Assembly: GCF_013408305.1 (NCBI RefSeq)
Contig: NZ_JACBZS010000001.1
Span: forward strand, 2,108,001-2,172,000
Reading direction: 5' to 3'
DNA: 64,000 bases
DNA from: Naumannella cuiyingiana
GTDB taxonomy: Bacteria; Actinomycetota; Actinomycetes; Propionibacteriales; Propionibacteriaceae
The position numbers and the translations under genes were made by a program. A model generated the notes under the pieces. That model was not told the DNA's origin and made no database searches. It worked only from the letters and a program-made list of their open reading frames with translations. Below, piece after piece: positions 1 to 64,000 of the stretch; position 1 is the stretch's first letter, and every line of letters begins with the position of its first letter.

Positions 1-1
1 G

Positions 2-619
2 GCGCATGCCGCCTTCACCGAACCACTCTCCTGCGCCCTGCACGCGGTGGAGCGGGCCCAGATCACCTTCGACGACGTGGTGGTGGTTGCCGGCGCCGGC
101 CCGATCGGCCTGGGCATGATCGCCGGTGCCGCCGCGAAGTTCCCGGCGGAGATCATCGCCCTGGACATGGACGAGCGCAAGCTCGAGCTGGCGAAGCGTA
201 CCGGTGCGACGATGACGATCAACATCGCCGAGGAGGACGCCGTCGCGAAGATCAAGGAGCTGACCGACGGCTACGGCGCCGACGTCTATCTGGAGGGCAC
301 CGGACACCCGTCGGCGGTGCCGCAGGGCCTGAACCTGCTGCGCAAGCTCGGCCGATTCGTCGAGTACTCGGTGTTCAAGGACGACGTCAGCGTCGACTGG
401 TCAATCATCTCCGACGACAAGGAGCTCGACGTTCTCGGCGCCCATCTCGGTCCGCGCTGCTGGCCCGCGGCGATCCGGATGGTGGAGCAGGGCCGACTGC
501 CGCTGGACGACATCGTCACCCACCAGTTGCCGATCACCGAGTTCAAGCGCGGCATCGACCTGGTCGACTCCGGACGCGAGTCGATCAAGGTCAGCCTGAT
601 CCCGGGCGGTCAGCCGTGA
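2..619 (+). CDS. Zinc-type MDR dehydrogenase, C-terminal part (polyol, perhaps erythritol/threitol dehydrogenase)
   Basis: The 5' end lies outside the window; the frame is open from base 2 (AHAAFTEPLSCALHAVERAQ), so about 205 C-terminal residues are present. The glycine-rich NAD(P)-binding motif VAGAGPIGLG, an acidic beta-2 region (ALDMDERK) and the EGTGH and GAHLGP blocks mark a medium-chain alcohol dehydrogenase of the sorbitol/threonine dehydrogenase branch. The wording of the C-terminal half resembles erythritol/L-threitol dehydrogenases of mycobacteria (from memory, not searched). Its stop overlaps the start of the solute-binding protein gene (GTGA, 616-619), so it is probably co-transcribed with the importer and oxidises the imported polyol. 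The exact substrate is inferred. Confidence 0.7.
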   Translation, partial: AHAAFTEPLSCALHAVERAQITFDDVVVVAGAGPIGLGMIAGAAAKFPAEIIALDMDERKLELAKRTGATMTINIAEEDAVAKIKELTDGYGADVYLEGTGHPSAVPQGLNLLRKLGRFVEYSVFKDDVSVDWSIISDDKELDVLGAHLGPRCWPAAIRMVEQGRLPLDDIVTHQLPITEFKRGIDLVDSGRESIKVSLIPGGQP

Positions 620-2010
620 CCATCACCCGCCGCAATGTGCTGCGGGCCGCGGGGCTCGCCGGGCTGGGGGCGGCGCTGCCCGGCGCGCTCGCCGGCTGCG
701 GCATCGGCGGTAGCGTCGACCATCCCAACGGCGCCGCCGCCGTCACCGGCGGATTCGACTGGAAGAAGGTCAGCGGCCAGACCATCCGCCTGCTGCAGAC
801 CCCGCACCCCTACCAGCAGGCCTTCCAGCCGCTGCTCGCGGAGTTCACCGAGCTGACCGGCATCGAGGTCGAGGTCACGTTGGTGCCGGAGTCGGCGTAC
901 TTCACCAAGCTGAACACCGCCCTCGCCGGCGGCGCCGGCAACCCCGACGTGTTCATGCTGGGTGCCTACTTCATCTGGCAGTACGGGCCGCCGGGGTGGC
1001 TGGAGGATCTGCGCCCCTGGATCGACAACAGCGCCGCGACCAGTGCGGAGTACGACTTCGAAGACATCTACGAGGGACTGCGCCGCGCCACGTCGTGGGA
1101 CTTCCGGCTCGGCTCACCGCTCGGCACGGGCGGCCAGTGGGCCATCCCGTGGGGCTTCGAGAACAATGTGATCTGCTACAACAAAGCCTTCTTCGACTCC
1201 CGTGGGATCAAGCCCGCCGACGACTGGGACAACTTCCGGCAGCTCGCGGTCGACCTGACCGATCGGGCCAACGGCCACTACGGGGTCTCGTTCCGCGGCT
1301 CGAAGTCGTGGGCGACCATCCACCCGGGTTTCATGACCCAGTACTCGCGGATGGGCGCCAAGGACTACGAGGTGGTCGACGGCACGCTGCGGCCCGGAAT
1401 GGCGACGCCCGAGGCGATCGAGTTCCAGAAGCAGTGGGTCGAGCTGGCCCAGCTCGCCGGGCCCGTGTCCTGGACGACCTATGAGTACCCCGACTGCACC
1501 CGCGACCTCGGCAACGGCAGCGCCATGATGGTCTACGACGCCGACAGCGCGACCTACCCGCAGAACCTGCCCGGCGCGAGCGCCGAGGCGGGCAACCTGG
1601 CCTGGCACCCGGGGCCGGCCGGCCCCGGCGGCAGCTACGCCACCAACCTGTGGACCTGGTCGCTGGCGATGAACTCGGCCTCGCCGAACAAGCTGGCCTC
1701 CTGGTTGTTCATCCAGTGGGCCACCGGGAAGGAGGCGATGTCGGCCGCCACCCGCTCCGCCTTCGCCGACCCGACCCGGGCCTCGGTCTTCGACGGCGCC
1801 TTCAAGCAGACCCTCGGCGCGTTCCCCGGCTATCTGGAGGCGTTCGAGACCGTGATCGACTCCTCGACCATCCAGTTCACCCCGCAGACCAAGTTCTTCG
1901 AGACCACCCAGGGCTGGGCGGTCGCCCTCCAGGACATCTACTCCGGCAGCGATCCGGTCGAACGGCTGGAGTCGTTCGCCCGGACCGCCGCCTCCAAGGT
2001 CAACGTCTGA
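616..2010 (+). CDS. Polyol/sugar ABC transporter substrate-binding lipoprotein (Tat-type signal)
   Basis: 464 residues, family 1 extracellular solute-binding protein. The N-terminus carries a twin-arginine motif (R5-R6 in TRRNVLRAAG), a hydrophobic stretch and a lipobox ending LAGC at Cys28, so it is probably exported folded by Tat and anchored as a lipoprotein. The mature part shows the usual SBP pattern (LNTALAGGAGNPDVFML, PWGFENNVICYNK, TNLWTWSLAMN). The GTG start at 616 overlaps the dehydrogenase stop. Two permease and two ATPase genes follow directly, making one import operon. It delivers a sugar or polyol to the membrane complex; the ligand cannot be read from sequence, but the upstream dehydrogenase suggests a polyol. 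Confidence 0.85.
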   Translation: MTITRRNVLRAAGLAGLGAALPGALAGCGIGGSVDHPNGAAAVTGGFDWKKVSGQTIRLLQTPHPYQQAFQPLLAEFTELTGIEVEVTLVPESAYFTKLNTALAGGAGNPDVFMLGAYFIWQYGPPGWLEDLRPWIDNSAATSAEYDFEDIYEGLRRATSWDFRLGSPLGTGGQWAIPWGFENNVICYNKAFFDSRGIKPADDWDNFRQLAVDLTDRANGHYGVSFRGSKSWATIHPGFMTQYSRMGAKDYEVVDGTLRPGMATPEAIEFQKQWVELAQLAGPVSWTTYEYPDCTRDLGNGSAMMVYDADSATYPQNLPGASAEAGNLAWHPGPAGPGGSYATNLWTWSLAMNSASPNKLASWLFIQWATGKEAMSAATRSAFADPTRASVFDGAFKQTLGAFPGYLEAFETVIDSSTIQFTPQTKFFETTQGWAVALQDIYSGSDPVERLESFARTAASKVNV

Positions 2011-2049
2011 GCGGCCGCGCGCCGACCCAACCATGGAAGGGAGTCGACG

Positions 2050-3018
2050 ATGACTGCCCCCGCGGGCGAAAAGCCCGACACCGGATCGCCCGATGATCAT
2101 CGGGCCGGATCCGGCCGTGCCGGCGATTCCGGTACGCCGGTCCCCGGCTGGCGCCGCCGGATGCGCCCCTACCTGCTGTCTGTGCCGGCCGTGCTGGTCG
2201 TCATCGGCATCCTCTACCCGTTCGTGCTCGGGGCCATCTATGCGTTCCTGAACTACTCGGCGGCCAACCCCGACCCACGGTTCATCGGATTCGCCAACTT
2301 CGTCTCCGTGCTCGGCGACACCGACTTCTGGGCGTCGGTCCGGATCACCCTGACCTACGCGGTGGTGGCCACCGTCGTCGAGACCGTGCTCGGCGTGATC
2401 ATCGCGCTGCTGCTGAACCGGTCCTCGCTGGTCGGGCGGATCTTCGAGCGGGTACTGATCCTGCCGCTGATGATCGCCCCGGTGATCGCCGGCGTGATCT
2501 GGAAGCTGATGTTCAACCCGCAGTTCGGCGTCCTGAACTACGTGCTGGGGCTCGGTTCGTCCTTCGACTGGTTGAGCCGCGACATGGCGCTGTGGTCCTC
2601 GATCATCGTCGATGTCTGGATCTTCACGCCGTTCGTCGCGATCCTCGTGCTGGCTGGGATCCGGTCGCTGCCACGCGAACCGTTCGAGGCCTCGGACGTG
2701 GACGGTGCGGGCTGGTGGTACTCCTTCCGCCGGCTCATGCTGCCGATGATGTGGCCCTACATCCTGGTCGCCGTGATCTTCCGCTTCATGGACTGCCTGA
2801 AGGTCTTCGACCACATCTACGTCCTCACCGCGGGCGGCCCGGGCATCGCCACGCGTACCCTGCAGATCGGGGCCTATGAGGACTCGATCATCTTCCAGAA
2901 CTACTCCCGCGGCAGCACCTACATGCTGTTGTTGTGGGTGATCGTCTTCATCACCGCGCGCTACCTGGTGTCGGTGCTCGGCAAGGCCCAGCGCCGCGCG
3001 GCCGGGGCGGAGGAGTGA
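2050..3018 (+). CDS. ABC sugar/polyol permease, MalF/UgpA type
   Basis: 322 residues: a roughly 35-residue hydrophilic N-terminus, then six predicted membrane segments beginning at LLSVPAVLVVIGILYPFVLG. The cytoplasmic EAA loop (EASDVDGAGWWYSFRRLMLP) that contacts the ATPase is clear. An AGG-rich Shine-Dalgarno (ggaagggag) precedes the ATG, 39 bp after the lipoprotein gene. It forms the transmembrane heterodimer with the next gene product. The stop at 3018 is two bases before the next ATG, with the ribosome site (aggag) overlapping the stop codon, which implies coupled translation. Confidence 0.88.
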   Translation: MTAPAGEKPDTGSPDDHRAGSGRAGDSGTPVPGWRRRMRPYLLSVPAVLVVIGILYPFVLGAIYAFLNYSAANPDPRFIGFANFVSVLGDTDFWASVRITLTYAVVATVVETVLGVIIALLLNRSSLVGRIFERVLILPLMIAPVIAGVIWKLMFNPQFGVLNYVLGLGSSFDWLSRDMALWSSIIVDVWIFTPFVAILVLAGIRSLPREPFEASDVDGAGWWYSFRRLMLPMMWPYILVAVIFRFMDCLKVFDHIYVLTAGGPGIATRTLQIGAYEDSIIFQNYSRGSTYMLLLWVIVFITARYLVSVLGKAQRRAAGAEE

Positions 3019-3020
3019 TC

Positions 3021-3890
3021 ATGGCAACCCGAGAGCTCAAACCCGGCCAGCGTCGGATCACCGGCGGCGGGATCGTCGCCGACCTGGCGATCATCGCCTG
3101 GTTCGTCTTCGCGCTGTTCCCGATCCTGTGGATGATCTTGCTGGCGCTGAAGACGCCCGCGGAACAGACATCGACCTACTTCGTGTTCTCCCCGACGCTG
3201 GAGAACTTCGTCACCGTGCTCACCGACCGCGGCACCGAACTGACCAGCGTCGACTTCAAGACCGCGATCCTGACCAGCCTGCTGAACTGCGGCGGCGCGG
3301 TACTGGTGTCGCTGTTGATCGGCATTCCGGCGGCCTATGCGGCCGGGCGCTGGAAGTTCCGCGGCAGCGACGACCTGATGTTCACGATGTTGTCCTTCCG
3401 GTTCGCGCCCGAGCTGATGGTGATCGTGCCGCTGTTCGTGATCTACAACCAGATCGGGCTGTTCGACACCTCGGTCGGCATGATCTGGGTGCTGCAGCTC
3501 GTCACCATGCCGCTGGTGGTGTGGATCCTGCGGTCCTACTTCGCCGACCTGCCCGAGGATCTGGAGCAGGCGGCCCTGCTGGACGGCTACACCCGGCTGC
3601 GGGCGTTCTGGATGATCGCGCTGCCGATGGTGCGGCCCGGCATCGCCGCCGCGGCGCTGCTGGCCTTCATCTTCGCCTGGAACAACTACATGTTCCCGCT
3701 GATCCTCGCCGACTCCGCCGCATCGACGGTCACCGTGGCCATCACCAGCTATCTCGGCGGCGGCGGTCAGGCGTACTACAACCTCACGGCGGCCGCGGCC
3801 CTGCTCGGGGCGCTCCCGCCGCTGATCCTCGCACTGACGATCCAGCGCTACCTGGTTCGCGGACTCTCCTTCGGGGCGGTGAAGAGCTGA
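3021..3890 (+). CDS. ABC sugar/polyol permease, MalG/UgpE type
   Basis: 289 residues with about six membrane segments. The ATG at 3021 is chosen because it sits 5-9 bases after aggag; a longer frame opens at 2934 but overlaps the upstream permease and reads Arg-rich shadow sequence. The EAA motif appears as EQAALLDGYTRLRAFWMIAL, and the C-terminal half has AWNNYMFPLIL, typical of MalG-like subunits. Its stop overlaps the ATG of the first ATPase (TGATG, 3888-3892). Second half of the membrane channel. Confidence 0.88.
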   Translation: MATRELKPGQRRITGGGIVADLAIIAWFVFALFPILWMILLALKTPAEQTSTYFVFSPTLENFVTVLTDRGTELTSVDFKTAILTSLLNCGGAVLVSLLIGIPAAYAAGRWKFRGSDDLMFTMLSFRFAPELMVIVPLFVIYNQIGLFDTSVGMIWVLQLVTMPLVVWILRSYFADLPEDLEQAALLDGYTRLRAFWMIALPMVRPGIAAAALLAFIFAWNNYMFPLILADSAASTVTVAITSYLGGGGQAYYNLTAAAALLGALPPLILALTIQRYLVRGLSFGAVKS

Positions 3891-5020
3891 TGGCAACCTT
3901 GCAGGTGCGCGGACTGCGCAAGCACTACGGGAAGACGGCCGCGGTGGACGGGGTGGACTTCTCCGTCGGCGACGGCGAGTTCTTCGTCATCCTGGGGCCC
4001 TCCGGGGCGGGCAAGACGACGACCCTGAAGGGCATCGCCGGCCTCGTCGAGACCGACGAGGGCACGGTCGAGATCGCGGGCCGGGACATGACCGGGATCG
4101 AGCCCTACCACCGCAATGTGGCGATGGCGTTCGAGTCCTATGCCCTCTACCCGCAGCGAACCGTGGCGCAGAACCTCGCCTCGCCGCTGCGCTCCGGGCG
4201 TACCGGTCGCTATTCCGAATCCGAACAGCGCGACCGGATCGCCGCGGTGACCCAGACCCTGGGCATCGATCACCTGCTGGAACGGTTGCCGCGCGAGCTG
4301 TCCAACGGTCAGCGGCAGCGCACGGCGCTCGGCCGGGTGCTGGTCCGGCCGGCCGACATCTATCTGCTGGACGAGCCGCTGTCCCACCTCGACGCCAAGC
4401 TGCGGGCCGCGATGCGGGCTGAGCTGAAGTCGCTCGGCCAGATGTCCGACACCACCACCTTGTATGTCACCCACGACTACCAGGAGGCGTTGGCGCTCGG
4501 GGACCGGATCGCGGTGCTGCGGTCGGGACGGCTGGTACAGATCGGCAGCCCGGCCGAGGTCTGGCGCACGCCGGCGGACACCTTCGTCGCCAAGGCCCTC
4601 GGCCAGCCGGAGATCAACATCGTCGACGCCGAGGTCAGCGACGGTCGGATCTCGACCCTGGGTTCGAGCTTCACGCCCGGTGCCGATCTTGATCTCGGCC
4701 GGGGTGATCGGGTGCGGCTCGGGCTCCGTCCGAGCGAGATTCAGGTCGATCATGGCGAGCAGGGCCCTGGCGAGGCGCTCGAGCTGACCGGTCGGGTACG
4801 CCTGGCCGAGCGGCTCGGCCGGCAGATCGAACTGACCGTCGATGTCGCGGGTACCGACCTGATCGTCGTCGACGCCGCGGAGTTGCGGCCCGCCGAGGGA
4901 GATCAGGTACGCCTGCGCGTCCCGCTGCACCAGGTACACGTCTTCGCCGCCGGCGGGGACGGCGAGGAGACCGAGCGGCTGGGGGCGGCGGCGCCGCGAC
5001 CGGCGAAGGAGGCACGATGA
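3890..5020 (+). CDS. Sugar/polyol ABC importer ATPase 1 (MalK/UgpC type, Q-loop variant)
   Basis: 376 residues. Walker A GPSGAGKT (36-43), signature LSNGQ (137-141), Walker B plus Glu (LLDE, 159-162), D-loop SHLD and H-loop THD are present, followed by a C-terminal TOBE-like regulatory domain from about residue 240. Two deviations are visible: the Q-loop reads AFESYALYP, so the usual Gln is Glu82, and the signature is LSNGQ rather than LSGGQ. The next gene encodes a second, different ATPase with the same Q-to-E change, as in glycerol/polyol importers that use two ATPases (GlpS/GlpT arrangement). The stop overlaps the next ATG (ATGA, 5017-5020). Confidence 0.88.
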   Translation: MATLQVRGLRKHYGKTAAVDGVDFSVGDGEFFVILGPSGAGKTTTLKGIAGLVETDEGTVEIAGRDMTGIEPYHRNVAMAFESYALYPQRTVAQNLASPLRSGRTGRYSESEQRDRIAAVTQTLGIDHLLERLPRELSNGQRQRTALGRVLVRPADIYLLDEPLSHLDAKLRAAMRAELKSLGQMSDTTTLYVTHDYQEALALGDRIAVLRSGRLVQIGSPAEVWRTPADTFVAKALGQPEINIVDAEVSDGRISTLGSSFTPGADLDLGRGDRVRLGLRPSEIQVDHGEQGPGEALELTGRVRLAERLGRQIELTVDVAGTDLIVVDAAELRPAEGDQVRLRVPLHQVHVFAAGGDGEETERLGAAAPRPAKEAR

Positions 5021-6150
5021 GCACGGCGGTCACGTCGCGGGCGACCGGATCGGGTGTCGCGCCGCAGCGGCTGGTGCTGAACAAGCTGCGCAAGATCTAT
5101 GCCAGCCGCGGTCGCGAGTCGTTCGAGGCCGTCAAGTCGATCGATCTGGAGATCGCGCCGGGCGAGCTGATCGCCCTGCTCGGCCCGTCCGGCTGCGGAA
5201 AGACCACCACGCTGCGGATGATCGCCGGGCTGGAGACGGTGACGTCGGGCGAGATCCTGATCGGCGAGCGTTCGGTCGGTGACCTGCCACCGGGGAAGCG
5301 CAATGTCGGCGTGGGATTCGAGAGCTACGCGCTGTATCCGCCCCTGACGGTGCGGGAGAATCTCGCCTACGGGCTCCGGGCGCGCAAGGTCGCCGATGCC
5401 GACGCGCGGGTCGACGAGATCGCGAAGCGGCTGGACATGACCGAGTTGCTCGACCAACGCCCGGCCGGGCTGTCCAGCGGGCAGAAGCAGCGAGTCGCGC
5501 TGGCCCGGGCGCTGATCCGCAAGCCCCCGGTCCTGCTGCTCGACGAGCCGCTCGGGCACCTCGATGCCTCGGCCCGGCAGCGGGTGCGGCGAGAGCTGAA
5601 GCTCCTGCAGCGGGAGTTCGGCTACACGACGATCGTCGTCACCCATGATCAGTTGGAGGCGCTGAGCCTGGCCGACCGGATGGCGGTGATGGACGCGGGC
5701 GTGATCCAGCAGTTCGGTACGCCGGACGAGGTCTTCGACGACCCCGCCAACCGTTTCGTCGCCGAGTTCGTCGGCGAGCCGGCGATCAACATGTTCGCCG
5801 GCGAGGTGGTCAGGGCAGACGGCGGGCTCGCCGTCCGGGTCGGCGACGGGGTGCTGGAGACCGCGGCGGTCGATGCCCGGCTCGGCGACACCGTGATGGT
5901 CGGCCTGCGTCCCCAGGACACCCAGGTCCTCGGGGACGACGCCACGGGCGGCCTCGGCGGTGCCGTGATCAACTTCGAGGACCTGCTCGAGTTCGGTCAG
6001 GCGTCGGTCCGGGTCAGGGGAGTGGAACAGCCGCTGCTGGTACAGACCCCGCCGGAGGTCGACTGGCGGCCCGGGGACACCGTGCGCTTCGGGGCGCGCC
6101 CGGACCGCGTACACCTCTTCGATTCCCGGTCCGGAGAGCGGATCCGCTGA
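5017..6150 (+). CDS. Sugar/polyol ABC importer ATPase 2 (MalK/UgpC type, Q-loop variant)
   Basis: 377 residues with a 20-residue N-terminal extension before the ABC fold. Walker A GPSGCGKT (56-63), signature LSSGQ (152-156), Walker B LLLDE (173-177), H-loop THD and a C-terminal TOBE-like region are present. The Q-loop again reads GFESYALYP, with Glu102 replacing Gln, matching the neighbouring ATPase. The D-loop is GHLD instead of SALD/SNLD. This is the last gene of the importer operon; a strong hairpin follows at once. It probably pairs with ATPase 1 as a heterodimer. The alternative, two interchangeable homodimers, cannot be excluded. Confidence 0.87.
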   Translation: MSTAVTSRATGSGVAPQRLVLNKLRKIYASRGRESFEAVKSIDLEIAPGELIALLGPSGCGKTTTLRMIAGLETVTSGEILIGERSVGDLPPGKRNVGVGFESYALYPPLTVRENLAYGLRARKVADADARVDEIAKRLDMTELLDQRPAGLSSGQKQRVALARALIRKPPVLLLDEPLGHLDASARQRVRRELKLLQREFGYTTIVVTHDQLEALSLADRMAVMDAGVIQQFGTPDEVFDDPANRFVAEFVGEPAINMFAGEVVRADGGLAVRVGDGVLETAAVDARLGDTVMVGLRPQDTQVLGDDATGGLGGAVINFEDLLEFGQASVRVRGVEQPLLVQTPPEVDWRPGDTVRFGARPDRVHLFDSRSGERIR

Positions 6151-6152
6151 GT

Positions 6153-6180
6153 CCGTCCCGGCCCGGCGGGGCCGGGACGG
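6153..6180. terminator. Bidirectional hairpin terminator
   Basis: A perfect 12-bp GC stem (arms 6153-6164 and 6169-6180) with a GGCG tetraloop fills the 40-bp gap between two converging genes. There is no U-tract, as is common for actinobacterial terminators. It can serve both strands. Confidence 0.75.
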
Positions 6181-6190
6181 GGCGGGACGG

Positions 6191-7801
6191 TCAGTGCTTG
6201 ACGGCCTTCTCGGCACCGGCGCCGGTGAGAGAGCGCACCGACAGCTCGGCGTAACCCTCCTCGCTGGCGGACTCCTTGCCGAGCATCGTGCCGATGAAAC
6301 CGAGCAGGAAGCCCGCGGGGATCGACACCAGACCCGGGTTGTTCAACGGGAACCAGGCGAAGTCCGCCCACGGGATCAGCGACTTCTCCGAGCCCGAGAC
6401 GACCGGGGAGAAGATCACCAGGCCGACGGTGATGATCAACCCGCCGTAGATGCTGCACACCGCGCCGAGCGTGTTGAACCGCTTCCAGAACAGGTTGTAG
6501 AGCAGGGCGGGTAGGTTCGCCGACGCGGCGACCGCGAAGGCCAGCGCCACCAGGAAGGCGATGTTCAGGCCCTGGGCGAGCAGCGCCAGACCGATCGCGA
6601 TCGCGCCGATCACGATGGCGGCGATCCGCGCCACGCGTACCTCCTGGCCCTCGCTGACCCGGCCCTTCTTGATCACCGTCGCGTACAGGTCGTGGGCGAC
6701 CGAGGTCGCCGAGGTCAGCGTCAGGCCGGCCACGACCGCCAGGATGGTCGCGAAGGCGACCGCGGAGATCAGGGCCAGCAGCACCGCGCCGCCGATGCTG
6801 CCGGGGCCACCACCGACGGCCTCGGCGAGCAGCGGGGATGCCACATTGCCGCTGGACTTGCGTACCGCCGATCCGTCACCGGTGTCGAGCAGCGCGGCGG
6901 CGCCGAAGCCGAGCACCAGGGTCATCAGGTAGAAGGCCCCGATCAGACCGATCGCCCACAGCACCGATTTGCGCGCCGCGGCTGCCGTCGGCGTGGTGTA
7001 GAAGCGGATCAGGATGTGCGGCAGGCCGGCGGTGCCGAGCACCAGGGCCAGGCCGAGCGACAAGAAGTCGAACTGTCCGACCAGGTCCTTGCCGTAGAGC
7101 TGGCCGGGCTGCAGGAAGGCCTCGCCCTTGCCGGCATTCTCCGCGCCGGCGGCGAGCAGGTCGGAGATGTTGAACCGGAACATCGCCAGCACCAGGATCG
7201 TGATCAACAAAGAGCCGATCATCAGCAGCACGGCCTTGACGATCTGCACCCAGGTGGTGCCCTTCATCCCGCCGAAGGTGACATAGATGATCATCAGTGC
7301 GCCGACGATCACGATCACGATGTTCTGCAGGAGTTGGTTGCCGGTCACGCCGAGCAGCAGGGCGACGAGCGATCCGGCGCCGACCATCTGGGCCAGCAGA
7401 TAGAAGATCGACACCACGATCGTGGAGGCGGACGCGGCGGTACGCACCGGCACCTGCCGCATCCGGTAGGCGAGCTGGTCACCCATCGTGTAGCGCCCGG
7501 AGTTGCGCAACAGCTCGGCGATCAGCAGCAGCGCCACCAGCCAGGCAACCAGGAAGCCGATCGAGTAGAGGAAGCCGTCGTAGCCGTAGAGCGCGATCGC
7601 GCCGGAGATGCCCAGGAACGACGCCGCGGACATGTAGTCGCCGCCGATGGCCAGGCCGTTCTGGAATCCGGAGAAGCCGCGACCGCCGGCGTAGTAGTCC
7701 GCAGCGCCCTTGGTGTTGCGCGAGGCCCAGATCGTGATCCCGATGGTCAGGGCGACGACGGCGAGGAACAGCCCGATCGTCAGCATGCTGCTGGTGTTCA
7801 C
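6191..7801 (-). CDS. actP: Cation/acetate symporter (SSS family, ActP/MctC type)
   Basis: 536 residues, GTG start, about 13 membrane segments. Family hallmarks of sodium:solute symporters are visible: the N-terminal DYYAGGRGFSGFQNGLAIGG and SAASFLGISG region, FGGMKGTTWVQ, and GTAGLPHILIRFYTTP near the middle. These match the acetate/monocarboxylate branch. It is translated after the small DUF485 gene, with a 4-base overlap (GTGA, 7798-7801). The pair resembles the E. coli yjcH-actP arrangement. Role: uptake of acetate, propionate or similar short acids with Na+ or H+. The propionyl/acetyl-CoA ligase at 17988 could use the imported acid (inference). Confidence 0.88.
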   Translation of the reverse strand: MNTSSMLTIGLFLAVVALTIGITIWASRNTKGAADYYAGGRGFSGFQNGLAIGGDYMSAASFLGISGAIALYGYDGFLYSIGFLVAWLVALLLIAELLRNSGRYTMGDQLAYRMRQVPVRTAASASTIVVSIFYLLAQMVGAGSLVALLLGVTGNQLLQNIVIVIVGALMIIYVTFGGMKGTTWVQIVKAVLLMIGSLLITILVLAMFRFNISDLLAAGAENAGKGEAFLQPGQLYGKDLVGQFDFLSLGLALVLGTAGLPHILIRFYTTPTAAAARKSVLWAIGLIGAFYLMTLVLGFGAAALLDTGDGSAVRKSSGNVASPLLAEAVGGGPGSIGGAVLLALISAVAFATILAVVAGLTLTSATSVAHDLYATVIKKGRVSEGQEVRVARIAAIVIGAIAIGLALLAQGLNIAFLVALAFAVAASANLPALLYNLFWKRFNTLGAVCSIYGGLIITVGLVIFSPVVSGSEKSLIPWADFAWFPLNNPGLVSIPAGFLLGFIGTMLGKESASEEGYAELSVRSLTGAGAEKAVKH

Positions 7802-8148
7802 CGCTCGACCTCCCGCTCGAAGCCCTCGCGCAGCTCGGTGGCCAGCGGATCGAGCTTCTTCTTGGTGTAGTTGGCGTACAGCGCCGCGATGGCGAAGGTC
7901 GAGACGAACTGCAGCAGGCCCCAGACCACCGCGACGTTGATGTGACCGATCACCGGCGTGTTCATGAAGCCGCGGGCCCAGTTGTTGCAGATCACGTAGA
8001 GGATGTACCAGGCCATGAACACCACCGTGGCCGGTACGACGAAGGACAGATATCGCTTGCGCAGAGTGGCAAACTCCGCGCTCTCGGCGATGCGTTGGTA
8101 CGCCTGATGCTCGCGCGGGCTCTCCGCCTCGTATGCCGGATCAGTCAT
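7798..8148 (-). CDS. DUF485 membrane protein, partner of the acetate symporter
   Basis: 116 residues from the ATG at 8148, chosen because aggaggg lies 7 bases upstream; a longer frame from 8199 has no ribosome site. Two membrane segments (YLSFVVPATVVFMAWYILYV and INVAVVWGLLQFVSTFAIAA) and a charged C-terminus (ANYTKKKLDPLA) match DUF485. This family nearly always sits in front of ActP-type symporters and may assist their function. The stop overlaps the symporter start. Confidence 0.85.
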   Translation of the reverse strand: MTDPAYEAESPREHQAYQRIAESAEFATLRKRYLSFVVPATVVFMAWYILYVICNNWARGFMNTPVIGHINVAVVWGLLQFVSTFAIAALYANYTKKKLDPLATELREGFEREVER

Positions 8149-8288
8149 CGTCGACCCTCCTGTCGGCCCCGGGGAAGCCCTGTCGGCCCCGGGCAGCATC
8201 GCATGCCCCGATCGGCGGTCGGTATGTCGGCTCGCGGGTTCGTTGTGATTCCGTTACCTGGGTCGCGTACCCGCCGTCGCCGAGCCGC

Positions 8289-9041
8289 TCAGTGGTCGAT
8301 CCGGATCTGCACGCTCTCGGTGACGTGGCTGAGATCCAGCCGCGAATGGTCGACGGTGGCCGCCCAGGCGACGGTCTGGAAGGGGAGTAGGAGGGGATCG
8401 GGTACGCGGGCGCTGCTGTCGTAGAGCGCCGCGATCTCGCCGAGCACGCGGTCCCGCTCGGCCTCGGGCTGGCGCTGCACCGTCGGCCGGCTGGCGACCA
8501 TGTCCAGCAGGCCGCGGCGGTCGATCGGCACCCAGTTGCGCCAGGTCCGGTGCTCGGCCGGGGCGAAATGCTCGCTGCGTTCGATCGCCTCGATCGCGTC
8601 CGTGCCGTAGTCGCCGCGCATCGCGGTGGAGTCGAGTTGCTGGACCAGTCGCGCCAACCGCTTCACCCAGGGCACGGTGTCGTCGCGGCTGTTCAGCGCC
8701 AGCACGACCCGGCCGCCGGCGCGCAGCACCCGGGCGATCTCCGGCAGCGCGCGGGCGCGGGAACGGCCGGCGGCGAAACCCTCGCCGATGAGCACCCGGT
8801 CGAAGGTGTGGGGGGCGAAGGGCAGGTCCTCGTCGCTGGCCCGGACCGCCCCGCCGTTCACCCGTCCGGCCATCCGCTGGGCCTCGGCGGCGGTCCCCTC
8901 GAGCGCGGTGACCAGGCAACCGGCAGCCGACGCGAGTTCTGCCAGGCCGCCGAGCCGGCCCAGCGCGAGCACCCGCATCCCCTCGTGCGGAAGGGCCCAA
9001 CGGACGCTGTCGGCTCCGAAGGGGGTAGGCCGGGTGCTCAT
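8289..9041 (-). CDS. Class I SAM-dependent methyltransferase
   Basis: 250 residues. The N-terminal half has a Rossmann-like SAM site (VLALGRLGG, then a VTALEGT acidic strand end), DLPFAPHTFDRVLIGEGF as motif II and LPEIARVLRAGGRVVLALNSRDD as motif III, typical of Methyltransf_11 proteins. The glycine motif is atypical (ALGRLGG instead of DxGxGxG). The substrate is unknown. The start has no Shine-Dalgarno; TAGGGT (9053-9048 on the minus strand) ends 6 nt before the ATG, so the mRNA may be leaderless. Divergent from the Fic-like gene at 9096. Confidence 0.75.
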   Translation of the reverse strand: MSTRPTPFGADSVRWALPHEGMRVLALGRLGGLAELASAAGCLVTALEGTAAEAQRMAGRVNGGAVRASDEDLPFAPHTFDRVLIGEGFAAGRSRARALPEIARVLRAGGRVVLALNSRDDTVPWVKRLARLVQQLDSTAMRGDYGTDAIEAIERSEHFAPAEHRTWRNWVPIDRRGLLDMVASRPTVQRQPEAERDRVLGEIAALYDSSARVPDPLLLPFQTVAWAATVDHSRLDLSHVTESVQIRIDH

Positions 9042-9095
9042 GCCGAAACCCTAGTCGTCCGCCGACCCCGGAGGCGGGCTGGCAGACTCGGCGCG

Positions 9096-9803
9096 ATGGC
9101 TCACACCGATGGCCCGACGACCGACGACCCGCTCGGGCGGCTCGCGCGCGCGGAGGGCGTACCGTCCGCGGTCGCGTCCGCCCGCGACGCCGCCGACGCC
9201 GTGTTGCGGGACCGCGGCCTGCGCGCGATCTCGCCGGAGGTCTCGGCGCGCGCGCTGTTGGCTGCGGCCCGCGCGTCGGCCGCGATCGAGGCCGACGACG
9301 GCCGCGACTGGACGGCGGGATCGGTCCGGTTGAGCACGGAACTGGTCGGGCTGGCCGCGGAGTTTCGCGGCGAGCCCGGCCGGGTGCTGGCACGGCTGCA
9401 CACCCTCGCCGCGCGTGGGGTGCTGGACGACGATGCCCTCGGGCGCCTGCAACGTCCCGCGGCCGGCCGGATGGCCGACCTGTACGCGCTGATCGCCGGG
9501 CGCACCGCCGCCCCCGCCCTGGTGCTCGGCGCGGTGGTCCACGCCGAGATCGCCGGCACGCGCGCGTTCGGGCCGGGCAGTGGCCTGGTGGCGCGCGCCG
9601 CCGAGCGGCTGGTGCAGATCGGGTCGGGCCTCGACCCCGCGGGGGTGCTGGTCCCCGAGGCCGGGCATCTGGCCGCGGGCGCGAGCTACCACGCGGCGCT
9701 GGCCGGCTATGCGGCCGGCGGGACCGGGGTACGCGCGTGGATCCTGCACTGCGCGGACGCGTTCGCCCACGGGGTCGAGGTGTCGCCGGTACGCCAGAAC
9801 TGA
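9096..9803 (+). CDS. Degenerate Fic/Fido-fold protein of the ssd neighbourhood
   Basis: 235 residues. Homologues next to ssd in actinobacteria are often labelled oxidoreductase, but I see no dinucleotide motif. Instead the order of elements follows a Fic protein: an inhibitory-helix-like SAAIEA (61-66, compare S/TxxxEG/N), then AFGPGSGLVAR (157-167) aligning with HxFxD/EGNGRxxR, then SYHAALAGYAAGGTGVRAWI (197-216), like the post-motif helix of Fic domains. The catalytic His, acidic residue, Asn and first Arg are all replaced, so AMP-transfer is unlikely. The start lacks a ribosome site and follows CAGACT by 7 nt (leaderless candidate). It precedes the Ssd/Tad cluster. Confidence 0.6.
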   Translation: MAHTDGPTTDDPLGRLARAEGVPSAVASARDAADAVLRDRGLRAISPEVSARALLAAARASAAIEADDGRDWTAGSVRLSTELVGLAAEFRGEPGRVLARLHTLAARGVLDDDALGRLQRPAAGRMADLYALIAGRTAAPALVLGAVVHAEIAGTRAFGPGSGLVARAAERLVQIGSGLDPAGVLVPEAGHLAAGASYHAALAGYAAGGTGVRAWILHCADAFAHGVEVSPVRQN

Positions 9804-9876
9804 CTCACCGGAGCTGATTCATCGGTACGCCGGAGCTGGCGTGTCACGGGAGGTCAAGCCGGGCTCGCGCAAGAAA

Positions 9877-9902
9877 CGGCGCCCGTCTCACGACGGGCGC
9901 CG
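9877..9902 (+). terminator. Hairpin terminator after the Fic-like gene
   Basis: Perfect 11-bp stem (9877-9887 with 9892-9902) around a TCAC loop, 74 bp after the stop at 9803. No U-run follows. Confidence 0.6.
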
Positions 9903-9952
9903 CCCCGCACATGGGAACCGAGGTGACCATGCGTGCAGTTCATCAATGCTGG

Positions 9953-9968
9953 CCGAGGCAAGCCTCGG
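9953..9968. promoter_or_regulatory. Palindrome CCGAGGCAAGCCTCGG (possible operator)
   Basis: A 7-bp perfect inverted repeat with a 2-bp centre lies in the 369-bp gap before ssd. Its core AGGCAAGCCT loosely resembles DtxR/IdeR half-sites but lacks the flanking A/T bases. Function unproven. Confidence 0.3.
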
Positions 9969-10084
9969 AACTCAGCAACCCATGGATGGTTCTGGTCGCC
10001 GCGTGGGTACCTGTTCCGTTGTGAAGGCCTTGCACCAGTTGTACCCCTCCGCCGCCCGGAAGGGAAGACCCCGATCGCTGTGAA

Positions 10085-10121
10085 TTGTCCACAGGCAACG
10101 GATTGCGTCGAATTGTCCACA
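10085..10121 (+). promoter_or_regulatory. Two DnaA boxes upstream of ssd
   Basis: Two perfect copies of TTGTCCACA (10085-10093 and 10113-10121), same orientation, 28 bp apart, 52 bp before the ssd start. TTGTCCACA is the actinobacterial DnaA-box consensus. A second pair lies after tadC at 14029-14065. Binding is inferred. Confidence 0.6.
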
Positions 10122-10172
10122 GATCGGGCGGCGGGTCTGGTGCCCGGTTGACGGGCGCCGCAGCGTGGTCAC

Positions 10173-11222
10173 ATGGGTGTTGCCGAGGCCGATCCGCTGG
10201 TGATCACCGCCGATCCGCTGTTGCTTGATCAAGTCCTGGCGTCCGCGGCCGTGGCCGGTGTCGAGCCGGCCGTCGTCGACGAGCCGGGCGCGGCGCGGCG
10301 CCTGTGGCACGCCAGCCCGTCGGTGCTGGTGGGGCTGGACCAGGCGCGCGGGGTGACCGAGCAGTTGCTGCCCCGGCGGCCCGGTGTGGTGTTGCTCGGC
10401 CACGAGGCGGATCGCGCCGCACTGTGCGGGTGGTCACAGCCTCTGGGGGCCACCACGCTGGCCCTGCCCGCGGGGGTGGAGTGGCTGAGCTCGGTGCTCG
10501 CCGGAGACGGCGTCGTCGAGTCCGGCGGCGCCTCGGTGCTCGCCATCGCGGGCGGCTCCGGCGGGGTTGGCGCGTCCACCCTGGCCGTCGGGCTGGCGCA
10601 GGGTCTGGCCGCGCGCGGATCGGTGATCGTGATCGACGCCGACCCGGACGGTGGCGGTCTTGATCTTGTCCTCGGTGTGGAGCAGGAGCCCGGCTGGCGC
10701 TGGGACCGGCTTGCGACGGCGCGCGGCTTCGTTGCCGATCTTGGTCGGGAGCTGCCGCGCCGTGAGGGCGTCGGTGTGCTGGCCGCCAGTCGGTCGGGCG
10801 CGGGCGAGCCCGACGGCGCGGCGGTTTCCGCGGTCCTGCGCTCCGCCGCTCGCGGACACGACGCGGTGATCGTCGATCTTGGTCGCGGGGGCGGGCCGCT
10901 GGCCGAGCAGGTGTTGCGTCACGCGGGTGAGGTGTGGCTGCTGGCCGGCTGCGATGTCTGGTCCGTCGCCGCGGCGCGGCGCGCCGGCGAGCGGCTCGGG
11001 CGATCGGCCGCGGTGCGTGTGATCACCCGTGAGCGGCCGTGGAGCGATCTCGGGGGTCGCCAGGTGGCCGAACTGCTGGGTGCGCCGTGGCTGGGGTCGG
11101 TGCCGGAGGACCGTCAGCTCGGGCCGGGGATCGAGCACGGCGCCGGGCCGCTCGGCGCTGCCGGGCGGCGCTGGCGGCGGCGGGTCGAGCAACTCGCCGC
11201 CGGTATCGGGGCGGTCCCGTGA
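10173..11222 (+). CDS. ssd: CpaE/MinD-like septum-site-determining protein Ssd
   Basis: 349 residues. An N-terminal receiver-like region without obvious phospho-acceptor (residues 1-115) is followed by a ParA/MinD-type ATPase domain with a deviant Walker A, GGSGGVGAST (about 126-135), and VIVIDADPDGGGLDLVLG as the switch region. This is the actinobacterial CpaE homologue (TIGR03815 type), called Ssd in Mycobacterium, where it affects septation. It heads the tad-like cluster, and its stop overlaps the start of the secretion ATPase (GTGA, 11219-11222). No good ribosome site is seen before the ATG. The two DnaA boxes just upstream may link expression to the cell cycle (inference). Confidence 0.85.
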   Translation: MGVAEADPLVITADPLLLDQVLASAAVAGVEPAVVDEPGAARRLWHASPSVLVGLDQARGVTEQLLPRRPGVVLLGHEADRAALCGWSQPLGATTLALPAGVEWLSSVLAGDGVVESGGASVLAIAGGSGGVGASTLAVGLAQGLAARGSVIVIDADPDGGGLDLVLGVEQEPGWRWDRLATARGFVADLGRELPRREGVGVLAASRSGAGEPDGAAVSAVLRSAARGHDAVIVDLGRGGGPLAEQVLRHAGEVWLLAGCDVWSVAAARRAGERLGRSAAVRVITRERPWSDLGGRQVAELLGAPWLGSVPEDRQLGPGIEHGAGPLGAAGRRWRRRVEQLAAGIGAVP

Positions 11223-12358
11223 GCGCCGTTGATCTTGATCGACTCCGGCCTGATCTGGCCACGCTGGGGCGTGCCCCCACGGCCGCCGACGTCGCCTCGG
11301 CGATGCGGCGCTGCGGGATGGCGGTCACCGACAGCGCGGTGTTGGAGACCGTCGCCGAGCTGCGCCGCGACACCCTCGGTGCCGGCCCGCTCGATGCCCT
11401 GCTCCGCGAGCCGGGCGTGACCGATGTGCTGGTCAACGGTCCGGATCAGGTGTTCGTCGACCGCGGATCGGGGCTGGAGCAGACCGCCATCCGGTTCGGT
11501 TCCGATGCCGACGTCCGGCGCCTGGCGGCCCGACTCGCCGCATCCGCAGGGCGCCGGCTCGACGACGCGAGCCCGTACGTGGACGCGCGGATGAGCGACG
11601 GGGTCCGGGTGCACGCCGTGCTTGGTTCGCTCGCCGCGCCGGGCACCTGCCTGTCCCTGCGCGTGCCGTCCCGGATCCACCTGTCCCTCGACGAGTGGGT
11701 CGAGCGCGGCTCGCTGCATCCCGTGGCGGCCGATGTCTTGCGGCAGGTCGTCGCGGTGCGTGTGGCGTATCTGGTCAGCGGCGGCACCGGTACGGGGAAG
11801 ACGACCCTCCTCGCCGCACTGCTCGGACTGGTGCCGCACCGCGAGCGGTTGCTGATCGTCGAGGACTCCCGCGAGCTGGCCCCCGACCATCCCCACTGTG
11901 TGCGGCTCGAGGCCCGGCCACCGAACGGCGAGGGGATCGGTGCCGTCGAGCTCGCCGTCCTGGTCCGCCAGGCGCTGCGGATGCGGCCCGACCGGGTCGT
12001 GCTCGGCGAGGCCCGCGGTGCCGAGATCTGCGATCTGCTGACCGCCCTGAACACCGGCCACGAGGGCGGTTGTGGCACCGTGCACGCCAACTCCGCCGAC
12101 GACGTGCCGGCCCGGATCGAGGCGCTGGCCGCCCTGGGTGGCCTGGACCGCAATGCGGTGCACGCGCAGCTGGCCTCCGCGGTCGAGGTGTTCGTGCACA
12201 TCCGCCGCGGGCCGAGCGGACACCGGCAGGTGGCCCAGATCAGCGTGGCGCGGCGAGACGGCGAGTTCGTCCGCGCCGAGCCGGCGCTGCTGTTCGACGA
12301 CACCGGCGCGCGGCGCGGCCCGGGCTGCGCCCGGCTGGAGCGGGTGCTCGGCCGATGA
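11219..12358 (+). CDS. tadA: TadA/CpaF-type secretion ATPase
   Basis: 379 residues from GTG 11219 (overlapping ssd), the start that fits coupling; the frame is open further upstream. The type II/IV secretion ATPase motifs are complete: Walker A GGTGTGKT (about 188-195), Asp box (IVEDSRELAPD), Walker B RPDRVVLGEARG and His box TGHEGGCGTVHANS. The N-terminal part has LGAGPLDALLREPGVTDVLV, typical of CpaF. It powers assembly or export of Flp-type pseudopilins with the TadB/TadC platform encoded next. It belongs to the helicase/secretion neighbourhood ATPase type (TIGR03819). The stop overlaps tadB (ATGA). Confidence 0.88.
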   Translation: MSAVDLDRLRPDLATLGRAPTAADVASAMRRCGMAVTDSAVLETVAELRRDTLGAGPLDALLREPGVTDVLVNGPDQVFVDRGSGLEQTAIRFGSDADVRRLAARLAASAGRRLDDASPYVDARMSDGVRVHAVLGSLAAPGTCLSLRVPSRIHLSLDEWVERGSLHPVAADVLRQVVAVRVAYLVSGGTGTGKTTLLAALLGLVPHRERLLIVEDSRELAPDHPHCVRLEARPPNGEGIGAVELAVLVRQALRMRPDRVVLGEARGAEICDLLTALNTGHEGGCGTVHANSADDVPARIEALAALGGLDRNAVHAQLASAVEVFVHIRRGPSGHRQVAQISVARRDGEFVRAEPALLFDDTGARRGPGCARLERVLGR

Positions 12359-13188
12359 GCCCGGTGCTGGTCGGTCTCGCGGCGCTCGCGGCCGCGCTCG
12401 CAGCCATCGGCTGGTGCGGCGCGCGGGCGCCGACCGATCGGCTCACGGCACCGCTGCCGGGCCGCGTGCGGCGAGCGGGCCGCTGGCGGTGGTTGGGGAT
12501 CGCAGCACCCGTGATCATGGTTGCCGGGTACGCCGCCGCCGGCCCCGGCGCGGTGCTGCTGTCGCTGTCGGCGGTGCTGGTGGTGGCGGCGGTCGTGCTG
12601 GTGGCGCGCGCTCAGTTTCGTGCCCGGCGTGCCGCCGCCCGTCGCGACCAGGTGGCGGAGGCCTGTCAGGTGATCGCGCAGCATCTGCGCAGCGGCGCCA
12701 TGCCGGGCAGCGCACTGGAGGACGCCGCGGCGGAGTACGCGGTGCTCGGGCCCGCCGCGGCGACCGCGCGGCTCGGCGGCGATCCGGTTCGGGTGTTGTT
12801 CGCGGCGGCCCGCGCGCCGGGGGCGGCCGGGTTGGCCGATCTGGCACGCGCGTGGTCGCTGATCACGAGCCTGGGTGCGCCCGCCGGGCCGTTGTTGGAG
12901 CGGATCGCGGAGAATGTCCGGCAGGCGCGAGACCTCGACCGGTCCGTGCGCTCGGAACTGGCCGCGCCCCGGCTGACCGGCCGGCTGTTGGCGGTGCTTC
13001 CGGCGGCCGGGCTGGCCATCGGCTTCGCGGTCGGTGGCGACCCGCTCGGCTTCCTGACCGGGACGCTGGCCGGGCAGGCGTGCCTGCTCGCCGGGGTGAT
13101 CCTCGCCGTGGCGGGCGTGCTGTGGAGCGAACGGATTGCCGGCACCGGGGAGGACGAGGCGCCGACAGGTGGGGGCGAGGGCACATGA
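12355..13188 (+). CDS. tadB: TadB-like type II secretion platform protein
   Basis: 277 residues. Two N-terminal membrane segments (VLVGLAALAAALAAIGW and APVIMVAGYAAAGPGAVLLS), a cytoplasmic T2SSF-like helical region (CQVIAQHLRSGAMPGSALE) and two C-terminal membrane segments match TadB-like proteins of actinobacteria. It is flanked by 4-base overlaps on both sides (12355-12358, 13185-13188), so the stoichiometry with TadA and TadC is probably set by coupled translation. Confidence 0.8.
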   Translation: MSPVLVGLAALAAALAAIGWCGARAPTDRLTAPLPGRVRRAGRWRWLGIAAPVIMVAGYAAAGPGAVLLSLSAVLVVAAVVLVARAQFRARRAAARRDQVAEACQVIAQHLRSGAMPGSALEDAAAEYAVLGPAAATARLGGDPVRVLFAAARAPGAAGLADLARAWSLITSLGAPAGPLLERIAENVRQARDLDRSVRSELAAPRLTGRLLAVLPAAGLAIGFAVGGDPLGFLTGTLAGQACLLAGVILAVAGVLWSERIAGTGEDEAPTGGGEGT

Positions 13189-13928
13189 GTGCGAGCTGGC
13201 TGGTCGCCGCCGCTGCCGTCGGTGCGTTCTTGTGGCTCGGCGTCCCGGCCCCCGACCGGGCACGCGGCCGGTTGCGACCGGCGGTCTCGGACGCCACGGC
13301 GGCCGGCGGGCCGCGGATCGTCCTGCCGACCAGGCTCGCGGCCGGTGTCGGAGCGGGCACGGTCGCGGCCTGGCTCGCGTCGGGCTTCGGCGCGGCTCCC
13401 GGACTGGCGGTCGGCGGCCTGGTGGCCGCCGCCGTCATCGTCGCCCTCGGCCGCCTCGAACCGGCCTTCCTGGCGCGCGAACGTCATCGCATCGTGCTGG
13501 AGTTGCCCGTCGCGCTCGACCTGCTCGCGAGCTGCCTGGCGGCCGGGCTGCCGCTGCGCCGCGCCTTGCCGAGGGTGACGGCACTGCTGCCGGGGCCGCT
13601 GGGCCGCGAGCTCGGCCGGGTCACCGCCCGGCTGGAGCTGGGCGAGGGCGATGCCGCCGCCTGGCGCGCGCTGGCCGACCATGATCAGCTCGGGCGGTTG
13701 GCCCGCGATGCCGCTCGTTCGGCCGAGTCCGGCGCACCGCTCGCCGAGCTGTTCGGCCAGCACGCCCACGATGCCCGCGCCGATCGCCGGGCGGCGCTCG
13801 AGGAGCGGGCACGCACGGCCGGCGTGCGCGCGGTCCTGCCGGTGGCGCTGTGCTTCCTGCCGGCGTTCTTCCTGATCGGTGTCGTGCCCATCGTGGCCGG
13901 TGCCGTGATGATGCTGCTGCCCGCCTGA
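13185..13928 (+). CDS. tadC: TadC-like type II secretion platform protein
   Basis: 247 residues. Membrane segment at the N-terminus, two more around residues 48-90 (RLAAGVGAGTVAAWLASGFG and LAVGGLVAAAVIVALG), a T2SSF region (LPVALDLLASCLAAGLPLRR ... ESGAPLAELF) and a last hydrophobic hairpin (ALCFLPAFFLIGVVPIVAGA). It is the second platform subunit. It ends the first part of the cluster; a 257-bp gap with DnaA boxes separates it from the pseudopilin genes. Confidence 0.8.
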   Translation: MSASWLVAAAAVGAFLWLGVPAPDRARGRLRPAVSDATAAGGPRIVLPTRLAAGVGAGTVAAWLASGFGAAPGLAVGGLVAAAVIVALGRLEPAFLARERHRIVLELPVALDLLASCLAAGLPLRRALPRVTALLPGPLGRELGRVTARLELGEGDAAAWRALADHDQLGRLARDAARSAESGAPLAELFGQHAHDARADRRAALEERARTAGVRAVLPVALCFLPAFFLIGVVPIVAGAVMMLLPA

Positions 13929-14028
13929 TCGGGCGGCGCCGGAGATCGGCCGGCCCGGCGTTGCGACCGTGCGGATGATCACCCGCTCCCGTCAGCCACC
14001 GATCGCGATGTCCGCACCGACCGCGGCG

Positions 14029-14065
14029 TTGTCCACAGGTCGGCAACCGCCCCCGGTCATCCACA
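14029..14065 (+). promoter_or_regulatory. DnaA-box pair between tadC and the pseudopilin genes
   Basis: TTGTCCACA at 14029-14037 is a perfect actinobacterial DnaA box. TCATCCACA at 14057-14065 differs from TTATCCACA by one base. The 28-bp spacing is the same as in the pair upstream of ssd. They lie 121 bp before the DUF4244 start, where its promoter is expected. Confidence 0.5.
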
Positions 14066-14185
14066 GATTCACCCACCGGCGACAAAACACCCCGCCCGGA
14101 TCCGACTGTCTGAACGACCCGATCGGGTCAGGCGCCGGGCGCGGCGATGGCGCCCGGGGTCCGGGGACATCAGGGAAGGAAGATC

Positions 14186-14494
14186 ATGATCAACGAAGCG
14201 GAGAAGATCAACCGCGGGGCCGACGGCGTCGCCGACGTCGTCGGTGAGCGTCCCGCGGCCGGAGGGGAGCTGGTGGCCGTCCACCCGCGCCCGCAGCGCG
14301 ACGAGCGTGGCATGAGCACGGCGGAGTACGCGGTGGGCACGGTGGCGGCTGTCTCGTTCGCCGGGGTGCTGTTGAAGGTGCTCACCGATCCCAATGTGCA
14401 GCGGCTGCTCGTCGAGTTCATCATCTGGCTGATCGGGCTCTTCACGGGCCTCGATCCGTTCGGCACGGGTGCGCCGCCGACGACCCGTCCCTGA
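14186..14494 (+). CDS. DUF4244 Flp-like pseudopilin
   Basis: 102 residues from ATG 14186, preceded by gggaaggaag. A charged 42-residue leader ends in RDERGMSTAEYAVGTVAA: a Gly before the cleavage point, a Glu at +5 and a Tyr next to it, as in Flp/class III prepilins. One hydrophobic helix follows, then LVEFIIWLIGLFTGL and a short tail. DUF4244 proteins (Rv3656c type) always sit in this cluster. No prepilin peptidase gene is in the window, so processing must rely on one elsewhere, or the leader is retained. Confidence 0.82.
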   Translation: MINEAEKINRGADGVADVVGERPAAGGELVAVHPRPQRDERGMSTAEYAVGTVAAVSFAGVLLKVLTDPNVQRLLVEFIIWLIGLFTGLDPFGTGAPPTTRP

Positions 14495-14594
14495 GCGAGC
14501 GAAGCCGCGGGGCGCCGACGACGGCGACCCCGCGGCAACTCGTCGCGGCGCCCACACCGGCGCGCGACGTTCCACCACGACGGAAGGCAGCGAG

Positions 14595-14984
14595 ATGATC
14601 CCGCACCGAGGCAATGCGACACCGCTTTCGTCCGGGTCGTGCCCGCCCGCTCGTGGCGAGCGGGGCATGGTCACCGCGGAGATCGCGCTGGGCACGCTCG
14701 CGGTGATCCTGGTCGCGGTCGCCATTGCGTGGCTGATCGGCGGCCTCACCCAGCAGGTGCGGTGTGCGGACGTGGCCTCGGAGGTGGCCCGGCAGGAGGC
14801 CCGCGGCGACCGCGCCGCCGCCGACCGGGCGCGCGGCCGGGCGCCGCGCGGGGCCAGCGTGGAGACGGTGCGCGAGGGAGGCCAGGTCGTCACCACGGTG
14901 CGACTGGACTACCGGCCGCTGGAAGCGGCGCCGGCAGTCTCGTTGCGGGCGCGCTCGGTCGTGCTGCTGGAGCCCGGCGAATGA
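14595..14984 (+). CDS. TadE-like pseudopilin-domain protein
   Basis: 129 residues from ATG 14595, chosen for the ggaaggcag ribosome site; the frame extends upstream into GC-rich nonsense. The sequence ERGMVTAEIALGTLAVILVA is a TadE-type N-terminal motif (Gly, then Thr-Ala-Glu) followed by one membrane helix and an extracytoplasmic domain with one Cys. Corresponds to the Rv3655c position. Its stop overlaps the next start (ATGA, 14981-14984). Confidence 0.78.
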   Translation: MIPHRGNATPLSSGSCPPARGERGMVTAEIALGTLAVILVAVAIAWLIGGLTQQVRCADVASEVARQEARGDRAAADRARGRAPRGASVETVREGGQVVTTVRLDYRPLEAAPAVSLRARSVVLLEPGE

Positions 14985-15376
14985 GGGGCCGGCCGGGTCG
15001 CGCGGGCGACGAGCGCGGCTCCGGGACGATGCTGCTGCTGGCCGCCACGATCGTCGCGCTGATGCTCGCCGCCGCCCTCGCGGTGGCGACGGGCTACCGC
15101 ATCCCGCAGGCGCGCGCCCGGGCCGCCGCGGACGCGGTCGCGCTGTCCGGCGCCATCGCCGTCCGGGCCGGCGGCGACGCCTGCGCGGCCGCCCAGCGGG
15201 CGGCGAGCGTCAATGCGGTTCGACTGCTCGACTGCTCGATGGCCGGCGACTCGGTCGACCACGTCGTCTCGGTGCGGGTCGCGGTCGCGGTCCGCGCACC
15301 GTTCGCCGGCCTGCCGCGAGAGATCGTCGCCACCGCCCACGCCGGCCGGCTGGAGACCGCCTCCGCGCCACCGTGA
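14981..15376 (+). CDS. Helicase/secretion-neighbourhood TadE-like protein (Rv3654c type)
   Basis: 131 residues. GDERGSGTMLLLAATIVALM gives the TadE-like N-terminus with a single membrane helix. The rest is alanine-rich, with two Cys (CAAAQ, LLDCS) that could form a disulfide outside the membrane; SVNAVRLLDC and VSVRVAVAVRAPF match the family pattern (TIGR03816 type). It is the last gene of the cluster. The DECH-box helicase gene that gives this neighbourhood its name is not in this window. Confidence 0.75.
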   Translation: MRGRPGRAGDERGSGTMLLLAATIVALMLAAALAVATGYRIPQARARAAADAVALSGAIAVRAGGDACAAAQRAASVNAVRLLDCSMAGDSVDHVVSVRVAVAVRAPFAGLPREIVATAHAGRLETASAPP

Positions 15377-15429
15377 CGGCACGCGGCGACCCAGCTTGTG
15401 GCCGGCCGCGCCATGCGCCAGACTGCGTG

Positions 15430-15466
15430 CCTGCCGCCGCGTGACTTCGGTCACAGCGGCGGCAGG
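15430..15466 (+). terminator. Long GC hairpin with TTCG loop
   Basis: Arms 15430-15445 and 15450-15466 pair as 11 bp plus 5 bp with a single bulged A at 15455, closed by the very stable TTCG tetraloop. It lies 54 bp after the last Tad-cluster stop and ahead of hppA, so it is probably the cluster terminator. Confidence 0.65.
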
Positions 15467-15476
15467 CTGTGACTCC

Positions 15477-15482
15477 TATACT
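15477..15482 (+). promoter_or_regulatory. Possible -10 box of hppA (TATACT)
   Basis: TATACT fits the TANNNT -10 consensus and lies 74 bp before the hppA GTG. No convincing -35 is present 16-18 bp upstream because that stretch belongs to the hairpin. Confidence 0.35.
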
Positions 15483-15556
15483 CCGGACCAGTCATTGGGG
15501 GCCAGGAGACAGCTCAACACCAACGCCGGCAACGTGGCCGGCCAGGGGAGGTCGAC

Positions 15557-17941
15557 GTGGAGCCGGGAATCGCAGTCCTCGAGGGCGCCAACCTGACCAT
15601 CGTGGTCGTCGTGGCGGTGATCGCCTGTATCGCCATCGCGATGGCCCTGGTGTTCCGCGGGCAGGTGCTTCGCGCCCCCGACGGCACACCGGGCATGCGC
15701 GCCATCGCCACCGCGGTGCAGGAGGGCGCGGCGGCGTACCTGGCCCGGCAGTTCCGCACCCTCGGCGTCTTCGCGGTGGTGGCATTCGTACTGCTGCTGG
15801 CGCTGCCCGCCGAGGCCGAGGATCCGGGGATGCAGTGGGTGTTGCGGATCTCGCGCTCCGCGGCCTTCCTGGTCGGCGGTTTCGCCTCGGCCATGATCGG
15901 CTATCTCGGCATGTGGCTCGCCGTCAGGGCCAACGTCCGGGTCGCCGAGGCCGCGCGTACCGACAAGCCGGCCGACGCCATGCGGGTCGCCTTCCGCACC
16001 GGAGCCTGCGTCGGGATGGCGACCGTCGGCTTCGGCCTGCTCGGGGCCGCGCTCGTCGTGTTGATCTTCCGGGGCGATGCGCCGATCGTGCTCGAGGGCT
16101 TCGGCTTCGGCGCGGCACTGGTCGCGATGTTCATGCGCGTCGGCGGCGGCATCTTCACCAAGGCCGCCGATGTCGGCGCCGACCTGGTCGGCAAGGTCGA
16201 GCAGAACATCCCCGAGGACGACCCGCGCAATGCCGCGACCATCGCCGACAACGTCGGCGACAACGTCGGCGACTGTGCGGGCATGGCGGCCGACCTGTTC
16301 GAGTCCTATGCCGTGACCCTGGTCGCCTCGCTGATCCTCGGCCGGGCGGCCTTCGGCTCCGAGGGTCTGGTCTTCCCGCTGATCATCCCGGCGATCGGCG
16401 TGATCACCGCGCTGATCGGCGTCTTCCTGACCCGGCCGCGGCAGGGAGTCAGCGGCCTGACCACCATCAACCGCGCCTTCTACCTCTCGGCGCTGGTCTC
16501 GGCCGCCCTCACCGCGATCGCCTGTTGGACCTATCTGCCGGCGCGCTTCGCCGATCTCGGCGTGACCGAGTTCGCCGGGCCGATCGACGACCCGCGGGTC
16601 GTCGCCTTCGGCGCCGTGCTGATCGGGATCTTGCTGGCCGTGGTGATTCTGGCGCTGACCGGCTACTACACCGGCACCGACAAGCGCCCGGTCCGTGACG
16701 TCGGCAAGACCTCGCTCACCGGCGCCGCCACGGTCGTGCTGTCCGGCATCTCGCTCGGGCTGTCGTCGGCCGTCTACACCGCGCTCGTGATCGCGGCCGG
16801 CGTGCTCGGCGCGTTCCTGCTCGGCGGGGTCGGCGTGACGGGCCTGTTCACCATCGCCCTCGCCGGCTGTGGCCTGCTGACCACCGTCGGCGTGATCGTC
16901 GCGATGGACACCTTCGGGCCGGTCAGCGACAACGCCCAGGGCATCGCCGAGATGTCCGGCGAGGTCGACGGCGCCGGCGCGCAGACCCTGACCGACCTGG
17001 ACGCCGTCGGCAACACCACCAAGGCGATCACCAAGGGCATCGCCATCGCCACCGCCGTGTTGGCCGCGACCGCGCTGTTCGGCTCCTACACCGACTCCAT
17101 CGGCAAGGTGCTCGGTGATCGTTATGCCGCCTTCGTCGAGAGCGCCGCGGTGTACGTGCCGTCCACCCTCGTCGGCATCATCGTCGGCGCATCGGTGGTC
17201 TTCTTGTTCTCCGGCCTGGCGATCAGCGCCGTCGGTCGGGCGGCCGGCGCGGTCGTGATGGAGGTACGCCGCCAGTTCCGCGAGATCCCCGGGATCATGG
17301 AGGGCACCGGCAAGCCCGAATACGGGCGCGTCGTCGACATCGTGACCCGGGACTCGCTGCGCGAGCTGGCCACCCCGGGCCTGTTGGCGATCTTCGCCCC
17401 GATCGCGGTGGGCTTCGGCCTGGGGGCACCGGCGCTGGCCGGCTACCTGGCCGGCACCATCGCCTGCGGCACGTTGATGGCGGTCTTCCTCGCCAACTCC
17501 GGCGGTGCCTGGGACAACGCCAAGAAGCTGGTCGAGGACGGCTATCACGGCGGCAAGGGCAGCCCCGCCCACGAGGCCACCGTGATCGGCGACACCGTCG
17601 GCGACCCCTTCAAGGACACCGCTGGCCCGGCGATCAACCCGTTGATCAAGGTGATGAACCTGGTGGCGCTGCTGATCGCCCCCGCCGTGGTCGGGCTCTC
17701 GGCGCTCGCCGGTCAGGACAATCCGATCCGGTACGCCATCGCCCTCGCGGCGCTGGCCGTGATCATCGTCGCCGTCGTGATCTCCAGCCGCCGCGATATC
17801 GCGATCGCCGACGACTCCGACCAGGGATCGCCGCCGGTCGGCCCCGGCGGCGGAGCCGGCGAGGGTGCGGTCGCCGAGGTCGACGTGGTCGAGGTCGATG
17901 TCGAGATCGACTACGAGACCCCGGCCCGCCGGTTGGACTGA
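15557..17941 (+). CDS. hppA: K+-independent H+-translocating membrane pyrophosphatase
   Basis: 794 residues, about 16 membrane helices. GTG start with ggggagg 5-11 bases upstream. Family signatures are present: [16 protein letters not shown], the [19 protein letters not shown] substrate region, and [18 protein letters not shown] near the C-terminus. Lys489 in [10 protein letters not shown] occupies the position that marks K+-independent enzymes (Ala in K+-dependent ones). The enzyme hydrolyses cytoplasmic PPi and exports protons, recovering energy from biosynthesis and from acyl-CoA ligases such as the next gene product. The C-terminal 55 residues are acidic and extend beyond the usual end. 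Confidence 0.93.
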
Positions 17942-17987
17942 CACCCGGCCGGACGCCCGGACCGGGCCGGGCGAGAGGAGCGTACCG

Positions 17988-19865
17988 ATGGGCTATCGCG
18001 AGGAGTTCGACCAGAGCCTGGCCGATCCCCGGGGCTACTGGGGCGAGCAGGCCCGAGCGATCGACTGGTTCCGGCCGCCCGAGCAGGTGCTGACCGACGA
18101 GGAGCCGGTGCCGCGCTGGTTCGCCGACGGGATCCTGAACACCTGCTACAACGCCCTCGACCGCCACGTGATCAACGGCGGCGCCGATGCGCCGGCGCTG
18201 ATCCAGCATTCGGCGATGACCGGTGCCCGGCGTACCTATACCTACGCCGAACTGCTCGAGCACACCGCCAAGCTCGCCGGGGTGCTGCGCGCGCTCGGCG
18301 TGGAGCGGGACGACCGGGTGATCATCTACCAGCCGATGATCCCCGAGGCCGTGATGTCGATGCTCGCCTGCGCACGGATCGGGGCGATCCACTCGGTGGT
18401 CTTCGGCGGGTTCGCGCCGAGCGAGCTGGCCGCCCGGATCGACGGCGCCGAGCCGAAGGTGATCATCTCCGCCTCCTGCGGGTTGGAGCCCGGCCGCGTC
18501 GTCGAGTACCACCCCATTCTGGAGAAGGCGCTCGAACGGGCCGACCATGCGCCCGAGCACTGCATCGTGGTGCAGCGCGAACAGGCGCCCGCCGAGCTCA
18601 AGGAGGGTCGCGATCTCGACTTCGCCCAGTTGATGCGCTCCACCGCGATCAAGCCCGCTCCGGCGGCCGACGTCGCCGCGACCGATCCGCTCTACATCCT
18701 CTACACCTCCGGCACCACCGGGAAGCCGAAGGGGATCGTCCGCGACAACGGCGGACACGCGGTCGCCCTGGCCTACGCGATGCGCACCATCTACGACATC
18801 GGGCCGGGCGAGGTGATGTTCACCGCCAGCGACGTCGGCTGGGTCGTCGGGCATTCGTTCATCGTCTACGGCCCGCTGATCGCCGGTGCGACGACCGTGC
18901 TGTACGAGGGCAAGCCGGTCGGTACGCCCGACGCGGGCGCCTTCTGGAAGGTGGTCGCCGAGCACGGCGTCAAGGCGCTGTTCACCGCACCCACGGCGAT
19001 CCGGGCGATCCGCAAGGTCGATCCCGACGCCGAGCTGGTGGCCGCGCACGACACGTCCAGCCTGCAGACGCTGTTCCTGGCGGGTGAGCGGACGGATCCC
19101 GACACGCTGACCTGGGCGGGGGAGAAGCTCGGCGTACCCGTGGTGGACAACTGGTGGCAGACCGAGACCGGATGGCCGATCGCGGCGAACCTGCGCGGGC
19201 TGGAGCCGATGCCGATCAAGCCGGGCTCGCCGTCGGTCCCGGTGCCGGGCTACGACGTCGCGGTCCTCGGCCCCGATGGCGAGCGGGTGGGCCCGGACAC
19301 CGAGGGCGCGATCGCGATCAGGCTCCCGCTGCCACCGGGCACGCTGGCGGGGGTGTGGCGCGACCCGCAACGCATGATCGATTCCTACCTGAAGGCCTAT
19401 CCCGGCTACTACTCCACCGGCGACGGCGGCGTGATCGACGCGGACGGCTACCTGACCATCCTCGGCCGCACCGATGACGTGATCAATGTTGCCGGGCACC
19501 GCCTGTCCACGGGGGCGATGGAGGCGGTGCTCGCCACCCATCCCGCGGTGGCCGAGTGTGCGGTGATCGGTGTCGCCGACGAGCTGAAGGGCCAGGTGCC
19601 CCGCGGGTTCGTGGTGTTGAAGGAGGGGCAGTCGGTCGAGCCTGATCAACTCGCCGCCGAACTGGTCCAGCTCGTCCGGGACGAGATCGGCGCCGTGGCC
19701 GCGCTGCGCCGGGTCGATGTGGTCGCGGCCCTGCCGAAGACCCGCTCGGGCAAGATCCTGCGCAAGACGATGCGGGAGATCGCCGACGGCAAGGACGCCG
19801 TCGTACCCTCCACCATCGAGGATCCCGCCGTCGTCGACGACCTGCGCGACGTACTCACCTCCTGA
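17988..19865 (+). CDS. prpE: Propionyl-CoA synthetase-type acyl-CoA ligase
   Basis: 625 residues; ATG 17988 with gagaggag 8 bases upstream. ANL-superfamily motifs: YTSGTTGKPKGIVRDNGG (ATP P-loop), WWQTETGWPI (core 5), YYSTGDGG, GRTDDVINVAGHRLST and the C-terminal catalytic Lys in PKTRSGKILRK. WWQTETGW and the SCGLEPGRVVEY segment are characteristic of PrpE rather than acetyl-CoA synthetase (YWQTETGG). It activates propionate or acetate to the acyl-CoA, releasing AMP and PPi. The PPi could be used by the adjacent membrane pyrophosphatase. No regulator is visible nearby. Confidence 0.85.
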   Translation: MGYREEFDQSLADPRGYWGEQARAIDWFRPPEQVLTDEEPVPRWFADGILNTCYNALDRHVINGGADAPALIQHSAMTGARRTYTYAELLEHTAKLAGVLRALGVERDDRVIIYQPMIPEAVMSMLACARIGAIHSVVFGGFAPSELAARIDGAEPKVIISASCGLEPGRVVEYHPILEKALERADHAPEHCIVVQREQAPAELKEGRDLDFAQLMRSTAIKPAPAADVAATDPLYILYTSGTTGKPKGIVRDNGGHAVALAYAMRTIYDIGPGEVMFTASDVGWVVGHSFIVYGPLIAGATTVLYEGKPVGTPDAGAFWKVVAEHGVKALFTAPTAIRAIRKVDPDAELVAAHDTSSLQTLFLAGERTDPDTLTWAGEKLGVPVVDNWWQTETGWPIAANLRGLEPMPIKPGSPSVPVPGYDVAVLGPDGERVGPDTEGAIAIRLPLPPGTLAGVWRDPQRMIDSYLKAYPGYYSTGDGGVIDADGYLTILGRTDDVINVAGHRLSTGAMEAVLATHPAVAECAVIGVADELKGQVPRGFVVLKEGQSVEPDQLAAELVQLVRDEIGAVAALRRVDVVAALPKTRSGKILRKTMREIADGKDAVVPSTIEDPAVVDDLRDVLTS

Positions 19866-19873
19866 TCGCACCC

Positions 19874-20467
19874 GACCACCCGCCCGGGGTTGTGGCGGGC
19901 CGGGCTCGGCTTGTCCGCGCCGAAAGCGACCACTCGCCCCGGTTGTGGCGGCCGGGCTGGGTGTATCCGCGCCGAAAGCGACCACTCGCCCCGGTTGTGG
20001 CGGGCGGGTTGGGCGTATTCGCGCCGGAAGTGACCGCCCGCCCGGGTTGTGGCGACTGGGCTGTGGCCGGCGGCCGGACTCGGCCTACTGCGCCGGAAGC
20101 GACCGCTCGCCGGGGTTGTGGCGGGCGGGTTGGGCGTATTCGCGCCGAAAGCGACCACTCGCCCCGGTTGTGGGGACGGGCTGGGACTGGCGGGCGCGCT
20201 CGGCATATCCCCGCCGGAACCGACCACTCGCCCCGGTTGTGGCGGGCGGGTTGGGCGTATTCGCGCCGAAAGTGACCACTCGCCCGGGTTGTGGCGGCGG
20301 GCCTGGGACTGGCGGGCGCGCTCGGCACCCCGCCGGAAGCGACCACTCGCCGGGGTTGTGGCGGGCGGGTTGGGCGTATTCGCGCCGAAAGCGACCACTC
20401 GCCCGGGTTTGTGCTGTCGCTCTGGCCCGATCTTCGCCATTACCCGTGCGAGTGGTCGGTTTCGGCG
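19874..20467. repeat. Mosaic direct-repeat array with terminal inverted copy
   Basis: Ten degenerate copies of a roughly 25-bp core (GACCACTCGCC followed by GGTTGTGGCGGG) begin at 19874, 19928, 19980, 20032, 20101, 20153, 20222, 20274, 20341 and 20393. Spacings are 54, 52, 52, 69, 52, 69 (20153 to 20222), 52, 67 and 52 bp. The short spacer is itself repeated (TTGGGCGTATTCGCGCCG plus AAAGC), and the long spacers resemble one another, giving a higher-order unit of about 120 bp. The last copy (20383-20402) has a 20-bp inverted partner with one mismatch at 20448-20467. It is not a CRISPR because the spacers are not unique. Function unknown. Confidence 0.85.
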
Positions 20468-20501
20468 AGGTTGCCGTCCGCTCGGCCGATGACACATCCC
20501 G

Positions 20502-20614
20502 GGCGCGAGCCGACCCGGCAGGCGCGAGTCCACCCGGCAGGCGCGAGTCCACCCGGCAGGCGCGAGCCGACCCGGCACCCGCGAGTCCACCCGGGAGGCG
20601 CGAGCCGACCCGCC
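20502..20614 (+). repeat. Six tandem copies of a 19-bp unit
   Basis: Units begin at 20502, 20521, 20540, 20559, 20578 and 20597 and follow GGCGCGAGYCSACCCGGCA, alternating mainly between GAGCCGACC and GAGTCCACC; the last is truncated by one base. The 19-bp period is not a multiple of three, so this is not coding. It directly precedes the methyltransferase start at 20668. Confidence 0.85.
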
Positions 20615-20667
20615 ACCTCCACCGCCGCCCGCTTGCCCGACCGGCGCGCATCCGCTTCGGTTGGCGC

Positions 20668-22146
20668 ATGGACTTTCCCGTGAAGCGGCTCCGGGAGGCC
20701 TTCGAGGCCGCCGGCTACACCGTCGACGGCGTGCTGCGGCGGATCGGCGAGGCCGGGCAGGCCGGCCTCGGGCGCAACCAGACGATGCCCGCCCGGCGCG
20801 CGCTCGGCGAGGCCGGCGACCCGCTCGCCACGCTGATCCGGCTGTTCCTGCTGCAGCAGCCGGCACCGGCCGAGCACGTCGACCGGGCGCTGCCCGGTCT
20901 GACGGAGACCCTGCTCGCTCTCGACATCGTCCGCCGCGCCCCCGACGGCCTCCGCGCCGCGATCGACCTGCGGCCATATGCCACCGACGACGAGCAGCCG
21001 CGCTGGATCGTCTCCGATCTCACCCCGGGTCTCGACGGACCGGCCGGCCCGATGCGTCCGGACTACGTGCTCGGCGTCTCCTCGGCCTCCACCACGCTGG
21101 CACAGCTCACCATCCGGCGCCCGATCGGCCGGGCGCTCGATCTGGGCACCGGCTGCGGCGTGCAGTCGCTGCACCTCGCCGCGCACGCCGACGAGATCGT
21201 CGCCACCGATCTCAATCCGCGCGCGATCCGGCTGGCCGCCTGGACCGCCGCGCTCAACCAGGTGGCGGTGGATCTGCGCGAGGGCGATCTGTACGAACCG
21301 GTCGCCGGCGAGACCTTCGACCTGATCATCACCAACCCGCCCTATGTGATCGCCCCGCCGGCCGACGACGACCGCCGCCTCACCTACCGCGAGGCCACCC
21401 GCACCGGGGACGAGCTGGTCCGCGAGGTGATCGCCGCCGGGCTGGAGCACCTGGCCCCGGGCGGCACCCTGCAGATCCTCGGCAACTGGGCGCACCAGCG
21501 TGACGGCGACTGGGCCGGCCGGCTCCGCGACTGGCTGCCCGCCACCGGCGTCCGGGCGCTGATCATCGAGCGGGAGCTGCTGGACCCCTATGAGTATGTC
21601 GAGCTCTGGCTCACCGATGCCGGCCTGTTCGGTACGCCGGGCTATGCCGATGCCTATGCCCGCTGGCTCGACTACTTCGCCGAGCTCGGCATCACCGCCG
21701 TCGGGATGGGCTGGATCACGATCCGCCGGATCGACGACGCCACGCCCTCCGACATCGCGATCGAATCCTGGCCGCACGCGGTCCAGCAGCCCGTCGGCGG
21801 TGCGTTGGCCGAATGGCTCGACGCGGCGCCGGTGGCCCAGCTCGGCGAGGCCGAGCTGTTCGGGCGTACCTTCACCATCGCACCCGATGTCGATGCCGAG
21901 ACCATCGGCCGGCCCGGGGCCGCCGATCCCGAGCATCTGCTGCTGCGCCGCAGGGCCGGGCTGCGCCGCGCGGTGCGGACCGACACGGCGCTCGCCGCGG
22001 TCGCGGGTGCCTGCGACGGCGACCTGCCGCTCGGGGTGATCGTCGATGCCGTCGCCCGGCTGCTCGACGCCGACGCGGGCGCCCTGCGTACCGACCTCAC
22101 CCCGCGGCTGCGCGGCCTGATCGTCGACGGCTTCCTGCGCGGCTGA
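20668..22146 (+). CDS. NPPY-type SAM-dependent methyltransferase with N- and C-terminal extensions
   Basis: 492 residues from ATG 20668; the frame is open far upstream through the repeat array, but this is the first start after it and begins the recognisable protein (MDFPVKRLREAFEAAGY). The core has motif I LDLGTGCGVQSL (about residues 155-166), ATDLNPRAIRLA and the catalytic IITNPPYVI (about 222-230), as in N6-adenine or glutamine N5 methyltransferases (HemK/RlmG-like). About 150 residues precede and 250 follow this core. Actinobacterial homologues with these extensions lie near topA; the substrate is unknown. No ribosome site is clear. Confidence 0.72.
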   Translation: MDFPVKRLREAFEAAGYTVDGVLRRIGEAGQAGLGRNQTMPARRALGEAGDPLATLIRLFLLQQPAPAEHVDRALPGLTETLLALDIVRRAPDGLRAAIDLRPYATDDEQPRWIVSDLTPGLDGPAGPMRPDYVLGVSSASTTLAQLTIRRPIGRALDLGTGCGVQSLHLAAHADEIVATDLNPRAIRLAAWTAALNQVAVDLREGDLYEPVAGETFDLIITNPPYVIAPPADDDRRLTYREATRTGDELVREVIAAGLEHLAPGGTLQILGNWAHQRDGDWAGRLRDWLPATGVRALIIERELLDPYEYVELWLTDAGLFGTPGYADAYARWLDYFAELGITAVGMGWITIRRIDDATPSDIAIESWPHAVQQPVGGALAEWLDAAPVAQLGEAELFGRTFTIAPDVDAETIGRPGAADPEHLLLRRRAGLRRAVRTDTALAAVAGACDGDLPLGVIVDAVARLLDADAGALRTDLTPRLRGLIVDGFLRG

Positions 22147-22160
22147 GGCATCCGACGGGC

Positions 22161-22188
22161 TTGGCCCGCTGGACGCCTCCGGTACGCT
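22161..22188 (+). promoter_or_regulatory. Candidate topA promoter
   Basis: TTGGCC (22161-22166) and TACGCT (22183-22188) are separated by 16 bp and lie 48 bp before the topA start, in the only gap between the methyltransferase and topA. Sequence fit to a housekeeping sigma promoter; unproven. Confidence 0.5.
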
Positions 22189-22235
22189 TCGGCGGTGCGG
22201 CCCCGCCGCTGGGGTGCGCGATCGGAGAGGAAGAC

Positions 22236-25004
22236 GTGGCAAACGGAGCGACCAGGACCCTCGTGATCGTTGAGTCGCCGACCAAGGCGACCAAGATCGC
22301 GGGCTTTCTCGGCGATGAGTACATCGTCGAGTCGAGCCGGGGTCACATCTCCGATCTGCCGACCAATGCGTCCTCGCTCCCGGCGAAGTACAAGGGTCAG
22401 CCGTGGGCGCGGCTCGGCGTCGACGTGGACCACGACTTCGAGGCGATCTACGTCGTCCCGGCCGACAAGAAGTCCACCATCACCGCTCTGCGCAATGCGC
22501 TTGCCGATGCCGACGAGTTGCTGCTCGCCACCGACGGTGACCGCGAGGGCGAGGCGATCGCCTGGCACCTGCAGCGCCAGCTCAAGCCGAAGGTGCCGAC
22601 CCGGCGGATGGTCTTCCACGAGATCACCGAGTCCGCGATCCGGGAGGCGCTGACCCAGCTCCGCGATCTCGACATGGACCTGGTCGACGCCCAGGAGACC
22701 CGCCGGATCCTGGACCGGCTCTACGGCTTCGAGGTCTCCCCGGTGCTGTGGCGCAAGATGACCAAGAACCTGTCCGCCGGCCGCGTGCAGTCGGTGGCGA
22801 CCCGGCTGGTCGTCGACCGCGAGCGCGAGCGGATCGCGTTCCGGACCGCGTCCTACTGGGATCTCGACGCGCTGCTGGATGCCGGCGCCGACGCGGAGCC
22901 GCGGCAGTTCACCGCCCGGGTCACCGAGCTCGGCGGTCGCCGGATCGCCCGCGGCGGCGATTTCGACGCGAGCGGCCGGCTGACCGGCGCCCAGTTGCTG
23001 CAACTGGACGAGAATTCGGCCACTGCCGCCGCGGCGGCCCTGCGTACCGCCCCGCATTCGGTGCGAAGCGTGGAGGCCAAGCCCTACACCCGCCGGCCCT
23101 ATGCGCCGTTCCGCACCACGACCATGCAGCAGGAGGCCGGCCGCAAGCTCGGCTTCTCCGCCCAGCGCGCGATGTCGGTCGCCCAGGATCTGTACGAGGG
23201 TGGCTACATCACCTACATGCGTACCGACTCGGTGAATCTGTCCAACAGCGCGATCGGCGCGGCGCGCGACCAGGTCCGCCAGCTCTTCGGGCAGCAGTAT
23301 CTGCCCGACAAGCCGCGGATCTACTCCTCGAAGGTGAAGAACGCCCAGGAGGCGCACGAGGCGATCCGACCGGCCGGCGACAGCTTCCGCACCCCCGCGC
23401 AGACCGGTCTGTCCGGCGATGCGTTCCGTCTCTACGAGCTGATCTGGATGCGCACCATCGCCTCCCAGATGGCCGATGCGCGCGGCGAGACGATCAGTGT
23501 GCGGATCCGCGCCGACCTTGATCAGCCGGTACGCCTGGAGCTGGCGACGGGTGATCGCCACGACGCGCCCGACGCGCTGCTCACCGCATCCGGCCGGACG
23601 ATCACCTTCCACGGATTCCTGAAGGCCTATGTGGAATCCGTCGACGACGGCGCCTCGGACGATCAGCAGAGCCGGCTGCCGCAACTGGTCGCCGAACAGG
23701 TGGTCGAACCGGTCGAGGTGACCCCGGCCGGTCACGAGACGCGGCCCCCGGCCCGCTACAACGAGCCGTCGCTGGTCGCGAAGTTGGAGGAGCTGGAGAT
23801 CGGCCGGCCGTCGACGTATGCCTCGATCATCCGGACGATCACGGCACGCGACTACGTGTTCAAGCGCGGCTCGGCGCTGGTGCCGACCTGGCTGGCCTTC
23901 GCGGTCACCCGGCTGCTCGAGGAGCACTTCACCCAGCTCGTCGACTACGACTTCACCGCGGAGCTCGAGGACACCCTCGACGAGGTGGCCAAGGGTGACG
24001 CGCACCGGGTCGCGGTGTTGTCGGAGTTCTACTTCGGTGGCGGCGATGCGGTGGGGCTGAAGGCGCTGACCACCGAGCTCGGCGACATCGATGCGCGCAA
24101 GATCAGCACCTTCGGCATCGGTGATCTTGACTCGGGGCTCAGCGTGCGGGTCGGCCGCTACGGGACGATGGTCGAGGACGCCGAGGGCAACCGCGCCGCA
24201 GTTCCCGATGATCTTCCGCCCGACGAGCTGACGGTCGAGAAGGCGCGCGAGCTGCTGGCGCGGCCGATGGGGGAGGAGCGCGAGCTGGGCCTGGACCCGG
24301 AGACGCACACCCCGATCGTGGCGCGCAACGGACGGTTCGGCCCCTACGTCACCGAGGTGTTCGGCGAGGATGCCCCGAAGGGGGTCAAGCCGCGTACCGG
24401 TTCGCTGTTCGCGTCGATGGAGATCGACACGATCGATCTGGAGACGGCGCTGAAGCTGCTGTCCCTGCCGCGGGTCGTCGGCGAGATCGACGGGGAGACG
24501 GTGACCGCGCAGAACGGGCGTTACGGTCCCTATCTGAAGAAGGGCAGCGATTCCCGCTCCCTCGACACCGAGCAGCAGATCTTCACGATCACGCTGCCGG
24601 AGGCCCAGGCGCTGTACGCCCAGCCGAAGCGCCGCGGCCGGGCCGCCGCCAAGCCGCCCCTGAAGGAGCTCGGCGCCGACCCGAACACGGGCCGGCCGAT
24701 GGTGATCAAGGATGGCCGCTTCGGGCCCTATGTCACCGACGGCGAGTACAACGCGACGCTGCGCCGGGGCGATGACGTGGGCACGATCACCGCCGAGCGG
24801 GCCGTCGAACTGCTCGCCGAGAAGCGTGCCAAGGGTCCCGCCAAGAAGGCCGCGAAGAAGGCGCCGGCCAAGAAGGCCGCCGCCAAGAAGTCGACCGCGA
24901 AGAAGTCCACGGCCAAGAAGGCGACCGCCAAGAAGGCGACCGCCAAGAAGGCGACGGCCAAGAAGAGCCCGGGCCGGTCCGGATCGTCGGCCGGCGGGAG
25001 CTGA
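22236..25004 (+). CDS. topA: DNA topoisomerase I (type IA)
   Basis: 922 residues; GTG 22236 with ggagaggaag upstream. The TOPRIM domain starts [17 protein letters not shown], with [13 protein letters not shown] acidic motif. The active-site Tyr is about residue 327 ([13 protein letters not shown]). The C-terminus lacks zinc fingers and has repeated actinobacterial D-type domains marked by [18 protein letters not shown] and [12 protein letters not shown], then a Lys/Ala-rich tail (AKKA/AKKS repeats, roughly residues 869-912) that aids DNA retention in actinobacterial enzymes. It relaxes negative supercoils. The next gene starts 3 bases after the stop. Confidence 0.95.
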
Positions 25005-25006
25005 GC

Positions 25007-26395
25007 ATGACCACCCCGGCGCCGGCCGCGGTGAAACTGCGGGTCGAGCTGCCGTTCACCGCCCGCGCGCCGCGGTTGATCAACCCCGAGCTCGGCATCG
25101 ACCGGGTGCTGGTGCTGCGCGGCGCCGGGCGGCGCTCGACGACTCAGTTGACCGTGCTGGACACCCCCGATCATCGCCTGCTGCGCGCCGGGGTGCTGCT
25201 CGCCCACCGTGTCGCCGATGGACGCGGCGACTGGTTCCTCGCCGCACCCGACTGGGCGCCCTGGCTGCCGGGGGAGCGGGTCGAGCCGATGGCCGACGGC
25301 GACCTGCCGACCGAGCTCGCCGCGCTGGTCCGACCGTTCCGCCGCTCGGCCGCCCTCGGCCCGGTCGCCGCGCTGGAGTACGACCGGTGGACCTATGCGC
25401 TGCACGGTGCCGGCGAGGACGGCGAGACCCGACTCGGTGTCTTACATGATCAACTGGTCACGGTACGCACTGCGGGCGTGATCACCTCGCGCTACCGCGA
25501 GGGCACCCTGACCGGCGACGGGATCGATGCTGCCCAGCGGGACTGGGTGAGCGAGATGCTCGCCTTCGCCGGCGGCACCGTGGTGGAGGAGTTCCCGAGC
25601 ATCGCCCAGCGGATCGGCTCTCCCGCGACCGGCCACACCGACTTCCCTGCGCCGACGGCCTGGCAGCGCGATTGTCCCGCCGAGGCGGCGATCACGGCGA
25701 TCCTGGCCGGCCGGCTGCGGATGATCATGACCGCCGATCTGGCGCTGCGCGGCGGCTCCGGGGCCGCCCGTGACCTGGCCGAACAGCTCCGCGCCCTGGC
25801 CGTCGAGCTGCGTGGCCTCGGCCCGCTGCTTGTCCATGATCAGGCCGGCGTCGCTGAGTGGCGATCGCTGGCCGATCGGCTCGACGACGCCGCGGAGCTG
25901 GATGCGATCGCGCTGATCAACAGCGGGCGCTATCTCGGGTTGCTGGACGCGCTGGTCCGCGAGGTACGCGCCCCCCGGGTGGTGGGCGGGATCGACACCT
26001 CGGGAGCGTTGTCGGCCGGCGACGCATTCGGCGCGCTGCTGGAGCGGGTGGTGGCCGACTTCGTCGAGGCCTGCGACGTCCTCGGTGCCGACGGGCCGGA
26101 CGCTACCTGGCGCGCGGCACTGCTCGCCGGTGATCAACTCATCCACAGCTCGACGATCACGGAGCTGGTACGCCCGAAGCGGGCGGCGCGGCTGCGGCGG
26201 CGTACCGAACGGCTGATGGCCGATCTCGAACAGTGCGTCGGCGAGCCGCCGGCGATCACCGATCGGGTCGAGGAGCTGAGCCCGGCGGAGGCCTTCGAGG
26301 CCGGCCGGGCCCACGAGCGGGCGCGCATCGTCGTCCGACATGCCCGCCACGAGTTCCTGCGGGAATGGGGCCGGGCGCGGGAGCGGTTCGCGTGA
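25007..26395 (+). CDS. CYTH-like / CHAD-like protein between topA and tmk
   Basis: 462 residues, starting 2 bases after the topA stop. The first 95 residues look like a CYTH (triphosphate tunnel) start: [12 protein letters not shown], then [18 protein letters not shown], which resembles the YYDTPDLRLLRAG motif. The C-terminal half is helical and His/Arg-rich ([34 protein letters not shown]), compatible with a degenerate CHAD domain. The ExExK signature is reduced to VELPF, so triphosphatase activity is uncertain. The stop overlaps the tmk start (GTGA, 26392-26395), so it is part of the topA-tmk-holB transcription unit. Confidence 0.5.
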
Positions 26396-27027
26396 GCGGG
26401 GTGTTCGTCGTCTTCGAGGGCGGCGACGGCGTCGGCAAGTCGACGCAGCAGAAGCTGCTCGCGCAGCGCTTGGCGGACGCCGGCGTACCGCACGTGGTCA
26501 CTCGCCAGCCCGGCGGCACCGCCGCGGGCCAGCGGATCCGCGAGTTGCTGCTCGACCCGACGACGGGCGATCTCGATCCGCGCGCGGAGGCGCTGCTCTA
26601 CGCCGCCGACAAGGCCCAGCACGTCGGTGAGGTGATCCGGCCGGCGCTGGAGCGCGGCGAGGTCGTGGTCAGCGATCGCTACGTCGATTCGTTGCTGGCC
26701 TACCAGGGCGCCGGCCGGGTGCTGCGCGCCGAGGAGGTGGCCGCGGTCGCGGCCTGGGCGACCGACGGGCTGCGCGCCGACCTGACGGTGCTGCTCGACC
26801 TGGAGCCGGGCGCAGGCGTCGGCGCGAAGGCCGACAAGGACCGGATCGAGGCCGCCGGCGATGCCTTCCACGAGCGGGTACGCGAGGGCTTCCTCGCCCT
26901 CGCCGCCGCGCACCCGGCGCACTATCTGGTGCTGCCCGCGCGGCGCTCGCGCGAGCAGATCGCCGAGCAGGTGTGGCGGCGGCTGGCAGAGCTGTTGTCC
27001 GAGCCGGCGGGCAGACTGGACCCGTGA
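26392..27027 (+). CDS. tmk: Thymidylate kinase
   Basis: 211 residues; GTG start overlapping the upstream stop. P-loop FEGGDGVGKST (residues 8-18), the dTMP-binding TRQPGG, the SDRYVDSLLAYQGAGR segment with the DR(Y/F) motif, and a short lid with KADKDRIEAAG. It phosphorylates dTMP to dTDP for DNA synthesis. It lies between topA and holB, a common actinobacterial order, and overlaps holB by 4 bases (27024-27027). Confidence 0.94.
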   Translation: MSGVFVVFEGGDGVGKSTQQKLLAQRLADAGVPHVVTRQPGGTAAGQRIRELLLDPTTGDLDPRAEALLYAADKAQHVGEVIRPALERGEVVVSDRYVDSLLAYQGAGRVLRAEEVAAVAAWATDGLRADLTVLLDLEPGAGVGAKADKDRIEAAGDAFHERVREGFLALAAAHPAHYLVLPARRSREQIAEQVWRRLAELLSEPAGRLDP

Positions 27028-28226
27028 GCGCTCCCAGCACGGACGTCGGCGTCGCGCGGGCCGAGCCGTTGACCGGGGTCTGGTCCGACCTGGTCGGTCA
27101 GCAGGCCGCCGTGTCGGTGCTCCGTCGCGCCGTCGCCGGGGGCCCGCACGCGATGTCGCACGCCTGGCTGATCACGGGCCCGCCCGGTTCGGGCCGGTCG
27201 AATGTTGCCCAATCCTTCGCCGCGGCGCTGCAGTGCGAGCGCACCCCGGCCGGGTGCGGCGAGTGCCGGGCCTGTCGCACGGCGCTGAGCGGCGCGCATC
27301 CCGATGTCACGCTGGTCCGCACGGAGCTGTTGTCGATCGGCGTCGATGAGATCCGCGACCTGGTCCGGCGCGCATCGATGAGCCCGTCCGTCGGGCGCCA
27401 CCAGGTGATCGTGATCGAGGATTCGGACCGGATCACCGAGCGCGGCGCCGACGCGCTGCTGAAGAGCATCGAGGAGCCCGCGTCGCGCACTGTCTGGCTG
27501 CTCTGCGCGCCGACGGCCGAGGATGTGGTGGCCACCGTCCGGTCCCGGTCGCGGCTGCTGCACCTGACCACCCCGACCCCGGCGGCGGTCGCCGACCTGT
27601 TGCAGCGCCGCGACGGCATCGATGCCGAGACCGCCACCCGGGCCGCCCGGGCCGCCCAGGGCCACATCGGCCGGGCGCGGGTGCTGGCGCGCAGTGCCGA
27701 CGCCTGGCAGCGGCGCAGCGCCGTGCTGCAGATCCCGGGCCGGCTGCGGGGGCTCGGCGCGTGCCTGGAGGCGGCGGAGGCGCTGGTGAAGTCGTCTGCG
27801 GAGGAGGCCGCCCAGATCACCGGCGAGCTCGACGGCAAGGAGCGCGCCGAGCTGGAGCAGGCGCTCGGGATGGGCACCAAGGGGGTACGCAATCGCTCGG
27901 CGACGGCGGCCCTGCGCGAGCTGGAGGAGCAGCAGAAGGCGCGTGGCAAACGGCTGCAGCGCGACGCGCTCGACCGGGCCCTGACCGAGCTCACGGCGTA
28001 CTACCGCGACGTGTTGAGCGTGCAGACGGGTTCGGGGGTCGAGCTGATCAACCCCGAGCTGGCGGCAGAGATCGGGGCGCTCGCCCGGCGTACCCGCCCG
28101 GAGGCGACCCTGCGCCGGATCGACGCGCTGCTGGCCTGTCGGGAGGCGCTGGAGACCAATGTGCCGCCGCTGCTGGCCACGGAGGCCATGCTGGTGGCGA
28201 TCGTCGAGGCCGACGGCGAGGGTTGA
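27024..28226 (+). CDS. holB: DNA polymerase III delta' subunit
   Basis: 400 residues. AAA+ fold with GPPGSGRSN, a P-loop in which the usual Lys is Arg, fitting the non-hydrolysing role of delta'. A four-Cys zinc module follows (CERTPAGCGECRAC). Sensor/SRC-like segments IEDSDRITERGADALLKSIE and RSRSRLLHL are present. It is part of the clamp loader. The middle (residues 240-310) is helical and charged. GTG start overlaps tmk. Confidence 0.92.
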   Translation: MSAPSTDVGVARAEPLTGVWSDLVGQQAAVSVLRRAVAGGPHAMSHAWLITGPPGSGRSNVAQSFAAALQCERTPAGCGECRACRTALSGAHPDVTLVRTELLSIGVDEIRDLVRRASMSPSVGRHQVIVIEDSDRITERGADALLKSIEEPASRTVWLLCAPTAEDVVATVRSRSRLLHLTTPTPAAVADLLQRRDGIDAETATRAARAAQGHIGRARVLARSADAWQRRSAVLQIPGRLRGLGACLEAAEALVKSSAEEAAQITGELDGKERAELEQALGMGTKGVRNRSATAALRELEEQQKARGKRLQRDALDRALTELTAYYRDVLSVQTGSGVELINPELAAEIGALARRTRPEATLRRIDALLACREALETNVPPLLATEAMLVAIVEADGEG

Positions 28227-28315
28227 GTCCGGCGGGCCGAAACGCCGTGTCGATACGCCGTCACGGGGGTTGGCGGTGCGAGAATCCCGTGTGACACAGG
28301 TGAAGGGAGAGGCTC

Positions 28316-29446
28316 GTGGCCACCAGGTCCGATGACGCGAACGATCGCAGTGACTCCGGCGACGAGCGCGCGCCCGAGGAACCGTCGCGGTCGGGCTCGT
28401 CCGCGATGCGCCGATCGAGCCACGCCGACGACAACCAGGCGAAGCCTGCGTCCCAGGCGCCGGGGCCGGCCGCTGCCGATGAGCAGGCGACCGAACTCGT
28501 CGACCCGCCCGGCAAGGACAGGTCCGGGCACGCCAAGGACACGACTTCCGGTGCCAAGGACACGACTGCGGGCGCCAAGGACACGACTGCGGACGCCAAG
28601 GACGCGACTGCGGACGACAGGACCGACGAATCCACCGAGACCCGGCCCGCCGGGTCCGCACAGGACGGGGAGGCGACCGAGGTGACTTCCAACGATCCCG
28701 CCGACGGCGAGCGCACCGAGTTGCTCACCGAGCGGCGACCCGACGACCGTAAGCCCCTCTACCGCGACGAGGCGGGACGCGATGCCGACTCCGAGCCGAC
28801 CGAGACCATGGCGGTATTCCGCGACCGCGAGTCCGAGGGCACCCAGGTGATGCCCCTCGCCGCCGGCACTGCGGCCGGGGAGACCGACTGGGAGGAGCGC
28901 CGCCGCGCCCGCGACGAGGCGCTGGGCAAGCGCACACCGCCCCCGGTCGTCGTCGGCGACGAAGCGGTGGCGCCCGCCGCCGGCGCCGGTCGCTCGGCCC
29001 GCACGACGGACAGGTTCCTCGCGTCGCTCGGCCTGTTCCTGCTGCGGCTGGTCGTCGCGGCGATCATGGGGCTGCACGGCGTCGCCAAGCTGATGGCGAT
29101 CACCGACGTGCAGACGATGCTGGCGGGCACGGTCATCCCGTACCCGGAGATCATGGCCCTGGTGCTGGCGATCAGCGAGGTGCTGATCGCGCTGTCGCTG
29201 CTGTTCGGCCTGCTGGTCCGGCTGTCCGGCCTCGGCGTGGCCCTGATCGGCATCGGCGCGCTGGTGTTCGTGAAGTGGACGACCTTCCCGTTCAGCAATG
29301 GCTACGAGCTGGCGGGCGAGTTGGAGCTCCTGCTCGGAGCGGTGGGCATCCTGTTCCTCTGCGTGGGCGGCGGTCGCTGGGGCATCGACGGCGGATTCCG
29401 CGCCCGCCGGCGCCGGGCCAAGGAGAATGCCGCCGACGAGCGGTGA
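28316..29446 (+). CDS. DoxX-family membrane protein with long disordered N-terminus
   Basis: 376 residues; GTG start with gaagggagagg 4 bases upstream. Residues 1-225 are hydrophilic, Asp/Glu/Thr/Ser-rich and probably disordered, and include four 7-residue repeats (AKDTTxG/DA, residues 73-100). The last 150 residues hold four membrane segments (FLLRLVVAAIMGLHGVAKLM, IMALVLAISEVLIALSLLFG, LGVALIGIGALVFVKW, LELLLGAVGILFLCVGGG), typical of DoxX/DoxD-like proteins linked to redox stress. The function of the acidic tail is unknown. The repeats also appear as a 21-bp DNA repeat. Confidence 0.75.
   Translation: MATRSDDANDRSDSGDERAPEEPSRSGSSAMRRSSHADDNQAKPASQAPGPAAADEQATELVDPPGKDRSGHAKDTTSGAKDTTAGAKDTTADAKDATADDRTDESTETRPAGSAQDGEATEVTSNDPADGERTELLTERRPDDRKPLYRDEAGRDADSEPTETMAVFRDRESEGTQVMPLAAGTAAGETDWEERRRARDEALGKRTPPPVVVGDEAVAPAAGAGRSARTTDRFLASLGLFLLRLVVAAIMGLHGVAKLMAITDVQTMLAGTVIPYPEIMALVLAISEVLIALSLLFGLLVRLSGLGVALIGIGALVFVKWTTFPFSNGYELAGELELLLGAVGILFLCVGGGRWGIDGGFRARRRRAKENAADER
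28532..28615 (+). repeat. Four in-frame 21-bp tandem repeats in the DoxX gene
   Basis: Units at 28532, 28553, 28574 and 28595 share GCCAAGGACACGACT with variable last six bases and encode AKDTTSG, AKDTTAG, AKDTTAD, AKDATAD. In-frame, so copy number could vary without breaking the gene. Confidence 0.85.
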
Positions 29447-29507
29447 GCGGGGCGCGCGGTGATGCGTGCGGCGCGCCGCGGTTGTCCCGGTCGATAGATT
29501 TGGCCGG

Positions 29508-31109
29508 GTGAGCGCCGCGTCCGAATCCACGCCCCGCCGTTCGCCACTGTTCCGGGCGGTCGTCGCGGCGGTAGCCGTCACCGCCGCGGTGGTGCTGGTG
29601 GTCGGGACGGCACTGAGCGGCGTGGTGTTCGTGCAGAGCTCGGCGTCCACGCCGCCGCGTACCAATCAGATCAATCCCGACGGCCGCCCCCTGCAGCCGG
29701 TGCCGGACGTCACCCCGCCGGGGATGGTGCCGCGGCCCCAGGAGCTGGCCGGCGGAGCCTGGCAGACCCAGCGGCCCGCCTGGCAGTCCTGCGACGGCGG
29801 GCAGTGCGCGACCGTGCTGGCGCCGCTGGACTGGGGCAGCCCCGACGGGCCCACGGCGATCACCCTGAGCCTGCTCAAGGTGCCGGCCAGCCAGTCGCCG
29901 CGGCTGGGCACGATCTTCGTCAACCCGGGCGGCCCGGGCGGCGACGGGACGGACTATGCGACGAGCTTCTCCCGCGAGGGGCTCGAGCAGTACGACATCG
30001 TCGGTTGGGATCCTCGGGGCGTCGGCGACTCCACGCCGGTTCGCTGTGATGATGCGGCGTTGCAGATGTTGATCAACCAGGACGCCTCCCCCGACGACCA
30101 GGGCGAGCGGACCGATCTGATGCAGGCCGAGGTGAACCTCGGCGCGTCCTGCCTGGCGCAGTCGGGCGCGCTGCTGCAACACATCTCGACCGAGGACACC
30201 GTTCGTGATCTTGACATGTTGCGCGGCATCGTGGGCGACCAGCGGTTGAACTACTTCGGCGCCTCCTACGGCACGCAGGTCGGCGCCCGCTACGCCGAGC
30301 TGTTCCCCGAGCGATCGGGCCGGCTCGTGCTGGACGGCGCCGTCGACGTGACCGGCGACGAGGAGGTCAGCCAGGCCCAGGGCTTCGAGCGGGCCCTCGG
30401 CAATTTCGTCGACTGGTGCGTCGGTCAGCAGCAGCTTTGTCAGCTCGGCGCCAATCCCGACCAGGTGCGAACCACGATCACCGAGCTCACGGAGCAGGCG
30501 GACGCCCGCCCGATCCGGGCCGGCTCGCGCGAGCTGACCCAGACCGGTCTGGTCACCGGGATCTCCGCGGTGCTGTATGCCGATGAGACCGCGTTTCCCT
30601 ATCTCGCGCAAGGCATTGCCGATGCGCGCAGCGGCAACGGCGAGCTGATGCTGGCATTCGCCGACGGCTACTACCAGCGCGAGGAGGACGGGTCCTTCGG
30701 GTCGCTGATGAAGGCCTTCCCGGCGATCCGCTGCTTGGATGAGGCCGATGAAGGGTACGCCGGAGCCGACGCGAAGGCGGCCGAGGCCGCGGCGGCGGCG
30801 CCCTGGGCGGGCAGGTTCATGGGCCCGGACTACGCGTGCCCGTCGTGGCCGGTGCCGGCCGTCCCCGCGCCCGGGCCGCTGGAGCCCGCCACGGGCGCTC
30901 GCCCGATCCTGGTCGTCGGTACGACCGGCGACCCGGCCACGCCGTACGAGAACGCCGTGACGATGGCCAAGCAGCTCGGGGTCGGCAGGTTGGTCACCTT
31001 CGAGGGGGCGGGGCACGTCGCCTACGGCCGCAGCTCGTGCGTCGGGCGTACCGTCGTCAACTACTTCCGCGACCGCATCCCCGAGGGGGAGACGGTCTGC
31101 AAGGAGTGA
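29508..31109 (+). CDS. Exported alpha/beta hydrolase, S33 TAP-like peptidase
   Basis: 533 residues from GTG 29508. That start lacks a ribosome site but follows TAGATT (29495-29500) by 7 nt, fitting a leaderless mRNA. An uncleaved signal/anchor helix (FRAVVAAVAVTAAVVLVVGT) precedes the catalytic domain. The oxyanion region FVNPGGPGGDG, the nucleophile elbow FGASYGTQ (Ser), Asp in TTGDPATPYE and His in EGAGHVAYG form the triad. The C-terminal part matches TAP-like proline/tripeptidyl aminopeptidases (SlpD/SlpE type). It probably trims peptides outside the membrane. A hairpin terminator follows. Confidence 0.85.
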   Translation: MSAASESTPRRSPLFRAVVAAVAVTAAVVLVVGTALSGVVFVQSSASTPPRTNQINPDGRPLQPVPDVTPPGMVPRPQELAGGAWQTQRPAWQSCDGGQCATVLAPLDWGSPDGPTAITLSLLKVPASQSPRLGTIFVNPGGPGGDGTDYATSFSREGLEQYDIVGWDPRGVGDSTPVRCDDAALQMLINQDASPDDQGERTDLMQAEVNLGASCLAQSGALLQHISTEDTVRDLDMLRGIVGDQRLNYFGASYGTQVGARYAELFPERSGRLVLDGAVDVTGDEEVSQAQGFERALGNFVDWCVGQQQLCQLGANPDQVRTTITELTEQADARPIRAGSRELTQTGLVTGISAVLYADETAFPYLAQGIADARSGNGELMLAFADGYYQREEDGSFGSLMKAFPAIRCLDEADEGYAGADAKAAEAAAAAPWAGRFMGPDYACPSWPVPAVPAPGPLEPATGARPILVVGTTGDPATPYENAVTMAKQLGVGRLVTFEGAGHVAYGRSSCVGRTVVNYFRDRIPEGETVCKE

Positions 31110-31121
31110 CGGCCGTCTGTA

Positions 31122-31153
31122 CGACGTTTGCGTCATACCTGACGCAAACGTCG
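31122..31153. terminator. 14-bp perfect stem-loop after the hydrolase gene
   Basis: Arms 31122-31135 and 31140-31153 (core GACGTTTGCGTCA) pair perfectly around a TACC loop, 12 bp after the stop. No U-tract. Probable terminator insulating the tRNA gene. Confidence 0.65.
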
Positions 31154-31196
31154 GTACGCACGCCGGGCGGATTCGTGGCGGGCGCGCCCGAGCCGC

Positions 31197-31202
31197 TATA
31201 GT
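31197..31202 (+). promoter_or_regulatory. -10 box of tRNA-Thr (TATAGT)
   Basis: TATAGT lies 21 bp before the mature tRNA 5' end. A weak TTCGTG at 31172-31177 could be the -35, but the spacing is 19 bp. Confidence 0.5.
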
Positions 31203-31223
31203 CATGCACCGGCCGCAGGCCGC

Positions 31224-31299
31224 GCCACCTTAGCTCAGTCGGTAGAGCGACGCTCTCGTAAAGCGTAGGTCACCGGTTCGATTCCGGTAGGTGGCTCCA
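31224..31299 (+). tRNA. tRNA-Thr (anticodon CGT), CCA encoded
   Basis: Complete cloverleaf: acceptor GCCACCT/AGGTGGC, D stem GCTC/GAGC, anticodon stem ACGCT/AGCGT with loop CTCGTAA, so the anticodon is CGT (decodes ACG), and T arm ACCGG-TTCGATT-CCGGT. Discriminator T, then CCA at 31297-31299. The 3' 50 bases are repeated at 33650-33699 and served as the attachment site of an integrated element. Confidence 0.96.
31250..31299 (+). repeat. Left attachment-site repeat (inside tRNA-Thr)
   Basis: Fifty bases, from the anticodon stem to the CCA end, identical to 33650-33699; flanks differ on both sides (G before versus A, C after versus G). The integrase crossover probably lies in the anticodon-stem/loop part. 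Confidence 0.92.
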
Positions 31300-31314
31300 C
31301 AACGTCGCCCCTAG

Positions 31315-31512
31315 TCAGAGCGCTGTTTCTCCGTTGGTCAGCTCGATCACTGAACCTCCCGGTTGCGACCGTGTCCCCGAGGTGTCCCCGACCCGGCTGG
31401 CGGCGGACCAAAGGTTCTGGTCGATCAAGTGGCCGTACATGTCCATCGTCATGGACGCGGACGCGTGTCCCAAGACGCGCTGAACCACCTTCGGATCAGC
31501 ACCCGACCCGAG
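31315..31512 (-). pseudogene. Tyrosine integrase, C-terminal fragment
   Basis: On the minus strand this reads 65 codons to a TGA at 31315, containing GADPKVVQRVLGHASASMTM and then DMYGHLIDQNLWSAASRVG. LGHAS is the conserved box with the catalytic His, and the Tyr of MYGHL is the nucleophile. An in-frame TGA (31513-31515) precedes it, and the catalytic Arg/Lys boxes and N-terminal domains are missing. It lies 15 bp from the left attachment repeat and points towards it, the normal place for an integrase gene. It cannot support excision on its own. Confidence 0.85.
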
Positions 31513-31740
31513 TCAGCCCGGCGCCGCCGACCCGCATGCGCACGCCGAGCAAGCAACTCCGCATCCCGAATCTCGTGTGACATCTCGCGCCCCCTCACTC
31601 CACCGGAGCCGCCAGCGCCGTCACCCGATTCGCACGGTTGCCGAATCCCGCCCTACTAGATCAAGCGCCTCGCTCCGCTCGGCGAACCGCTGCGGTCCGT
31701 GTCCTCGCGCTCCGCTCCGCTGCGCGCTGCGGGCCGGTCC

Positions 31741-32208
31741 TCACTCTCTCCCGTCCAGCCCGCGCTCTTCGCGTGCCAGACGGTCGTACTCCGCAGCTGC
31801 CCATCGCTCGTTGCGCACAGGGTCGGCACAGCACTGCGCAACGATGGTGGGCCCATCCGTCGGCGCCTCCCACCTCCAAGTCCAGACGCCCTGCTCGTTC
31901 CGTTCGGGATCTGGAAGGTAGCCGTGCAGGCTCGGATCGTCCGTCGCTAGCGCCTCGATCGCCCGAACACACGCAGTAGCGACCTTGCGCAAGCGCAATG
32001 CCTCCTCGGGGCTGCTTGGCCACATCGGGTCGTCCGCCGGTGACAGCGTCACAACCAGCCTCCCTTGAGGTGCAAACGCTGCTCGCGCTTCAAATGGGTG
32101 CCCCAGTGCAGACGCCGCGGCGGCGTATGCCCGTTCTGCTTCCCGCAGCGTAAGGCTTTCCGCCTGCCTCAGCCCGTGGGGATGTGAACTCTCTTCATCA
32201 ATCTCCAT
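31741..32208 (-). CDS. Hypothetical protein of the integrated element
   Basis: 155 residues, not recognised. Acidic N-terminus (MEIDEESSHPHG), a helical start (LREAERAYAAAASALG), DDPMWPSSPEEALRLRKVAT in the middle and a Trp-rich stretch (VWTWRWEAP). No signal peptide or membrane helix. It lies between the integrase remnant and the two-gene cargo unit, same strand, 156 bp downstream of that unit. The ribosome site is weak. Only its coding pattern and position support it. Confidence 0.5.
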   Translation of the reverse strand: MEIDEESSHPHGLRQAESLTLREAERAYAAAASALGHPFEARAAFAPQGRLVVTLSPADDPMWPSSPEEALRLRKVATACVRAIEALATDDPSLHGYLPDPERNEQGVWTWRWEAPTDGPTIVAQCCADPVRNERWAAAEYDRLAREERGLDGRE

Positions 32209-32364
32209 GAGGTAAGCCTAGAAGACGCGGGTGACGCCATGTCGAGGAGCGAGTGAGTCGACCGAATGTCGAGCCGCCGCTTGTTCGCCCCCGCTCGCGG
32301 CTGATCGGCCGACAATGACGAGAAATGCTGCGTCGCGGACGCGATACTCGCACATATGGGCTCG

Positions 32365-32820
32365 CTATCCGACGAAATCATCATATGCATCACCGGTTAC
32401 TTCGATTGCCGGATCCCCGATTTTGACGTAGCTTTCTTCCGCGGAAATTTCCTTATTTAGCGTACTGCCTTTCTTGATTTCAAAGGTCTCTTCTCGGGAG
32501 GGTTGTCCGTATAGGCTCCTCGTCAGCCCTTGTAGGCCAGCGAGATCGCCGAGGGCGCCAGGCGTCCCACGAGTCCTGCGGAAGGTGCGAGCGATGCAGA
32601 GATGTGGCCCTTCGATTTTGACCACCTTTACGACAGTCTTCACCAGCTCCACGGATCCCAACGACTTGCCAGTGTCCGGATCCTTGATATTGACACCGTT
32701 GCGATTGAGGATCTTGAACTTCATTCCCTCAGTGACGCTCGACTCGGTTCCAACGTTGAGGACGAGTTCGCGATCACTGAGGATTGCAGCAACCTTGGCC
32801 TGGATTTGACTGTCAGTCAT
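32365..32820 (-). CDS. Small soluble cargo protein with beta-rich domain
   Basis: 151 residues from ATG 32820, preceded by ggaaggaaaa; a longer frame from 32856 overlaps more of the upstream gene. No membrane segment. AKVAAILSDRELVLNVGTES followed by VTEGMKFKIL resembles the G-x-V-x-x-G-M-x-F pattern of small SH3-like/FlgT C-terminal-type domains; DPDTGKSLGSVELVKTVVKV and HLCIARTFRR follow. Codon usage is clearly AT-richer (ATT, AAA, GAA) than the neighbours, marking acquired DNA. It overlaps the membrane-protein gene by 8 bp, so the two are made together. Function unknown. Confidence 0.65.
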   Translation of the reverse strand: MTDSQIQAKVAAILSDRELVLNVGTESSVTEGMKFKILNRNGVNIKDPDTGKSLGSVELVKTVVKVVKIEGPHLCIARTFRRTRGTPGALGDLAGLQGLTRSLYGQPSREETFEIKKGSTLNKEISAEESYVKIGDPAIEVTGDAYDDFVG

Positions 32821-33280
32821 CCGTGTTTTTTCCTTCCGGAATGGGCTCTGGTCCAATAAGTTCGGCTACGAGTTCTGGCTGGAACGTTCGCCAATCTTCG
32901 ATCGCATCAAGGAAGGTCTCCTCGGATTGACTGGCCATGACGGAAACCTTGCCGATAAGCCCTTTATACTGGCTGCCCTTCCCGAGATCGTCGTAAAGTT
33001 CCTCAAGAGTGCTCGTCAACGCCGTGGAGCGCAGCGTTGCGCGCGAGAGCCGGCCGACCGCTCGTCGTGCGAGATCGCTGCTCGGCTTCCCGACGCCGTT
33101 CCATGTGAAAGCTGCACCAACCTGACAAGCGATGCCGCTGAGTGCGAGTGCTGCTTGCCAGAAGCCCGACGGTGGTTCGGGGACGTTGGACACGAATGCG
33201 AGAAGCACCGTGGCAATCACACCGCCCGCTTGGAGCGCAATGCCAATACGCCTCCGTGACCAGCGGTCGCTCAGTGCCAT
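32813..33280 (-). CDS. Two-TM cargo membrane protein
   Basis: 155 residues from ATG 33280 (MALSDRWSRRRIG); the frame opens earlier (33385) but that part looks non-coding. Two adjacent membrane segments (IGIALQAGGVIATVLLAFVS and WQAALALSGIACQVGAAFTW) are followed by a cytoplasmic helical domain of about 95 residues (STLEELYDDLGKGSQYKGLI, SEETFLDAIEDWRTFQPELV). Its last 8 bases overlap the start of the next gene (ATGACTGA), a tight translational coupling. Not recognised. With its partner it may act as a membrane sensor/effector pair; this is speculation from layout only. Confidence 0.62.
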   Translation of the reverse strand: MALSDRWSRRRIGIALQAGGVIATVLLAFVSNVPEPPSGFWQAALALSGIACQVGAAFTWNGVGKPSSDLARRAVGRLSRATLRSTALTSTLEELYDDLGKGSQYKGLIGKVSVMASQSEETFLDAIEDWRTFQPELVAELIGPEPIPEGKNTDD

Positions 33281-33649
33281 GGCGAAGATCTTCGCACCTC
33301 GACGCTTCAGCGGAGTGACCGCCGCGGCTCGCGCCACTCCTTGTTCGTTGTGAGCGTCGCCAGCTCGGCGACTACACCTATACACAGACCAGTGACGGCG
33401 TGTCGGAAGCGGGAGTCGCCCAAGTTGTCGCAGGGACGTAGGTCCGGGCCTACGTGCGGTTCTCCTGGATGAGTAGACACTCGCCGGGGTGCGGACCGGT
33501 TGCCAGCCGCAGAACCAGCCCGTGGCGCATCACCGGGCGTGTCCCCACTGTGCCCCCGACCTGCTCGATTCACCCGTCAACCTCCCGCGCTCAGGCCCGC
33601 GTGTCAGCAAGCTCCCGTCGACCTCGAACCCGGCGGCGCCAGCCGTCGA
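33281..33649. other. Gene-free right end of the integrated element
   Basis: No supported gene. The promoter of the two-gene unit must lie at its left edge. Short frames on both strands have no ribosome sites and no recognisable product. Confidence 0.5.
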
Positions 33650-33699
33650 ACGCTCTCGTAAAGCGTAGGTCACCGGTTCGATTCCGGTAGGTGGCTCCA
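33650..33699 (+). repeat. Right attachment-site repeat (partial tRNA-Thr copy)
   Basis: Exact 50-bp copy of the tRNA-Thr 3' half, exactly 2400 bp downstream of the first. It lacks the acceptor 5' strand and D arm, so it is not a functional tRNA. Confidence 0.92.
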
Positions 33700-33734
33700 G
33701 CGTCCACACCGCCTCTCCCGGCTAGCCTTCTGCC

Positions 33735-34208
33735 GTGCGGCACAGCTACGACGTCGAGGTGGAGTGGACGGGCAACCGGGGTGCGGGCACGACCGGGCAT
33801 CGCGACTACGGGCGCGAGCACATCGTTCGGGTCGACGGGCTGCCCGACATCGCCGGTACGGCGGATCCGGCGTTCCGCGGTGATCGCGAGCGGCACAATC
33901 CGGAACAGCTGCTGGTCGCGGCGCTCGCGCAGTGCCACATGCTGAGCTATTTCCATCGCGCGGTGCTGACCGGCGTCGTGGTGACGGCCTATGCCGACCG
34001 CGCCCACGGGGAGATGACCCAGGAAGGCTCGGGCGGGTGCTTCGAGCGGGTCGTGCTGCACCCGGTGGTCACCGTCGCCGACGCCTCCATGGTGGATGCT
34101 GCCATCGCGGCCCACGGCCCCGCCTCGGCCGACTGCTTCATCGCCAACAGCGTCAACTTCCCCGTCGATCATGAGGTGACGATCTTGGTCGAGGGGCAGG
34201 ACGGCTGA
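33735..34208 (+). CDS. OsmC/Ohr-family peroxidase
   Basis: 157 residues. The two redox Cys positions of the family are present: LLVAALAQCHMLSY and SADCFIANSVNFPV, with the NPEQLL motif in front. These proteins reduce organic hydroperoxides or handle small thiol stress in the cytoplasm. GTG start at 33735 without ribosome site, 6 nt after TAGCCT (33723-33728), so probably leaderless. Its promoter abuts the right end of the integrated element, which thus replaced what lay upstream. Confidence 0.88.
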   Translation: MRHSYDVEVEWTGNRGAGTTGHRDYGREHIVRVDGLPDIAGTADPAFRGDRERHNPEQLLVAALAQCHMLSYFHRAVLTGVVVTAYADRAHGEMTQEGSGGCFERVVLHPVVTVADASMVDAAIAAHGPASADCFIANSVNFPVDHEVTILVEGQDG

Positions 34209-34284
34209 GTCCGGCCGCGCCTTCGAAGGACTTCGGCCCACGCGCGTCGGAGGTCAGCAAGCGGTCATGGCACCAGCCTGACAC

Positions 34285-34306
34285 CGCTCACGCTTGATCG
34301 TGAGCG
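34285..34306 (+). terminator. Stem-loop after the OsmC gene
   Basis: CGCTCACG (34285-34292) pairs with CGTGAGCG (34299-34306) around a 6-nt loop, 77 bp after the stop. Confidence 0.5.
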
Positions 34307-34363
34307 CCGCAGCGACCATGATCAAAGTGCCCGCACCGCACGGTTCGGGTGAAGGGTGCGATC

Positions 34364-34786
34364 ATGCGTCGGTTTGCCGTCCATTGGGCGATCGGCTCGC
34401 TCTCAGCGACTACCCCCGGGTTGTTGATCTTCGCGGGCGGTCATTCACCGGATGCCCGCCGACTCATGGTCGCGCTCTACTTCGTCGGTGCCTCGCTGGC
34501 GATCGGCGTGCTGCTCACCGCCGCGATCCGGCGATGGTCCCGTCGATCGGAGCATCGCCGTACGGGCACCGTGATCGCGCTCGTCACCTGGTTGCTGACC
34601 GCGCTGCTGGCCGTCCCGACCGGCGCACTCGCCGCCGGCGATCCGGGCGCCTTGGCCTCGGCCTGGCGCTGGTACCTGCCGTTCTTCCTCGGATCGTCGG
34701 TACTGATCGCGCTGCTGGGCGGCCACGTCGTGGCGAGGCCGTTCGACTCGGTACGCCGGTCCGGGTTGCTTGCCCCGCGGCGCTGA
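34364..34786 (+). CDS. Small four-TM membrane protein, hypothetical
   Basis: 140 residues from ATG 34364 (gaaggg 8 bases upstream); GTG 34349 would add five residues. Four hydrophobic segments: AVHWAIGSLSATTPGLLIFA, LMVALYFVGASLAIGVLLTA, VIALVTWLLTALLAVPTGAL and YLPFFLGSSVLIALLGGHVV. A basic loop (RRWSRRSEHRR) lies between the second and third. I do not recognise the family. It stands alone between the OsmC gene and the sugar importer operon. Confidence 0.6.
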   Translation: MRRFAVHWAIGSLSATTPGLLIFAGGHSPDARRLMVALYFVGASLAIGVLLTAAIRRWSRRSEHRRTGTVIALVTWLLTALLAVPTGALAAGDPGALASAWRWYLPFFLGSSVLIALLGGHVVARPFDSVRRSGLLAPRR

Positions 34787-34840
34787 CGCCGCCCGGATCC
34801 CGCCCCAACGGTTGCTTTATCGTCTCATCCGCGGGACGCT

Positions 34841-34865
34841 CGATTCAGTGAGTCGACCTGAATCG
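34841..34865. promoter_or_regulatory. 8-bp dyad upstream of the trehalose-type importer
   Basis: CGATTCAG (34841-34848) and CTGAATCG (34858-34865) form a perfect inverted repeat with a 9-bp spacer, ending 7 bp before the GTG start. Position and symmetry suggest a repressor site for the importer operon; no regulator gene is adjacent. Confidence 0.45.
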
Positions 34866-34872
34866 CAGCGGG

Positions 34873-36222
34873 GTGATCGTCTTGACAGATGTCCGCAACG
34901 ATCGTGGGGCGAGTGCGCGCGCAGCACGAACCGGCCGGCGCGCCAGGGGCCTCGGGGCGGTCGCGGCGCTCGCCGCCCTCAGCTTCAGCCTCGGCGCGTG
35001 CGCCGGTGACGGCGGCCCGCCGACCCTGACCTGGTACATCAATCCCGACGACGGCGGCCAGGCCGCGCTCGCAGAGAAGTGCACGGCCGAGGCCGGCGGG
35101 GCGTACCGGATCGAGACCTCGCTGCTGCCCAACGACGCGGCCAGCCAGCGCGAACAGCTCGCCCGCCGACTCGCCGCGGGCGACCCGAGCATGGACATCA
35201 TGAGCCTGGACCCGCCCTACATTCCGGAGCTGGCCGAGCCGGGATTCCTCGCGCCGGTCCCGCCCGACGTCGCCGAGCGCACCACCCGCGGCGTCGTGCA
35301 GGGCGCACTCGACGGCGCGACCTGGAACGATCGGCTGGTCACCGTCCCGTTCTGGGCCAATACCCAGATCCTGTGGTACCGCAAGTCGGTCGCGGAGGCG
35401 GCCGGGCTCGATCTGGGCCAGCCGGTGACCTGGGACCAGTTGATCCAGGCAGCGCAGACCCAGGACAAGGAGCTCGCGGTGCAGGGCGCGCGGGCCGAGT
35501 CGATGACGGTCTGGGTGAATGCGCTGATCGCCTCCGGCGGCGGCGAGATCATCGTCAATCCCGACGCCAACGCCCGCGACATCCAGCTCGGCCTGGACAG
35601 CCCGGCTGGTGTCGATGCCGCCCGGATCGTCAGCACCATCGGCCGCGAGGGGCTCGGCGGTCCGGGCCTGCCGACGATGGACGAGAACCAGTCGATGAGC
35701 CTGTTCCAGTCCGACCGCGGTTCGTTCATGGTCAACTACAACTTCGTCTGGCCGGCGATGCAGGGGTCGGTCGAGGACGGTTCGCTCGACCAGGCCGTCG
35801 TCGACGACATCGGCTGGGCGCTCTACCCGCGGGTCTCGCCCGATCGCGAGACCGCTCCACCGCTCGGCGGGATCAACCTCGGGGTCGGTGCCCGCAGCAC
35901 GCATCCCGACCTTGCCTACCGGGCAATCGAGTGCATGGTCTCGCCGGAGAACCAGGCGGAGTACTTCGTCACCAACGGCAATCCGCCGTCCGCCCTCGCC
36001 GCGTTCGACGATCCGGAGGTACGCCAGAAGTTCCCGATGGCCCCGACGATCCGCGACTCCCTCGACATCGCGGTGCCGCGGCCGCAGACGCCCTACTACA
36101 ACGAGGTGTCCACGGGCATCCAGCAGACCTGGACCCCGCCGGCCGATGTCGACCCGGCGACGACACCGCGCGATTCCCAGGAGTTCATCACGGCCGTCCT
36201 GCGAGGGGAGCGATTGCTGTGA
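34873..36222 (+). CDS. Sugar ABC transporter substrate-binding lipoprotein, LpqY type (trehalose?)
   Basis: 449 residues from GTG 34873; TTG 34882, better spaced from ggggtg, is an alternative. A basic N-region, hydrophobic stretch and lipobox LGAC (Cys43 from GTG) mark a lipoprotein. The mature protein has WYINPDDGGQAALAEKC at the N-terminus and GGINLGVGARSTHPDLAYRA near the end, the pattern of mycobacterial LpqY and related trehalose-binding proteins. The order SBP-permease-permease-ATPase matches lpqY-sugA-sugB-sugC. Substrate by analogy, not proven. The stop overlaps the first permease (GTGA). Confidence 0.8.
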   Translation: MIVLTDVRNDRGASARAARTGRRARGLGAVAALAALSFSLGACAGDGGPPTLTWYINPDDGGQAALAEKCTAEAGGAYRIETSLLPNDAASQREQLARRLAAGDPSMDIMSLDPPYIPELAEPGFLAPVPPDVAERTTRGVVQGALDGATWNDRLVTVPFWANTQILWYRKSVAEAAGLDLGQPVTWDQLIQAAQTQDKELAVQGARAESMTVWVNALIASGGGEIIVNPDANARDIQLGLDSPAGVDAARIVSTIGREGLGGPGLPTMDENQSMSLFQSDRGSFMVNYNFVWPAMQGSVEDGSLDQAVVDDIGWALYPRVSPDRETAPPLGGINLGVGARSTHPDLAYRAIECMVSPENQAEYFVTNGNPPSALAAFDDPEVRQKFPMAPTIRDSLDIAVPRPQTPYYNEVSTGIQQTWTPPADVDPATTPRDSQEFITAVLRGERLL

Positions 36223-37151
36223 GCAGCCAGGCGGCGACAGGCAAGCCGGCGATGAGCGAGCGGGCGCGGGCCGAGGCCCGCCTGGGCTGGCTGCTCGCCG
36301 GACCGGCATTCGTGATCATGCTGCTGGTCACGGCGTACCCCATCCTGCAGGCGATCTATGAATCGCTGTTCCGGTTCCGGCTGACCGCGCCCGACGAGCG
36401 CCAGTTCGTCGGCCTGGCCAACTACGCGGTGATCCTGTCGGACTGGGTGTGGTGGCGCGACCTGTTGGTCACGCTGCTGATCACGGTGATCACCGTGGCC
36501 GTCGAGCTGGTGCTCGGCTTCGCCCTGGCGCTGGTCATGCACGGCGCGATCAAGCAGCTCCGCGGCCTGTTGCGCACCGCAATCCTGGTGCCCTACGGCA
36601 TCATCACCGTGGTCAGCGCCTTTGCCTGGTTCTACGCCTTCGACATCAACTCAGGCTTCGTCAACCAGTGGTTCGCCTGGGTGCCGGGGATCTCGCCGGA
36701 CCTGAACTGGTTCGCCGAGTTCGGCACGTCGATCTTCGTGATCATCGCCTCCGAGATCTGGAAGACGACCCCGTTCATCTCGCTGCTGCTGTTGGCGGGC
36801 CTGGCCCAGGTGCCGGGCGAGCTGACCGAGGCGGCCAAGGTGGACGGCGCGACCCGCTGGGAGCTGTTCCGCAAGGTGACCCTGCCGAACATGAAGGCGG
36901 CGATCATGGTCGCGGTGCTGTTCCGGGCGCTCGACGCCTTCCGGATCTTCGACAATGTGTTCATCATGACCAACGGGGCCAACAACACAGAGGTCTTGTC
37001 GCTGTTGGCGTACCGGACCTCGATCGGTCGACTGGAGATAGGCATGGGGTCGGCGATCTCCGTGCTGCTCTTCTTGTGCGTACTGCTGATCGCCTTTCTG
37101 GCGATCAAGGTCTTCAAGGTCGATCTGGCCGGAAGCAGGGGAGGGAACTGA
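36219..37151 (+). CDS. Sugar ABC permease, SugA/MalF type
   Basis: 310 residues; GTG start with gaggggag 7-10 bases upstream, overlapping the lipoprotein stop. Six membrane segments beginning [20 protein letters not shown]. The EAA loop is [40 protein letters not shown] near the end is typical of the first permease in maltose/trehalose systems. The stop overlaps the next start (TGATG, 37149-37153). Confidence 0.88.
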
Positions 37152-37987
37152 TGCCTACCCGGGTCAAGATCGGCTGGGCCGTGATCACCGTCCTGGTGCT
37201 GGTCTACGCGCTGGGGCCGGTGGCCTCGATCCTCGCCACCTCGTTCAAGTCCTCGGGCGACCTGACCACGCCGGGCTTCCTGCCGGCCAGTGGCGGCACG
37301 CTGGACAACTACGAGCTGATCCTGGTCGGCGATGCGCAGAGCCTGTTCCTCACCGCGCTGCGCAACTCGATCGGCATCACGCTGTTGTCGACGCTGATCG
37401 CGGTCGTGCTGGCCACCCTCTGCGCGTACGCCATCGCCCGGCTCGACTTCCCCGGCAAGCGGATCATCCTGACCACCGCACTCGCCGTGTCGATCTTCCC
37501 CGTGATCTCCATCGTCACGCCGCTGTTCAACCTGTGGCGCAGCATCGGGCTCTACGACACCTGGCCCGGGTTGATCATTCCCTACCTGTCGCTGACATTG
37601 CCGATCTCGATCTGGACGCTGGCGGCGTTCTTCCGGCAGATCCCGTGGGAGCTGGAGCAGGCCGCCCAGGTCGACGGCGCGACGACCTGGCAGGCCTTCC
37701 GGAAGGCAATCGTTCCGCTCGCCGCACCCGGCGTGTTCACCACCGCGATCATCGCCTTCTTCATCGCCTGGAACGACTTCGTGTACGGCATCTCGCTGAC
37801 CTCGACCGAGGCCGCCCGGCCGGTGCCGGCGGCGCTGGCCTTCTTCACCGGGGCGTCGCAGTTCGAGGAACCGACCGGCGCCATCTCGGCCGCCGCGATC
37901 ATCGTCACCATCCCGGTGGTGATTCTCGTGCTGCTCTTCCAGCGGCAGATCATCTCGGGTCTCACCCAGGGCGCCGTCAAGGGCTAG
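37151..37987 (+). CDS. Sugar ABC permease, SugB/MalG type
   Basis: 278 residues, six membrane segments. EAA loop [20 protein letters not shown], then [15 protein letters not shown], the conserved MalG-like stretch, and GLTQGAVKG at the C-terminus. Pairs with the preceding permease to form the channel. The stop is 14 bp before the ATPase start, with aggaagga in between. Confidence 0.88.
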
Positions 37988-38001
37988 GAAGGAATGCCAT
38001 C

Positions 38002-39270
38002 GTGTCATCGATCGAGCTGAACAATCTCGTCAAGAAGTACGGGGACGGCTTTCCCGCGATCAACGACGTCAGCATCGACATCCCCGACGGGGAGTTCATC
38101 ATCCTGGTCGGGCCGTCCGGTTCGGGGAAGTCGACGTTGTTGCGGATGATCGTCGGCCTGGAGGACATCACGTCCGGCGATCTGATGATCAACGGCCAGC
38201 GGGTGAACGAGAAGGCGCCGCGGGATCGCAACCTGGCCATGGTGTTCCAGAACTACGCGCTGTACCCGCACCTGACGGTCTTCGAGAACATCGCGTTCCC
38301 GCTGCGACTGAACAAGCACAAGCTGTCCGAGGACGAGATCCGCGACCGGGTCAACCGCGCGGCGGCGACGCTGGAGCTGACCGAGCATCTCGACCGCAAG
38401 CCCGGCAATCTGTCGGGCGGCCAGCGGCAGCGGGTGGCGATGGGCCGGGCGATCGTCCGGCAAGCGGATGCCTTCTTGTTCGACGAGCCGCTGTCGAACC
38501 TGGACGCCAAGCTGCGCGGGCAGATGCGTACCGAGATCGCCCAGATGCAGCGCCGGCTGGGTATCACCAGTGTCTACGTGACCCATGATCAGACCGAGGC
38601 GATGACGCTCGGTGACCGGGTGGCCGTGCTGAAGCGCGGGGTGTTGCAGCAGGTGGCGTCGCCGCGCGAGCTGTACGAGCAGCCGGTGAATCTCTTCGTC
38701 GCCGGCTTCATCGGCTCGCCGTCGATGAACTTCCTGCCGGCCGAGATCGACGGCACCGTCGCGCGTACCCCCTTGGGGGACTGGGAAATTCCGGCCGAGA
38801 AGGCCGAGAAGGGGCGCGGACGCGGCGTCGTGATGTTGGGGGTACGCCCGGAGGCGTTCGAGGATGCCGCCTTCGCCGATGCGGCGCTCAAACAGCACGG
38901 GTCGGAGTTCTCCGCGGAGCTGACGCACACCGAATGGCTCGGCAACGAGCAGTACGGGTACCTGACCTTCGAGCCCGAGGAAGGGGTACGCAAGGTGCTC
39001 GACGAGCTCGCGAAGGACCTCGACGCCGACGAGCTGAACGTGCAGGTGGTCGTGTCGCTGGATGCCAACAGCCGGCTCAAGGGTGGGAAGACCGGCACGA
39101 TCTGGGTCGACACCCGGCGGGTGCACCTGTTCGATCCCGAGACCGGTGAGAACCTGACCCGCGACGCCGAGGAAGGCGCCCGGCTGACCCAGGAGGCCGC
39201 CGAGGACCGCGCCGAGGAGATCGCGCAGGCCAAGGAGCGCGACGCCAAGGCGGCGCAGGCCGTCGGGTAG
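38002..39270 (+). CDS. Sugar ABC importer ATPase, SugC/MsmK type
   Basis: 422 residues; GTG 38002 with aggaagga 8 bases upstream. Canonical motifs: Walker A GPSGSGKS (37-44), Q-loop FQNYALYP with Gln83, signature [13 protein letters not shown] and THDQTEAM, then a TOBE/MalK-like C-terminal domain. In contrast to the two ATPases at 3890-6150, the Q-loop is normal. The last 35 residues (Glu/Ala/Lys-rich, [20 protein letters not shown]) extend past the usual end and probably form a charged helix. Single ATPase for the operon. Confidence 0.9.
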
Positions 39271-39297
39271 GTCGCGCCGGCCGGTGGGTGACGCCGC

Positions 39298-40104
39298 TCA
39301 GGCGTTGCGCTGATCGCGCCAGGCGATCCAGCGCTCGAGGCCGCCGAGGTCGTAGTCCGGGCCTCCGACACCCATCGTGAACAGCCGCGCGCCCGCATCG
39401 TGCAACGCATCGGCCTTCTCGTCCGGTGGGCCGATCGGCTGGCCGTCGCGGCCGCGCGCGTTCACGCCGACCGAGATCTCGATCTCCGACCGATCGCGGC
39501 CGACCGCCGCGCAGTGCTCGTCGAGCACGCCGAGCTTGTGCCGCAGCGACGGAAGATCGGCGAAGCTGTGCCAGATGTCGGCGTGCTTCGCCACCAGCCG
39601 CAGGGTCTTCTTCTCGCCCTGGCCGCCGATCAGCATCGGGATCTTCCGGGTCGGCCGGGGATTCAACTCCTCGAATCGCCGCTCGATCCGGGGCAGTGCC
39701 TCGGCAAGGTCGTCGAGGCGGCTGCCGCGCGTACCGAACTCATAGCCGTACTCCTCGTAGTCGCGCCCGGCCCAGCCCGACCCGATCCCGAGCACCAGCC
39801 GCCCGCCGCTGATGTGATCGACCGTGCGGGCCATGTCGGCCAGCAGGTCGGGATTGCGATAGGAATTGCAGGTCACCAGCGCGGCGATCTCGGCCCGCGA
39901 GGTCTGCTCGGCCCACGCCCCGAGCACCGTCCAACACTCGAAGTGCTTGCCGTCCGGGTCGCCGGTCAGCGGGAAGAAGTGGTCCCAGGTGAAGATGATG
40001 TCGACGCCGGCGTCCTCGGCCCGCGCCACGGCATCGCGGATCTGGGGATAGTCGGCGTGCTGGGGTTGTAGCTGGATTCCGATCCGGGTGGGCCGTTCGC
40101 TCAT
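39298..40104 (-). CDS. LLM-class F420-dependent oxidoreductase
   Basis: 268 residues, luciferase-like TIM barrel: IGIQLQPQHADYPQIRDAVA at the start, DIIFTWDHFFPLTG, LVTCNSYRNPDLLADMARTV, and RLVLGIGSGWAGRDYEEYGY, the signature of F420-dependent LLM enzymes. The substrate is unknown. Convergent with the importer operon. No ribosome site; TAGGGT (40116-40111 on the minus strand) ends 6 nt before the ATG, so probably leaderless. That promoter lies immediately beside the large palindrome at 40120-40188. Confidence 0.85.
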   Translation of the reverse strand: MSERPTRIGIQLQPQHADYPQIRDAVARAEDAGVDIIFTWDHFFPLTGDPDGKHFECWTVLGAWAEQTSRAEIAALVTCNSYRNPDLLADMARTVDHISGGRLVLGIGSGWAGRDYEEYGYEFGTRGSRLDDLAEALPRIERRFEELNPRPTRKIPMLIGGQGEKKTLRLVAKHADIWHSFADLPSLRHKLGVLDEHCAAVGRDRSEIEISVGVNARGRDGQPIGPPDEKADALHDAGARLFTMGVGGPDYDLGGLERWIAWRDQRNA

Positions 40105-40119
40105 GCACCGACCCTAACC

Positions 40120-40188
40120 CGCGATTGTTTCCGCAGTTATGCCCGCTCTGACACGTCCAGAGCGGGCATAACTACGGAAACAATCGCG
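40120..40188. terminator. 31-bp near-perfect palindrome between two minus-strand genes
   Basis: Arms 40120-40150 and 40158-40188 pair over 31 bp with one mismatch (C40133 against A40175) and a 7-nt loop. It starts 3 bases beyond the stop of the YqeY gene and ends 4 bp upstream of the LLM -10 box. It can terminate yqeY transcription, but it is much longer than a normal terminator and its content (TTGTTTCCG, TTATGCCCGC) is AT-richer than the surroundings, so it may be a small mobile palindromic element. Confidence 0.75.
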
Positions 40189-40190
40189 AG

Positions 40191-40667
40191 TCAGGAGGAG
40201 GAAGAGAGCGCGGCGCGTACGCGGGCGGCGACGGCCGACCCGTCGGCCCGGCCCTGCGCCTTGGCATTCACGCCCTTGATCACCTGGCCCATCTGCTTCA
40301 TGGTCGGCCGCTCGCCGAGCTGTTCGGTGACCGCGGCGATCTCGGCCTCGACCAGCGCGGCGAGCTCGTCGTCGGTCAGCGGGGTCGGCAGGTACGCCGA
40401 GAGCAGCTCGGCCTCGGCGAGCTCGGCCGCCGCCTGCTCCTCGCGCCCGCCGGAGGCGAATCCCTCCGCGGCCTCCTTGCGCTTGCGTACCTCACGATTG
40501 ACGATCGCCAGCTCGGCCTCGACAGTCAGCTCGTGCGCGGCCTCGCCGGAGACCTCCTCGGTGCCGATCGCCGTCAGCACCGACCGCAGCACGGTCGTCG
40601 TCTGCTTGTCGCGCTGCTTCATCGCCGCCGTCAGGTCGGCGCGGATCCGGTCCTTGAGCTCAGCCAT
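40191..40667 (-). CDS. GatB/YqeY-domain protein
   Basis: 158 residues. MAELKDRIRADLTAAMKQRD at the start and MKQMGQVIKGVNAKAQGRAD GSAVA near the end are classic YqeY motifs (tRNA-amidase-like helical domain). A ribosome site (aaggatgagg) precedes the ATG. Role uncertain: homologous to the tail of GatB, which binds tRNA, but stand-alone YqeY proteins have no assigned reaction. Confidence 0.88.
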   Translation of the reverse strand: MAELKDRIRADLTAAMKQRDKQTTTVLRSVLTAIGTEEVSGEAAHELTVEAELAIVNREVRKRKEAAEGFASGGREEQAAAELAEAELLSAYLPTPLTDDELAALVEAEIAAVTEQLGERPTMKQMGQVIKGVNAKAQGRADGSAVAARVRAALSSSS

Positions 40668-40703
40668 GCCCTCATCCTTGCAGACCTGCCCCCGCCGACC
40701 CGA

Positions 40704-41582
40704 TCAGAATTCTCCGGCCAGCTCGGCGGTGAGATTGTCCCGGGCCGCCGCCTCCCAGCGCTCGCGCCCGGCCGGCGTACCGAACAACACCGGCCGCTCC
40801 AACAGGCCCGCGACCACGGCCCGCCGTCCCGCGGCGAACACCTCCGGGGTGAGCTGGTGATACTCGGCGCGGACGCCGGCCAGATAGCCCGCATAGCGAT
40901 CCGCCGGCGCGGCGAGGATGCTCAGGTCGGCATCGTTCAGCGTCACCCCGGCCCGGTCGCCCGGCTCCGGGTCGTGGCCCGCCGTCAACCGGACCAGCCG
41001 CGCCACCTCGGCCACCTCGTCCTCGCTCACCACACCCGCCAGCCGCCGCTCGGCGAGCAGCGCGGAGGCCTCCTCGTCCGAACCGGGAATGCCGAGATAG
41101 ACGGCATCGTGGAACCACACCGCCAGCCCGAGCGTCCGCGGATGCCCCGGCCACAGCTCATCGACCGCGGCCAGGCACTCGGCCAGGTGTTGCTGGTCGT
41201 GATAGCGCCGCCGCGGCTCGGCCCACCGGTCGATCAGCTCGCCGCCCAGCGCGGCCCGGTCCGGCAGCAGCCGCTGCCACTGCTCGGACAACCGGGTACG
41301 CCGCTGCTGCGCCTGCGCCCGATGCTGCCGCTTCGTCACCCGCAACCCCGACGCCCGCAGCCGGGCCGCCAGCTCACCGCCCGCGACGGGCACCGCCCCC
41401 GCCGCGACCAGCTCGGCATGGCGATGCTCGGCAACGTCGTAGTGGTCGCGGTCGAACGCCCGGGCCGGCACCCGGGCATGGTGGGCGAAGCGGTGCAACT
41501 CCGCCAGCGAGGCGTCGGAGACGAGGTGGGAGAACAGCGTCCCGTGCGCGGGCCAGATCGGCCGGTCGATCAGTACGGCCAC
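40704..41582 (-). CDS. DUF4031 fused to HD-type phosphohydrolase domain
   Basis: 292 residues, GTG start. Residues 1-85 match DUF4031 (MAVLIDRPIWPAHGTLFSHL, FDRDHYDVAEHRHAELVAAG). Residues 105-292 match the predicted metal-dependent HD phosphohydrolase group (COG4339): RRRYHDQQHLAECLAAVDEL, AVWFHDAVYLG, and TLNDADLSILAAPADRYAGY supply the H...HD...D ligands. A fusion joining a small domain to a nucleotide-type hydrolase. Eight bases separate it from the FAH gene upstream, so they are probably one transcript. Confidence 0.75.
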   Translation of the reverse strand: MAVLIDRPIWPAHGTLFSHLVSDASLAELHRFAHHARVPARAFDRDHYDVAEHRHAELVAAGAVPVAGGELAARLRASGLRVTKRQHRAQAQQRRTRLSEQWQRLLPDRAALGGELIDRWAEPRRRYHDQQHLAECLAAVDELWPGHPRTLGLAVWFHDAVYLGIPGSDEEASALLAERRLAGVVSEDEVAEVARLVRLTAGHDPEPGDRAGVTLNDADLSILAAPADRYAGYLAGVRAEYHQLTPEVFAAGRRAVVAGLLERPVLFGTPAGRERWEAAARDNLTAELAGEF

Positions 41583-41589
41583 GACATGC

Positions 41590-42441
41590 TCAGGTGAAAC
41601 GCTGCCGAAGCTCGCCGATGCCCTCGATGGTGCTGACCAGGGTCTGGCCGGGCTGGATCCAGCGCTGCGGATCGCGGCCGAGGCCGACCCCGGACGGCGT
41701 ACCGGTGAAGATCAGATCACCCGGGTAGAGGGTGATGATCTTCGACAGCCCGGCGATCAACCCGGGCACCGAGACGATCAACTCGCGGGTACGCGCGTCC
41801 TGGACCACCTCCTCGTCCAGCTCGGCCCGCAGGGCAAGATCATCGCGGTCGGGCAGCTCGTCGGGGGTGACCAGCCACGGCCCGGTCGGGGCGAAGCCGG
41901 GATAGGACTTGCCGAGGCCGAACTGCGGCGCGGGACCGGCGAGCTGGATCACCCGCTCCGACAGGTCCTGGCCGACGGTCAGGCCGGCGACATGGTCCCA
42001 CGCCTGTTCCTCGGACACCGCCGAGGCCTCGGTCCCGATGATCGCCACCAGCTCGACCTCCCAGTCGGTATTGCCGCCCTCCGGCAGCGCCACCTCGGTG
42101 ACCGGGCCCGACAGCGCGCTGAGGAACTTCGGAAAGACCGGCGGCAGGCCGGTGGGGGAGTCGAAGCCGGATTCGGTGGCATGCTCGGCGTAGTTCAGCC
42201 CGATGGCGAGGATCTGCCGCGGCTGCGGCGACGGCGGGCCCAGCTCGGCCGGATCGAACTCGACGGCCTGGTCATCGCGGCCGGCGCCGATCTCGCGCGT
42301 CCAGTCGACGAATTCCGGCCACGCGTCGTAGATGCCGGCCGGCTCGGGACCGAACCGCCCGTCGCTCGCCGCGTGCACGTCCAGGGCTCGGCCGGCGCCG
42401 GTGATCAGCGCGGCGCGTCCGCCGAGGTTGGCCAGTTTCAC
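41590..42441 (-). CDS. Fumarylacetoacetate hydrolase (FAH)-family protein
   Basis: 283 residues; GTG 42441 with aggagag 9 bases upstream. The catalytic domain shows ILAIGLNYAEHATESG, the metal-binding Glu pair in DWEVELVAIIG, then YPGFAPTGPWLVTPDEL and IFTGTPSGVGLG, diagnostic for FAH/HpcE enzymes. These cleave or isomerise C-C bonds of acylpyruvates and related diketo acids, often in aromatic breakdown. No pathway partner is adjacent, so the substrate is open. Confidence 0.88.
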   Translation of the reverse strand: MKLANLGGRAALITGAGRALDVHAASDGRFGPEPAGIYDAWPEFVDWTREIGAGRDDQAVEFDPAELGPPSPQPRQILAIGLNYAEHATESGFDSPTGLPPVFPKFLSALSGPVTEVALPEGGNTDWEVELVAIIGTEASAVSEEQAWDHVAGLTVGQDLSERVIQLAGPAPQFGLGKSYPGFAPTGPWLVTPDELPDRDDLALRAELDEEVVQDARTRELIVSVPGLIAGLSKIITLYPGDLIFTGTPSGVGLGRDPQRWIQPGQTLVSTIEGIGELRQRFT

Positions 42442-42537
42442 GATTCCATCTCTCCTAGGTCGGGTCCGGCTGGGTCAGGTCCGGCGCGGTCGCAGGCCCG
42501 AGGCTACGCCTTCGGCCGGTACGCCGGTACGCCCGGA

Positions 42538-43617
42538 TCACCCGGGCGGCAGGATGTCGCCGAGCTCGAAGCGCAGCGGGCGCTCGAGCTGGTCGAAGGT
42601 GCAGGAAGCGGGGTCGCGGTCGGGCCGCCAGCGGACGAACTGCGCGGTGTGCCGAAAACGCGTGCCCTCCATGTAGTCATAGCGCGCCTCGACCACCAGA
42701 TCCGGCGACAGGGGCGTGAAGCTCAGATCCTTGCCGGCATTCCACCGGCTGCCCTCGGACTTGCGCGGCGAGCGGGCGCCGGAATCGGTCGTCATCAGCT
42801 CGGCGGCCCAGTTCCAGGGATGATCCTCGATCTTGGTCACCAGCGGCTGCAGCTCGGCGTACAGCTCGCGCCGCCGGGCCATCGGGAACGCGCCGATCAC
42901 GCCGACGCTGGACAGGCTCCCGGTGTCGTCGTAGAGGCCGAGCAGCAGCGAGCCGATCGCCTCCGGATCGCTCTTGTGGGTGCGATATCCGGCGACCACG
43001 CAGTCGGCCGTGCGCTCGTGTTTGATCTTGGTCATCACGCGTTTGTCGGGTTGGTATGCCCCGCCCGGCGACTTGGCGATCAGGCCGTCCAGGCCGGCGC
43101 CCTCGAAGCGGTCGAACCAGTCCCGGGCCCGTTCGACATCATCGGTCGCCGGGGTCACCCAGATCGGCGGCCGGGCGTCGGCGAGACACTGCTCCAACAG
43201 GTCCCGACGGGTGCTGAACGGCTCGCCCATCAGGTCGCGATCGCCCAGCGCCAACAGGTCGAAGGCAACGAAGCCGGCCGGCGTGCGCTCGGCCAGCAGC
43301 CGCACCCGGGACTCGGCCGGGTGGATCCGCTGCTGCAACGCCTCGAAGTCCAGGCCGTCGCGGTCGGGGTCGATGATCACGATCTCGCCGTCGATCACCG
43401 CGCGCTCGGGAAAGTTGCGGCGTACCGCTTCGACGACCTCGGGAAAGTAGCGGGTCATCGGCCGCTCGTTGCGCGAGCCGATCTCCACCTCGTCGCCGTC
43501 GCGGAAGATGATCGACCGGAAGCCGTCCCACTTCGGCTCGTAGGCCATGCCGGCCGGGATCGTCTTCTGCGGCTTGGCCAGCATCGGCTTCACCGGCGGC
43601 ATCACGGGCAGGTCCAT
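42538..43617 (-). CDS. ATP-dependent DNA ligase (LigC type)
   Basis: 359 residues. Motif I KWDGFR (Lys29, adenylation) lies in AYEPKWDGFRSII, motif III in FVAFDLLAL, motif IV in DGLIAKSPGG, motif V in MTKIKHERTADCVVAGY. Only the nucleotidyltransferase and OB domains are present, no polymerase or nuclease domain, so it is a LigC-like enzyme, probably for base-excision-type repair. No Ku gene lies in this window. Start: no ribosome site, TACCGT ends 6 nt upstream (leaderless candidate). Confidence 0.9.
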   Translation of the reverse strand: MDLPVMPPVKPMLAKPQKTIPAGMAYEPKWDGFRSIIFRDGDEVEIGSRNERPMTRYFPEVVEAVRRNFPERAVIDGEIVIIDPDRDGLDFEALQQRIHPAESRVRLLAERTPAGFVAFDLLALGDRDLMGEPFSTRRDLLEQCLADARPPIWVTPATDDVERARDWFDRFEGAGLDGLIAKSPGGAYQPDKRVMTKIKHERTADCVVAGYRTHKSDPEAIGSLLLGLYDDTGSLSSVGVIGAFPMARRRELYAELQPLVTKIEDHPWNWAAELMTTDSGARSPRKSEGSRWNAGKDLSFTPLSPDLVVEARYDYMEGTRFRHTAQFVRWRPDRDPASCTFDQLERPLRFELGDILPPG

Positions 43618-43665
43618 GTGCCCACGGTAGTGATCGGCGCCGGCGAGTGGGCCGAATCGACCGGC

Positions 43666-44907
43666 TCAGGACTCCAGCCGGGCCACGTGCGCCTCGCGGT
43701 GGCGGTGCCCGATCACCTCGTCGCCGACGATCACCACGACCGGCGCGAGCGTCAGGATGGCCAGCCCGACGGTGAACGGTACGCCCGCGGCGACGATCGC
43801 CACCGCCGCCGCGATCACCACGAGCGCGCCGACCAGCATCCAGGCGTAGGGGCCCGAGGACCCCGAAAGCATCCGGTAGAACCAGAACAGCACGATCAGA
43901 TAGATCGCCAGCGGCACCGCGACGGTGAGGATCGACTCGATCGGTCCGATCACGTTCTTGCCCTCGATCTCGTACGCGCCGACGTCCAGCCCGGCGCCGA
44001 CCGCGGCGATCGGGGCGAAGATCGCGAAGTGGCCGTACGCCCACCGGATCGCCGCGCCGCGCCGCCGCTCCAGGGTCTCGGCGTGCGGCACGATGAAGTA
44101 GATCCACCACATGCCGAACGTCAGACCGACCCCGGCGAAGGTGACCAGCGCGGCATCGAGCGTCCAGCCCTGCTCGCCGACCGCCGCGCTCACCGCGGCG
44201 ATCGTGCCGACGACGCACTCGCCGAGCATGATGATCGTCAGCAGCCCGAAGCGTTCCGCCAGGTGATGGGCGTGCCACGGGGTTGCCTGGCGCCGCTCGG
44301 CGAGCGCCGGGCCGCCCAGCTCGACGGCGTACAGGACCGCGATCAGCGCAAGGAGCGCCGGCAGCGGAAGCGGCAGGATCGCGGTCAGGATCCAGCCTGC
44401 CTGCGCGATCACGATGGTCGCGATGTGGGTGTGCGCGACCCGCCGGTAGGGCCCGCGGCTGACCCGCAGCCATTGCAGCGCCATCGCGATGCGCATGATC
44501 ACGTAGCCGAGCACCAGGACCCGGTTGTCGACGACCTGGCCGGCGTCGAGGGAGCTGAACACGGGCGGTACGCCGAGCGCCAGCACCACCACGCCGCACA
44601 TCTGCAGCATGGTCAACAACCGGTACAGCCAGTCGTCGGTGTCGAAGGCGGATGCGAATGTCGTCCAGCCGAACCACGCCCAGACGATCGCGTACATCAC
44701 GAACGCGAAGGCGAGGATCGCCGAGGCCCAGTGTGCCTCGCCGAGCGAGTGCGCGAATGTCGACGACGCGATCCCCACCGCGACCACGAAGACCAGGTCG
44801 AAGAGCAGCTCCAACGGGGTCGCGGCGCGGTGCGGCTCCTCGGGATCGCGCCCGCGCATCGGCACCAGCCGGTGCGACAGGCCCCGCGTACCGGATGTCT
44901 CGGTCAT
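43666..44907 (-). CDS. ltrA: Low-temperature-requirement A (LtrA) membrane protein
   Basis: 413 residues, about ten membrane helices; ATG with gaggggga upstream. The family signature ATPLELLFDLVFVVAVGIAS at residues 29-48, the Trp-rich AIVWAWFGWTTFASAFDTDD and HHLAERFGLLTIIMLGECVV are present. LtrA proteins are widespread in actinobacteria, with a name from Listeria cold sensitivity but no known biochemical role. The gene stands alone. Confidence 0.85.
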   Translation of the reverse strand: MTETSGTRGLSHRLVPMRGRDPEEPHRAATPLELLFDLVFVVAVGIASSTFAHSLGEAHWASAILAFAFVMYAIVWAWFGWTTFASAFDTDDWLYRLLTMLQMCGVVVLALGVPPVFSSLDAGQVVDNRVLVLGYVIMRIAMALQWLRVSRGPYRRVAHTHIATIVIAQAGWILTAILPLPLPALLALIAVLYAVELGGPALAERRQATPWHAHHLAERFGLLTIIMLGECVVGTIAAVSAAVGEQGWTLDAALVTFAGVGLTFGMWWIYFIVPHAETLERRRGAAIRWAYGHFAIFAPIAAVGAGLDVGAYEIEGKNVIGPIESILTVAVPLAIYLIVLFWFYRMLSGSSGPYAWMLVGALVVIAAAVAIVAAGVPFTVGLAILTLAPVVVIVGDEVIGHRHREAHVARLES

Positions 44908-44938
44908 CGGGTCCCCCTCGATCGTGTGCGGTATGCCG

Positions 44939-46384
44939 TCAGTCGCGGGCGGCGAACCGGCGGGCGACGGCGTAGGCCAGGTCCTCGTAGGCGGCGGCCG
45001 TCTCCGGGGAGAGTCGATCCCAGGCGAACAGGCCGCCGACGTGCAGCGACGGGTCGTAGGGGACGAAGATCACCTCACCGACCCGGCCGGCGAATCGCTC
45101 GGTCAGCTCGGCCTCGCGCTGACGCTGTCGGCGGATGAACGCGGCGCGCAGCTCGGCGATCCGTTCGGCGGGCATCTGCTCGGCGGGCGGCAGCGAGAAC
45201 GGCTCGATCTGGGTGATCGCCACGATCGCATTCCGGACCAGGGCCGGATCGGCGTGCTCCTCCCACCAGTCCAACGTTTCCCAGGCCAGGTCGGCGCCGT
45301 CATGGGCCGTCGTCGCCGGTACCACCAGGGTGTCGGTATTGCCGTAGACCTCCGACATCAGCGGCAGGGTCAGGTCGGTGCCGGTATCGGTCATGATCAC
45401 GCTGCGGAAGGTCTTGGCGATGTCCAGGACGGTGGCGTACTCCTCGGCGGAGAAGCCCTGCGCCTCGGCCGGGTTGGGCTCGGACGCCAGCACCTCGAAG
45501 CGGCTCGCGGCCTGGGAGGTGAACCGCCGGAAGTCCTTGGCGGTACGCACATCCTCGGCGTCGGCGACAAGATCACGAACGGTCAGTCCGGTCTCCTCGC
45601 CGAGCCGGCGGGCGAGCGTACCGCGATGGGCATTGCCGTCGATCGCCAGCACCAGATCGCGCCGGTGCAGGGCCAGCGCGGTGCCGATGGCGAGCACGAT
45701 GGTGGTCTTGGTGATGCCACCCTTGAGCGACGACACGGTGATCAGGTGATGATCGACCGGGGTATCGATCACCCGCCGACGCTCCTCCCGGGCGGCCGCG
45801 GCCTCGGCCTCGCGCCGGCGCTGCTCGGCGGCGCGCTGGTCGGCGAGGGCGCGGGCCTGGGCCTCTTCCTCCTCGCGCCGGCGACGCCCCCCGCCGAAGG
45901 CATCGGCGATCCGGTCGAACAATCCGCGGCGTGCGGCCGGCTCGGCGGTCGGTCGTTGCGGCTGGCGGGAGGGCGGGCCGAACGGCGAGGGCGGCGGCGG
46001 ATCGGGCTCACCGACCGGCGTGGTGGGCGCCTGGTCGAAGCCGTGCCGCGGCGACGGGGTCGGCGACGGGTCCGGCGGCGAGGGCTGCCGGTGCGGGACC
46101 GGGCCCGGCGCGACGTGCCGGGGTTGCTGGGGCCCCGGTTGCCACGGCGCACCCTGGCGGGGCGGCGCCGGCTGCTGGGGCTGTTGTTGCGGGCCGGGCG
46201 GCCAGGCGTGCGAGCGGGGCGAGCGATCCCCCGGCGCCCGCGACGGCGTGTCCTGCGAACGCGGCTGGTCGTCGGGGCGCGGCGGCTGTGCCGGGTCCTG
46301 GAGGGCGCGCCGACCAGCCGCCGGTCCGTCATCGCCCCAGGGCGTCTGGGGCCAGGGCGAGTTCGGCTGATTCGGCTGGGTCAT
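44939..46384 (-). CDS. Proline-rich ParA/MinD-like ATPase (EspI-like)
   Basis: 481 residues from ATG 46384 (gggagg 9-14 bases upstream). Residues 1-150 are Pro/Gln-rich and disordered, then a Glu/Arg-rich helix (RRREEEEAQARALADQRAAE), then an ATPase domain. The Walker A reads SLKGGITKTT, so the second conserved Gly of KGGxGKT is Thr, while the signature Lys is kept. IDGNAHRGTLARRLGEETGL and MTDTGTDLTLPLMSEVY follow. Layout resembles EspI/Rv3876 of type VII secretion, but no ESX genes are nearby. It may position a membrane or secretion complex. Confidence 0.78.
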   Translation of the reverse strand: MTQPNQPNSPWPQTPWGDDGPAAGRRALQDPAQPPRPDDQPRSQDTPSRAPGDRSPRSHAWPPGPQQQPQQPAPPRQGAPWQPGPQQPRHVAPGPVPHRQPSPPDPSPTPSPRHGFDQAPTTPVGEPDPPPPSPFGPPSRQPQRPTAEPAARRGLFDRIADAFGGGRRRREEEEAQARALADQRAAEQRRREAEAAAAREERRRVIDTPVDHHLITVSSLKGGITKTTIVLAIGTALALHRRDLVLAIDGNAHRGTLARRLGEETGLTVRDLVADAEDVRTAKDFRRFTSQAASRFEVLASEPNPAEAQGFSAEEYATVLDIAKTFRSVIMTDTGTDLTLPLMSEVYGNTDTLVVPATTAHDGADLAWETLDWWEEHADPALVRNAIVAITQIEPFSLPPAEQMPAERIAELRAAFIRRQRQREAELTERFAGRVGEVIFVPYDPSLHVGGLFAWDRLSPETAAAYEDLAYAVARRFAARD

Positions 46385-46478
46385 CTGGCTGGGCCTCCCG
46401 CTTCCGTGCGTACCGGTCCGAGTGCTTCGCCAACCGTAATGCCTGCGCGCACCCGGGCCGCGCAACGGTGCATCCGGC

Positions 46479-46526
46479 GGGAAAGAAGGGGGCGGGAAGG
46501 AGGGGGAAGGAAGGAAAGGGGTGGGG
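46479..46526 (+). other. Purine tract with G-runs
   Basis: 46 of 48 bases are purines, with at least five runs of three or more G. It lies in the leader between two divergent genes and could form a G-quadruplex or triplex. No known motif identified. Confidence 0.5.
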
Positions 46527-46594
46527 CCCGCCCGAGTGACGTCCCGATCCTTCGGGCGGGCCCCGCAAGGGGTGTCGGAGTGGGGGACTCCGAC
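46523..46594 (+). promoter_or_regulatory. Two consecutive stem-loops in the leader of the LLM gene
   Basis: A 13-bp perfect stem (46523-46535 with 46552-46564, 16-nt loop) is followed by an 8-bp perfect stem (46574-46581 with 46587-46594, GGGGG loop). A third, 5-bp stem (46602-46606 with 46613-46617) may follow. They end about 35 bp before the LLM start. Could be a structured 5' UTR or a terminator of an unseen short transcript. Confidence 0.5.
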
Positions 46595-46631
46595 GGAGGG
46601 GATTCCTTGCTTGGAATAACGAACGGGGAGG

Positions 46632-47684
46632 ATGGTTGTTCCCGACATGGGCGAACTTTCTCCGGCACTGTCCGTTCTCGACCTGGTCCCGGTCCGGCAG
46701 GGCCAGAGCAGCGGCCAGGCGGTCGCTGCCAGCACCGAGCTGGCGCGCGTCGCCGACGGGCTCGGCTACCGGCGCTACTGGGTGGCCGAGCACCACAACA
46801 TGCCGGCGGTCGCCGCCACCAACCCGCCCGTGCTGATCTCGCTGATCGCCGCGCGTACCGAACGGATCCGCGTCGGGTCGGGCGGCGTGATGCTGCCCAA
46901 CCACACGCCCCTCGTCGTCGCCGAGCAGTTCGCGCTGCTGGAGGCCGCCTACCCCGGGCGGATCGACCTCGGCATCGGGCGGGCGCCGGGCAGCGACCCG
47001 GTGACCAGCTACGCGCTGCGGCAGGGGCGCAGTGACGAGGCCGTCGCCGAGTTCGACTCCTATGTCAACGACGTCATCGCCTGGCTGCAGCCGGGCGGGG
47101 TGAGCCTGGACCTCGCCGGGCGGGCGTACCACCTGAGCGCCACGCCCAGCGCCAGCACCGCCCCGCCGGTCTGGCTGCTCGGGTCGTCGGACTACTCCGC
47201 GCGGCTGGCCGCCAAGCTCGGCCTGCCCTATGTGTTCGCCCACCACTTCGCGGGCCGCGGCACCGGGGAGGCGCTCGATCTCTACCGCTCGCTGTTCACC
47301 CCGGGCGAGGTGGCGGAGCCGCAGACGTTCCTGACGGTGAATGCGGTCGTCGCGGAGACCGAGGAGGAGGCGGTACGCCTGGCTCGGCCGCAGTTGCTGT
47401 CGATGATCGCCCTGCGGACCAATCAGCCGCTGCGCGCGCAACTGAGCGTGGAGGAGGCGCTGCTGACGGCGATCCCGTCGGCGCACACGCCGCTCGCGGA
47501 GTCGATGGCGCAGTCGTGGCTGATCGGTACGCCGGAGCAGGTCCGGGCCCGGATCGCCGACCTCGCCGAGCGCTACGGGGTGGACGAGGTGATGATCAAC
47601 CCGATTGCCGGGGCGAGCGCGGAAGCGCCCGCCGACCGGGTTCCCGATCGCGAGCGGACCCTGGAGCTGCTCGCCGGCGCGTGA
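46632..47684 (+). CDS. LLM-class luciferase-like oxidoreductase (group 1)
   Basis: 350 residues. LSVLDLVPVRQGQSSGQAVA, RYWVAEHHNMPAVAATNPPV, IRVGSGGVMLPNHTPLVVAE and RIDLGIGRAPGSDP are hallmarks of the MsnO8-like luciferase-family oxidoreductases, which use FMN or F420. The start is uncertain: ATG 46632 directly abuts ggggagg, ATG 46647 is 15 bases after it. The stop is adjacent to the stop of the convergent SixA gene with no gap. The unusual leader is described separately. Confidence 0.85.
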   Translation: MVVPDMGELSPALSVLDLVPVRQGQSSGQAVAASTELARVADGLGYRRYWVAEHHNMPAVAATNPPVLISLIAARTERIRVGSGGVMLPNHTPLVVAEQFALLEAAYPGRIDLGIGRAPGSDPVTSYALRQGRSDEAVAEFDSYVNDVIAWLQPGGVSLDLAGRAYHLSATPSASTAPPVWLLGSSDYSARLAAKLGLPYVFAHHFAGRGTGEALDLYRSLFTPGEVAEPQTFLTVNAVVAETEEEAVRLARPQLLSMIALRTNQPLRAQLSVEEALLTAIPSAHTPLAESMAQSWLIGTPEQVRARIADLAERYGVDEVMINPIAGASAEAPADRVPDRERTLELLAGA

Positions 47685-48164
47685 TCAGCCGATCCGGACA
47701 CCGGTCAGCCGGGCGGCGTCGAGCCCGGCCCAATCGGCGTCGGTGTCGAGGGTGGCCAGCGTCGCCGTCGGGTAGCGGCCGTCGATCGCCTCGAGGGCGG
47801 TCGGGTCCGAGCCCGGGCCGGCCAACTGGTGGGCCAGGCCCGGGATGCCCGGCGCGTGGCCGATGACGAGCAGCGAGCCCGGCGGCATGGCGGCGATCTC
47901 GGCCAGCAGCTCGTCGGGTGAGGCCTGGTAGACGGCGTCGCTGAACTCGACCGGCGCGCCGAGCCCCAGTCCGGCCAGCGTCTCGCGGGTGCGCGTGGCG
48001 GTCGAGCAGAGCACCTGATCGATCCGGATCCCGGAGTCGCGCAGGTACTCGCCGAGCGCCGCGGCCTGCGCGTGGCCGCGCTCGGTCAGCGGCCGCTGAT
48101 GGTCGGTGCGGCCCGGTGAGAACTCCGCGGCCTTGGCATGGCGGAGCAGGTGCAGTCGTGCCAT
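47685..48164 (-). CDS. SixA-type phosphohistidine phosphatase
   Basis: 159 residues. The histidine phosphatase RHG motif is LLRHAKA at residues 6-12, with DHQRPLTERGHAQAAALGEY, CSTATRTRETL and VIGHAPGIP (second catalytic His). It is short, like SixA, which removes phosphate from histidine-phosphorylated proteins. No ribosome site; TAGGCT (48176-48171 on the minus strand) ends 6 nt before ATG, so probably leaderless. Confidence 0.88.
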   Translation of the reverse strand: MARLHLLRHAKAAEFSPGRTDHQRPLTERGHAQAAALGEYLRDSGIRIDQVLCSTATRTRETLAGLGLGAPVEFSDAVYQASPDELLAEIAAMPPGSLLVIGHAPGIPGLAHQLAGPGSDPTALEAIDGRYPTATLATLDTDADWAGLDAARLTGVRIG

Positions 48165-48209
48165 GGCCCGAGCCTATGTGGGCCCGATCGGGCGGGTGCG
48201 ACGGGCGGG

Positions 48210-49178
48210 TCAGGCCTTGCGCGCCACCAGCACGTCGCGCCGGATCGAGGCGTCCACCCGATGGGCGAGGCGCCGCCAGGGGCCGTGGTCCTGCGGTTCG
48301 AGACCGGCGGCGGCGACCAGGCCGGCCAGGTCCTCGCGCCGCAACCCGTGGGTGTTCCACGAGATGCCCAGCGCGCCGCCGGCCCGCAACTGTCCCGCCC
48401 AGACCCCGACGGCCTCGCCCAGCAGGGTGGCCGGCGAGCGTTCCCGGTCGCGGCCCGTGCTCGACCCGTGCACGACGCCGTAGGGCGCGTCCACCACCAC
48501 CGCGTCGAACCGCCGCTTGCCGAACAGCGCCGCCGAGTCGCGGGTGTCACCGGTGAACACCGTCAGCGACAGCTCCCGCGCGCCCTCGGGCCGCACCGTC
48601 GCCTCCAGCTTCTTGCCCAGCGACCGGCCTTCTCGGCGTACCGGAACCTGCTCGACCCGGTGCTTGAGCCGCTTGCGCCGCAGCCAGGTACGCAGGAAGG
48701 CCGAGAACTGCTCCACGGCCTTCGGGTCCGCCTCCACCCCGGCCGCATCGTGACCGGCCCGCCAGGCCGTCGTCAGCGTGGTGCCGCGCCCGCACATCGG
48801 GTCCAGCACGCTGCGCGGGCCGGGCGGTCGGTCGACGGCGGCCAGGGTGACGTCGAGCAGCAGCCGGGTGAACTGCTCGTTGGTCTTGCCCTGGTACTTC
48901 GGGATCGTCACCAGGTCCTCGTCGAGTACGCCGTCTCGCTCCAGCGTCACCGGGCGCAACAGATCGTCCGGCAGCAGGGCGAACATGGCGAAGGTCCCCG
49001 ACAGCCGGCTCGGCACGTCCTCCAGATCGAAGATCAGATAGTCCACCCCGCCGATCGCCCGGGTGTGCACCTCGCGTGCCTCGGGCCGGCAGATCTCCAG
49101 CTCGGCCGCGGCCAGCTCGGCGACCGATTCGCCGTAGGCCCGGTTCGCCGAGGGGGAGAGCAGCATCGCGTACCGCAT
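48210..49178 (-). CDS. TRM11/UPF0020-type RNA or DNA methyltransferase
   Basis: 322 residues from ATG 49178, the start that overlaps the upstream crcB stop (TGATG). Residues 1-115 form a family-specific N-domain. SVLDPMCGRGTTLTTA is the SAM motif I, VEADPKAVEQF the acidic strand, and VVVDAPYG the catalytic D/NPPY-like motif. This set is typical of THUMP-type RNA methyltransferases without the THUMP domain. The target is unknown. It is the last gene of the ppa-crcB-crcB operon, perhaps by chance. Confidence 0.72.
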   Translation of the reverse strand: MRYAMLLSPSANRAYGESVAELAAAELEICRPEAREVHTRAIGGVDYLIFDLEDVPSRLSGTFAMFALLPDDLLRPVTLERDGVLDEDLVTIPKYQGKTNEQFTRLLLDVTLAAVDRPPGPRSVLDPMCGRGTTLTTAWRAGHDAAGVEADPKAVEQFSAFLRTWLRRKRLKHRVEQVPVRREGRSLGKKLEATVRPEGARELSLTVFTGDTRDSAALFGKRRFDAVVVDAPYGVVHGSSTGRDRERSPATLLGEAVGVWAGQLRAGGALGISWNTHGLRREDLAGLVAAAGLEPQDHGPWRRLAHRVDASIRRDVLVARKA

Positions 49179-49537
49179 CAGAAGATGATCACCGCCAGCC
49201 CCATGCCGACCAGCGCCGCCAGCCAGCCGCCGATCAGGTTCAGCGCGATGTTGATCAACGCGAGTCGGTGGCGCCCGCTGCGCAGCAACCGCGCGCTGTC
49301 CAGCGAGAACGTCGACCACGTGGTCAGCGCCGCGCAGAAACCGCTGGTCAGCAGGTAGTAGCCGTTCAGGTCCGAGATCCCGGCCGCTGCGCCGAAGATC
49401 AGGCTCCCCAGCAGGTTGGCGATCAGGATTCCGCGGGGGAGTACGCCGGGATCATCGCTCGCGAAGCGCGCGTCCAGCATCGCCCGGCAGATCGCGCCGA
49501 ATGCGCCACACACGGCCAGCAGGATCCAGAACGCCAT
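49178..49537 (-). CDS. crcB: Fluoride channel FluC/CrcB subunit 2
   Basis: 119 residues, four membrane helices. The fluoride-channel signature is intact: FGAICRAMLD, ILIANLLGSLIFG (conserved Asn) and FCAALTTWSTFS (TTxSTF). Exports F- as part of a dimer. ATG 49537 overlaps the stop of the first crcB gene (TGATG), so the two subunits are made together and probably form a heterodimer. Confidence 0.9.
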   Translation of the reverse strand: MAFWILLAVCGAFGAICRAMLDARFASDDPGVLPRGILIANLLGSLIFGAAAGISDLNGYYLLTSGFCAALTTWSTFSLDSARLLRSGRHRLALINIALNLIGGWLAALVGMGLAVIIF

Positions 49538-49941
49538 CAACGCCCCCGACCGCGCAGTCGCAACCCGGCCTCCAGCCCGCCCCAGGCCGCGATCACACCG
49601 AGAACCACCTGGCCGATGATCAACAGCAGCAACCAGGGGTCGGGGCGGGCCGCGAACAGGCCGGTCATGCCCGAGAGGGTGGTGAAGGCGCCGAGGAAGC
49701 CGGTGCCGGCGAGCGGCAGCGCCCACGCCGCAGCCCGGTGATCACGCAGCGCGCCGACCAGCAGACCGAGCCCGAAGGCGCCGACCACATTGATCGCGGC
49801 GACCACCAGGGTCGGGTCGCCGAGCGTGCTCAGTGCCTGCCGGGCGACCACGCCCGCGGCGCCGCCGATCCCGACGAGGGCCAGCGTCCGGACGGGCAGG
49901 CCCGGCCGGTCACCGGACCCGGCCGAGCCGGAGCCGTCCAT
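49537..49941 (-). CDS. crcB: Fluoride channel FluC/CrcB subunit 1
   Basis: 134 residues with a 17-residue hydrophilic start and four membrane helices. GIGGAAGVVARQALS and VAAINVVGAFGLG match CrcB, but the third-helix signature is FLGAFTTLSGMTG rather than TTFSTF, as in the partner subunit of two-gene FluC systems. It begins 11 bp after the ppa stop, so ppa, crcB and crcB are one transcript. Fluoride inhibits family I pyrophosphatases, so the pairing may be functional. Confidence 0.88.
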   Translation of the reverse strand: MDGSGSAGSGDRPGLPVRTLALVGIGGAAGVVARQALSTLGDPTLVVAAINVVGAFGLGLLVGALRDHRAAAWALPLAGTGFLGAFTTLSGMTGLFAARPDPWLLLLIIGQVVLGVIAAWGGLEAGLRLRGRGR

Positions 49942-49952
49942 CGCAGCGCCGC

Positions 49953-50522
49953 TCAGTAGTGGTTGACGTGCTTGTGCTCGAAGGACGTGCCCTTGGCCCG
50001 CTCGACGCTGTTGCGGATCTCACCCTCGGCGGACTCGCGGTTCTCCCAGTGCGCGCCCTCGACCGACTTGCCGGGCTCGAGGTCCTTGTAGACCGTGAAG
50101 AAGTGCTCGATCTCCAGCCGGGCCAGCTCCGGGATGTCGTCGAGATCGCGCAGGTGGTTGCGGCGGATGTCGGCGGTCGGCACGCACAGCACCTTGTCGT
50201 CGCCGCCCGCCTCGTCCTTCATCCGGAACATGCCGATGGCGCGGCACTCGATCAGGCAGCCGGGGAAGGTCGGCTCGGGCACCAGCACCAGCGCGTCGAG
50301 CGGGTCGCCGTCCTCGCCGAGGGTCCCTTCGATGAATCCGTAGTCCGAGGGGTACTGGGTCGAGGTGAACAGCGTCCGGTCGAGCCGGATCCGGCCGGTC
50401 TGGTGATCCAGCTCGTACTTGTTCTTGGTGCCCTTGGGAATCTCGATGGTCACATCGAAGGTCATCGCCGTCGGCGGAGCCTGCTGCTCGTCGGACTCGC
50501 TGGACTCGTATTCTTCGGTCAC
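49953..50522 (-). CDS. ppa: Inorganic pyrophosphatase (family I)
   Basis: 189 residues from GTG 50522, chosen because agaaagg lies just upstream; an internal ATG ([12 protein letters not shown]) has no ribosome site, but would give the usual length. The extra 22 residues are acidic ([12 protein letters not shown]). Catalytic sites: [19 protein letters not shown], and [10 protein letters not shown] with the metal-binding Asp cluster. It hydrolyses cytoplasmic PPi. The window also codes for a membrane H+-PPase (15557). Confidence 0.92.
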
Positions 50523-50648
50523 CCGTAACCTTTCTCTACCATTCTGGTCTCCGGCTCGAGAGTAGCGGGCCGACTGTGCTATCGCAGAATGGCGGCCGCG
50601 GTGATCAGCCCCGCGCCCGCCCGTCGCGCCGCACCCGAGAGGACCGCC

Positions 50649-52130
50649 GTGCCCGATCCCGCCACCCGATCCGCCGGGCGCTGGGCCCTGCGCGCCGCGT
50701 CGCTCGCCGCCGCCTCGGTGCTCGCGATCGCGCTGCTGGTCGGTTTCGCGACCGGTGCGCTGCCGGCCGGCATCCAGGGCGCCGCGCGCGCCGCCGGCCT
50801 GGTCGCCCCGCGGGGTGCGCCGACCGTGGCGCCGACGCTCTTCGACGAGGCGGCGCCCGGCCCGTCCGCGGCGGCCACCCCGGATCCGGTGCTGCCCGCC
50901 GTCACCCCCGCGGGGCCGCCCGACGCCGATCGGGTACGCGAGCGGCTGGCGGCCGCCGGGCGTACCGGAGGCCAGACCGGCGCGGTGGTGATCGATGCCG
51001 GCTCCGGCGAGCAGGTGTATGCGGCAGACGGCGACCGGCCGATGATCCCGGCGTCCACCCTGAAGTTGCTGACCACCGCGGCCGTGCTCGGCGCGCTCGG
51101 GCCCGAGCACCGGTTCGCCACGTCGGTGGTGCTGGGCGACGGCGCCGAGCCGGCCGCCGATGCCACTCCCGCTGCAACGCCCGCACCGCCGCGCCGGATC
51201 GTGCTGGTCGGCGGGGGAGACCCCTATCTCGCCGGCGGCGACCCGCGCACCGACCGCGGCAGCATCGGCGAGCTCGCCGGTGAGACCGCCGAGGCGCTCA
51301 AGGCGGCGGGGGCGACGAAGGTCGACCTGGACTTCGACACGTCGCTGTTCGCGGGGCCGGCGTGGAACGAGACCTGGCCGGACGGCTATCGCGACCAGGT
51401 CACTCCGATCAGCGCGCTGTGGCTGGACGGCGGTGTGCGGTCGGACGGTACGCGGCCCGGCGATCCCGCGAAGGAGGCCGCCGACGCGTTCGCGAAGGCC
51501 CTGCGCGGCAGCGGGATCGAGGTGGGCAAGGTCGCCGCCGGCGCCGCCCCCGATGGGGCCGAGGCGATCGCCCGGGTCGAGTCGATGCCGCTGGCGCTGA
51601 TCGTCGAACGGGTGATCAGCACCTCCGACAACAATGCCGCGGAGATCCTGCTCCGCCAGGTCTCCGTCGCGGGCGGGGGAGACGGCTCGTTCGCCGACGG
51701 GGAGGCCGCGGCGGCCCGGGTGCTGCGCCCGCTCGGCGCCTGGTCCGATGCCGTGCGGATGCGCGACGGATCCGGGCTGTCGCGGGAGAACCGGCTGCCG
51801 ACCGAGGTGCTCACCCGCGCGCTCGGGCTGGGCGTCTCCGGCGACCCGAAGTTCCGCAGCCTGCTGACCGGGATGAGCGTGGCCGGCGCCGAGGGCACGC
51901 TGCGCCAGCGTTTCGTCGAGGACGGCACGAGCGCCGGACGGGGCGAGGTGCGTGCCAAGACCGGCACGCTGCGCCAGGTGCACACGCTGGCCGGCTATGT
52001 GGTGGCCCGCGACGGGACCCTGCTGGTCTTCGCGTTCATGGTCAACAACGACGCCGTGCAGAACGACTACGCCAACCGGACCTGGCTGGAGAAGATGTCC
52101 GCCGCGCTGGCCGGTTGCGGCTGTCGCTAG
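50649..52130 (+). CDS. dacB: D-alanyl-D-alanine carboxypeptidase/endopeptidase (PBP4, S13 family)
   Basis: 493 residues from GTG 50649 (gagagga 7 bases upstream); ATG 50589 would add 20 residues and is an alternative. A signal/anchor helix ([20 protein letters not shown]) leads to the periplasmic enzyme. The three penicillin-binding motifs are present: S-T-L-K in [15 protein letters not shown] in [12 protein letters not shown] and K-T-G in [12 protein letters not shown]. It trims peptidoglycan stem peptides. It lies beside a zincin gene and tilS-hpt-ftsH, an order seen in many actinobacteria. A terminator follows. Confidence 0.92.
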
Positions 52131-52138
52131 GTTGGCCG

Positions 52139-52160
52139 GGGGTACGCCTCGGCGTACCCC
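52139..52160 (+). terminator. Terminator after dacB
   Basis: GGGGTACGCC (52139-52148) and GGCGTACCCC (52151-52160) form a perfect inverted repeat followed by GTTCTTG, a short T-rich run. 9 bp after the stop. Confidence 0.72.
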
Positions 52161-52216
52161 GTTCTTGCCCGGCCCGCGGAACCGCACGCGGGCGGACTGC
52201 GCCGAACGGAGCACGG

Positions 52217-53221
52217 ATGGACATCGCCGGGGCGATCGACTACGACGCGGCGCTGGCGACGGCGCTGCGGCTCGTTCCACCGGGACCTGCACTCGGTGCC
52301 GCGGAGGCGCGGGCCGTGGTCGCCGAGCTGCGCGACGCGGCCGGGCGGGCCGGCGCGCACGTCGGCGAGACCACCGGCCTGCGGGTGCCGGCCGGCGATC
52401 CGCCGGTGGTGGTGATCGACCGGCCGGGCTGGTTGCGGGCGAATCTGGCGACGCTGCGCGGTCTGCTCGGCGAGGGCGACGGCGAGCCCGGCGGCCTGGT
52501 GGCGAAGCTGTCGGCCGTCGAGGTCGGCGCGATGCTGGCCTGGCTGTCCACGCGGGTGCTCGGACAGTTCGACCCGTTCGGCAGTCCGCGCCGGCTGATG
52601 CTGATCGCCCCGAATGTCGTGCACGTCGAGCGCCGGCTCGAGGTCGATCCGGCGGACTTCCGGCTCTGGGTTTGCCTGCACGAGGAGACCCACCGGGTGC
52701 AATTCGCCCACGCGCCGTGGCTCGCCGATCACCTGCGCGGGCTGCTGCGCTCCTTCCTCGACGGGATCGACGTCGACGCGTCCATGATCGCCATGATCAT
52801 GGAACGGGTACGCCGCGGCGCCGGCGCGACCGGTTCCCTGTTGGATCTGGTCACCGACGAGCGCCAGCAGCGCCAACTCGACCAGATCATCGCGGTGATG
52901 TCGCTGGTCGAGGGCCATGCCGACGTGATCATGGACGAGGTCGGTCCGGCGGTGGTCCCCTCCGTCGCGACCATCCGGCGCCGTTTCGACGCGCGTCGCA
53001 GCGCCGGCGGTTGGTCCGGGCTGGCCCGACGACTGCTCGGCATGGAGGCGAAGATGCGCCAGTACGCCGAGGGCGCGGCCTTCTGCCGAGCGGTGCTGGC
53101 CGAGGTCGGCATGGCCGGGCTGAATCACGTCTGGACGTCGCCGAACACCCTGCCGGGCGCGGCCGAGATCGCCGATCCGAAGCTGTGGCTGGATCGGATG
53201 CGGCACCTGCCGCGTGCCTGA
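52217..53221 (+). CDS. Zincin-type metalloprotease-like protein (DUF2342, F420-associated)
   Basis: 334 residues. The zinc motif HEETH (in [10 protein letters not shown]) and a downstream EGHAD supply the ligands of a zincin-2 fold. [13 protein letters not shown] and [20 protein letters not shown] match the DUF2342/putative hydrolase family that is common in F420-making actinobacteria; the enzymatic role is unproven. ATG 52217 has cggag 9 bases upstream. It ends head-to-head with the tetR gene, stops adjacent. Confidence 0.82.
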
Positions 53222-53866
53222 TCAGTCGGCCGCGCGGTCGGCGAGGGCGCCGATTCCGGCGATGATCAACTCCAGGCCGAACCCGAACGGCCCGTGCTCG
53301 CCCAGGTCGAAGTCGCCGAGCAGCTCGGCGAGCCCGGGCGCCGCCTCGGAGATCAACTCGCTGGCCTGTGCCGCCGGATCGCCGCCGCGTTGGCGGAACT
53401 CCCACTGCTCGTAGGCGTCGGCGGTCACATACAGCGAGAGCCGTTCGATGGCGGCCGCCGCGATGCCGCTCGGCAGGCCGGCGTCGACCAGCGCGCGGAT
53501 GGTCTGCTCGAAGGCCGCCAGGGAACGCTCCGTGGTGATGATCGAGCCGAACTGCACCGACGCGATGTCGCCGTGGGCGACCAGCACCCGGTGCATCCGC
53601 CGGTAGTAGTCCTCGAGATCGCCCCGCCAGTCGCCCGTGCCCCGGAATGGGCCGACCTCGGCCATCACGACCGCATGCGCGAGTCCGAGGATCTCGTCGC
53701 GACCGGTGACGTGGGCGTACAGGCTGGGGGCCTGGATGCCGAGCTCGCCGGCGACCCGCCGCATGGTCACGGCGCGGGTGCCCTCGGCGTCGATCACGGC
53801 CAGGGCGACGCGGCCGATGCGGTCGCGCGTCACCGGTTCGCGGGTCTCTCGGGCCATGACCGACAT
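53222..53866 (-). CDS. TetR-family repressor of the adjacent MFS exporter
   Basis: 214 residues; ATG 53866 with taggagg upstream. The HTH is VTMRRVAGELGIQAPSLYAH (residues 33-52), as in TetR/AcrR proteins; the C-terminal part (DYYRRMHRVLVAHGDIASVQ, ERLSLYVTADAYEQWEFRQR) resembles the TetR_C_1 ligand domain. The gene is divergent from an MFS exporter, with two identical-type operators between them. The ribosome site overlaps the nearer operator, so it should repress itself and the exporter until a ligand binds. Confidence 0.88.
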   Translation of the reverse strand: MSVMARETREPVTRDRIGRVALAVIDAEGTRAVTMRRVAGELGIQAPSLYAHVTGRDEILGLAHAVVMAEVGPFRGTGDWRGDLEDYYRRMHRVLVAHGDIASVQFGSIITTERSLAAFEQTIRALVDAGLPSGIAAAAIERLSLYVTADAYEQWEFRQRGGDPAAQASELISEAAPGLAELLGDFDLGEHGPFGFGLELIIAGIGALADRAAD

Positions 53867-53877
53867 CGTACTTGCCT

Positions 53878-53892
53878 CCTAACGCTGTTAGG
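53878..53892. promoter_or_regulatory. TetR operator 1 (CCTAAC-N3-GTTAGG)
   Basis: Perfect 6-bp inverted repeat CCTAACGCTGTTAGG, 11 bp upstream of the tetR start and overlapping its ribosome site. Same sequence class as operator 2. Confidence 0.8.
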
Positions 53893-53912
53893 TGCATAGT
53901 GATGAGCGTCAA

Positions 53913-53927
53913 CCTAACAACGTTAGG
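53913..53927. promoter_or_regulatory. TetR operator 2 (CCTAAC-N3-GTTAGG)
   Basis: Perfect repeat CCTAACAACGTTAGG, 22 bp before the MFS start and 35 bp centre-to-centre from operator 1. Two copies in a divergent gap strongly suggest binding sites for the adjacent TetR protein. Confidence 0.8.
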
Positions 53928-53949
53928 AAACGTCGACCCGGAGAATCCC

Positions 53950-55437
53950 ATGAACGCATCCGACACCACAGATTCCCTGACCAACGACGAGCTTCCCGGC
54001 CGATCGGCACCGCCGAGGCCGCAGGCCACGTCGGCCAGGAGCGCCGGGCTCGGCGCCGTGTTCTGGCTGGCCTTCGCAGGCATCCTGCTCGGCGAGATCC
54101 TCGACCTCCTCGACACCCTCGTCACCACCGTCGCCGGGCCGCCGATCCTGCGCGACCTCGGCGGGACGCCCGCCGGGCTGCAGTGGCTGTCCGCGGGCTA
54201 CACCCTCGCCCTGGCCGGCGGCGTGCTGATCGGTGGCCGGCTCGGCGACCGATTCGGACGCAAGCGGCTGTTCCTGATCGGCATGGCGGGCTTCGTCGCC
54301 GCCTCGCTGATCGCGGCGCTCTCGCCCAGTCTCGACGTGCTGCTCGGCGCCCGCTGCGTGCAGGGGCTGCTCGGCGCGCTGATGTTGCCGCAGAGCTTCG
54401 GGCTGATCCGCGATGTCGTCCCCCGCGAGCGCCTGGGCGCGGCATTCGGGGCGTTCGGCGTGACCATGGCGCTGTCGGCACTGGCCGGGCCGCTGCTGGC
54501 CGGCGCCCTGGTCAGCGCCGACCTGTTCGGCCTCGGCTGGCGCGCGATCTTCGCGATCAACATCCCGCTCGGCATCGCCGGCCTGCTGATCGGTACGCGC
54601 TTCCTGCCCGCGTCCCGGCCCGACCGCACGCTCGGCATCGACTACCTCGGCTGCGCCCTCGGCGTGCTCGCCATGGTCTGCCTCGTCTTCCCCCTGGTCG
54701 AGGGGCCCGAGCTCGGCTGGCCGTGGTGGTGCTTCGCCCTGTTCGGCGCCGCCGCGCTTGCCGTGGTGATCTTCGTGGTCCAGCAGCGCGGGCGCTCCGC
54801 GGCCGGGCGCGATCCGCTGGTCCTGCCGTCGCTGTTCGGCAAGATCGCCTTCACCGGCGGCCTGGGGATCAGCATGTTCTTCTTCACCGCCTTCATGGCC
54901 TCGTCGTTCGTCCTGGCGGTGCTGTTCCAGATCGGGCTCGGGCTGACCCCGCTGTTCTCGGCGCTCGCCATGCTGCCGCAGGCCGTCGGCATGATCGTCG
55001 GGCTCAAGGGCTCGGGCAAGCTGGTCTCCGGCCGCTCCCGGCTGCTCGCCGGGTTCGCCGTGGCGGGTCTCGGCCAGGCGACCCTGGCCGCCACCCTGCT
55101 GCTCGGCGGCGCGGCCCTGCAGGCATGGTGGCTCGCGCCCGGCCTGTTGATCACCGGCATCGGGTCCGGAGCCGCGATGGGCCCGATCTTCGATGTGATC
55201 ATCGGCGGCGTGGACGAGGCCGAGACCGGCTCGGCCTCCGGCGTACTCAACGCCACCCAGCAGATCGGCGGCGCCACCGGGGTGGCCGTGCTGGGCACCG
55301 TGCTGTTCGCGGTGTCGGGCGTCGCCGGCTACGCCGCGGGGGCCGCCGCGGCGTACGGGGTCAGCCTGGTGCTGGTGCTCGCGGCGCTGGCGCTGGCAGC
55401 CCGCATCCTGCCGCGCGATCCGGTCGGCCGGAACTGA
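53950..55437 (+). CDS. MFS multidrug exporter (DHA2-like, 14-TM)
   Basis: 495 residues from ATG 53950 (ggag 7 bases upstream); the frame opens at 53872 but that would cross both operators. A hydrophilic 38-residue start is followed by 14 predicted helices. Motif A is GGRLGDRFGRKRLF, motif B region GARCVQGLLGALMLPQSFGL, and motif C-like LSALAGPLLAGALVS. DHA2 exporters use the proton gradient to expel drugs. Controlled by the divergent TetR repressor through two operators. Confidence 0.88.
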   Translation: MNASDTTDSLTNDELPGRSAPPRPQATSARSAGLGAVFWLAFAGILLGEILDLLDTLVTTVAGPPILRDLGGTPAGLQWLSAGYTLALAGGVLIGGRLGDRFGRKRLFLIGMAGFVAASLIAALSPSLDVLLGARCVQGLLGALMLPQSFGLIRDVVPRERLGAAFGAFGVTMALSALAGPLLAGALVSADLFGLGWRAIFAINIPLGIAGLLIGTRFLPASRPDRTLGIDYLGCALGVLAMVCLVFPLVEGPELGWPWWCFALFGAAALAVVIFVVQQRGRSAAGRDPLVLPSLFGKIAFTGGLGISMFFFTAFMASSFVLAVLFQIGLGLTPLFSALAMLPQAVGMIVGLKGSGKLVSGRSRLLAGFAVAGLGQATLAATLLLGGAALQAWWLAPGLLITGIGSGAAMGPIFDVIIGGVDEAETGSASGVLNATQQIGGATGVAVLGTVLFAVSGVAGYAAGAAAAYGVSLVLVLAALALAARILPRDPVGRN

Positions 55438-55465
55438 GGCGAGGCCGGGCGGCACAATGGTCGGC

Positions 55466-56443
55466 ATGGCTCGCCGGGCGCTCGGACCGAACGCGCTGGC
55501 GGTCGTGCAGGCGGTCCGCGCGGGGCTGGACGGCGAGCCCGGCCCGGTCACCGTCGGCTGCTCCGGCGGCCCCGATTCGCTCGCGCTGACCGCGGCCGCC
55601 GCGCATGCGGTCCGCGAGCTGCGGGTGCTGATCGTCGACCACGGCCTGCACCCGGGCTCGGACGCCGTCGCGGAGGCGGTACGCCGACAGCTCCGCGCCT
55701 GGCAGGCCGACGGGCCGCTGGCCGACGCCCCCGGCGGACCCCCGCGGCTGGAGATCCTGCTCGCCCGGGTCACCGGCACCGGCGGACGGGGCGGGCCGGA
55801 GGCCGCGGCGCGACGGGCCCGCTACCGGGTCTTCGAGGACTCGCTCGCGCTGAGCGGTGGCGTACTGCTGCTCGGCCACACCCTCGACGACCAGGCCGAA
55901 CAGGTGCTGCTCGGCCTCGCCCGCGGCTCGGGGACGCGCTCGCTCGCCGGCATGCCCGCGGCCCGCGGGCCCTACCGCCGCCCGCTGCTCGGCCTGCGGC
56001 GCGCGCAGACCGAGGCCGCCTGCGCCGAGTTCGGGCTCGAGCCGTGGCACGACCCGCACAATGCCGACCCGAGCTTTGCCCGGGTGCGGGTGCGTACCCG
56101 CGTCCTGCCCGTCCTGGAGGCCGAGCTCGGGCCCGGGGTGGCCGAGGCGCTCGCGCGTACCGCCGATCAGCTCGCCCAGGACGAGGACCTGCTCGGCGGC
56201 CGGGCGGGCGAGCTGGCCGAGATCGAGGTGCTGCCCGTCGCGCTGCTCGCCGGCGAGCACCCCGCGATCCGGCGGCGGATGCTGCGGGCCTGGCTGCTGC
56301 GCCGGGGCGCGGCGGACCTGTCCGCGACCAACATCGCGGCCGTCGACCGGCTCGTCACCGACTGGTCCGGGCAGCGTTTCGTCGAGGTCCCGGGGCTGCG
56401 GATCGGGCGCAGTGCCGGAATGCTGCAGGTTGTGCCAGAGTGA
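55466..56443 (+). CDS. tilS: tRNA(Ile)-lysidine synthase
   Basis: 325 residues from ATG 55466; ATG 55457 would add three residues but overlaps a CACAAT box (55453-55458), which places 55466 7 nt after a -10, fitting leaderless expression. The PP-loop SGGPDS (in VGCSGGPDSLAL) and HTLDDQAEQVLLGLARGSGT are diagnostic. It makes lysidine in the CAU anticodon of tRNA-Ile. hpt starts 6 bp downstream, ftsH follows: a conserved order in Gram-positives. Confidence 0.92.
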   Translation: MARRALGPNALAVVQAVRAGLDGEPGPVTVGCSGGPDSLALTAAAAHAVRELRVLIVDHGLHPGSDAVAEAVRRQLRAWQADGPLADAPGGPPRLEILLARVTGTGGRGGPEAAARRARYRVFEDSLALSGGVLLLGHTLDDQAEQVLLGLARGSGTRSLAGMPAARGPYRRPLLGLRRAQTEAACAEFGLEPWHDPHNADPSFARVRVRTRVLPVLEAELGPGVAEALARTADQLAQDEDLLGGRAGELAEIEVLPVALLAGEHPAIRRRMLRAWLLRRGAADLSATNIAAVDRLVTDWSGQRFVEVPGLRIGRSAGMLQVVPE

Positions 56444-56449
56444 GCCTTC

Positions 56450-57001
56450 GTGGACATCTCCGACATCTCCGGTGACATCGAACACGTGCTCTACACCCCC
56501 GAGCAGATCCAGGAGCGGCTGCGCGAACTCGCCGAGCAGGTCGACTCCGACTACGCCGACTCCGACCCGCTGCTGGTCGGCGTGCTGACCGGAGCCGTGA
56601 TGGTGATGGCCGACCTGTCGCGCGCGCTGCGTACCCACTGCACGATGGACTGGATGGCGATCTCCTCCTACGGGTCGGGTACGCAGAGCTCCGGCGTCGT
56701 GCGCATCCTGAAGGACCTGAACACCGACATCTCCGGGCGCGACGTGCTGGTCGTCGAGGACATCATCGACACCGGCCTGACGCTGTCCTACCTGGTCTCG
56801 AACCTGCGCTCGCGCGAGCCGAACAGCCTCGAGATCATGACCATGTTCCGCAAGCCGGAGGCGCTGCAGAACAGCGTCGACGTGAAGTACGTCGGCTTCG
56901 ACATCCCCAACGAGTTCGTCGTCGGCTACGGGCTGGACTACGACGGTCGCTACCGCAACTACACCGGCCTCGGCACGCTGAAGCCCGAGGTCTACTCCTG
57001 A
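56450..57001 (+). CDS. hpt: Hypoxanthine-guanine phosphoribosyltransferase
   Basis: 183 residues; GTG 56450. The PRPP-binding motif VLVVEDIIDTGLTL is complete, with VGVLTGAVMVMADLSRAL (loop I) and VGYGLDYDGRYRNY (base/metal site). It salvages hypoxanthine and guanine to IMP and GMP. It lies 6 bp after tilS and 113 bp before ftsH, as in Streptomyces and Mycobacterium. Confidence 0.94.
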   Translation: MDISDISGDIEHVLYTPEQIQERLRELAEQVDSDYADSDPLLVGVLTGAVMVMADLSRALRTHCTMDWMAISSYGSGTQSSGVVRILKDLNTDISGRDVLVVEDIIDTGLTLSYLVSNLRSREPNSLEIMTMFRKPEALQNSVDVKYVGFDIPNEFVVGYGLDYDGRYRNYTGLGTLKPEVYS

Positions 57002-57114
57002 CCCGGGCCGGATCGCCCGCCGCGACTCTTGTCAGCCGTGGGCGAAGCGATGCGGGTCGGGCCCGCGCGGCCGGGTAGTCTCGTGGTGCTCACCCGTCAC
57101 CGTCAAGGCTGCCC

Positions 57115-59216
<2,102 letters not shown>

Positions 59217-59217
<1 letters not shown>

Positions 59218-59789
59218 TGGGGCAGGTCGATCACGAGCGGGTCGTCGCCGCGGTCCGCGAGATCCTGATCGGCATCGGCGAGGACCCCGACCGCGAGGGC
59301 CTGCGAGAGACCCCGGGGCGGGTCGCCCGGGCCTATGTCGAGATGTTCGCCGGGATCGGCGCCGAGCCGGAGGAGGCGCTGAGCACCACCTTCGACCTCG
59401 GCCACGACGAGTTGGTGCTGGTCACCGACATCGAGTTGTGGAGCGTCTGCGAGCATCACCTGCTGCCGTTCACCGGGGTGGCGCATGTCGGCTACGTGCC
59501 GGCCCCGGACGGCCGGATCACCGGATTGTCGAAGCTGGCCCGCCTGGTGGACCTGTATGCCAAGCGGCCGCAGGTGCAGGAGCGGCTGACCACCCAGATC
59601 GCCGACGCGCTCGTCGAGGGGCTGCAGCCGCGGGGCGTGATCGTGGTGATCGAGGCCGAGCACCTGTGCATGACCATGCGCGGCGTCCGCAAGCCCGGAG
59701 CCAAGACGATCACCAGTGCGGTGCGCGGCCAGTTGCGCGATGCCACCACCCGCGCCGAGGCGCTCGCGCTGATCCACGGCCGACGCTAG
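59217..59789 (+). CDS. folE: GTP cyclohydrolase I
   Basis: 190 residues. Zinc/active-site [33 protein letters not shown] and [19 protein letters not shown] are all present. First enzyme of folate synthesis: GTP to dihydroneopterin triphosphate. ATG 59217 overlaps the ftsH stop. The other folate genes resume at 61012 after an intervening minus-strand gene. Confidence 0.95.
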
Positions 59790-59820
59790 TCCGGGCGTAC
59801 CCGGTCGCGGGAACCGTCGG

Positions 59821-60897
59821 CTACTGCAGCGGTTCGAGCCAGCTCCGGTCGCCGCGGGCGCCGTTCACCTCGCGCCCGCACAGGGTCGCGATGGCTCCGT
59901 CCAGCAGGCCCAGGACGCGGGCCCAGGCCGGGTCGGCGCGGGTCGCGTCGACATCGCTGACGACCTCGCGGCCGGTGTCGACGGCGCCGAACCGGAGCAG
60001 GAAGTTCCGGGGGCCGGGGGCCGCCGGAGGTGTCGGGAACCGCGTGGCCGCCATCGCCTGCTCGAACTGCGCGCCCCAGGCCGGGGCGAGCTGGCCGTCC
60101 CAGGTCTGGGCGGCGTCGCGGGTCTGCCAGCGCGCGGACACGTCGCCGTTGGCGAACCGCCACTGCAGGATGTACTGCCGGTCCGGGCCGTCGGCGAAGG
60201 CGTAGGTGCCGAGCTCCGTTTCCGGTACGCCGGCCAGCCGCTCGGGCTCGAACGCGGCCCGGCGTACGTGATCGGCCCAACGCTCCGGGCGGCCCAGCTC
60301 CGCGTGCGGCCCGGCACCGCCGAAGACGAGGATCAGATCGGGGGCGGGGCGGCCGAGGGCCGCGGCGCGCTCGGCCAGCGGGGTGACCTGGCGGGCCACC
60401 GCCAGCACGTCGTCGGTGACATCGGGCTCGGTCATCCGCTCCCGCGCCGCGGCCCAGGTGCTGACCAGCCGGTCGGCCGCCGCGGCGGGCAGCCCGGTCG
60501 CTGCGCCGGTGGGTGCGCGGCGCAGGTCCAGGCCGGGCAACCCGGCGAGCTCCATCAACGATTCCAGCCGGAGGTCGGCCGGTACGCCGCCGCGCGCGAG
60601 CTGCCGGTCGAAGTCGGGCAGCCACGATCGGTTGTACGGGCCGGTCGCCCCGGCGGCCCAGGCCGTGGCGGCGATCACCGTCTCGAGCGCACGCCAGCGC
60701 GGCGTCGGGTCCTCGCCGGCCTCGAGGCGCTCGCCGGACAGCAGCTCGTCGAGCACGCCCGGCGCGACATCGTCGTCCAGGTGTGGCCGGACCGTTGCGG
60801 CGAGCCGCTCCGCGATGGCCTTGCTCTCGCCGGCCCGCAGCACCAGCGAGCGCACCTCCGCCGCCGATGCGGCATACACCCGGAGCATCTCGCCCAT
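59821..60897 (-). CDS. Unrecognised protein inserted in the folate cluster
   Basis: 358 residues, soluble, Ala/Arg-rich, no signal peptide. LRVYAASAAEVRSLVLRAGE starts it; WAAGATGPYNRSWLPDFDRQ and QYILQWRFANGDVSARWQTR are the most distinctive stretches. I do not recognise the family. It is transcribed against folE and folP and splits them. Start: ATG 60897, no ribosome site, TACGGT (60909-60904 on the minus strand) ends 6 nt upstream, so probably leaderless and separately transcribed. Confidence 0.6.
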   Translation of the reverse strand: MGEMLRVYAASAAEVRSLVLRAGESKAIAERLAATVRPHLDDDVAPGVLDELLSGERLEAGEDPTPRWRALETVIAATAWAAGATGPYNRSWLPDFDRQLARGGVPADLRLESLMELAGLPGLDLRRAPTGAATGLPAAAADRLVSTWAAARERMTEPDVTDDVLAVARQVTPLAERAAALGRPAPDLILVFGGAGPHAELGRPERWADHVRRAAFEPERLAGVPETELGTYAFADGPDRQYILQWRFANGDVSARWQTRDAAQTWDGQLAPAWGAQFEQAMAATRFPTPPAAPGPRNFLLRFGAVDTGREVVSDVDATRADPAWARVLGLLDGAIATLCGREVNGARGDRSWLEPLQ

Positions 60898-61011
60898 GGC
60901 GACACCGTAGGGCACCGCCGGGCGAACGGTTCGCAGAACCGGTGCCCATCCGCACGACGCCGCGGCGCGCCCCGGCTCGACCGGCGTCCGGACTCGGGAC
61001 ACAATGCCCGG

Positions 61012-61875
61012 GTGCCGAGCCTCGATCCGCTGCTGACACCGGGCCCGACCCGGGTGATGGGCATCGTCAACGTCACGCCGGACTCGTTCTCCGACGGCGG
61101 CATGTGGTTCGACCACCCGCGGGCGATCGAGCGCGGGCTGCGCCTGGCCGCCGACGGGGCCGACCTGGTCGACGTGGGCGGCGAGTCCACCCGCCCGGGC
61201 GCCACCCGCGCGGATCCGGCCGAGGAGCTGCGCCGGGTCCTGCCGGTGATCCGCGAGCTGTCCGCGGCCGGCGTACCGATCTCGATCGACACCATGCGCG
61301 CCGAGGTGGCGCGGGCCGCCGTCGCCGCCGGCGCGCGGATCGTCAACGATGTCTCCGGCGGCCTCGCCGATCCGGCGATGCTGCCGACGGTCGCCGATCT
61401 CGGCGTACCGCTGATCTGCATGCACTGGCGGGGACACTCGGCGACGATGGCCGATCTGGCCGACTACGACGACGTCGTTGCCCGGGTACGCGACGAGCTC
61501 GCCCGCCGCCGCGACGCGGCTCTCGCCGCCGACATCCCCGGTGAGTTGATCATCCTCGATCCCGGGCTCGGATTCGCCAAGACCGCCGAACACAACTGGC
61601 AACTCCTCACCCACCTCGACGCCCTTGCCGATCTTGGTCACCCGCTGCTGGTCGGCGCCTCCCGGAAACGCTTCCTGGGTACGCTGCTCGCCGACCGCGC
61701 CGGCGACCGGCCGCCGGCCGAGCGCGATGCCGCCACCGCCGCGATCACCGCACTGCTCGCCGAACGCGGCATCTGGGGGGTGCGGACGCACACGGTCGCG
61801 GAGCACCGCGACGCCGTGGCGGTCGGGCAGGCGTGGCGAACGGCCGCCTCGGGCCGTGGCGGCGGGCTCCGCTAG
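61012..61875 (+). CDS. folP: Dihydropteroate synthase
   Basis: 287 residues from GTG 61012. MGIVNVTPDSFSDGG (pterin/PPi loop), DVGGESTRPGATR, NDVSGG, and LDPGLGFAKTAEHN plus VGASRKRFLG are the DHPS signatures. It joins p-aminobenzoate to pterin; the target of sulfonamides. No ribosome site; CACAAT (61000-61005) ends 6 nt upstream, so probably leaderless. folB and folK follow. Confidence 0.95.
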   Translation: MPSLDPLLTPGPTRVMGIVNVTPDSFSDGGMWFDHPRAIERGLRLAADGADLVDVGGESTRPGATRADPAEELRRVLPVIRELSAAGVPISIDTMRAEVARAAVAAGARIVNDVSGGLADPAMLPTVADLGVPLICMHWRGHSATMADLADYDDVVARVRDELARRRDAALAADIPGELIILDPGLGFAKTAEHNWQLLTHLDALADLGHPLLVGASRKRFLGTLLADRAGDRPPAERDAATAAITALLAERGIWGVRTHTVAEHRDAVAVGQAWRTAASGRGGGLR

Positions 61876-61909
61876 GGTCGGGGACGCCCGGCCGACCAGG
61901 AGGTGATCA

Positions 61910-62302
61910 GTGACCGGTTTCGTCGCCGACCCGGCGCTCGCCGACCGGATCGAGCTGCGCGGGATCACCGGTTTCGGCCGCCACGGCGTCCATCCGCACG
62001 AACGCCGCGACGGGCAGCGATTTGTCGCCGATGTGACCTGCTGGCTGGACCTTTCGCCGGCCGCCGCGAGCGATGATCTTGCCGACACGATCGACTACGC
62101 TGGCTTGGCGCAGGCCGTGGTGGCAGACATCGAAGGCGAGCCGCTCGACCTGCTGGAAGCTCTCGGCGCGCGGATTGCGGCGAGTTGTCTTGCCGATTCC
62201 CGGGTACGCCGGGTCTCGGTGACCGTCCACAAACCGGATGTCGACATGCCGGTGCCGGTGACCGACGTCGCCGTCACGATTCAGAGGAGTGCCGATCGAT
62301 GA
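61910..62302 (+). CDS. folB: Dihydroneopterin aldolase
   Basis: 130 residues; GTG 61910 with an excellent ribosome site (aggaggtgatca). IELRGITGFGRHGVHPHERR and DLLEALGARIAASCL contain the active-site Tyr/Glu/Lys region of FolB (Tyr is His/Arg-neighboured here, GRHGVHP); SVTVHKPDVDMPVP ends it. Makes 6-hydroxymethyl-dihydropterin. Overlaps folK by 4 bases. Confidence 0.93.
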   Translation: MTGFVADPALADRIELRGITGFGRHGVHPHERRDGQRFVADVTCWLDLSPAAASDDLADTIDYAGLAQAVVADIEGEPLDLLEALGARIAASCLADSRVRRVSVTVHKPDVDMPVPVTDVAVTIQRSADR

Positions 62303-62859
62303 CCAGCCCCAATCCCTTCGCGATCGACGCCGACACGTTGAGCGGGATGAAGCCCATCCGACAGGTGGTGTTCTCGCTGGGTTCCAGCCTGGGGGACCGG
62401 CAGGCGACTCTTTCCGGCGCGGTGCAGGCGCTGGAGGACACGCCCGACCTGCGGGTGGTCGACATATCGTCGGTCTATGAGACGACGCCGGTCGGCGGCG
62501 GGGAGGGCGATCCCGACTTCTACAACATCGTGGTGATCGCCGACACCACGATGGAGCCGCGCACGCTGCTGGAACGCGCCAACGCGATCGAGGACGCGTT
62601 CGGCCGGTCCCGCGAGGACGAGCAGAACGCGCCGCGCACCCTCGACGTGGATCTGATCATGGTCGGCAAGGACCGAGTGGACGACGACACCCTGACCCTG
62701 CCGCACCCGCGCGCGCACGAGCGCGCCTTCGTGCTGGTGCCGTGGGCCGAGATCGAGCCGGCGGGCGAGCTGCCCGGTCACGGTGCGATCGCCGAACTGC
62801 TGACGTCGCTGGACGCCTCCGGGGTGCGCCGGCTCGACGACGTGGAGCTGGATCGCTGA
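62299..62859 (+). CDS. folK: 6-hydroxymethyl-7,8-dihydropterin pyrophosphokinase
   Basis: 186 residues; ATG 62299 (agaggag upstream) overlaps folB. An N-terminal extension of about 24 residues precedes FSLGSSLGDRQATL. VYETTPVGGGEGDPDFYNIV, PRTLDVDLIMVG and LPHPRAHERAFVLVPWAEI are the HPPK motifs. Transfers pyrophosphate from ATP to the pterin, giving the folP substrate. The N-terminal extension is longer than usual. Confidence 0.94.
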   Translation: MTSPNPFAIDADTLSGMKPIRQVVFSLGSSLGDRQATLSGAVQALEDTPDLRVVDISSVYETTPVGGGEGDPDFYNIVVIADTTMEPRTLLERANAIEDAFGRSREDEQNAPRTLDVDLIMVGKDRVDDDTLTLPHPRAHERAFVLVPWAEIEPAGELPGHGAIAELLTSLDASGVRRLDDVELDR

Positions 62860-62860
62860 G

Positions 62861-63379
62861 ATGACGGACCCGGGCTCGGCACCGGGCGGGCCCGAGCCGG
62901 GCCCGGAGGGCGGCCGGCTGCAGCCCACGTCCACGCGGGTGCTGATCATCGCCGCGGTGCTGGGCGGGGCGGGAGCGTTCGCGCTGGGCAAGCTCGCCGA
63001 GCTGATCACCGGCGTACCCCTGCAACTGTCGTGGGCCGGCCCGGTCGCGCTGCTGGCGATCGCCGGCTGCGTCGCGGCCATCGCCATCGGCGCGTGGCGG
63101 CGGCTGCGGACCGATCGGCGGCCGGTCGAGCCCGAGCGTGCCGTCGCCCTGCTGGCGCTGGGCAAGTCCGCCGCCCTCGCCGGGGCGCTGCTGGCGGGCG
63201 GCTATCTCGTGTTCGCGCTGCTGTCGCTGGGCGCCATTGCCGCACCGGCCCCGCGACTTCGGGTGATCACCTCGCTGGTCGCCGTGGTCGGGGGAGTGGG
63301 AATCATGATCGCCGGGCTGGTGCTGGAGCGGGCCTGCCGCGTACCCGATGACGACTCAGCGAACAATCAGGAAAATTGA
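62861..63379 (+). CDS. DUF3180 membrane protein
   Basis: 172 residues; starts one base after the folK stop. A hydrophilic N-terminus (Pro/Gly-rich, 22 residues), then four membrane segments: TRVLIIAAVLGGAGAFALGK, LSWAGPVALLAIAGCVAAIA, AALAGALLAGGYLVFALLSL and ITSLVAVVGGVGIMIAGLVL. DUF3180 follows folK in most actinobacteria; its function is unknown. Co-transcribed with the folate genes. Confidence 0.85.
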   Translation: MTDPGSAPGGPEPGPEGGRLQPTSTRVLIIAAVLGGAGAFALGKLAELITGVPLQLSWAGPVALLAIAGCVAAIAIGAWRRLRTDRRPVEPERAVALLALGKSAALAGALLAGGYLVFALLSLGAIAAPAPRLRVITSLVAVVGGVGIMIAGLVLERACRVPDDDSANNQEN

Positions 63380-63436
63380 GCCCGCACGAGGCCGAGTCGC
63401 GCTGTCGTTCGGTGAATCACGTGACACAATGCACTC

Positions 63437-64000
63437 GTGAGCACACCACGCAACAGTGCCCCCGCAGCCATCCGATGGACGGCGCTGGTCGTCCTTGCCG
63501 CCGGCGCGATCCTGGCCGCCGTCGCCGCGATCGGGGAGGTCTGGGTGGTCCGGGCCGGAGTCGCGATCGCGATCATCGCCGGTGCCGCCGCCCTCTGGCT
63601 CGCTGCCCGGCAGGCCCGCGCGGCCCTGAAGCGTTCGGCCGACGCGAGTCGCGAGGCAATCCGGACCGAGGTCGCCGCCCGCAGCGCCGAGCGCAAGGAT
63701 GCTCGCGAGGTGCTCGACACCATGTCGGCCTACAACGACGAGCTGGCGGCGAGCAATGACCGCCTCGAGGACCAGCGTCGCCGGGCGCACCAGGAGATCA
63801 CCGGGTTGAAGCGCCGGATCGGCAGCCTGCAGTCGGAGGTCTCCGGCCTGCGCGGCAACAACACGGCGCTGAAGATCGAGCTCGCCGACCGCATCGCCAA
63901 CCTCGAGGCGCTGCAGGACGCGCTCGTCGCCAAGGAAGCCGAGCTCGCCGAAATGCGCGGTGAGGAGCCCGGGCCGGCCGGTGCCGTGCTGGCCATCGCG
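63437..64000 (+). CDS. Two-TM coiled-coil membrane protein, 3' end outside window
   Basis: 188 codons are visible from GTG 63437 to the window end, without stop. Residues 14-66 hold two membrane segments (LVVLAAGAILAAVAAIGE and AGVAIAIIAGAAALWLAA). From residue 70 on, charged helical sequence predicts a coiled coil (SNDRLEDQRRRAHQEITGLK, GSLQSEVSGLRGNNTALKIE, ANLEALQDALVAKEAELAEM). No ribosome site, CACAAT (63425-63430) ends 6 nt upstream, so probably leaderless. Possibly a cell-envelope or division-associated protein; function unknown. Confidence 0.72.
   Translation, partial: MSTPRNSAPAAIRWTALVVLAAGAILAAVAAIGEVWVVRAGVAIAIIAGAAALWLAARQARAALKRSADASREAIRTEVAARSAERKDAREVLDTMSAYNDELAASNDRLEDQRRRAHQEITGLKRRIGSLQSEVSGLRGNNTALKIELADRIANLEALQDALVAKEAELAEMRGEEPGPAGAVLAIA

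Follow-up and report, generated by a model that had tools for sequence, protein, structure and literature searches.

In the window, by which we mean the whole 64,000-nucleotide stretch of DNA that was analysed, prpE and a DUF7059/methyltransferase gene are separated by an 802-bp gene-free gap (19866-20667), as had been noted in a preliminary description of this DNA. Repeat searches and a profile scan of the window identified at this location an array (19864-20467) in which a 33-bp unit with the consensus CGCCGAAACCGACCACTCGCCCGGGTTNTGGCG occurs ten times in direct and once in inverted orientation. The features of the locus are as follows:

17988..19865, + strand: PrpE/acyl-CoA synthetase gene, the left flank (open reading frame; start MGYREEFDQ picked by eye)
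19864..19897, + strand: direct unit 1, a degenerate copy with an additional G (CGACCACCCGC core); it overlaps the stop codon of prpE
19918..19950, + strand: direct unit 2 (profile scan)
19970..20002, + strand: direct unit 3 (profile scan)
20022..20054, + strand: direct unit 4 (profile scan)
20091..20123, + strand: direct unit 5, start of the 52/69-bp alternation (profile scan)
20143..20175, + strand: direct unit 6 (profile scan)
20212..20244, + strand: direct unit 7 (profile scan)
20264..20296, + strand: direct unit 8 (profile scan)
20331..20363, + strand: direct unit 9 (profile scan)
20383..20415, + strand: direct unit 10, left arm of an 85-bp convergent pair (profile scan)
20435..20467, - strand: inverted unit 11, capping the array as right arm of the same convergent pair (repeat search and profile scan)
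20668..22146, + strand: right flanking gene, DUF7059 plus methyltransferase small domain

The spacings between these units are, in order, approximately 53, 52, 52, 69, 52, 69, 52, 67, 52 and 52 bp, the last being the distance to the inverted unit. The ten-copy array with an inverted terminal partner claimed in the preliminary description is borne out by these ten direct units and one inverted unit, and the claimed alternation of 69 and 52 bp after the first four copies holds apart from one interval of 67 bp. The recurrence of the reported core of about 25 bp is likewise real, but the unit to which it belongs is longer, at 33 bp. When up to 3 mismatches were allowed, a 20-bp core had 10 matches in the window versus an expected 0.08 +/- 0.31, one of these 10 (16594) being a chance match outside the array. 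Since the spacers between the direct repeats are not unique and themselves recur within the array, a CRISPR array could be rejected, in agreement with the earlier reading, and a known RNA family was ruled out because no Rfam family matched the array. Directly 3' of the main array, at 20502-20615, lies a second tandem array with about 6 copies of a 19-bp unit, GGCGCGAGTCCACCCGGCA; the remaining matches to this unit in the genome are at control level and the array seems local. In a genome of the same genus (G001), prpE and the methyltransferase gene are also adjacent, with a short gap between them, and the array is absent. This gap (L062, upstream of position 1501) has a short tandem repeat of its own, GGTGATTCGGTCCGAATGGTG.

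The array in the prpE gap is a local expansion of a dispersed, genome-specific repeat family. Using a profile and a covariance model (92 units by each alone), we identified approximately 94 units in 22 clusters of the 3.5-Mb genome, and all 22 clusters are intergenic. The genes flanking the clusters are co-directional in 14 cases, convergent in 7 and divergent in none (one cluster undetermined), and they are mostly housekeeping genes, e.g. alaS, ahcY, infA, glnA and uvrC. The largest cluster (L056, genome 2922160-2923729) has 13 inverted-strand units in a 1,666-bp gap before uvrC. With two mismatches allowed, a pattern of the repeat had 66 matches in its own genome versus 1 for the reversed pattern, and the same pattern had only 0-4 matches in each of the other 197 Propionibacteriaceae genomes, at or below the level of the reversed control. 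A search for the core in the genome and its relatives thus finds it dispersed in the former and the family missing from the latter: among 198 Propionibacteriaceae genomes, compared at one genome per species, the family is confined to one. The exact pattern had no match in 84,980 species, a set that may omit the window's own genome or near ones, and the repeat was not found in phages, plasmids or viral contigs. Most clusters, including that of the window, have no nuclease gene adjacent to them, and neither a target-site duplication nor a clean empty site was seen.

What stays constant from locus to locus is the pairing of units. Intervals of 52-53 bp make up 52 of the 65 distances below 100 bp between neighbouring units (12 between direct units on the + strand, 20 between direct units on the - strand and 20 convergent, with no divergent (-+) pair), and the remaining 13, of 60-91 bp, lie mostly between pairs. 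Overall, 90 of the 92 units analysed lie 52-53 bp from another unit. The preliminary description had raised the prospect of a core scattered through the genome as ordinary single repeats; the scattering was found, but the copies are paired rather than single. The gap between pairs differs by locus, measuring 60, 69 and ~81 bp at three loci, so the unit of about 120 bp made of two halves that had been proposed from the window is merely one local form. Units from different loci are 74% alike, and the spacers of direct pairs are not more alike between loci than shuffled ones (similarity 0.295 versus 0.309). Because drift this far should also have altered the lengths of these unrelated spacers, the spacing of 52 bp, which corresponds to five turns of B-DNA, is probably under selection. 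The convergent doublets at nine loci have homologous spacers (similarity 0.51 versus 0.372 +/- 0.016 for shuffled sequences, 0/1000), indicating that these doublets were copied as one piece. The last two units of the window's array are such a doublet: the inverted partner of the terminal stem-loop suggested earlier is present, but it belongs to an ordinary convergent pair of the family, the pairing of which has no covariation support. No lag-52 signal was detected in 400 kb of the same-genus genome. At five loci (L039, L042, L047, L052 and L053) a different short repeat, like GGTCGAGCCTGTCGAGACC, adjoins many convergent doublets, as if repeat families use the same gaps.

Outside the window, units of this family bracket a gene for a predicted nuclease. 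This 304-aa gene, P0001 (genome 2733303-2734218), has two direct units upstream (+ strand, 2733122-2733206) and three inverted units downstream (- strand, 2734248-2734385). Its neighbours are nadE and glnA, two genes with 123 bp between them in G001. The N-terminal part of its product is AbiEi-like, and its C-terminal part has a match to MTES_1575/DUF559 that is weak when taken alone (E 6.8e-6, below the curated cut-off). In an alignment of 45 homologues, E185, R189 and R248 are invariant and D218 and EYDG are conserved. AbiEi models match 36 of these 45 proteins, Pfam matches to nucleases of the DUF559/MTES_1575 kind were obtained for 17 and 15 of them, and a profile of all 45 matches PDB 3hrl and, weakly (E 0.04), 3r3p, a 'mobile intron protein' that we take to be I-Bth0305I. 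As judged from these matches, P0001 is a putative fusion of an AbiEi-like winged helix to a Vsr-fold (DUF559/MTES_1575) PD-(D/E)XK nuclease. Its relatives were not found in phages or viral contigs.

Bracketing by repeats extends to genes homologous to P0001. There are six further matches to P0001 in its own genome (weakest E 0.002), and at 4 of these 6 loci the gene is preceded by a palindromic repeat of its own, whose arms of ~30 bp are perfect or nearly so, and followed by a copy or half-copy of this repeat. One such palindromic family, which brackets an AbiEi/Vsr-type nuclease gene (L163, genome 2507297), occurs at ~16 places in the genome, including a near-perfect palindrome at 40124-40184 of the window (GCGATTGTTTCCGCAGTTATGCCCGCTC / GAGCGGGCATAACTACGGAAACAATCGC). 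For a wider sample of 72 usable homologous loci from 57 genomes of the order, we took the best local match between the 600-bp upstream and the 600-bp downstream flank as a flank score, with a cut-off of at least 20; this measure was devised after the pattern had been seen in P0001's own genome, and the loci of other genomes constitute the independent test. The cut-off was reached by 46 of the 72 homologous loci versus 0 of 189 random ordinary genes and 0 of 128 isolated genes. The control genes were called with a simple codon score in GC-rich genomes, most of which belong to that order. A single apparent control match (L265) proved to be a nuclease gene of the sample itself (L166). About one third of the homologous loci fall below the cut-off, and P0001 has a score of 19.5, just under 20, its bracketing having been observed directly as units. 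The downstream repeat starts a median of 11.5 bp after the stop codon (at most 60 bp in 41 of the 46 loci), while the upstream copy ends ~113 bp before the start codon, upstream repeats being located 50-250 bp before it, and at 33 of the 46 loci the palindromic character of the repeats exceeds that of 95% of controls. The flank repeat recurred elsewhere in a sample of its own genome for 5 of 8 further loci, and in the other genome for none of the 8.

Similarity of the repeats also follows similarity of the nucleases, with the most-alike nuclease pairs scoring 10.9 versus 7.3 when permuted (0/5000 permutations). The closest homologue of P0001 (L169; 57% identity), which is from another genus, apparently Desertihabitans aurantiacus, has direct units on either side of the gene; their core is CACCGCCCACTCG, as compared with ACCGACCACTCG in P0001's genome, and their spacing 49-51 bp. 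A 40% homologue (L171) has a different flanking unit, spaced 51, 52 or 102 bp. The other nuclease families do not in general share the fixed 52-bp spacing, and as a rule for all of them it was unsupported on test. Beyond the order, a palindrome brackets a homologue in Arthrobacter sp. StoSoilB13 and occurs at 6 and 4 places in the two large replicons of this strain. We found no report of such a repeat-nuclease system in the open-access literature, and the flank repeats of these related actinobacterial nuclease genes suggest an undescribed repeat-plus-nuclease system.

Taken together, we somewhat favour the explanation that the array in the prpE gap arose by local expansion of repeats that serve the P0001 nuclease as targets or ends, in a REPtron-like module with an unrelated enzyme. 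The earlier suggestions of a non-autonomous element or a protein-binding array agree with this evidence, and nothing specific was found in favour of a recombination hot spot, which had also been proposed. From the association of repeats and nuclease genes we infer binding, cutting and mobility as follows. The winged-helix part of P0001 would bind pairs of units, direct or convergent, with their centres five helical turns (52 bp) apart, and such recognition of paired units is plausible since AbiEi, the antitoxin of a type IV toxin-antitoxin system, binds pairs of 23-bp inverted repeats (PMC7319586). The nuclease part would cut at or near the unit pair, and units would be added or spread when the break is repaired from another copy, the outcome being tandem growth inside a locus and copies in gaps at the 3' ends of genes. 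The eleven units of the prpE array may have accumulated in this way. More broadly, and more tentatively, P0001 and its homologues could belong to a widespread undescribed selfish system of actinobacteria, in which an AbiEi-like wHTH/Vsr-fold nuclease with a DnaA-box promoter recognises its own palindromic or dyad repeats and spreads them intergenically by cut-and-repair, the gene and the specificity of its repeats co-evolving.

The proposed module shares features with several known systems. Mycobacterial MIRU and similar elements are intergenic tandem arrays in an actinobacterium, as is the array described here; they are set apart from it by description rather than by sequence, in that unit and spacing differ, and we know of no nuclease coupling for MIRU. 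P0001 resembles the Vsr-fold (EDxHD) homing endonucleases such as I-Bth0305I in its predicted nuclease fold, by a weak profile match (E 0.04), and, under the proposed mechanism, in selfish spread by cut-and-repair; it differs from them in that it is not in an intron or intein, is bracketed by multi-copy repeats and has an AbiEi-like DNA-binding domain. With AbiEi of the AbiE system it has in common an N-terminal winged helix and the domain that follows. Unlike in AbiE, however, the C-terminal part of P0001 is a predicted nuclease, repeats are found on either side of the gene as well as at other sites, and there is no AbiEii (DUF1814) toxin gene directly downstream or otherwise beside it, the immediate neighbours being nadE and glnA. 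In a REPtron, a RAYT/TnpA-REP gene is flanked by its own dispersed intergenic REPs, often as inverted doublets, and several such families may occur per genome (PMC2817692, PMC3116915, PMC6006769). The present case is similar: each repeat family goes with one nuclease gene, which it brackets (the repeats of P0001 lie on both sides of it and elsewhere in the genome), dispersal is intergenic, inverted doublets are frequent, and a genome may have several families. The differences lie in the enzyme, which appears to be an AbiEi-like wHTH plus Vsr-fold nuclease rather than a Y1 HUH enzyme, and, for the window's family, in the absence of a GTAG/CGTC tag and of a conserved hairpin, the frequency of direct dimers and the fixed 52-bp spacing.

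The main rival explanation is autorepression: the nuclease would be a toxin or defence protein which binds inverted repeats to switch off its own gene, and the dispersed repeats would be by-products or decoys rather than a mobile system. AbiEi does repress itself via paired inverted repeats in its promoter (PMC7319586), most members of the nuclease family match AbiEi models, and the position of the upstream repeats relative to the start codon fits an operator. However, the copy right after the stop codon would be superfluous for that role, and repeats are found at many unrelated intergenic sites, mostly 3' of genes; we regard autoregulation as unlikely to be the explanation. A classic REP, BIME or REPIN family, i.e. 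hairpin repeats moved by a Y1 (HUH) RAYT that has since been lost, would share the intergenic location, the sites at 3' ends, the commonness of doublets (nearly all units in the 22 clusters being paired), the convergent ones among them and dispersal as doublets, and RAYT-less REP families are on record (PMC6006769). This origin is nevertheless improbable. Not one match to the Y1 transposase (PF01797) was present in the genome, while 5 of 14 control genomes were positive, and a GTAG/GTGG or CGTC tag was absent from unit ends in an 80-row unit alignment inspected by eye. The 33-mer has no covarying stem, its pairs and covariation being equal to those of shuffles, RNAalifold returned no structure for the units, and the two arms of a convergent doublet fit each other no better than they fit the arms of other doublets. 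A conserved hairpin, within the 33-mer or between doublet arms, was ruled out by the lack of covariation and of partner-specific pairing, and these results, together with the missing Y1 gene, also ruled out REP/RAYT membership; without a covarying stem or partner-specific arms, the unit looks more like a double-stranded recognition site than a hairpin. In addition, known REP families have few or no head-tail dimers and a variable spacing (PMC3733652), whereas direct dimers are here as common as convergent ones, with one shared spacing, and the units bracket a different nuclease.

Two further explanations dispense with the nuclease. If the array were a set of sites for a chromosome-organising or nucleoid protein, phasing by five turns would permit side-by-side binding, in keeping with a fixed 52-bp spacing, free spacer sequence and units in both orientations; but a family missing from the genome of the same genus and from 196 other relatives is unlike housekeeping architecture, and the units bracket a nuclease gene whose closest relative, in another genus, has nearly the same core and period, which makes this explanation quite improbable. 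Functionless growth of tandem repeats by slippage, to which higher-order repeats of 112-133 bp lend some credit by pointing to local duplication, would neither disperse units nor place them around nuclease genes, and the 52-bp spacing recurs at many loci in direct and convergent pairs alike despite unrelated spacers; we consider it very improbable.

Intergenic repeat families are common in bacteria and, besides REP/RAYT, few of them have a known enzyme. If correct, the nuclease-repeat module that we favour would be a second, independent solution, provided by a non-homologous nuclease that is bracketed, gene by gene, by its own repeats, and many orphan repeat families of GC-rich actinobacteria would gain a concrete candidate enzyme. 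With pairing fixed at 52 bp, recognition can be tested directly using a single purified protein and short DNA.

The nuclease genes have a further mark in their upstream regions. Of 73 nuclease genes, 33 have the sequence TT[AG]TCCACA, that of the DnaA box, in the 160 bp before them, often near -48; the sequence was found at 0 of 189 controls and in 0 of 73 regions downstream of nuclease genes. The DnaA-box-like sequence is not accounted for by the nuclease-repeat model, and nuclease expression is possibly tied to replication. Examples are the copies near 5749 in L055 and at -45 from the start codon in L268.
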